Part shown: piece after piece, positions 1 to 25,646 of the stretch | How positions within the stretch are numbered: position 1 is the first letter of the stretch | Layout of the letters: every line of letters begins with the position of its first letter | Origin: a virus | Direction: 5' to 3' (one strand) | Length of the DNA: 25,646 nt | IMG/VR virus record: IMGVR_UViG_3300033571_004690 | Location: 1 to 25,646 of that record | The notes under the pieces: generated by a model | The model's database searches: none | Told to the model about the DNA's origin: nothing | What the model saw: the letters and a program-made list of their open reading frames with translations, nothing else | Made by a program: the position numbers and the translations under genes

Positions 1-1
1 C

Positions 2-1198
2 AGCACTCCTTCCCAAGCACCAGGACTGACATCTTTCGGGTACACAAGACTCTGCACTAGGATCAACACCTTCAGCATCCCCGATAGGACGATGATCTTC
101 TCGGGAAGGAACAAGTACAACTACACAGGCTTCCTTGCTCCCGATTCTAGTAGCCAAGGATGCTTCATCCCGAGCATCATCGACAATCCAGGAGCAAGCG
201 GTCTCAGTCAGATGGAAGGATCGCTCTCCCGAGTGTTCCCTCTTCCCGACTCGGTGCTTGCGAACAACCTGTGGGGTGCCGTCGAGGCTACCGCTTCACC
301 CACGGAAGGAGACGATCCGACCTGCTATCCGAGCGTCTGCTACGGGTCGAGTTGCTACGCCGTGCAAGAGAACGACATCACGGGACACTATCTATCGGGG
401 TCGGGATACTTCTCATTCTCATGCTTCAACCCACATGCACAAGTCAATCTTGGCTCTTCGCTGATTGGACTGCCGACATGCTCTCTCTACAGCATGGTTT
501 GGGCGGTGTACGACGCAGTATGGCGTTCTTATGGGTCTTCCGAACAAGATTTGTTGACTTCCTATCCTACGACATTTGGTGCCGTTAGAACCCGATTGAA
601 CACCCTGCTGAACACCGATCCCTCGGGAACGGTGGACGGGGTGTCGAATGTTCCGATCCAACTTGATGCTTTCTCCAACACAATTCAAGTGTTTGTAAAT
701 GATTTTTACCTTGATACTTTTGGAGTTCCTGTTGATTACAAGGTGTTTGAAGAGCCGCAGGTGTTCCTGTGGGATCGTGCCGCCTACATCGCAGCAAGCC
801 CACAAAACAAGTGGAAGCACCTCTATATCGCAGGTAGCGCAAACATCCTCATGGACACGGGATGCACAGCGACACTTGGATGGAAGGGCTTTAGGGCTGT
901 GCTTGATGAGGTGACCCACGACAGGGTCCATGGATCTACGCACTCAGCCATGATCCTCGGATTCATGGGATGCAACAGCGATTCGAATTCGCAGCAATTG
1001 ATCGTCCCCGTCGATCTAGGCTGTGCGTTGATTGCAGGTGCAGTCAATCCAAATGACGGCTTCTGCCAACTGTGTGCGACGAGCGATTTTCCATACAACA
1101 TGAACTATGAAGAGGACTGCGTACCGTATCCCATGAATGGCGGTGGAGTGCAGTCATATCCCGACCGCTACAAAACCTTCTGCACCTGCTGCATCTGA
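2..1198 (+). CDS. Cys-rich probable structural protein, 5' partial
   Basis: The reading frame is open from the left edge, so the gene starts outside the window; the first in-window ATG is at 92 but the frame reads through from position 2. About 398 residues are visible. I do not recognise the family. The protein is rich in Ser, Gly, Asn, Thr and aromatic residues and has many cysteines (for example CYPSVCYGSSCY and a C-terminal FCTCCI), no clear transmembrane segment and no catalytic motif. That composition suits an extracellular or virion surface protein such as a fibre or decoration protein, but this is inference from composition only. It ends in TGA 91 bases before the reductase and looks somewhat less GC-rich than its neighbours. 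A host-derived secreted protein is an alternative. Confidence 0.6.
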   Translation, partial: STPSQAPGLTSFGYTRLCTRINTFSIPDRTMIFSGRNKYNYTGFLAPDSSSQGCFIPSIIDNPGASGLSQMEGSLSRVFPLPDSVLANNLWGAVEATASPTEGDDPTCYPSVCYGSSCYAVQENDITGHYLSGSGYFSFSCFNPHAQVNLGSSLIGLPTCSLYSMVWAVYDAVWRSYGSSEQDLLTSYPTTFGAVRTRLNTLLNTDPSGTVDGVSNVPIQLDAFSNTIQVFVNDFYLDTFGVPVDYKVFEEPQVFLWDRAAYIAASPQNKWKHLYIAGSANILMDTGCTATLGWKGFRAVLDEVTHDRVHGSTHSAMILGFMGCNSDSNSQQLIVPVDLGCALIAGAVNPNDGFCQLCATSDFPYNMNYEEDCVPYPMNGGGVQSYPDRYKTFCTCCI

Positions 1199-1289
1199 TT
1201 GTTGGCTCGATTTTACCGCTTCACGGCTTACCGAAGGGTCGGTTGAGGTCGATATCCCTACATACACCACATCTCAGGAGAGCAGTTCA

Positions 1290-3233
1290 ATGAGCGATTT
1301 CGTCGGTCTCCCCACACTCTATCAGCAGTTCATCCACCTCAGCCGTTACAGCAGGTGGTTGCCCGAGAAGGGCAGGAGGGAAACATGGGAGGAGACCGTC
1401 GATAGGTACTTCGACTTCTTCGACGGACACCTGATGGAGTACCACAAGTACGCCTTGCCGCAGGAGATCCGAGAGGAACTCCGACAGGCGGTCTTGAACC
1501 TTGAGGTCATGCCGTCGATGCGCTGCCTGATGACGGCAGGTGAAGCCCTGCGCCGTGACAACATCGCAGGATACAACTGCTCCTACGCCCACATCAACCG
1601 TGTCCGTGCATTCGATGAGATCCTCTATGTCCTCATGTGCGGCACGGGTGTGGGCTTCTCCGTCGAGCGTCAGTTCGTGGACAAGTTGCCCACAATCGCC
1701 GAGGAGTTCTCCGACACGGACACCACCATCGTGGTCGCCGACAGCAAGCAGGGTTGGGCAAAGGCTTTCCGTGAGTTGATCAGCCTCCTCCTCGTCGGTC
1801 AGGTGCCGAAGTGGGACCTCTCCAAGGTCCGTCCTGCGGGTGCCCGTCTCAAGACCTTCGGCGGCAGGGCAAGCGGTCCTCGTCCGCTGAACGACCTGTT
1901 TCAGTTCACGGTGGAGACCTTCAAGAAGGCGGCGGGACGCAAGTTGACCTCGCTTGAGTGCCACGACATCGTGTGCAAGACTGCCGAGATCGTGGTCGTG
2001 GGCGGCGTTCGTCGCTCTGCCCTGATCAGCCTCTCCAACCTCACCGATGAGCGCATGCGTGATGCGAAGAGCGGTGCATGGTGGGAAGCCAATCCCCAAC
2101 GGGCACTTGCGAACAACAGCGTTGCGTACAAGGAGAAGCCCGAGATCGGCACCTTCATGGAGGAGTGGGTCAGCCTCTACAAGTCGAAGTCGGGTGAGCG
2201 TGGTGTCTTCAACCGCCAAGCGGCGCAGAAGACCGTAGCCAAGTTGGGAGACCGACGAAACCCGCAGCATGAGTTCGGCACGAATCCATGCTCGGAGATC
2301 ATCCTCCGTGACCGTGAGTTCTGCAACCTCAGCGAGATCATCGTGAGGGAGTCGGACGATATGGAGGACCTTCGCAGGAAGACCCGCCTCGCCACGATCC
2401 TCGGGACCATGCAGTCCACCTTGGTGAACTTCCAATACATCTCGTCGGAGTGGCGCAGGAACTGCGATGAAGAGCGTCTTCTGGGGGTGAGCCTTACGGG
2501 CATTCTCGACAATCCGATGCTCTACGACTACGACACGGACACCCTGATGCAGCGTCAGGAAGAACTCAGGAAGATCGCCTACGAGACGAATCTTGAGTGG
2601 TCCCGCACCATCGGGATCAATCCCTCGGCTGCGATCACCTGCATCAAGCCATCGGGGACCGTCTCGCAGTTGACCGACGCAGCATCGGGAATCCACCCCC
2701 GCCATGCGCCGTACTACATCCGCACCGTCCGAGCGGACAACAAGGACCCCCTGTGCGTGATGATGAAGGAACTCGGTTTCCCCCATGAAGCCGATGTGAT
2801 GAAGCCCGAGCATACCACGGTCTTCTCCTTCCCCATGAAGTCGCCCGAGGATGCCGTGTTCCGCAAGGACATGACAGCCATCGAACACCTCAACCTTTGG
2901 CTGACCTATCAGCGTCATTGGTGCGAACACAAGCCCTCCATCACGGTCACCGTCAAGGAGAGCGAGTGGATGGATGTCGGTGCCTTCGTCTACAAGCACT
3001 TCGATGAGATCAGCGGCATCTCGTTCCTCCCGTTCTCCGACCACTCGTACCGACAGGCACCATATCAGGACTGCACCAAGGAGGAGTACGAGGCGTTGCT
3101 TGGCAAGATGCCGAAGAGCGTCGATTGGCTGACCCTCTCCTCCTACGAGAAGGAAGACAACACGGTTGGCAATCAGACCTTCGCATGCTCGGGCGACAAG
3201 TGCGAGATCGTTGACCTCACGGCGACAGGCTAA
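1290..3233 (+). CDS. nrdJ: Class II (adenosylcobalamin-dependent) ribonucleoside-triphosphate reductase, monomeric type
   Basis: Reduces ribonucleotides to deoxyribonucleotides using a cobalamin-generated thiyl radical, supplying dNTPs for phage replication. The ATG at 1290 has AGGAG nine bases upstream; an upstream in-frame start at 1137 would overlap the previous gene and is rejected. The product is 647 aa, shorter than the 739 aa Lactobacillus leichmannii enzyme. The expected residues are present: Cys97 (YNCSY) and Cys345 (FCNLSE) as the redox pair, Cys334 in NPCSE as the radical cysteine with Asn332 and Glu336, the KPSGTVSQLTDAASGIHPRH phosphate/active-site segment, and the C-terminal shuttle pair Cys633/Cys638 (ACSGDKC). 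No NrdB-like or NrdG-like partner is visible, which agrees with a class II enzyme. The short length suggests a reduced regulatory region (inference). Confidence 0.93.
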   Translation: MSDFVGLPTLYQQFIHLSRYSRWLPEKGRRETWEETVDRYFDFFDGHLMEYHKYALPQEIREELRQAVLNLEVMPSMRCLMTAGEALRRDNIAGYNCSYAHINRVRAFDEILYVLMCGTGVGFSVERQFVDKLPTIAEEFSDTDTTIVVADSKQGWAKAFRELISLLLVGQVPKWDLSKVRPAGARLKTFGGRASGPRPLNDLFQFTVETFKKAAGRKLTSLECHDIVCKTAEIVVVGGVRRSALISLSNLTDERMRDAKSGAWWEANPQRALANNSVAYKEKPEIGTFMEEWVSLYKSKSGERGVFNRQAAQKTVAKLGDRRNPQHEFGTNPCSEIILRDREFCNLSEIIVRESDDMEDLRRKTRLATILGTMQSTLVNFQYISSEWRRNCDEERLLGVSLTGILDNPMLYDYDTDTLMQRQEELRKIAYETNLEWSRTIGINPSAAITCIKPSGTVSQLTDAASGIHPRHAPYYIRTVRADNKDPLCVMMKELGFPHEADVMKPEHTTVFSFPMKSPEDAVFRKDMTAIEHLNLWLTYQRHWCEHKPSITVTVKESEWMDVGAFVYKHFDEISGISFLPFSDHSYRQAPYQDCTKEEYEALLGKMPKSVDWLTLSSYEKEDNTVGNQTFACSGDKCEIVDLTATG

Positions 3234-3236
3234 ATA
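3230..3236 (+). promoter_or_regulatory. CTAAATA box, putative gp55-type late promoter
   Basis: CTAAATA overlaps the TAA stop of the reductase and lies 20 bases before the ATG at 3257. T4 late promoters consist only of a TATAAATA -10 element read by gp55, and a gp55 gene is present in this window. The same box recurs before other genes here. Start-site data are lacking, so the role is inferred. Confidence 0.5.
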
Positions 3237-3256
3237 AGAGGATGGAGGTCTTCTTT

Positions 3257-3637
3257 ATGATGACGGTGATCAACTGCGTCTTTTGGATCGCTCTGATCCT
3301 CTACATTGGTTTCGACACCAATGCGGTATATCAGTACCTGAAGAAACTGCCGAGCCTCAACTTCATCACGCATGTGGTGGACTACGAGAAGGAACAGCAG
3401 AACCGCAATTGGCAGATGTCGTATTCCCTGTACATGCAGTTGAACCACGGGGGCTTCCTGATGAGCCTCCTCACCTGTAGGTACTGCGTGGGGATTTGGC
3501 TCTCCATCATCGCAGCCCTCGTCACTCGGGAGTACATGATGATGCCGATCATGTTCTTCATGTCACAGTTGGTCTACAACCTGTTCCGTGCCTCGGACAA
3601 GTTTCTTACAGAAATGGGAGATAGGGATGTCGGCTGA
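3257..3637 (+). CDS. Small integral membrane protein with CxxC motif
   Basis: A 126-aa protein. The ATG at 3257 has GGAGG eight bases upstream; the earlier ATG at 3242 lies on top of that site and is less likely. Three hydrophobic segments are visible: near the N-terminus (VINCVFWIALILYIGF), in the middle (FLMSLLTCRYCVGIWLSII) and near the C-terminus (MMMPIMFFMSQLVYNLF). The middle one carries CRYCVGIW, resembling the Cys-x-x-Cys-x-Gly-x-Trp pattern of DUF1360-like bacterial and phage membrane proteins; I offer that only as a resemblance. It overlaps the next gene by 11 bases. Function unknown; a role at the host inner membrane is inferred from topology. Confidence 0.75.
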   Translation: MMTVINCVFWIALILYIGFDTNAVYQYLKKLPSLNFITHVVDYEKEQQNRNWQMSYSLYMQLNHGGFLMSLLTCRYCVGIWLSIIAALVTREYMMMPIMFFMSQLVYNLFRASDKFLTEMGDRDVG

Positions 3638-3929
3638 GAACGAGATCATCTTCAACAGCATCGAAGAGTTGTTCAACCACATCATGTCCCGTGGCGGTGC
3701 AACTCCAGTTGACCACGGAGCAGTCGGGACATTCGTGTCCATGATGAAGAACTACACCAATCCGAATGGATGCTCCTGCAAGAAGACCAAGGCTGTTCGG
3801 GCGAACATCCTGTCGGCTGCGAGGTCCTTCAACGCCTTGTTGGGACAGCACCTTGTGAATGTCCGAGCCCTATTCGACGGCAAGGTAGTCATCCTGCGTG
3901 AAGAGAACCAAGAGATCGCCCGTTTCTGA
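3627..3929 (+). CDS. Hypothetical protein, 100 aa
   Basis: The ATG at 3627 has GGGAG six bases upstream and overlaps the end of the preceding membrane-protein gene, which argues for translational coupling. An earlier in-frame start at 3588 would overlap that gene by far more and is not preferred. The protein is soluble and mostly helical in appearance. It contains NPNGCSCKKTKA followed by a helix (ANILSAARSFNALLGQHL), so the Cys pair could bind a metal. I do not recognise the family. Confidence 0.7.
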   Translation: MSAENEIIFNSIEELFNHIMSRGGATPVDHGAVGTFVSMMKNYTNPNGCSCKKTKAVRANILSAARSFNALLGQHLVNVRALFDGKVVILREENQEIARF

Positions 3930-3932
3930 CCA

Positions 3933-3939
3933 AAAAATA
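3933..3939 (+). promoter_or_regulatory. AAAAATA box before the 3960 gene, weak late-promoter candidate
   Basis: The sequence AAAAATAGATAC lies between the TGA at 3929 and the start at 3960. A nearly identical AATAGATAC lies before the RuvC-like gene (from about 11277) and CAAATAGATAC before the gp54-like gene on the other strand. It is a variant of the CTAAATA box; function is inferred. Confidence 0.35.
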
Positions 3940-3959
3940 GATACCACATGGGAGGCACC

Positions 3960-4415
3960 ATGTGGAACTACAGGGTCGTTCGCAAGAGCATGAAGGTTGG
4001 GGACAGGCACCATACCTTCTACGGGGTCCACGAAGTCTACTACGACGATAAGGGACAGCCCACAGGGGTCACCGAGAACTCCGTGGAACTCTACGGGGAC
4101 AACCCGACCGAGATGCTGCGCTCGTTGGGGACAATGGCTGAGGCGTTCACGAAGCAAATCCTCGACTACGAGGAACTTACACGCAGGGAGAACACCACAG
4201 CGTCCCTTGAGGACCTGATGAGCCTCAAGGACATCACCTTTCTCCACGACGAGAACGAACACAGGGTGAGCAAGAAGGCATATGACAAGGCGATCAGGGA
4301 CACGGAGAAAGAGCGTGTTCTCTCGGAAATCATCTACTCCAATGAATGCGAGGGAAAGTCGGTCGAAGAAGTCATGCACTTCTCAACCATCCTCATGCGT
4401 CAGGTCGGGAAGTGA
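3960..4415 (+). CDS. Conserved hypothetical protein with MWNYRVV N-terminus
   Basis: A 151-aa protein. The ATG at 3960 has GGAGG four bases upstream, while the ATG at 3948 overlaps that site. Residues 1-70 (MWNYRVVRK, then GVHEVYYDDKGQPTGVTENS) match in style a small domain common in phage and bacterial hypothetical proteins that begin MWNYR and contain an HEVYYD segment. The C-terminal half is charged and helical. No catalytic motif is seen. It sits in a run of small accessory genes between the reductase and gp46; function unknown. Confidence 0.72.
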   Translation: MWNYRVVRKSMKVGDRHHTFYGVHEVYYDDKGQPTGVTENSVELYGDNPTEMLRSLGTMAEAFTKQILDYEELTRRENTTASLEDLMSLKDITFLHDENEHRVSKKAYDKAIRDTEKERVLSEIIYSNECEGKSVEEVMHFSTILMRQVGK

Positions 4416-4419
4416 CTCC

Positions 4420-4426
4420 CTAAATA
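4420..4426 (+). promoter_or_regulatory. CTAAATA box, putative late promoter
   Basis: CTAAATA begins four bases after the TGA at 4415 and is followed by an AAGGAG ribosome-binding site (4435-4440) and the ATG at 4449. It matches the T4-type late -10 element in core sequence. Role inferred. Confidence 0.5.
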
Positions 4427-4448
4427 GAGAAGGAAAGGAGTACCCTTC

Positions 4449-4562
4449 ATGGAACACATTCTCGGAACCGTATGGTGGAGCGTGGTCATGTTCATTGCGG
4501 GTGCGCTGATCGGCGCACCGCTTTGGAAGTGGATTTCGTCCAAGTTGCCTTGGAACAAGTGA
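4449..4562 (+). CDS. 37-aa single-pass membrane peptide
   Basis: A short gene: ATG at 4449, TGA at 4560-4562, with AAGGAG eight bases before the start and a CTAAATA box upstream. The peptide begins MEHILGTVWWSVV, has one hydrophobic helix with small residues (MFIAGALIGAPL), and ends with tryptophans and lysines (KWISSKLPWNK), as in single-span inner-membrane peptides. Such peptides in phages often modulate host membrane proteins or lysis, but nothing here identifies a target. The good ribosome-binding site and promoter-like box are the reasons to believe it is expressed. Confidence 0.6.
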   Translation: MEHILGTVWWSVVMFIAGALIGAPLWKWISSKLPWNK

Positions 4563-4589
4563 CTGCACACCCTTCGTGATGGATAAATC

Positions 4590-5678
4590 GTGATCAAGTT
4601 CAAGAAGATACGCTGGAAGAACTTCCTCTCCACGGGGAACATCTACAGCGAAATGCAGTTGGACAAGACCGAGACCACCTTGGTCCTCGGTGAAAACGGA
4701 GCAGGGAAGTCCACTTTGTTGGACGCTCTCTGCTTCGTTCTTTTCAACAAGCCCTACCGCTCCGTCAACCTCCCGCAGTTGGTCTCCTCGGTCAACGAGA
4801 AGGATTGCGTGGTGGAGATCCACTTCACGGACGGATCCAAGGACTACAAGGTCATCCGTGGACAGTCCCCGAAGGTCTTTGAGATATGGTCGGAGGGCAA
4901 GTTGATCGACCAAGACTCCAAGGCGAGGGACTATCAGAGGATGCTTGAGGACACGATCCTCGGCATGAACTACAAGTCCTTCTGTCAGGTCGTAATCCTC
5001 GGGTCAGCCAACTACATCCCGTTCATGCGCCTACCCGCAGCCGAGCGGAGGTCCGTGGTGGAGTCGATCCTCGACATCGGCGTGTTCTCCACTATGAACA
5101 CCCAACTCAAGGAGCGGATCAGCACCAACAAGGAGGAGTTGCAGCATACGGAGTCAGCCGTCTCGGTGTCCCGTGAGCGTGTGTCCCTGCTCAGGAGGAT
5201 GGTCGAGGAGGAGAAGAAGCGTCAGGAACATGACGATGCTTGGGAAGCGGAGCAGGTAGCCAAGGCGAACGAGGAGATCCGCATCCTGAGGGAGCAGTCG
5301 GCTGAATGCTCCAAGGAGATGTCGCAACTCATGGACTCCATCAAGGACGAGGATGCGGCGAGGAACACAAGGAACAGGTTCAGGGAGATCCACTCGCAGT
5401 TGACCAAGCGTGTCTCCAATTTGGGCAAGGAGATCGCATTCTACGAATCGAACGACACCTGCCCCACCTGCACACAGAAGATCGACCAAGAGTTCAAGGG
5501 TTCAGCCGTAGCCAAGGCGAGGTCTAGGACCGACGAGATGACGAAGGCTCTCTCCGAGGTCGAGGGACACATCGCCTCCACGGAGGAGCGTCTTGAGGAG
5601 ATCTCGGAAGTCCTCTCCCGTGTGCGTGTGCTGAACACGGAGATCATGCGGAAGAACAACGAGATCTCTGCGGTCTAG
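4590..5678 (+). CDS. 46: gp46 recombination nuclease subunit, N-terminal part ending at amber codon 363
   Basis: SbcC/Rad50-type ATPase subunit of the gp46/gp47 complex, which resects DNA ends for recombination-dependent replication. It starts at GTG 4590 (MIKFKKIRWKNFLSTG); no in-frame ATG lies nearby. Walker A is GENGAGKS at residues 34-41, followed by the conserved Q-loop region (FCQVVILGSANYIPFM), a coiled coil, and a zinc hook CPTC at 291-294, then the start of the return coiled coil. At codon 363 (5676-5678) there is a TAG, and the same frame continues with the C-terminal ATPase half to 6284. Read through, the total is 564 codons, close to T4 gp46 (560 aa). So this is either a nonsense mutation or error, a suppressed stop, or a split gene. 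Confidence 0.88.
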   Translation: MIKFKKIRWKNFLSTGNIYSEMQLDKTETTLVLGENGAGKSTLLDALCFVLFNKPYRSVNLPQLVSSVNEKDCVVEIHFTDGSKDYKVIRGQSPKVFEIWSEGKLIDQDSKARDYQRMLEDTILGMNYKSFCQVVILGSANYIPFMRLPAAERRSVVESILDIGVFSTMNTQLKERISTNKEELQHTESAVSVSRERVSLLRRMVEEEKKRQEHDDAWEAEQVAKANEEIRILREQSAECSKEMSQLMDSIKDEDAARNTRNRFREIHSQLTKRVSNLGKEIAFYESNDTCPTCTQKIDQEFKGSAVAKARSRTDEMTKALSEVEGHIASTEERLEEISEVLSRVRVLNTEIMRKNNEISAV

Positions 5679-5711
5679 CGTCAGATCGGCAGCATCGGCA
5701 GGAAGCCCACC

Positions 5712-6284
5712 GTGGAAAGCACCGTGGAGAAGGACCTGTCGGATGCCTTGGTCTCCGAAGAGGAGGCACTCGACGGCAAGCGTGAGTTGGTGGAGGAGCA
5801 GCACTACCTGTCGTTGGCGGCGACCCTCTTGAAGGACAGCGGGATCAAGAGCCGCATCATCAAGAACTACATCCCCGTCATCAACGACACGATCAACAAG
5901 TACCTCACCAAGATGAACTTCTTCGTTGCGTTCCACCTTGACGAGGAGTTCAACGAGACCATCAAGTCGAGGCACCGAGACGAATTCACCTACGCATCGT
6001 TCAGCGAGGGCGAGAAGAAGAAGATCGACCTCGCACTCCTGTTCGCTTGGAGGAGGATCGCAGCGATGAAGAACAGCATCACCACGAACCTCCTGATCCT
6101 TGACGAGATCCTCGACGGAAGCCTTGACGATCAGGGCACGGATGCCTTCCTAGACATCGTCGGTGGGCTCGACAAGGACACGAACACATTCGTCATCAGC
6201 CACAAGCCGAAGGAGATCCTTCAGGACAAGTTCGACAGGACGGTGCAGTTCGTGAAGCGTGGGAACTTCAGCAGGATGGCTTGA
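5712..6284 (+). CDS. 46: gp46 C-terminal part (ABC signature and Walker B), same frame after the amber
   Basis: Continuation of gp46 in the same frame as the upstream part. It contains LKDSGIKSRIIKNYIP, LDEEFNETIKSR, the ABC signature SEGEKKK (from residue 472 of the joined protein), Walker B LLILDEILDG with D505/E506, and the switch histidine in VISHK; all closely match T4 gp46. If translated separately, the GTG at 5712 is a possible start, with AGGAAG about six bases before it (5700-5705). That would give a 190-aa chain able to pair with the N-terminal part, since the Rad50 head is built from both ends. If the TAG is suppressed, this is residues 375-564. It ends in TGA abutting the convergent gene at 6285. 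Confidence 0.85.
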   Translation: MESTVEKDLSDALVSEEEALDGKRELVEEQHYLSLAATLLKDSGIKSRIIKNYIPVINDTINKYLTKMNFFVAFHLDEEFNETIKSRHRDEFTYASFSEGEKKKIDLALLFAWRRIAAMKNSITTNLLILDEILDGSLDDQGTDAFLDIVGGLDKDTNTFVISHKPKEILQDKFDRTVQFVKRGNFSRMA

Positions 6285-6608
6285 TCATTCCGAGATCAGT
6301 CGGAGATTCTGACCCAACGACGGGTTCGGGATCACGATGCCCGAGACTGCGCTGGCGTATTGGTCACGCAGGTTCTTCTGCGGCGTAGCCGTGAACAGGA
6401 CGGAGGTCTCGGGGATCATCAGGCTCTTCGTGTCACAGTACGGGATCCACGGCGCAAGACCGATCTCGCCCTGCCCCATCGGGAGCATGATGATGGGGTT
6501 CTTGATCTCGTAGGACCTGATGTTGCGGTTGTTGTACACGATGTGGGTGATGTCGCACTCGGCGATGATTTCCTCACCCGAGGTGAGGCGGAAGAGACTG
6601 ATGTTCAT
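6285..6608 (-). CDS. LSm-like small phage protein (RLTSGEEIIAE type)
   Basis: A 107-aa protein starting MNISLFRLTSGEEIIAE, with KNPIIMLP and a conserved-looking APWIPYCDT segment. The N-terminal strand pattern (RLxSGEExIAE, then strands around a KNP turn) is the Sm/LSm-like barrel seen in small proteins of many marine T4-like phages. I recognise the style but not a proven function. A second protein of the same kind lies at 8796-9266. Its stop codon directly abuts that of gp46, so the two genes converge with no spacer and no terminator. No strong ribosome-binding site is seen before the ATG. Confidence 0.65.
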   Translation of the reverse strand: MNISLFRLTSGEEIIAECDITHIVYNNRNIRSYEIKNPIIMLPMGQGEIGLAPWIPYCDTKSLMIPETSVLFTATPQKNLRDQYASAVSGIVIPNPSLGQNLRLISE

Positions 6609-6620
6609 GCTGTAGTTCGG

Positions 6621-6836
6621 TCAGGTGATTCCACCTGCGCTCCAATAGGGTGTCTTCTGTCGTTCCTTGGCTATCTGCTTCCTAGAGGGGGAGAGGTTCC
6701 TCGCATCCCTGTAGGACGGCTTCTTGGCTGTCTCGGGCTTGCCTGTGCGGAGGTCGAGGGTGGCGGTCACATGACCCCCGCCCCCACGGGCGACTGCCGT
6801 TGACCACTCCCGCACGAACTCGCCGAATGTCTGCAT
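6621..6836 (-). CDS. Small basic hypothetical protein, 71 aa
   Basis: The ATG at 6836 lies a few bases after the gp47 stop and a CTAAATA box. The protein starts MQTFGEFVREW, a pattern (M-x-T/S-F-x-E-F) common at the start of small proteins in marine T4-like phages. It then has a Gly-rich turn and a basic C-terminal half (PSYRDARNLSPSRKQIAKE) ending in WSAGGIT. A longer frame starting upstream would overlap gp47 and is rejected. Function unknown. Confidence 0.55.
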   Translation of the reverse strand: MQTFGEFVREWSTAVARGGGGHVTATLDLRTGKPETAKKPSYRDARNLSPSRKQIAKERQKTPYWSAGGIT

Positions 6837-6841
6837 GGGTG

Positions 6842-6848
6842 TATTTAG
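6842..6848 (-). promoter_or_regulatory. CTAAATA box (minus strand), putative late promoter
   Basis: On the minus strand CTAAATA overlaps the TAA stop of gp47 and ends only five bases before the ATG at 6836. If it acts as a gp55-type -10 element, the transcript would be leaderless or nearly so. Role inferred from recurrence of the box and presence of gp55. Confidence 0.4.
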
Positions 6849-7891
6849 ACCTGCACGGACTCGGCGTAGATCTCCCTGATCAGGGTCTTCAGTCGGACGG
6901 GGTCCATCACTCCCTGCATGCCGTCGATCTCGTCGCATATGAGGGTGAGGGTGTCCTTGCTCATGTCAACCGCCGACTTCTCGACCTCCTCCTGCTTCCT
7001 GTCGGTTTGGTCCACGACCGTCACCGAGTGGACAGGTGCCTCGTTGAGCCTGTCGAGGAGGTTGTCGAACATGATCGGTCGCTTCTTGGCGTTCACGACC
7101 ATGCGGACGAAGGTGTTGGCGTATGGCTTGCAGTTGAAGATACCGTAGTCGTTCTGCGAGTCATCGTATTCGATCTGATGGAACATCGACTTCGGGTTCT
7201 CCACGAATTCCATGACCTGCGTGTCAGGGTCGAACACATGGAACCCCTTGCGTTCTCCGAGGTCGCCGAATGTCATCTGATACTGCGTACCGAGGTAGTG
7301 GATGTTGCCCTTGCTGTGGCGGCAATGGAAGTGACCGCTGTAGACCGCTTGGAATCGGGCGAGTGCCCTCGGGTCCATGCCCTCATGGCACTCCACACCA
7401 CGGAGGACCTCGTAGCCGCTGATCTCAAAGTGCCCCATGAGGATCCCCACGGGAGCGTTCTGTATGAAATTCAGGCAGGACTCTGCGTTGTCCTTGGTGA
7501 CCCATGGGATGATGCCCACGGGAAGGGTGTCGAGATACAGCATCGTCGGGCTCTCATGGATGACGATGTTGGGGTACAGGTTGAACAGTTCCACCACGGA
7601 GTTGAGTCGGTTGGTGTTCTTGTAGAACACATCATGGTTGCCGAGGGTGATGTCCATCTGAACATCCATGTCCCGCAGCCTGTCGAGGAACCGTGACCGC
7701 ACCTGACCCAAGGTGTAGAAGTTCACGAACTTCCGCTTGTCGAGGAAGTCCCCGAGGTGGACGATCTGCCTGATCCCATGCCGTTCGATGTACGGGAAGA
7801 ACACATCCTCAAAGAAGCCGAGGGCGTGATCTAGGAAGATGGGACTGTCGTTCCGAGCCCCGAAATGGGTATCGTTGATGACTGCGATCAT
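6845..7891 (-). CDS. 47: gp47 recombination endonuclease subunit (Mre11/SbcD-like)
   Basis: Metallophosphoesterase partner of gp46. The 348-aa protein has all Mre11-type motifs: D7-x-H9 (INDTHFG), GDFLDKR at 47-53, GNHD at 84-87, GHFE around His154 and SGHFHCR with His187/His189. Its length is close to T4 gp47 (339 aa). The ATG overlaps the gp55 stop as ATGA (7888-7891), so the two are translationally coupled. Unlike T4, where 46 and 47 are adjacent and co-directional, here gp46 lies on the opposite strand and the two genes converge across two small genes. Confidence 0.93.
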   Translation of the reverse strand: MIAVINDTHFGARNDSPIFLDHALGFFEDVFFPYIERHGIRQIVHLGDFLDKRKFVNFYTLGQVRSRFLDRLRDMDVQMDITLGNHDVFYKNTNRLNSVVELFNLYPNIVIHESPTMLYLDTLPVGIIPWVTKDNAESCLNFIQNAPVGILMGHFEISGYEVLRGVECHEGMDPRALARFQAVYSGHFHCRHSKGNIHYLGTQYQMTFGDLGERKGFHVFDPDTQVMEFVENPKSMFHQIEYDDSQNDYGIFNCKPYANTFVRMVVNAKKRPIMFDNLLDRLNEAPVHSVTVVDQTDRKQEEVEKSAVDMSKDTLTLICDEIDGMQGVMDPVRLKTLIREIYAESVQV

Positions 7892-8460
7892 TTGTCTTCC
7901 ATGACATCGTCCAAGCGGGGCTTGCTCTTCTGCCTTCTCTGCCCACGGCTCTTCTTCGGCTTGAGAGCCTCGGCGTTAGTCTCAGGAGGAAGGAAGTCGC
8001 TGAAGGGATTGGTATCGCCCTCGGCATAGTCCTTTGCCTTCTCCTCCATCCAATTACGGAACCTTCCCGTGGGATCGTTCTGCTCAAAGACCCGCATCTT
8101 CACATACATCTGCTTCTTCTCCCGTTGGATGCGACGGAGGAAGGCGTAGTAGATAATCTGCGTGAAGAAGGCGAAGGGGTTGCTGCTCTTCTTGGGATCG
8201 AAGTTGGCTGCGTACATGACGCAGTTCTCGACGGAATCGCAGATCATCTCCTCCCGATAGGTGTAGTTGGCGAAGTTGGGCTTCTTCGCTAGGTTGTTGG
8301 CGATGTCGAGGAAACATTGCCCGATGTAGTCGTTGACTCCAGGCGGCTTATCTCCTCGCTTCTTCGCCTTGAGAGCGACCTTGCGGTAGGCAGACAGTTC
8401 TTTGAGGAACCGTCCGTTGTCTATGTAATGGTTCTGAGCCTTCTTCGGCTTGTCGCTCAT
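7888..8460 (-). CDS. 55: gp55 late-transcription sigma factor
   Basis: A 190-aa protein resembling T4 gp55 (185 aa), the small sigma factor that directs host RNA polymerase to late promoters. The region NYTYREEMICDSVENCVMYA, then NFDPKKSSNPFAFFTQIIYY and FLRRIQREKKQ, corresponds to sigma region 2 of gp55 (T4: SGYTQSWKQEMIADGIE, then [21 protein letters not shown]). The ATG at 8460 is chosen because GGTGGAG lies about nine bases upstream; a GTG at 8475 overlaps that site. The C-terminus is basic (PKKSRGQRRQKSKPR). It is the first confident gene after the palindrome-rich region 8461-8795 and is coupled to gp47 by ATGA. Confidence 0.88.
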   Translation of the reverse strand: MSDKPKKAQNHYIDNGRFLKELSAYRKVALKAKKRGDKPPGVNDYIGQCFLDIANNLAKKPNFANYTYREEMICDSVENCVMYAANFDPKKSSNPFAFFTQIIYYAFLRRIQREKKQMYVKMRVFEQNDPTGRFRNWMEEKAKDYAEGDTNPFSDFLPPETNAEALKPKKSRGQRRQKSKPRLDDVMEDK

Positions 8461-8795
8461 CCTTGAGTACTCCACCTAGCGTGAAGTAGTTATCGCCTCG
8501 GGATGAGCAAACCATAAGGTGATAAAAGAGAAAAAGAAGGATACGGTTTGCACCCTTCGTTTGCTATCTTTTCCCCTACTAGTTTTACTAGGTACCTAGT
8601 CTCTGGTAACTGTTTTACCATCTTGATAAGTGTTTCTTGAGACTCTTCTCCAGATGTAACTCTTCAGTCTCAAGACCCAGACATCATTGAACTCATTCAA
8701 CTAGATTCTTCTTGTTCTCTTCCAGAGGGTTCTAAAGGAGTATCAACTGAGACTCAATGAGATTTAGGCGATTCCAAAAATTTTGATTCAAAAAA
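8461..8795. promoter_or_regulatory. Non-coding, AT-richer, palindrome-rich region upstream of gp55/gp47
   Basis: This is the AT-richest stretch I notice in the window. It contains: a 7-bp inverted pair GCAAACC/GGTTTGC (about 8507-8552); the perfect 14-bp palindrome ACTAGGTACCTAGT (8587-8600) preceded by another ACTAGT (8578-8583); a hairpin TGGTAA-CTGTT-TTACCA (about 8604-8620); a 10-bp inverted pair TCTTGAGACT (8635-8644)/AGTCTCAAGA (8666-8675); TTGAA-CTCA-TTCAA (8687-8700); and TGAGACTCA (8748-8756). AGTCTC/GAGACT occurs four times. It is the natural promoter and operator region for gp55/gp47 on the minus strand, but I see no convincing -35/-10 pair and no tRNA. Confidence 0.55.
8490..8621 (-). 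CDS. Possible 43-aa ORF inside the gp55 upstream region
   Basis: On the minus strand an ATG at 8621 opens a 43-codon frame beginning MVKQLPETRYLVKLVGEKIA and ending with TAA at 8490-8492, 30 bases before the gp55 start. The frame lacks a ribosome-binding site and overlaps the 14-bp palindrome, so it may be chance. It could be a leader peptide for gp55. Kept only as a low-confidence candidate. Confidence 0.18.
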   Translation of the reverse strand: MVKQLPETRYLVKLVGEKIANEGCKPYPSFSLLSPYGLLIPRR

Positions 8796-9266
8796 TCACA
8801 ACTTTGGATCACCACCCCAACCTGGGAACTCGTCATATCCGTTCCTTCCCTCACCATCGTCAGGCATCTCGTCCTTGGGTTCCATGGTGTCCGTGTCCTC
8901 ATCAGGATCGATGCTGTCCTTCAGGGCATCCACGGTTCCCGAACCCGAACCCATGTCATCGATGATGTCCGAGTTGATTCGGGCTTGGGTGTAGTCGGAC
9001 ACGATCCCTTGGATGGGTCGAACGACGCACATGACGATGTCCTTCCTCACGACGATGTAGTCCTCGGCTGCAAAGTCGATCCAATTCTTGAGCATCACAT
9101 TGACCTCCTGCACAGGCATCGAATCCGATTGCTGTTGCATGGTTACCAATGCCATGACCATGGGCTTCTCAAGGATGTAGGAGTTCTTGCCGCTCTTCCC
9201 GATACCTGCGATCAGGGTTTCCCCTGTCATCAGCCGCACCATCCTGATTGGGTAGATTTGAGTCAT
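8796..9266 (-). CDS. LSm-like small phage protein with acidic tail
   Basis: A 156-aa protein. The N-terminal about 100 residues (PIRMVRLMTGETLIAGIG, ILEKPMVMALV, then VMLKNWIDFAAEDYIVVRKD) follow the same strand pattern as the protein at 6285-6608, an Sm/LSm-like small barrel found near uvsW in many marine T4-like phages. The last 50 residues are acidic and Gly-rich (DPDEDTDTMEPKDEMPDDGEG), probably disordered. Its ATG overlaps the uvsW stop as ATGA (9263-9266). RNA or protein binding is a family-style guess, not shown. Confidence 0.7.
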   Translation of the reverse strand: MTQIYPIRMVRLMTGETLIAGIGKSGKNSYILEKPMVMALVTMQQQSDSMPVQEVNVMLKNWIDFAAEDYIVVRKDIVMCVVRPIQGIVSDYTQARINSDIIDDMGSGSGTVDALKDSIDPDEDTDTMEPKDEMPDDGEGRNGYDEFPGWGGDPKL

Positions 9267-10798
9267 ATGGTTCCCTCGGGTCTCTTGATCCTCATGTCCA
9301 ACGGCATCTTCACCAACTTGTACATGAACTGTTCCGACTCGTAGATCTTGAGACGCTTGAGGAAGTGCCTGAGGCTGTAGTTGAGGACCTCACCCTTGTG
9401 GAGATCGTCGGCGATGTCGTACAACTTGGCGATGTGCTTGCCTTGGCTCTTGCGCAACTGCCGACCGATGCTCTGTAGGACACGGATCCTCGACTTGCTC
9501 GGGGATGCGAAGATCACATTCCTGAGGCTGCGGATGTTGATGCCCGTGGAAAAGGTTCCATACGAAGCCACGATGATTGCGTTCTCTTCCTTTTCAACGA
9601 TGCCTCTGATCCCCTCACGCTCCTCAAGTTCCGTCTCACCCGCCACGAAGTAGACATTCCTTCCCGAGGCACAACGCTTGATGTTCTCGTACAGGGGCTT
9701 CCCGTGCTTCTCCACGAAGTTGAAGAGGACGAGCGTGTTGCCTTTCGTTGCTGCGGCGAGGTGGGAGATGAAGTCATTTCTCTTCTCACACCCGACGAGC
9801 CATTCGATCTCATGTTGGTAGTCGAGACCACAGACGCTGCCACGGATCTCCTCGGGATACCGCAGCATGATGCACTCAATCCTCAGGCTAGTGAGGAGGT
9901 TACGGTCCATCAGTTCCTTGGTGGTCACCACCCTGTGTACGGGACCGAACAGACCTTCGATGGCGAGTTTGTGGATCTTTGAGCCGTCAAGGGTTCCCGT
10001 GAGGGCGATGCGGTACGGGCACTCCGTCAGTTTCGACATGATGGAGGTCAGGCTCTGTGCCTTGAACAGGTGCGCCTCGTCCCCGATCACCACTTCAAAG
10101 TTGTCGAACCATGATCGGGGCAACTTGTAGATCGACTGCCATGTCGAGATCACGATTTGCTTGTCGGTCAGTTTCGCCTCGCCGCCCACGATGCGGTGGC
10201 AGTTTGCGTCGGCATCCCACTTCACCTCGGAGGAGTAGTCCTTGAAATCGGCGTACATCTGTGCGACGAGCGAGATCGTCGGAACCACGATGAGGATCTT
10301 CTTGGAGGGAGGGATAGCCTGTTGGTAGTATCTGCACAGGCTGTAGATGATGAGGCTCTTCCCCGATGCGGTCGGGGACAGCAGGACGCAGCGGGATTGG
10401 TTCATCGCATGGCAGATAGCCTCGACCTGATGGTCGTGGGGGGAAAGCACCTGACCACCCGAGGTGGGCTTCAGAGCCTCGACCATCCCCTTGACCTTGT
10501 CGCAGTCGTACCTGATCTCGGGTTGCGCCACGGCTGAATCGACCCGCATCTCATACCCACGGTCCTTGCAGAATGTGGCGAGGTAGTCCATCAGCCCCGC
10601 AGGTAGAAGACCTGAGTGGGCGTTGAACAGGCGAATCTTGCCATCCCATACCCTGCGCTTGAAGGCGGGTGAGAACTTCGCACCAGGTACATCGAAGGTA
10701 AAGAAGTCCTGTAACTCGTATGCGACAGAGTTCTCCGTCAGGATGCGGAGGTGCGCCGAGTTCATACTACGGACTTCAATCGACGGCATATCGGACAT
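9263..10798 (-). CDS. uvsW: UvsW DNA/RNA helicase (superfamily 2)
   Basis: An ATP-dependent branch-migration and R-loop-unwinding helicase; in T4 it rescues stalled forks and switches replication to the recombination-dependent mode. The 511-aa length fits T4 UvsW (503 aa). The N-terminal UvsW-specific domain is followed by Walker A SPTASGKS (141-148), DEAH box D240-H243, motif III-like TGTL (267-270), motif V-like STGINI, and motif VI QSIGRQLRK (442-450). The ATG at 10798 has only a weak ribosome-binding site; the in-frame ATG three codons later is a possible alternative. The gene follows uvsY closely (TAA at 10805) and overlaps the next gene, so uvsY-uvsW-LSm form one transcription unit. Confidence 0.93.
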   Translation of the reverse strand: MSDMPSIEVRSMNSAHLRILTENSVAYELQDFFTFDVPGAKFSPAFKRRVWDGKIRLFNAHSGLLPAGLMDYLATFCKDRGYEMRVDSAVAQPEIRYDCDKVKGMVEALKPTSGGQVLSPHDHQVEAICHAMNQSRCVLLSPTASGKSLIIYSLCRYYQQAIPPSKKILIVVPTISLVAQMYADFKDYSSEVKWDADANCHRIVGGEAKLTDKQIVISTWQSIYKLPRSWFDNFEVVIGDEAHLFKAQSLTSIMSKLTECPYRIALTGTLDGSKIHKLAIEGLFGPVHRVVTTKELMDRNLLTSLRIECIMLRYPEEIRGSVCGLDYQHEIEWLVGCEKRNDFISHLAAATKGNTLVLFNFVEKHGKPLYENIKRCASGRNVYFVAGETELEEREGIRGIVEKEENAIIVASYGTFSTGINIRSLRNVIFASPSKSRIRVLQSIGRQLRKSQGKHIAKLYDIADDLHKGEVLNYSLRHFLKRLKIYESEQFMYKLVKMPLDMRIKRPEGTI

Positions 10799-10804
10799 CG
10801 GTAC

Positions 10805-11242
10805 TTATGAGACCCCGCTCATAAACTTTCGCCACTCAATGGCGTTGCGAATGACCCATTGTCGGTTATTGATCCCCTTGATGACGCTGTCCAAGTACTC
10901 CACCTTCGCCTTCTGCAAGTCGATCTTGGAGCCGAGCCTGATCAAGTCGGGGTCAGCCTCCATGTAGAGTTCTAGGTCCTGCCTCAAGATGCGGGTCGCA
11001 AACGGCTCCCAACCAAGCGACTTGAGTTGATCCTCGTCGGCTTTGCCGCTGTACCACTCCCACTTCTGCTTCTTGAGGACGGAGTAGTCCGAGTTCAACT
11101 TTCGGAGGACGAGGCTCTCGTCGTGGAAGATGTTGAGGAACTTCCCGTGCAGCATGGGGATGCGGATCGACTCGTCGCCGAGTTCCGTTCCGTCGATCTT
11201 GAGATCGCTCTCGACCATCTGCTTGATTGTTTCCATGTTCAT
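10805..11242 (-). CDS. uvsY: UvsY recombination mediator
   Basis: A 145-aa protein resembling T4 UvsY (137 aa), which helps load the UvsX recombinase onto gp32-coated single strands. Matching features are an N-terminal acidic helix, VLKKQKWEWYSGKADEDQ (T4: ALKARLDYYSGRGDGDE), a DPDLIRLGSKIDLQKAKVEY segment and a C-terminal NRQWVIRNAIEWRKFMSG. Adjacency to uvsW repeats the T4 order. The start is ATG 11242 or the ATG two codons later. No UvsX gene lies in the window. It is divergent from the RuvC-like gene with a spacer of only 46 bases. Confidence 0.82.
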   Translation of the reverse strand: MNMETIKQMVESDLKIDGTELGDESIRIPMLHGKFLNIFHDESLVLRKLNSDYSVLKKQKWEWYSGKADEDQLKSLGWEPFATRILRQDLELYMEADPDLIRLGSKIDLQKAKVEYLDSVIKGINNRQWVIRNAIEWRKFMSGVS

Positions 11243-11288
11243 TGGGGTAGATTACCTTATCCTTTGCGACACCGTCAATAGATACGGC

Positions 11289-11843
11289 GTGAAGATCGTT
11301 GGAATCGACTACAGCATGACCTGTCCTGCCGTGACCATGATGTTCGGCGGGGGGTTTGAGACTTTATGTCACTATGTCAGTCCTACCAAGAAGTCGGAGG
11401 TCAAGGGCGGGGTGACGGGGTTTGCTTGGCAAGGTGATCGGCTACCTGAATACAAGAGCCCTGAAGGCAGGTTTCATGCGCTGTCATCATGGGCACTTCC
11501 CCTCTGCCTCGGTGCCGATCACATATTCCTTGAGGACTACGCCATGGGTGCCAAAGGAAGGGTGTTCCACATCGGGGAAAACGCAGGGGTACTCAAGCAC
11601 AAGTTGTGGTCCAACGGGTTGCCGTTCACTCTCGTATCCCCCACCGCCCTCAAGAAGTATGCGACGGGCAAGGGAAACGCCGACAAGTGCGCCATGATCG
11701 CAGCGTTCAAGGAGAAGACGAAGGTCGATTTGGCGAGCGTGATGGGAATAGAGAACTGCGGCAGTCCCCTGTCCGATGTAATCGATTCTTGGTTCCTCGC
11801 CGACTACGGTAGGTTCGTCACGAAGACAGAACCGTATTGCTGA
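11289..11843 (+). CDS. RuvC-like crossover junction endonuclease
   Basis: An RNase H-fold resolvase candidate of 184 aa. Acidic catalytic positions are visible: Asp7 in KIVGIDYSMT, Glu82/Asp83 in FLEDYAMGA, and the C-terminal pair Asp163/Asp166 in LSDVIDSWFLADYG. KGNADKCAMIAAF matches the helix before the last acidic motif in RuvC-like proteins. T4 itself uses the unrelated endonuclease VII (gp49) for this job, so this looks like a functional replacement (inference). GTG 11289 is chosen because it starts exactly at MKIVGID and leaves room for a promoter; an ATG at 11235 would overlap uvsY. AATAGATAC lies just upstream. The 3' end overlaps the convergent gene by 26 bases. Confidence 0.8.
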   Translation: MKIVGIDYSMTCPAVTMMFGGGFETLCHYVSPTKKSEVKGGVTGFAWQGDRLPEYKSPEGRFHALSSWALPLCLGADHIFLEDYAMGAKGRVFHIGENAGVLKHKLWSNGLPFTLVSPTALKKYATGKGNADKCAMIAAFKEKTKVDLASVMGIENCGSPLSDVIDSWFLADYGRFVTKTEPYC

Positions 11844-12255
11844 GATCAGGGAATGCCTCAAGCACGACCTTCTTGTCGAGGCTGTAGGCACGACCGAAGG
11901 TTCCGTCGAAGAGTTCCTTGATGACCTCGGCTTCCGACGAGTGGACGGACTCCAAGATCTGAATCAGCAGTTGGTCTTTCCTCTCGGAGGGCAACTTGTA
12001 GACCTCCTTGAAGATGTAGAGCCGCTTGCTCTCTTGGAACAGGTTCGTGTGGGTGAGACCGTCAGGAGCCGACTCGGGGGTGTACTTCGGGAGATCCTTT
12101 CGGTACCACTTGCCCTTGTCGAGGAATGCGTAGTAGAGGACCTGCTTGAGGGAATGGCTTGAGTTCTCTCGGAGCAACCTCACGGTGTCTTCCTTGCTCT
12201 TAGCCTCTCGCATGATTCGCCTGAGTACCTCGGGAATGGTCATTGTCATTGGCAT
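11818..12255 (-). CDS. Conserved T4-like phage protein (DUF6433-like)
   Basis: About 145 aa from ATG 12255; an ATG at 12273 is an alternative, with GGAG lying between the two. The pattern is IPEVLRRIMREAKSKEDTVRLLREN, then LKQVLYYAFLD, LYIFKEV, RKDQLLIQILESVHSSEAEVI and a C-terminal KVVLEAFPDL. I recognise this arrangement from a small protein conserved in marine T4-like phages, which I recall as DUF6433; function unknown. The frame extends far upstream through the PTPE repeat on the other strand, but that is an artefact of the repeat. It converges on and overlaps the RuvC-like gene. Confidence 0.72.
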   Translation of the reverse strand: MPMTMTIPEVLRRIMREAKSKEDTVRLLRENSSHSLKQVLYYAFLDKGKWYRKDLPKYTPESAPDGLTHTNLFQESKRLYIFKEVYKLPSERKDQLLIQILESVHSSEAEVIKELFDGTFGRAYSLDKKVVLEAFPDLSNTVLSS

Positions 12256-12303
12256 GATGTTTGGGTTCTCCATCGATATGTAGCCTACATACGAGGCTCG
12301 GAG

Positions 12304-12540
12304 ATGGACATCGTAATGGATAACGACAAGGACACCAACGCACAGCGGCAGAAGGTTTGGTTGAAGGAAGAGGGCAAGACGGCGGTCGTGCGTAGGGTGG
12401 AAACCCACCCGAACTACGGCAAGCAGTACCTCGTCACGGTTTACAGTTCGACTTGGGGTCCTGAGACCTACTGGGTGAAGGAAGCGAATGTCGAGCAGAT
12501 CGGACACGGTCGATGGCAGTCGGGAAATGGGAGAGGATGA
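12304..12540 (+). CDS. Hypothetical protein, 78 aa
   Basis: ATG 12304 has GAGG seven bases upstream; an in-frame ATG at 12316 is an alternative. After an acidic N-terminus (MDNDKDTN) the protein alternates strands and turns: KVWLKEEGKTAVVRRVE, YLVTVYSSTWGPETYWV, EANVEQIG. This could be a small beta-barrel, but I recognise no family. The stop codon overlaps the next start as TGATG, so the two genes are probably coupled. Confidence 0.65.
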   Translation: MDIVMDNDKDTNAQRQKVWLKEEGKTAVVRRVETHPNYGKQYLVTVYSSTWGPETYWVKEANVEQIGHGRWQSGNGRG

Positions 12541-12830
12541 TGAGCAAGAAGGCACGATCCAAGGCAGCGGGTAAGCGTCCGAACAAGGTTCAAAAGAACT
12601 TGGAGGCTGTCCCTGCACCCACGCCCGAGCCCACGCCCGAGCCCACGCCCGAGCCCACGCCCGAGCCCACGCCCGAGCCCACGCCCACGCCCACGCCCGT
12701 GTGCGCACCCGCACCCACGCCCGAGCCCACGCCCGTGCGTGAGGAGGAAGTGCAGGTCCCTCGCAAGAGTTCGATCATCGATTGGATCAAGCGCAAGTGG
12801 TGGGTGTTCAGGATCTACGGGCAACTGTAA
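12540..12830 (+). CDS. PTPE-repeat protein with basic N-terminus and hydrophobic C-terminus
   Basis: A 96-aa protein. The ATG at 12540 has GGGAG six bases upstream and overlaps the previous stop. Residues 1-24 are strongly basic (MSKKARSKAAGKRPNK). Residues 26-65 are a proline-rich linker with five consecutive PTPE units plus PT and APTPEPT variants. The C-terminus is basic-aromatic (IIDWIKRKWWVFRIYGQL), resembling a membrane-interfacial helix. Pro-Glu/Pro-Thr repeats of this kind form stiff extended spacers, as in TonB. I infer a tether between a basic, perhaps nucleic-acid-binding, end and a membrane or protein surface; no function is known. Confidence 0.7.
   Translation: MSKKARSKAAGKRPNKVQKNLEAVPAPTPEPTPEPTPEPTPEPTPEPTPTPTPVCAPAPTPEPTPVREEEVQVPRKSSIIDWIKRKWWVFRIYGQL
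12618..12737 (+). repeat. 12-bp tandem repeat (CCCACGCCCGAG)n inside the PTPE gene
   Basis: Five perfect head-to-tail copies of CCCACGCCCGAG run from 12618 to 12677. They are followed by three CCCACG half-units and, after a short break, further partial copies to 12737. The unit is a multiple of three, so copy-number change by slippage would lengthen or shorten the protein spacer without breaking the frame. Confidence 0.9.
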
Positions 12831-12852
12831 TCCTTCAAGTGAGATCTACACA

Positions 12853-13107
12853 ATGCCAAACTACGACTACCGCTGCGACAAGTGCGAACACACCTTTGAG
12901 GAGTTCCATCTCATCAAGGATCGGGCAAAGCCGTGCAAGAAACCGTGCCCCAAGTGCGGTGAGGGGAAAGTCTCGCAGTTCATCTCCTCTGCCCCTGTTT
13001 TGATTGACCCTGTCCGTTTGGGCGTTCGCCGACCCGACAGCGGTTTCAAAGAAGTCATCAGCAAAATCAAGTCTGCACACCCTCGCAGTCGAATGAGGGA
13101 TTACTGA
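12853..13107 (+). CDS. FmdB-type zinc-ribbon protein
   Basis: An 84-aa protein starting MPNYDYRCDKCEHTFEEF, which is the hallmark N-terminus of the FmdB/CxxC-CxxC-SSSS small zinc-ribbon family. Metal ligands are Cys8/Cys11 and Cys32/Cys35 (CPKCGEGK), followed by the family's SQFISSAP segment. The C-terminal 40 residues (LGVRRPDSGFKEVISKIK) are phage-specific. Family members are annotated as putative regulators without firm function. The stop overlaps the nuclease start as TGATG, which suggests coexpression with it. Confidence 0.82.
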   Translation: MPNYDYRCDKCEHTFEEFHLIKDRAKPCKKPCPKCGEGKVSQFISSAPVLIDPVRLGVRRPDSGFKEVISKIKSAHPRSRMRDY

Positions 13108-13808
13108 TGCAAGAACAAACACAAACCAAGCGACTCGTATCGATTGAAATCGGAGGCGGGGGTAGGTACTACCAATCTCCCGACAGCAAGCGGTGGTTCC
13201 CCTCGGTGACCACGGTGATCAACCACAGGGATGCCGAGAAGTGGAAGAAGTGGCGGGAGAACCCCGACAACGCCGCCACCTCTCAAGCCGCATTGGAGAG
13301 GGGGAACAGGCTTCACACGGTCGTGGAGAACTACCTCGTCAACAAGGAGTTGCCCACCACCGACGAGCAGAGGCTGCATTTCGATCCGTTGCTGCCTCAC
13401 CTTGAGAGGATCAGCAAGATCTACGCCATCGAAACTCCTCTTTGGTCGGACGATCTCCTGCTTGCGGGTAGGACCGACTGCATCGGCGACTACGACGGTG
13501 TGCCTTCGATCATCGACTTCAAGACTTCGGGGAAGACCAAGCGTAAGGAATGGATCGGGAACTACTTCCACCAAGCCGCCGCCTATTCCTACATGTGGCA
13601 GGAGAGGTCGGGTCAGAAGATCGATCAGTTGGTGATCCTGATCGCATGCGACGATGGGTCGGTCCAAGAGTTCGTTGAGCAGCGGGCACATCACCGAAAC
13701 GGTCTCGCAAGCGTCATCAAGGACTATTGGAACACCAACGACTTCGACCAACTCCAAGAGGTCGTGGGCAAGGCATGGGAGGACGCACAGCATGAAATGG
13801 CTGGCTAG
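13107..13808 (+). CDS. PD-(D/E)XK exonuclease (Cas4/MGME1-like)
   Basis: A 233-aa nuclease. The motifs run in order: RGNRLH (65-70) with a following Glu74 in the VENYL helix, GRTD with Asp124, the core IIDFKTS with Asp137 and Lys139, and a FHQAAAY motif (His155/Gln156, Tyr160). This is the pattern of single-strand exonucleases of the PD-(D/E)XK superfamily such as MGME1 and Cas4/RecB-like nucleases, common in marine T4-like phages near gp32. It probably trims single strands during replication or recombination. The stop is TAG, and the end overlaps the next gene by 17 bases. Confidence 0.85.
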   Translation: MQEQTQTKRLVSIEIGGGGRYYQSPDSKRWFPSVTTVINHRDAEKWKKWRENPDNAATSQAALERGNRLHTVVENYLVNKELPTTDEQRLHFDPLLPHLERISKIYAIETPLWSDDLLLAGRTDCIGDYDGVPSIIDFKTSGKTKRKEWIGNYFHQAAAYSYMWQERSGQKIDQLVILIACDDGSVQEFVEQRAHHRNGLASVIKDYWNTNDFDQLQEVVGKAWEDAQHEMAG

Positions 13809-14019
13809 ACTTTTCGGCAAGTCCGAGGATACGGAGGACACCGATGACGATGTCCCCCAAAAACTCCATTGCATTCGGTTTATGACGGATAGGGGGGAGC
13901 AGGTCGCCATACTCCTCACCTCCGAGGAGTTTGAGCGTGGCATGCTGCGTTGGGTCGAGACCATAGACACCATGCCGATTGAGTCAATCGATGAAAATTC
14001 CGACGAAGGAGTCCCTTGA
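13792..14019 (+). CDS. Hypothetical acidic protein, 75 aa
   Basis: The ATG at 13792 has GGGAGG about nine bases upstream and lies inside the end of the nuclease gene. The N-terminus is basic and amphipathic (MKWLARLFGK), followed by an acidic stretch (SEDTEDTDDD), a probable strand-helix unit (RGEQVAILLTSEEFERGML) and an acidic tail. No family is recognised. Its stop overlaps the gp33-like start (TGATG), placing it in the operon with the nuclease, the gp33-like gene and gp32. Confidence 0.68.
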   Translation: MKWLARLFGKSEDTEDTDDDVPQKLHCIRFMTDRGEQVAILLTSEEFERGMLRWVETIDTMPIESIDENSDEGVP

Positions 14020-14255
14020 TGGGGTCGATACTCAAAGTGGAGGAGACCTTCTCAAGGGAGGTCGAGGAGATCTGCCGAAAGCGCAAGGATTCATCCCTGA
14101 TCGATGCAATCCTTGAGATCTGCGAGAAATACGAGATCGAACCCGAGTCGGTGTCCAAGTTGGTCACCAAGCCTCTTCGGGAGCGGCTCAAGGCAGAGTT
14201 TGAGGAGCGCAACATGATCAAGGGCGGTCGCAAAACTCGACTCCCCCTTGACTAG
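14019..14255 (+). CDS. 33: Probable gp33-like late transcription co-activator
   Basis: A 78-aa protein. The ATG at 14019 has GAAGGAG seven bases upstream; a TTG one codon earlier is rejected. The helical pattern SLIDAILEICEKYEIEPESVSKL followed by RERLKAEFEERNMI and a short basic-hydrophobic tail (GGRKTRLPLD) resembles the small gp33-type protein found just before gp32 in T4-like cyanophages. In T4, gp33 bridges RNA polymerase and the sliding clamp at late promoters. The assignment rests on position and helix pattern, so it is moderate. It ends in TAG, and that frame stays open into gp32. Confidence 0.6.
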   Translation: MGSILKVEETFSREVEEICRKRKDSSLIDAILEICEKYEIEPESVSKLVTKPLRERLKAEFEERNMIKGGRKTRLPLD

Positions 14256-14312
14256 ACAGAGCAAGACGGTACAGTCCGCACACTTCGCATACGAAACACA
14301 AGGAGACACGAC

Positions 14313-15242
14313 ATGTCAGGATTTTCTGCCCTCAAGAAGGGCGCACAGGGTTCCATCGACCGCCTCTCGGCTGAGATTCAGAAACTCAGCAGCAAGCAGT
14401 CCTACGACGATGATCGGTTTTGGACGCTGACGAGGGACAAGAGCGACAACGGCTACGCAGTCATCCGATTCCTTCCCGCAGTCGAGGGAGAGGATGTGCC
14501 GTGGGTTCGCCTGTTCAGCCACGGCTTCCAAGGCAAGGGCGGATGGCTCATCGAAAACTGCCCGACCACCATCGGCAGGAAGTGCCCCGTCTGCGAGGCG
14601 AACAACGAACTCTGGGGCAGCGGCATCGAAGCGAACAAGCAGATCGCCCGTGATCGTAAGCGCAAGATGTCGTACATCTCCAACATCCTCGTCATCAGCG
14701 ATCCTGCCGATCCGTCGAACGAGGGCAAGGTCTTCCTGTTCAAGTTCGGCAAGAAGATCTTCGACAAGTTGCAGGAGGCGATGAACCCCACGGCACCCGA
14801 CGAGCCGAAGTTCAACCCCTTCGACTATTGGAGCGGTGCCAACTTCAAGTTGAAGGCACACCGTGAGAGCGGCTATGTCTCCTACGAGAAGTCGGCGTTT
14901 CAGCCGCAGAGCCAACTGTTGGACGGCGATGACAAGCGACTTGAGGTCCTGTGGAAGTCGCAGCATGCCCTCCTTCCGTTCGTCGCTCCCGATCAGTTCA
15001 AGTCCTACGAGGACATCTCGGTGCGCTTGACCACCGTCCTCAAGGGCGGTCCCGAGGGTGCAGCGACCCGAGCGGAGTCTGCCGAGCCCGATGACTTCCG
15101 CAGCAAGATGAAGGCTGCTGATTCGTCGGCGGCGAAGCCCTCCCCCACCAAGGCTCCCGCTAAGGCGAGCAAGGTGGATGACGATGACGATGAGTCCGCA
15201 ACTTTCTCGTACTTCAAGAAGTTGACGGAAGAGGAAGACTGA
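14313..15242 (+). CDS. 32: gp32 single-stranded DNA-binding protein
   Basis: A 309-aa protein, close to T4 gp32 (301 aa). The N-terminal basic segment (ALKKGAQGSIDRLSAEIQKL) suits the cooperativity domain. The zinc site is His70, Cys83, Cys91 and Cys94 (ENCPTTIGRKCPVCEAN; T4 has a matching His-Cys-Cys-Cys set). The core is followed by an Ala/Pro/Lys linker and a strongly acidic C-terminal tail (KVDDDDDES ... TEEED) that in T4 recruits partner proteins. The ATG at 14313 has AAGGAG six to seven bases upstream. It is the last gene of its operon and is followed by a structured non-coding region with a terminator. Confidence 0.94.
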   Translation: MSGFSALKKGAQGSIDRLSAEIQKLSSKQSYDDDRFWTLTRDKSDNGYAVIRFLPAVEGEDVPWVRLFSHGFQGKGGWLIENCPTTIGRKCPVCEANNELWGSGIEANKQIARDRKRKMSYISNILVISDPADPSNEGKVFLFKFGKKIFDKLQEAMNPTAPDEPKFNPFDYWSGANFKLKAHRESGYVSYEKSAFQPQSQLLDGDDKRLEVLWKSQHALLPFVAPDQFKSYEDISVRLTTVLKGGPEGAATRAESAEPDDFRSKMKAADSSAAKPSPTKAPAKASKVDDDDDESATFSYFKKLTEEED

Positions 15243-15449
15243 GAAGACTTGGGGGTCTTCTTGCGGTAGGAGGATTATGTGATCCTCTGACGGTCGGGAG
15301 TGGAATCCGATGGTTCTGCCTAGCGGAACCGTTTGAAAGGAAACTCCTCCGAGCAACCTCTGCTCCCGACCGTCTTCCTACAACGAAAAGCGACCGTGTG
15401 GTCGCCTAACCGACTCGGTTGTTCCAATCCAAGGATGGACGGGCAACAG
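15243..15449. ncRNA. Candidate structured RNA region between gp32 and the tape-measure gene
   Basis: This stretch has no ORF but a series of perfect inverted repeats on the plus strand: GAAGAC/GTCTTC (15243-15260), GAGGAT/ATCCTC (15270-15287), a 12-bp closing stem GACGGTCGGGAG (15289-15300)/CTCCCGACCGTC (15363-15374) with an inner hairpin GGTTC/GAACC (15312-15330), and GCGACC-GTGT-GGTCGC (15390-15405). A 14-bp arm (15408-15421) pairs with 15450-15463 in the terminator. It could be a processed 3' end of the gp32 transcript, a small RNA or a set of terminators. No known riboswitch class is recognised. Confidence 0.5.
15383..15405 (-). terminator. Intrinsic terminator for the minus-strand tail operon
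   Basis: Read on the minus strand, the stem GCGACC-ACAC-GGTCGC is followed by TTTTCGTT, a plausible U-rich tract about 75 bases after the tape-measure stop. It would stop leftward tail-gene transcripts before they run into gp32. Confidence 0.6.
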
Positions 15450-15471
15450 CAACCGAGTCGGTTGTTTTTTT
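15450..15471 (+). terminator. Intrinsic terminator after gp32
   Basis: Hairpin CAACCG-AGT-CGGTTG (15450-15464) followed directly by seven T (15465-15471). It lies downstream of gp32 and ends ten bases before the convergent tape-measure stop. The stem sequence also pairs with a second copy at 15408-15421, so an alternative long stem is possible. Confidence 0.8.
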
Positions 15472-15480
15472 ACAATACGG

Positions 15481-18306
15481 TCATAGGGCAGGTGCCTCGG
15501 CGAACAGCAAGGCACGGTATGTCGGGTCGTTGTTCCTGCTCATCCTCGACATGAGTACCGCCGATCCGCCGCCTCCACCGCCTCCGATGAGGTTCGTTGT
15601 GGGTGCATTGATCATGGAAGAATCCTGCCTGTTTGCTTGGAACTGCGCCATGGAGGTCTGATTTGCAGCCGTGTTGAGGCTTCCCACGGGATACGACTGC
15701 GGCATCGACATGGCGGCGAACTGAACTCCTCCACCCTGACCGCCGATGGGGACAGTCGTAAACGATCCTGGTGCCAAGGGAACCGCCGCCGAGGGCATAC
15801 TCTGCGGGAGGATCGCCACGGAACTCCGCTGCGGAGACTCAAATATGTCCTTGGCTTTCTCGACCTCGGGGGGTGTCTCGGGTGTACCGCCACCCAACGC
15901 AGCCTTGATCGAACTTCCGATGATGGGGAGTTCTCCCAAGGCATCGGCGATGGAGTTGATGATGTCGGTGAAGAACCCGACCAACTTGCCGTGCAGCCAA
16001 GTGCCGAAGTCCAAGAGATCGTCTATCCATACTCCGCTAGTGATCCAATCCCATACCCACATGACTGCGTCTGCCAACATCTTCGGCAGGTCGTAGACGA
16101 AGAACTTCACCAAGTAGAAAGCCGCCTTGATGAGCATGATGGGGATCATTATGAAGGTCTGAACCAACCGACCGACGAGGAACTTGGCGTATGCCAAGAA
16201 CATCTCGACCACCGACTTCAGCACCTTCGATACGAGGCTTCCTCCTCCTTGGAAGATGCCGACGATGTTCTTGAAGGCATCCACGAAGGGCTTGATCATC
16301 ATGTTGTAGGACTGCTTTGCGAAGGTCGCAAAGGTCTCAAACAGACCACCCATCGTCTTGTTGAAGAAGTCAAATATCGTTTGGAAGTTGAGGAGACCGA
16401 ATGTGAGACCGCTGATGATCTGTGCGACGGCTCCCATGATGGCACCCTTGAGTCCCATCTGCTTGAAGCCCTTGAATGCGCCGATCACGCCGTCGATGAG
16501 GGAAATCAGGATTTGGAGCGGGAAGAAGATCTTGGACACAAGACCGAAGCCGAACCGCATGGCACCGAGGATCCTCGGGAAGAAGCCGAGCAGCCTCCCC
16601 ACGAACGGGATCGCCTTCGACATCGCCATGAGACCCTTCTCAAGGAACAGGAACCCCGATCCGAGTTTGCCCATGAAGCCGCCGACACCCGAGCCGATAC
16701 CCGCAAACATCTTCCCGACCACGGGGATGTACTTGGTGATGAAGGTCAGGGCACTCCAAACCATCTTGATGTAGTTGTAGATGTACCCGATGGTGCCGCC
16801 GATCACGACGGCGAGGAGGATGAGAATCGTCTTGAACCAACCGTCCTCCTTCTTGAAGATGTCGCCGAGGAGTTCCTTCATCGACTCGCTCGACTTGATG
16901 TACTCATCGATCATCTTCTGCGCCCATGCGGGAGTGTCGTTCGCAGCCTCGGCTTCACGCTCCGCAGCCTTGACGCTCTCCTGCTTCATGTGGCTGATGG
17001 CGACGAGTTCAGTTTTCTCAAGGGACTTGAATCGGTCGATGGTCTCCTTGTGACGCTTCTGTGCGTCCCTGATCTCTTGGCTGTCGCCCCTCGACTTCAC
17101 CATCGATGTGGCGGCGGCGAGGGAGACCCCCTTCTCCTTCATTATGGTTTCGACCTGCTTCTTGCGGATCTCGTTGAGTTCCCGCTCCTGCTTCACCATC
17201 ATCTGTTGAACGATGGCTGACTTCTTGGACTCAAGGAACTGCTCCTTGTGGGCTTCGATGGCATCGGGGGTAGCGTCGGGGTTCTCCAACGAGTATCGCT
17301 TCATCTCGGCTTCGGTGATGGCATCGATCTGCTCCTTGATCTCGGACAGACCGACGATGCCCCCTTGCGAGATGAACTTCGATGCGAGGACATCGCCTTC
17401 AGCCTCCTTCTTCTGCTGATCGGCGTACTCCTGCGCATACTCTGCCGCCTTCTTCCTGTTCTCTGCCATCTGACTTGCGGCGAGGCGTTCGTTCTCCATC
17501 CGCTTGTCGAAGGCTTGCTTCTCCTTCTTCAGAGCCTCCTCGTAGTTCGCCTTCTTGAGAGCCTCGGCGGCGGCGTTCTCCTCCTGCATCAATTTGTTGA
17601 GACCATCCTCAACGAGTTTGCCCGTTTCCTCGGAGACCCTCTGCTGCATCTCGGCGACGGTAACGCCTATCTGATCCAAGGCGAAAATTGACCTGTCCAA
17701 CGCCGCTTCAAGATCAAGACCAACCCCAAAATTGTAATCGCTGATCTTCTCGCTCATCGCCTTCATCTCGGCGATGCTGTCGCTGCGCTGCTTCGATTCC
17801 GACTCAAGGATTTTCTTGCTCTCCTCAAGCGAGGAGGCATGCTGCATGACCTCTTCTTCCGCAGCCTTCAACTCGGCACTTACGCCAGACAGACCCTCGG
17901 AGAGTTTCTTGTCGTACTCCTCCTTGATCTTCTTGGTGTTCTCGTACCAAGTCCCGTCTTCCTTGCGGTACTTCTTGTACTCCTCCTCTATCTTCTTCCG
18001 CTCGTTCTCCTGCTTCACATACAGACGCTGCTGTCGAATAGCAGCCTCTGCCAACTTGGTGCGGGTCTCCTGCTCCTTCTTCAGGGTCTCGGCAAGGGAG
18101 GCATTCAGTTTTTCGATGGTCTTGTTCAGTTCGTTGTTCTTGTCAACAAACTGATCGAAAGCCTGAGTGATGTCGCTCGGATCGGGGATCGCACTAGCGG
18201 GAGGTGGAGGTGCAGGGTTCGGCTGACCCATCCCCTGATCGTTCAGAGGAGGTCTGCCAGGATTGCCTCCCGATCCCATCGGATTGTTGGTTGATTCTCC
18301 CGCCAT
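15481..18306 (-). CDS. Tape-measure-like tail protein (gp29 position)
   Basis: The largest gene: 941 aa, ATG at 18306 with AAGGA six bases upstream. After a Pro/Gly-rich N-terminus (to about residue 45), residues 45-460 are long charged coiled coil. From about 490 to 790 there are repeated hydrophobic segments (TILILLAVVIGGTIGYIY, FFPLQILISLIDGVIGAF, FIMIPIMLIKAAFYLVKFF). The C-terminal 130 residues are low-complexity with a run of seven glycines near 910. Coiled coil plus membrane-like segments is the classical tape-measure design, and the position after gp26/gp51 supports it. T4's own length-determining protein is gp29 (590 aa); direct homology is not evident to me. Stop TGA at 15481. Confidence 0.75.
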   Translation of the reverse strand: MAGESTNNPMGSGGNPGRPPLNDQGMGQPNPAPPPPASAIPDPSDITQAFDQFVDKNNELNKTIEKLNASLAETLKKEQETRTKLAEAAIRQQRLYVKQENERKKIEEEYKKYRKEDGTWYENTKKIKEEYDKKLSEGLSGVSAELKAAEEEVMQHASSLEESKKILESESKQRSDSIAEMKAMSEKISDYNFGVGLDLEAALDRSIFALDQIGVTVAEMQQRVSEETGKLVEDGLNKLMQEENAAAEALKKANYEEALKKEKQAFDKRMENERLAASQMAENRKKAAEYAQEYADQQKKEAEGDVLASKFISQGGIVGLSEIKEQIDAITEAEMKRYSLENPDATPDAIEAHKEQFLESKKSAIVQQMMVKQERELNEIRKKQVETIMKEKGVSLAAATSMVKSRGDSQEIRDAQKRHKETIDRFKSLEKTELVAISHMKQESVKAAEREAEAANDTPAWAQKMIDEYIKSSESMKELLGDIFKKEDGWFKTILILLAVVIGGTIGYIYNYIKMVWSALTFITKYIPVVGKMFAGIGSGVGGFMGKLGSGFLFLEKGLMAMSKAIPFVGRLLGFFPRILGAMRFGFGLVSKIFFPLQILISLIDGVIGAFKGFKQMGLKGAIMGAVAQIISGLTFGLLNFQTIFDFFNKTMGGLFETFATFAKQSYNMMIKPFVDAFKNIVGIFQGGGSLVSKVLKSVVEMFLAYAKFLVGRLVQTFIMIPIMLIKAAFYLVKFFVYDLPKMLADAVMWVWDWITSGVWIDDLLDFGTWLHGKLVGFFTDIINSIADALGELPIIGSSIKAALGGGTPETPPEVEKAKDIFESPQRSSVAILPQSMPSAAVPLAPGSFTTVPIGGQGGGVQFAAMSMPQSYPVGSLNTAANQTSMAQFQANRQDSSMINAPTTNLIGGGGGGGSAVLMSRMSRNNDPTYRALLFAEAPAL

Positions 18307-18318
18307 GATCGTTCCTTG

Positions 18319-18513
18319 CTAGTGCTGCTGATGCTTCAGCGACTCCATCTTTTCCTTCTCATTCCTCAAGTGTTCCATGAGGAGGTCGATGTAGACCCTC
18401 CGTTCCCACGGCATCATGCCCTCAAGATCGGTCAGCGTGTAGTTGAAGTTCTGCATCATGGCGAAGTTGACCGATAGCATGTTCAGAAGGCTGTCGTGGG
18501 AGGAGGCTATGAG
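18319..18513 (-). CDS. 51: gp51-like baseplate hub assembly protein, in the -1 frame after gp26
   Basis: The 64 residues following the slip (LIASSHDSLLNML ... NFNYTLTDLEGMMPWERRVY ... KEKMESLKHQQH) match the gp51-type small protein of marine T4-like phages, notably the YTLTDLEGMxPWER motif. As a separate gene it would need the ATG at 18480, or a TTG at 18561 inside gp26; neither has a ribosome-binding site. The frame is -1 relative to gp26 and overlaps its end, and a slippery heptamer lies at the overlap. I therefore place translation after a -1 frameshift, giving a 298-aa gp26-gp51 product. In T4, gp51 is separate and catalyses hub assembly. Ends in TAG, 12 bases before the tape-measure ATG. 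Confidence 0.7.
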   Translation of the reverse strand, partial: LIASSHDSLLNMLSVNFAMMQNFNYTLTDLEGMMPWERRVYIDLLMEHLRNEKEKMESLKHQQH

Positions 18514-19214
18514 AAAAAACTTGCGATCCCCTTGAGCATATGCTCGTTGTGGTGCTTGCAAATCGTGCAGTCGAAAGCCAAAGACTTCTCGATTTTGGGC
18601 ATCGTGTCGAGGAAGTCGAACAGTTTCCTGAACTGGTCCTGCGTCATCTGATCGATGAACTCACGGACATCCGTCTCCTGCATCTCCGAGCAGTTGTAGA
18701 CGGTCTCCCCTTGGTTGATCTTGTCGATGCACTTGGTCAGCAGGGCGAAGGTCCTGTCCACATCCGAGCCCTCGCCGAGGGCATCGATGTCCTCAAGGGT
18801 GGGATACCGCATCACGATGCTGATGTCGGCGACGAGCGGGATGACCTTCCTGTGGTTGGGATTCGACTGAGGGGTCAGTTCCTTGATGTTGATCTCGCAC
18901 TCGTTGCCCCCGCCACACTTCTCGCACTTGATCGTCGGCTTGGTGGTCTCGCCGACAGACTGACTGCGGAGTTGGAGGAACAGGTATTCCATGTCTAGGA
19001 GGGGGATCTTGGTCACATCGACCTTGCCTCCCGTGCATGAGAGTACGACCTCCCTGATTGCGCTGTAGATGCTCTTCTCGTTCTTGGTTTCCGCCGCCAT
19101 GAGGAGGATCTTCTCCTCCTTGACGATGAACGGTCGATATTCGACCTTCTTCCCGCTGAGAGGGAGGATGGTCTGATGCTTGGGTACTGATGCGAGGATT
19201 CCGCTGAGGGACAT
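18507..19214 (-). CDS. 26: gp26 baseplate hub protein (T4_baseplate family)
   Basis: A 235-aa protein; ATG 19214 has GGAG nine bases upstream. The N-terminus (TILPLSGKKVEYRPFIVKEEKILLMA) is the family hallmark, followed by a Cys pair (KCEKCGGGNECEI), a middle region (MRYPTLEDID) and a C-terminal Cys/His cluster (FDCTICKHHNEH). The two CxxC elements may form a zinc ribbon. T4 gp26 takes part in hub formation. The gene ends in TAG four bases after a T TTT TTC heptamer, from which ribosomes could shift into the gp51 frame. Its position just upstream of the tape measure mirrors the tail-assembly chaperone of other long-tailed phages. Confidence 0.85.
   Translation of the reverse strand: MSLSGILASVPKHQTILPLSGKKVEYRPFIVKEEKILLMAAETKNEKSIYSAIREVVLSCTGGKVDVTKIPLLDMEYLFLQLRSQSVGETTKPTIKCEKCGGGNECEINIKELTPQSNPNHRKVIPLVADISIVMRYPTLEDIDALGEGSDVDRTFALLTKCIDKINQGETVYNCSEMQETDVREFIDQMTQDQFRKLFDFLDTMPKIEKSLAFDCTICKHHNEHMLKGIASFFS
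18513..18519 (-). other. Slippery heptamer for -1 frameshift, gp26 to gp51
   Basis: On the minus strand the sequence is T TTT TTC in the gp26 frame (codons AGT TTT TTC), an exact X XXY YYZ motif. The gp26 TAG follows after one more codon. A Shine-Dalgarno-like AAGGGG (18528-18533) lies eight bases upstream, as in the dnaX frameshift signal. After a -1 slip the frame runs directly into gp51. No strong downstream hairpin is seen. Confidence 0.65.
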
Positions 19215-19241
19215 GCTGTCAATCTCCTATGGTGTAGATGG

Positions 19242-20276
19242 TCATCCGAAGAAGCCCGCTCCGAAGAACCCTTGGGTCTGCGAGAGCAGGGTCAAGCCGA
19301 GGTCCAATCCGCCTTGGCGTGGGGTTTGGTAAACCACCCTGCCATCGACTGCCCTCGGGAAGTTTTCGTTCTTGTACTCCTCCAACTGCCGAGAGTAAGC
19401 CTCAAGTATGGAACGCTGCTTCCTCTGAAGTTGGTCGAAGTTCGCCCGTTCCCGCATTCCACCGACGATGAAGCCATTGACCGCCTTGTTGAGGTTGAAT
19501 TGGCTCTGCCGCAGGATCTTCTCGTTGGAACTGTTGTCGATGACGGGGAAGCCCGTGTCCGTGATGGTGGGCAGGGTGTTGGTGTAGGTGAGGTTGATTT
19601 CCTTGAGGGGGACCATGTCGTGGTACATCAGTCCGACATCGATGGTCATCGGCTCGGTGCCCGTTCCGTAGTTGAGCGAACCTCCGTTGATGTTCACCCT
19701 GTACGGGTACACCTCGGTCAGGCGCACCCCCGTGATCTTCCCCTGATACATCGCCTCCATAGCCATGTCGAAGTTCCTGACATGCTTGGGGAGGAGCATG
19801 ATGTACACCTCGCTCTCCTTGGCGTAGTCATCGTAGAACCGCCATTGCTTGGTGACGGGGTTCTGCGGGTACGAGTACCAACCGTCGAAGAACTCCTTCT
19901 CAAACAGGTCGGAGCCGCAGTTGAACTGAAACAGCATTCCCGAACTGTTGTTGGTGTTCTTCTTGTAGGGGAACATTCGGTTGGACCCCGCCGTGATGTA
20001 GTTCTCCTCGCTGGTGTACCAACTCTTGTCGTTGATGGTCATCGACTTGCAGGTGGTTGCGAGTCGGGCTACATCGGGGACGAACTCCATCCCGAGTGCC
20101 GAGCGAACACGCTCGTTGGGGAAGATCATCACAAGCCATCGGTTGGCTGACATCCAACCCGTTTCCCGCAGCCGACCGTAGGCATAGTCCATGAAGGACG
20201 GCGCAGGGCTGTCCTTGGATCCCTCTAGGAACCTTGCCCGTGACGAAAGGAAGTCTGTGCGGAAGTCGAGTGCCAT
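19242..20276 (-). CDS. 54: gp54-like baseplate tail-tube initiator
   Basis: About 344 aa from ATG 20276 (MALDFRTDF); the longer frame from 20303 overlaps the previous gene. Visible features: NRWLVMIFPNE near the N-terminus, YSYPQNPVTKQWRFYDDYAKESEVYIMLLPKH, then KITGVRLTEVYPYRVNINGG and EPMTIDVGLMYHDMVP. The last part has the style of tail-tube-like domains shared by gp48, gp54 and gp19 of T4-like phages. Assigned as gp54 rather than gp48 because the gp48-like gene is at 21394; the two could be exchanged. In T4, gp54 binds the gp48 cap and nucleates tube polymerisation. There is no ribosome-binding site, but a CAAATAGATAC box lies just upstream. Confidence 0.65.
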   Translation of the reverse strand: MALDFRTDFLSSRARFLEGSKDSPAPSFMDYAYGRLRETGWMSANRWLVMIFPNERVRSALGMEFVPDVARLATTCKSMTINDKSWYTSEENYITAGSNRMFPYKKNTNNSSGMLFQFNCGSDLFEKEFFDGWYSYPQNPVTKQWRFYDDYAKESEVYIMLLPKHVRNFDMAMEAMYQGKITGVRLTEVYPYRVNINGGSLNYGTGTEPMTIDVGLMYHDMVPLKEINLTYTNTLPTITDTGFPVIDNSSNEKILRQSQFNLNKAVNGFIVGGMRERANFDQLQRKQRSILEAYSRQLEEYKNENFPRAVDGRVVYQTPRQGGLDLGLTLLSQTQGFFGAGFFG

Positions 20277-20280
20277 AGGA

Positions 20281-20291
20281 GTATCTATTTG
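20281..20291 (-). promoter_or_regulatory. CAAATAGATAC box before the gp54-like gene
   Basis: The minus-strand sequence CAAATAGATAC ends four bases before the ATG at 20276 and overlaps the TAG stop of the preceding gene. It is a variant of the late-type CTAAATA box and nearly identical to the AAATAGATAC before the gene at 3960. If it is a promoter, the mRNA would be leaderless. Confidence 0.35.
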
Positions 20292-20881
20292 GCTAACTTC
20301 CACACCTGTTCCCGAGTCGCTCCTTGGAAGTCATCCATGGGGAAGAACGGAACCGTCTTCCACTCGGCAGACGAGATGAAGGCGATGTCGCTGACGATGT
20401 GGCTGTAGAGGTAACGCTTGATGCAGGGGCGGTAGGGCTTGAGTTTCTTGGTCGCCTTCAGTATCGGGTAGGTGACCCTGATGAGTGCCTTGTAGTTGTT
20501 GTAGACAGCCCAATTCGGGTCATCCACCAACTTGATGAGGTTGTTGAGGAAGGTAGCCCGAACGCTCGGCGGGATGTAGTGAAGGTTGAGACCTAGAAAT
20601 CCCTTGGGCTTCGGGTGGAGGATGATGACCACGGGGAACGCATCCCAAAACGGGAGTTCGTCTTGGGTCTTGGGGTCGTATGCGTAGAAGACCATCCTCC
20701 CAGGCGAGAGTTGGTTCCTCTTGGTGATCGTCTTTGACGAGTCGATGAACGAGGACTGCCGCATCCCCGTCTTGATCTTGGAGAGGTTGGTGGCAAGCCA
20801 TTTCGTCGCCTTCGGGTCCTTGAGGCTCAGTCCCGAGCGACCGAAGTCCCGCACCACCTTTGCTGCCGCTTTCTTGGTCAT
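20285..20881 (-). CDS. Conserved T4-like phage protein next to gp4
   Basis: A 198-aa basic protein. The segment GRMVFYAYDPKTQDELPFWDAFPVVIILHPKPKGFLGLNLHYIPP, then a helical region and RYLYSHIVSDIAFISSAEWKTVPFFP, is a pattern I associate with a conserved protein of marine T4-like phages located in the gp4/gp53 neighbourhood. I cannot name its T4 counterpart with confidence; a head-completion or DNA-end role like gp2 is possible by position only. It is coupled to gp4 by an ATGA overlap (20878-20881) and ends in TAG just before the gp54-like gene. Confidence 0.7.
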   Translation of the reverse strand: MTKKAAAKVVRDFGRSGLSLKDPKATKWLATNLSKIKTGMRQSSFIDSSKTITKRNQLSPGRMVFYAYDPKTQDELPFWDAFPVVIILHPKPKGFLGLNLHYIPPSVRATFLNNLIKLVDDPNWAVYNNYKALIRVTYPILKATKKLKPYRPCIKRYLYSHIVSDIAFISSAEWKTVPFFPMDDFQGATREQVWKLAK

Positions 20882-21375
20882 GCCTTTGCCTTTCCGAAGA
20901 TGTTTTCCTCAGTCAGGATGCGGAAACTCCAACCCCTGTCCTCGCAGTAGTCCTTAGCCGCAGACCACTTCGCCGAGTTGATCATCCAATTCCTGATCTC
21001 CGTGATCTTGCTCTTGGACACCCTCTTGGTGGTGGGTTGCTCGGGCTTCATCGTCTGCTTCTTGGGCTTCACTTCAATCAGGGACTCCTCCACGGTTCCA
21101 TCGGGCTTCCTGATCCGAACCCAAAAGTCCACGAAGTACCTGTGTCTCCTGCCGTCTAGCGGGGAGATGTAGGGCACGATCACTTCCTCGGATGACCACT
21201 CGACCACGGAGTCGTTCTCGTCGCAGAATGTCATAAACCTGCGCTCCCATAGAGAGCGGTAGAAGCACATGTTGGCATCCCCCTTGTACTTCTGCGGCTG
21301 CTTTGGCTTGAATTTTCCCTTGTAAGACTTGCCCGTGGCTATGGCAGATCCCTCCGTTTCCTTATGTAGCGGCAC
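20878..21375 (-). CDS. 4: gp4 head completion protein
   Basis: Strong resemblance to T4 gp4 (150 aa): SYKGKFKPKQPQKYKGD, YRSLWERRFMTFCDENDSVV, EWSSEEVIVPYISPLDGRRH, RYFVDFWVRI, LIEVKPKKQ, and a C-terminal KWSAAKDYCEDRGWSFRILTE. The D-(x)n-E-x-K arrangement (YFVDFW ... LIEVKP) is that of a PD-(D/E)XK nuclease-like fold. The start is uncertain. GTG 21375 gives 165 aa but has no ribosome-binding site. A perfect GGAGG at 21351-21355 lies eight bases before an ATA codon (21340-21342), just ahead of the conserved SYKGKFKP, where T4 gp4 begins. In T4, gp4 completes the head before tail joining. Confidence 0.87.
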   Translation of the reverse strand: MPLHKETEGSAIATGKSYKGKFKPKQPQKYKGDANMCFYRSLWERRFMTFCDENDSVVEWSSEEVIVPYISPLDGRRHRYFVDFWVRIRKPDGTVEESLIEVKPKKQTMKPEQPTTKRVSKSKITEIRNWMINSAKWSAAKDYCEDRGWSFRILTEENIFGKAKA

Positions 21376-21378
21376 TCG

Positions 21379-21385
21379 CTAAATA
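21379..21385 (+). promoter_or_regulatory. CTAAATA box, putative late promoter of the gp48-gp53-hub-gp5 operon
   Basis: CTAAATA lies eight bases before the gp48-like ATG at 21394, in the short divergent spacer with gp4. There is no ribosome-binding site in between, so a late transcript would start very close to or at the ATG. It matches the core of the T4 late -10 element. Confidence 0.5.
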
Positions 21386-21393
21386 CGATCACG

Positions 21394-22563
21394 ATGGCAA
21401 ACGAATACAGCAGCGTGGGGACATTTGGGGACATTCGTGCTATTGAGGGCATGCTCCTCAATAAGTCGAGGTCTGCGTTTGAGCGTCGGCTCTACGAGCG
21501 TGGCAAGGATGTCCGAGACAGGAAGCACTACAAGTACCCTCTTGAGATCCTCAGCACTCCCGACCACATGAACGCTATGTGCATTGAGATATGGGACAAC
21601 AATCCCGCATATCTCGCCACTAAGCGTGAGACATTCAAGCGTCTTGGCGAGAGTGCCGCCCGAGCGGTGGGAGCCTCGCAGCAGAACGCCCAAAATGGAC
21701 AGTCGGCAGCCGACATCGGGGACATCGTGGGTGCGGGTATCCAAGGTGCAGCGGCTGCTGCGGGAGCCTTCGTGGGTTTGCTTTCGGATGCCTTCGTCGG
21801 AGGCAACCTACAAGGACAGGGCTTGGGAAGGGACTCCTACACAGAGGAACAGACGGGTCTTGCGGGTGGCACAGCCCCCGTCATGCACAGGATCTACCTG
21901 TACATGCCAACGAACATGTCGTTCGGGTATGGATTTGAGTACGAGGATGCCAACATGAGCGGCATGGACATCCTCAAGTTGCCCAAGGCTTTGGCTCAAG
22001 GCAACGCCGAGGTGGCTAAGGACATAGGAAAGAAAATCGCAATGACCAATCTCAAGGTCCTTGACGATCTCGGCAGCAAGGTCGGTATCGAAGCAGGAAC
22101 TCTCGGGAAGTTCTTTTCGGCGCAGCAGAGGCAGGTCATCAATCCCATGAACCTGCACATCTTCAAGGAGGTGAAGAGGCGTGAGTTCTCATTCGCATAC
22201 ACCTTCCTCCCGAAGAGCCGTGCGGAGATGCTCAACTGCCATGAGATCGTGAACATCCTCAAGTTCTTCGCTCACCCCAAGAGGTCCGAGGGCGAGGGAA
22301 GGTTCCTCGACTACCCCGCAGAGTTTCAGATTTACTTCCTACAGGGCGACGGCAAGAACAACGCATACATGCCCTACATCTTCAAGTGTGCGCTGAAGGA
22401 CATCAAGGTCTCCTACGGCGAGGAAACCGTGTTCTCCACATTTGAGTCGGACGATTTCGGAGCATCCCCGACCAAGATGAAGTTGGATCTCACCTTCAGC
22501 GAACTTGAGATCCTGACCCGTGATAGGTTCGGCATCGATGTCGGCACCGTTCCGAGTGCATGA
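21394..22563 (+). CDS. 48: gp48-like baseplate tail-tube cap protein
   Basis: A 389-aa protein close in size to T4 gp48 (364 aa). The N-terminal HYKYPLEIL segment, the Gly/Ala-rich middle (residues about 108-145: IVGAGIQGAAAAAGAFVGLL), and the C-terminal tube-like domain (MNLHIFKEVKRREFSFAYTFLPKS ... EMLNCHEIVNILKFFAHP ... LTFSELEILTRDRF) are the usual layout of this family in marine T4-like phages. In T4, gp48 sits on the hub and, with gp54, seeds tube assembly. It starts eight bases after a CTAAATA box, without a ribosome-binding site. gp53 follows after eight bases. Confidence 0.78.
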   Translation: MANEYSSVGTFGDIRAIEGMLLNKSRSAFERRLYERGKDVRDRKHYKYPLEILSTPDHMNAMCIEIWDNNPAYLATKRETFKRLGESAARAVGASQQNAQNGQSAADIGDIVGAGIQGAAAAAGAFVGLLSDAFVGGNLQGQGLGRDSYTEEQTGLAGGTAPVMHRIYLYMPTNMSFGYGFEYEDANMSGMDILKLPKALAQGNAEVAKDIGKKIAMTNLKVLDDLGSKVGIEAGTLGKFFSAQQRQVINPMNLHIFKEVKRREFSFAYTFLPKSRAEMLNCHEIVNILKFFAHPKRSEGEGRFLDYPAEFQIYFLQGDGKNNAYMPYIFKCALKDIKVSYGEETVFSTFESDDFGASPTKMKLDLTFSELEILTRDRFGIDVGTVPSA

Positions 22564-22571
22564 GGTAAAGC

Positions 22572-23480
22572 ATGGGATACTTCGATTTCATCCCGAGCGT
22601 GGCTTATCCGAATGACGAAGGCGGCAGGACCATCGTCAAGGACATACTCGTCCGTGGCAAGATCATCGACGCTCTCCGTGAAGCCGCCTCGGCGGCACTT
22701 GAGTACACGGTCGAGGACGAGGAGAAGCCCGAGACCCTCGCATACAGGATCTATGGCAGAGCCGACTACCATTGGCTCATTCTTCTCTTCAACGAGATCC
22801 ACGATCCATTCTTCTCTTGGCCGATGAGCATCAACGAGATGGAGAAGCACATGGAGGCTTCCTACTCGGGCAAGGCACTCTTCATCGACCCTGTTGGTCT
22901 TTGGGACTATGACAAGGAACTTCCCCTCGACAGGCGTGTCCCCCACTTCGCAAAGGGAGACCTGATCCAACAGAAGGATGTCTTGGGGTCGGTGGTGGCG
23001 ACCGCCGAAGTGATTTCATGGGACCCCAACCTGTACAAGGTCGTGGTGGATTCCGTCAGCGGCTCGTTCAGGCTTGTGGGGGAGGCGGCTAGGCATACGA
23101 GCGTGATCTCGGACAGGACCGCCTTGACGAGGGACATCACCACGGTCAACTCCACGGGCAAGACGATCACCGTTCCGCTCGTTAGGATCACCGATGACAA
23201 CAGGTATGCCTTGCAGCGGTTTGAGAACTCCTCGCAGGAGGAGATATCCCCTTGGTTCCGTGCCAAGGGCAACCCTACGCCGATCATCGAAAAGTATGCG
23301 CTAGGCAGGTCCGAGGTCTTCCCGATGGGGGATAACGAGGTGGGAGAGGACCTCGGTAACGCCACAATCGTGACCAACATAGAGAACGAGGAGAGGATCA
23401 ACGATGCGAAGCGCACGATCAAGGTCATGCGTCCCGAGTACATCGACTTGGTCTTGAGAGACTTCCGCAGTCTGTTCTGA
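22572..23480 (+). CDS. 53: gp53 baseplate wedge protein
   Basis: A 302-aa protein. The ATG has GAGGT upstream. The N-terminus MGYFDFIPSVAYPND and the segment ETLAYRIYGRADYHWLILLFNEIHDPFFSWP correspond to T4 gp53 (YSYFPTIDY ..., then a LAYKxYGxxxYWxxxLLNxxxDP-type LysM-like region), where the N-terminal half binds other wedge proteins. The C-terminal third (ENEERINDAKRTIKVMRPEYIDLVLRDFRSLF) is the conserved tail of marine versions. T4 gp53 is 196 aa, so this version is longer; the extra portion is the beta-rich middle (residues 115-250). It is co-transcribed with gp48-like and hub genes. Confidence 0.85.
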   Translation: MGYFDFIPSVAYPNDEGGRTIVKDILVRGKIIDALREAASAALEYTVEDEEKPETLAYRIYGRADYHWLILLFNEIHDPFFSWPMSINEMEKHMEASYSGKALFIDPVGLWDYDKELPLDRRVPHFAKGDLIQQKDVLGSVVATAEVISWDPNLYKVVVDSVSGSFRLVGEAARHTSVISDRTALTRDITTVNSTGKTITVPLVRITDDNRYALQRFENSSQEEISPWFRAKGNPTPIIEKYALGRSEVFPMGDNEVGEDLGNATIVTNIENEERINDAKRTIKVMRPEYIDLVLRDFRSLF

Positions 23481-23487
23481 GGAAACC

Positions 23488-24957
23488 ATGCCTGAGATCA
23501 ATGACGAGACGATGATGGTACCTGGCGATGTGGTGATCGATGAGATCACTCTTCGGTCCTACACGGGATTCAACATCAGCCTCAAAGGGATTTTTCAAAA
23601 CTTCACCATCTACGAGGACATTTTCTCCAACTGCATGTCGGGAAGTATCACGCTGATCGACAGCATGAACATCATCAAGCACTTCCCGATCATCGGTGCC
23701 GAGACGCTGACCGTGAAGTACAAGACCCCGTACAAGGGGTCGCCGTTGGTCAAGTTGGTTTTCCGAACTTACAAGATCTCGGTCAAGGTCGCCACGGCGC
23801 AGCCCTTCACGCAGATGGTCAGGATCGAATTTATGTCTGACCATGCTTTCAGGAGTATGCAGAAGAAGGTGTCCAAGTCGTTCACTCGGATGCCTGTCTC
23901 CAAGATGGTCGAGAACATCTTCCTTGAGTATCTCGCAAGGACCGACGAGGAGAACAGCGGAATCCTCAAGGCTGCGCTGCAAGGTGCCGTGGCGGGAGGC
24001 ATGATCGCAGGTATTGCGGGTCCGATTGTCGCCGCTCCCACCGCAGCACTCGGTGCCGTGATCGGTGCGGTCAAGGAGGCTAACGACGATGACAGGATCC
24101 CGCTGCGGACTGTCGAGGAGACTTACGACACCCGCTCGTATGTCATACCCTATTGGTCTCCCTTGTACACGATCAACTGGTTGGCGCACAAGGCTCGCTC
24201 CAAGTACGACACATCCCTCTGCGACTATGTCTTCTACGAGAACTCCGATGGTCACCACTTCATACCGATCTCACGGCTGAAGCAGCAGTCCCCGAAGTTC
24301 ACCTACACGGACTATGTGCAGGGATTCAGAAGTCAATCGGGCGAGAGGATGATCGAATCTGAACTTCGGAACATCATCGCCATGACCGTGGAGGACATCT
24401 CCGACAAGGTCAAGCAGCAGAGTTTGGGTATGTTTTCCTCGGCAATACTCGCCCATGACATGGTCACCAAGTCATGGAAAACGGTTCACTTCAACTACGA
24501 CGAGTCTTTTTACAAGCAGGGTCTTCATGTTGAAAAGCACCCACTCATACCTGCCGAGAAGACCGACTACACCAAGGCTGTGGAGTCGAGCATCAAGTAC
24601 TACCCGAACACGACATACACCATGAACGGCATCGTGTCGAACAATGAGCCCGAGGAGACGGTGTTATTGAGGCAGTCTCTGCTCAATCAGATCAACTCCG
24701 TGAACATCATAGTGGAGTGTTATGGGGACACAAATGTGAAGGTCGGTCAGGTCATCGAACTCAGGATTCCTGCACCCGAGTCTACCAAGAAGGCTGACAA
24801 GTATGAGGATGACTACATGCGTGGCAAGTATCTGGTCACGACCGTGAAGCACACGGTTACGGACAGGGAACACATTATGACCATGACTCTTTCCCGTGAT
24901 TCATTCCCTGAAGCAATCGCCGACTTCAAGAACCCCGAACTTGTCATGGAGAACTGA
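23488..24957 (+). CDS. gp27-like baseplate central hub protein with Gly/Ala-rich insert
   Basis: A 489-aa protein just upstream of gp5. Its size and position suit the gp27-type hub that holds gp5 (T4 gp27 is 391 aa). Tube-domain-like strands occur at the N-terminus (IYEDIFSNCMSGSITLIDS, then VRIEFMSDHAFRSM). The C-terminus VIELRIPAPESTKK ... MRGKYLVTTVKHTVTDREH ... MTLSRDSFPEA is typical of hub proteins with a GKYLVTxxxH element. Residues 159-197 form a hydrophobic Gly/Ala insert (VAGGMIAGIAGPIVAAPTAA) that looks like a membrane or glycine-zipper segment. The ATG at 23488 has GAGGAA upstream, and the stop overlaps the gp5 start as TGATG. Confidence 0.78.
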   Translation: MPEINDETMMVPGDVVIDEITLRSYTGFNISLKGIFQNFTIYEDIFSNCMSGSITLIDSMNIIKHFPIIGAETLTVKYKTPYKGSPLVKLVFRTYKISVKVATAQPFTQMVRIEFMSDHAFRSMQKKVSKSFTRMPVSKMVENIFLEYLARTDEENSGILKAALQGAVAGGMIAGIAGPIVAAPTAALGAVIGAVKEANDDDRIPLRTVEETYDTRSYVIPYWSPLYTINWLAHKARSKYDTSLCDYVFYENSDGHHFIPISRLKQQSPKFTYTDYVQGFRSQSGERMIESELRNIIAMTVEDISDKVKQQSLGMFSSAILAHDMVTKSWKTVHFNYDESFYKQGLHVEKHPLIPAEKTDYTKAVESSIKYYPNTTYTMNGIVSNNEPEETVLLRQSLLNQINSVNIIVECYGDTNVKVGQVIELRIPAPESTKKADKYEDDYMRGKYLVTTVKHTVTDREHIMTMTLSRDSFPEAIADFKNPELVMEN

Positions 24958-25646
24958 TGCACAATCACGAACCTATTCGTCCCGATTATCTCGGCAAAAA
25001 CGGCTTCGTGTGGTGGCAGGGGGTTGTTGAGGATATCTACGACCCTTTGAAGATCGGGCGTGTTCGTGTTCGTGTTCTTGGCTGGCATACTGATGACAAA
25101 TCCGAGATACCCACCGAGGATTTGCCATGGAGTCATGTCGTGATGCCCACCAACAGCGCATCGATGTCGGGAAAGGGATGGTCACCTACGGGTATTCTCC
25201 AAGGCACTTGGGTCGTTGGATTCTTCAGGGACGGACTCAACGCACAGGAGCCTGTGGTGTTCGGTACGCTCGGCGGCATCAACACGGTGTCAATACCTGT
25301 ACCTAACATCATCCAAACAGGATTTCCGTTTGTCGATGCTGAAACAAACCGTAGGTTGGCGGCACAGATTGTTGAGTCAAAAAAGAGAGAAGTTCTGAAT
25401 CAGTTGAAAGAGGCTAAAGATGATGTTGGGCTAAAGCCATATCAACTACCAAGGAATCCCGTCATAGATCCGTCGAAGGGATTTACCGATCCTGACGGGC
25501 TATACCCTCTCATTTCAAGGATGGGTGAGGCTGATACCAATCGACTTGCCCGAAACGAACAGGTAGAAAATACCATAGTCAGAAAGAAAACCGAGAGTCT
25601 TGAGACATGCTCAACGGCACTCTATGGATTTTGGTCTGAGCCCGAG
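24957..25646 (+). CDS. 5: gp5 baseplate hub/needle protein, 3' partial
   Basis: The gene is open to the right edge; 230 codons are visible. Residues 15-115 are the OB-fold of gp5: NGFVWWQGVVEDIYDPLKIG, RVRVRVLGW, IPTEDLPWSHVVMPTNSASM and VVFGTLGGI, very close to T4 gp5. An insertion of charged helical sequence (about 120-175) precedes GFTDPDGLYPLISRMGEADT, the equivalent of the T4 GFSDPTGQYP segment. The visible end (TALYGFWSEPE) resembles the linker into the C-terminal needle in cyanophage gp5, which lacks the T4 lysozyme domain; whether lysozyme is absent here cannot be settled without the rest. The later part looks more AT-rich than the neighbours. Confidence 0.9.
   Translation, partial: MHNHEPIRPDYLGKNGFVWWQGVVEDIYDPLKIGRVRVRVLGWHTDDKSEIPTEDLPWSHVVMPTNSASMSGKGWSPTGILQGTWVVGFFRDGLNAQEPVVFGTLGGINTVSIPVPNIIQTGFPFVDAETNRRLAAQIVESKKREVLNQLKEAKDDVGLKPYQLPRNPVIDPSKGFTDPDGLYPLISRMGEADTNRLARNEQVENTIVRKKTESLETCSTALYGFWSEPE

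Follow-up and report, generated by a model that had tools for sequence, protein, structure and literature searches.

The window analysed in this study, a stretch of 25,646 nt of viral DNA, carries on its minus strand a gp26-like gene that is overlapped at its end by a gp51 reading frame. The question raised by this locus is whether gp26 and gp51 are two genes or one gene read in two frames. A preliminary description of the DNA had proposed a programmed -1 frameshift at the junction. Our analysis favours this reading. With a probability of about 93%, judged from sequence, gp26/gp51 would be a single gene from which a T4-like phage makes its tail assembly chaperones by frameshifting. The comparative support for the frameshift was strong, with 50 of 54 lineages in agreement, and the slippage itself is predicted. 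The features of the region are listed below, all on the minus strand.

19242..20303, minus strand: gene next upstream of gp26, encoding a tail-tube-like protein (weak but significant match to the tail tube family phrog_45, E 4e-5)
18507..19214, minus strand: gp26-like predicted short tail assembly chaperone (TAC-N), 235 aa (PF12322, phrog_150)
18528..18533, minus strand: SD-like AAGGGG, putative -1 stimulator, with an 8-nt spacer to the heptamer and a position conserved across lineages
18513..18519, minus strand: slippery heptamer T TTT TTC in the gp26 phase, an exact X XXY YYZ
18507..18509, minus strand: 0-frame TAG stop of gp26, starting 3 nt past the heptamer
18319..18519, minus strand: -1 frame segment with the gp51 domain (TAC-C), 66 aa when the count starts at the shared FF (phrog_634, E 5e-19)
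15481..18306, minus strand: 941-aa ORF directly after gp51, in the tape-measure position (assigned by position, size and hydropathy only)

The gp26-gp51 junction in the window

The gp26 product matched the PF12322 profile with 198.6 bits (curated cutoff 24.5) and phrog_150 with an E value of 4e-58. The phrog_150 profile spans both parts of the locus. gp26 aligned to its positions 11-232 and the gp51 segment to positions 226-280, which form the C-terminal end of this gp26/T4-gp51 profile. A profile search of solved structures gave no meaningful match. The structure of gp26 was modelled with a pLDDT of 87.7, and among the PDB matches listed by Foldseek the HK97 chaperone gp13 (2ob9_A) had the highest probability (0.51; TM 0.46 by target length, E 1.1). 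Such a weak match is no more than suggestive of a fold kinship between the gp26 model and HK97 gp13 (2ob9).

Read from the window sequence, positions 18533-18507 of the minus strand are AAGGGG ATCGCAAG TTTTTTC TCA TAG, and the gp26-frame codons up to the stop are AAG GGG ATC GCA AGT TTT TTC TCA TAG. The X XXY YYZ motif reported earlier at 18513-18519 is therefore present as T TTT TTC in the gp26 frame, and counting from 18533-18528 gave the reported eight bases between AAGGGG and the motif. The TAG had been placed four bases after the motif. The stop is indeed there, with a true gap of 3 nt, since a count of four already includes the first T of the TAG. Relative to gp26, the gp51 frame is shifted by exactly -1, has no stop through the overlap and terminates at 18319, as had been described. 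The predicted slip product was recomputed as 232 + 66 residues, which reproduced the earlier figure of 298 aa.

Based on the codon usage of the window itself, in which TTT accounts for 14% of Phe codons and T-ending codons for 12% of Ser codons, Ser-Phe-Phe would be written as NNT TTT TTY by chance with p of about 0.016. No second in-frame T TTT TT was found in the 17 window genes scanned.

The 941-aa ORF contains four hydrophobic segments. A family search with it gave no match, and it is a candidate tape measure protein. In P-SSM4 (locus L081, 3892-6690) the long ORF in the tape-measure position matched phrog_790, which is labelled endolysin, and in S-SCSM1 (locus L096, 5379-8231) the corresponding ORF is annotated as lysozyme. 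These two ORFs are possibly tape measure proteins with a lytic domain. Elsewhere in the window, a gp46-like recombination nuclease gene (4590-6284, plus strand) contains an in-frame TAG at 5676-5678. Contig L215, from a close relative, reads a sense codon at this place, and the TAG is therefore either a nonsense point mutation or an error of the assembly. A small ORF at 12513-12830 (plus strand) encodes tandem repeats of the PTPE type, as is typical of linkers that vary in length.

Conservation of the junction among relatives

Viral contigs and annotated phages were scanned for the locus. This yielded 197 usable locus entries, duplicates included, corresponding to 142 distinct sequences that clustered into 54 lineages at 70% gp26 identity. 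Comparison of the junction in related phages had been suggested as a check on the frameshift. T TTT TTN was present at exactly this place at the end of gp26 in 51 of the 54 lineages, followed after T TTT TT by C in 36, T in 14 and G in one. The heptamer lineages include Kyanoviridae, KVP40 and phages of Aeromonas, Cronobacter, Rhizobium, Ochrobactrum, Stenotrophomonas and Desulfovibrio. gp51 lay in the -1 frame in 50 of these 51, the exception being S-SCSM1. The pattern that had been named as speaking against the frameshift, a gp51 in another frame or with a start of its own where the slippery run is absent, does not hold in 50 of the 54 lineages. The gap between heptamer and stop was 3 nt in 39 heptamer lineages and 0 nt in seven.

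The first Phe codon of the heptamer was TTT in all 51 lineages, and the codon before it always ended in T. As a control, a conserved Phe elsewhere in gp26 was examined, which was encoded by TTT in 27 cases and by TTC in 15. If the lineages were independent, the summed codon probability would be about 1e-28; the lineages share ancestry and this value is overstated. Despite the kinship, the contrast between the TTT bias at the heptamer and the control Phe is plain. Since the heptamer is conserved across lineages, a chance run of T can be ruled out.

The same data bear on the idea that a single fused gene only looks broken because of an error in sequencing or assembly. Single-base errors do occur here. 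Stenotrophomonas phage IME-SM1 (L090) has five T's, one fewer than its sister phages, among them Mendera with the canonical GAT TTT TTC GGC TGA. The missing T, probably a sequencing error, has wrongly extended the gp26 annotation of IME-SM1. In contrast, dozens of lineages with independent assemblies show the identical break, as do finished phage genomes. An error as the general cause is refuted by these independent lineages, and we give it a negligible probability.

Exceptions were found. In S-SCSM1 (L096, 5150-5230) the heptamer is intact and the gp51 domain lies in the +1 frame. Its nearest relatives, S-SM2 and SynMITS9220M01, have the canonical junction, and for this reason the break in S-SCSM1 is read as an isolated indel, perhaps a sequencing error. 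The three lineages without heptamer belong to the Ackermannviridae (junction ATT TTC ATY TAA) and to Vibrio phage K493 (CTT TTC AAG TAA), and gp51 is still in the -1 frame in them. A TAATG was observed in some of these heptamer-less loci (L083, L094, L091 and L192-L209). Another slip signal or coupled initiation may operate in these phages.

Initiation, slippage and stimulatory elements

A separate gp51 could be translated from a start of its own, coupled to gp26 termination, with the T run being incidental. gp51 is annotated as a separate gene in database records, an ATG in the -1 frame occurs at or before +24 in 12 lineages, and TAATG or TGATG overlaps in seven lineages, including KVP40, EniLVp02, RHph_I46 and Mendera, make coupled initiation possible there. 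In the window, in contrast, the first ATG of the gp51 frame lies 39 nt past the heptamer start, already inside the conserved domain. The sole upstream candidate, a TTG at 18561, has no recognisable SD, which bears out the earlier statement that gp51 has no start codon with a ribosome-binding site. No -1 frame start was present up to +24 in 34 of the 51 heptamer lineages. In 20 lineages the -1 frame is also closed by a stop within the 12 nt that precede the heptamer, and ATG, GTG and TTG are all absent before +24, so canonical initiation cannot yield the whole gp51 domain. Independent initiation also leaves the invariant heptamer unexplained. Based on the start-codon scan it was rejected for the window and for most lineages, and as an account of the locus it is very improbable. 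Under the frameshift reading, many database entries split one frameshifting gene in two or call gp51 with an unsupported start.

The long form could also arise from slippage of RNA polymerase on the T run, giving mRNAs with an extra or a missing base. The site is a homopolymer, and runs of seven to eight T are found in a few lineages. Six T's are short for transcriptional slippage, and the run is kept at six T followed by C in most lineages. Moreover, the heptamer is phased with the 0 frame and an SD-like element lies 9-10 nt upstream of it, both of which are marks of ribosomal -1 frameshifting. We consider polymerase slippage highly improbable, even more so than a separate start.

The putative upstream stimulator of ribosomal frameshifting was evaluated over the lineages. 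Anti-SD pairing energy showed a single sharp peak, whose G core at -12 to -10 corresponds to a distance of 9-10 nt from the heptamer. The mean pairing energy was -6.3 kcal/mol at the junction versus -4.8 kcal/mol in synonymous-codon shuffles (Wilcoxon p 1e-7, a value that overstates the difference because the lineages are related). Pairing in the rest of the gene was weaker (-1.5), and an SD 4-mer was present upstream of the heptamer in 40 of 51 lineages. For the window alone the excess over shuffles did not reach significance (p 0.31), because the Lys-Gly pair already tends to be written as an SD-like sequence. Among the accepted stimulators of -1 frameshifting in prokaryotes are SD-like elements (PMC4066793), with an optimal spacing of 9-14 nt (PMC5009743). 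Set against this range, the lineage peak lies at 9-10 nt and the window, by strict count, at 8 nt.

Downstream RNA structure was also addressed. None was found in the window (z +0.6), and no consensus structure common to the lineages was detected; folding over the lineages had a mean z of -1.3 at positions that were not conserved. A downstream stimulatory structure is optional in bacterial -1 frameshifting (PMC4066793), and its lack therefore does not bar the junction from this class. As a tentative and rather doubtful generalisation, the SD-like element 9-10 nt upstream and the stop 3 nt downstream might drive the shift across T4-like phages in place of an RNA structure, and some of the TAATG/TGATG lineages might in addition make a free gp51 domain.

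Sequence, frame, conservation and domain homology at the gp26-gp51 junction are direct results; slippage, its efficiency and chaperone action we infer as follows. The majority of ribosomes would stop at the TAG and give the 235-aa short form. A minority would be held back, probably by pairing of AAGGGG with the 16S anti-SD, and would slip by -1 on T TTT TTC, with the Phe-tRNAs of the P-site and A-site re-pairing on TTT TTT. Slipped ribosomes would then produce the 298-aa long form with the gp51 domain. If the lambda model carries over, the N-terminal part common to both forms may coat the tape measure protein, and the gp51 domain may recruit tail tube subunits.

Comparison with known systems

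The abstract of a study on T4-like phages by Vladimirov and colleagues reportedly mentions genes 26 and 51 by name and describes frameshifting in several groups of these phages. According to papers that cite it, this study identified the tail chaperone genes of T4-like phages (Vladimirov, Gautam & Davidson, Virology 2022). The PRFect paper cites it for T4-like phages with a short gene and a long fused gene (PMC10885494), and the phage Adele paper for poly-T -1 frameshift signals in T4-like TAC-N genes (PMC12846349). As far as these sources go, the published chaperones belong to the same protein families and follow the same logic as the pair in the window. The belief expressed in the preliminary description, that the T4-lineage pair was undescribed, was thus mistaken, judged from the papers that cite the 2022 publication. 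A literature search for the gp26/gp51 frameshift by gene name retrieved only unrelated phages. The window phage represents an uncultured lineage, probably outside the coverage of Vladimirov et al. With it, the rule of a short and a long tail chaperone produced through -1 frameshifting in long-tailed phages would extend to uncultured T4-like viruses.

The -1 site of E. coli dnaX has a 3' stem-loop alongside its SD-like stimulator. No stem-loop was seen in the window, and in this the two sites differ. They are alike in the homopolymeric heptamer and in an SD-like stimulator about 10 nt upstream (PMC5009743 and general background).

The locus has the features of a frameshifting chaperone gene, namely a short ORF, an overlapping startless -1 ORF and a slippery site near the end that is kept in relatives. 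Like lambda G/GT, it combines a short chaperone with a predicted rare -1 frameshift extension and lies between a tail-tube-like gene and a candidate tape measure ORF. The order tail tube-like gene, gp26, gp51 and 941-aa ORF resembles lambda V-G-T-H. The slippery sequence and the protein sizes differ from those of lambda, and an SD-like element is found in the present set. The equation of gp26/gp51 with the lambda pair made in the preliminary description is strongly supported by the comparative evidence, and gp26 and gp26-51 are very probably T4-lineage tail assembly chaperones of the G/GT kind.

T4 itself was still listed as an exception among long-tailed phages in a 2016 review (PMC5009743), and its gp26 and gp51 have been listed as hub assembly chaperones (PMC3004832). 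T4 gp26 matched PF12322 only. T4 gp51, in contrast, matched PF12322 and, at its C-terminus, phrog_634, and phrog_150 covered it end to end. T4 gp51 and the predicted slip product also aligned colinearly across the junction (...VFKLLVNPDE... versus ...FFLIASSHDS...). Judged from these sequences, T4 gp26 is the predicted counterpart of the short form, and T4 gp51 a single ORF of gp26-like and gp51 domains. This is direct domain evidence that T4 gp51 corresponds to the long form fused into one gene. The earlier statement that 26 and 51 are separate genes in T4 is correct, as they lie on opposite strands; the frame called gp51 in the window corresponds only to the C-terminal domain of T4 gp51. T4 has a separate gene for each of the two forms and uses no frameshift, whereas the window phage is predicted to make both from one gene by frameshifting.
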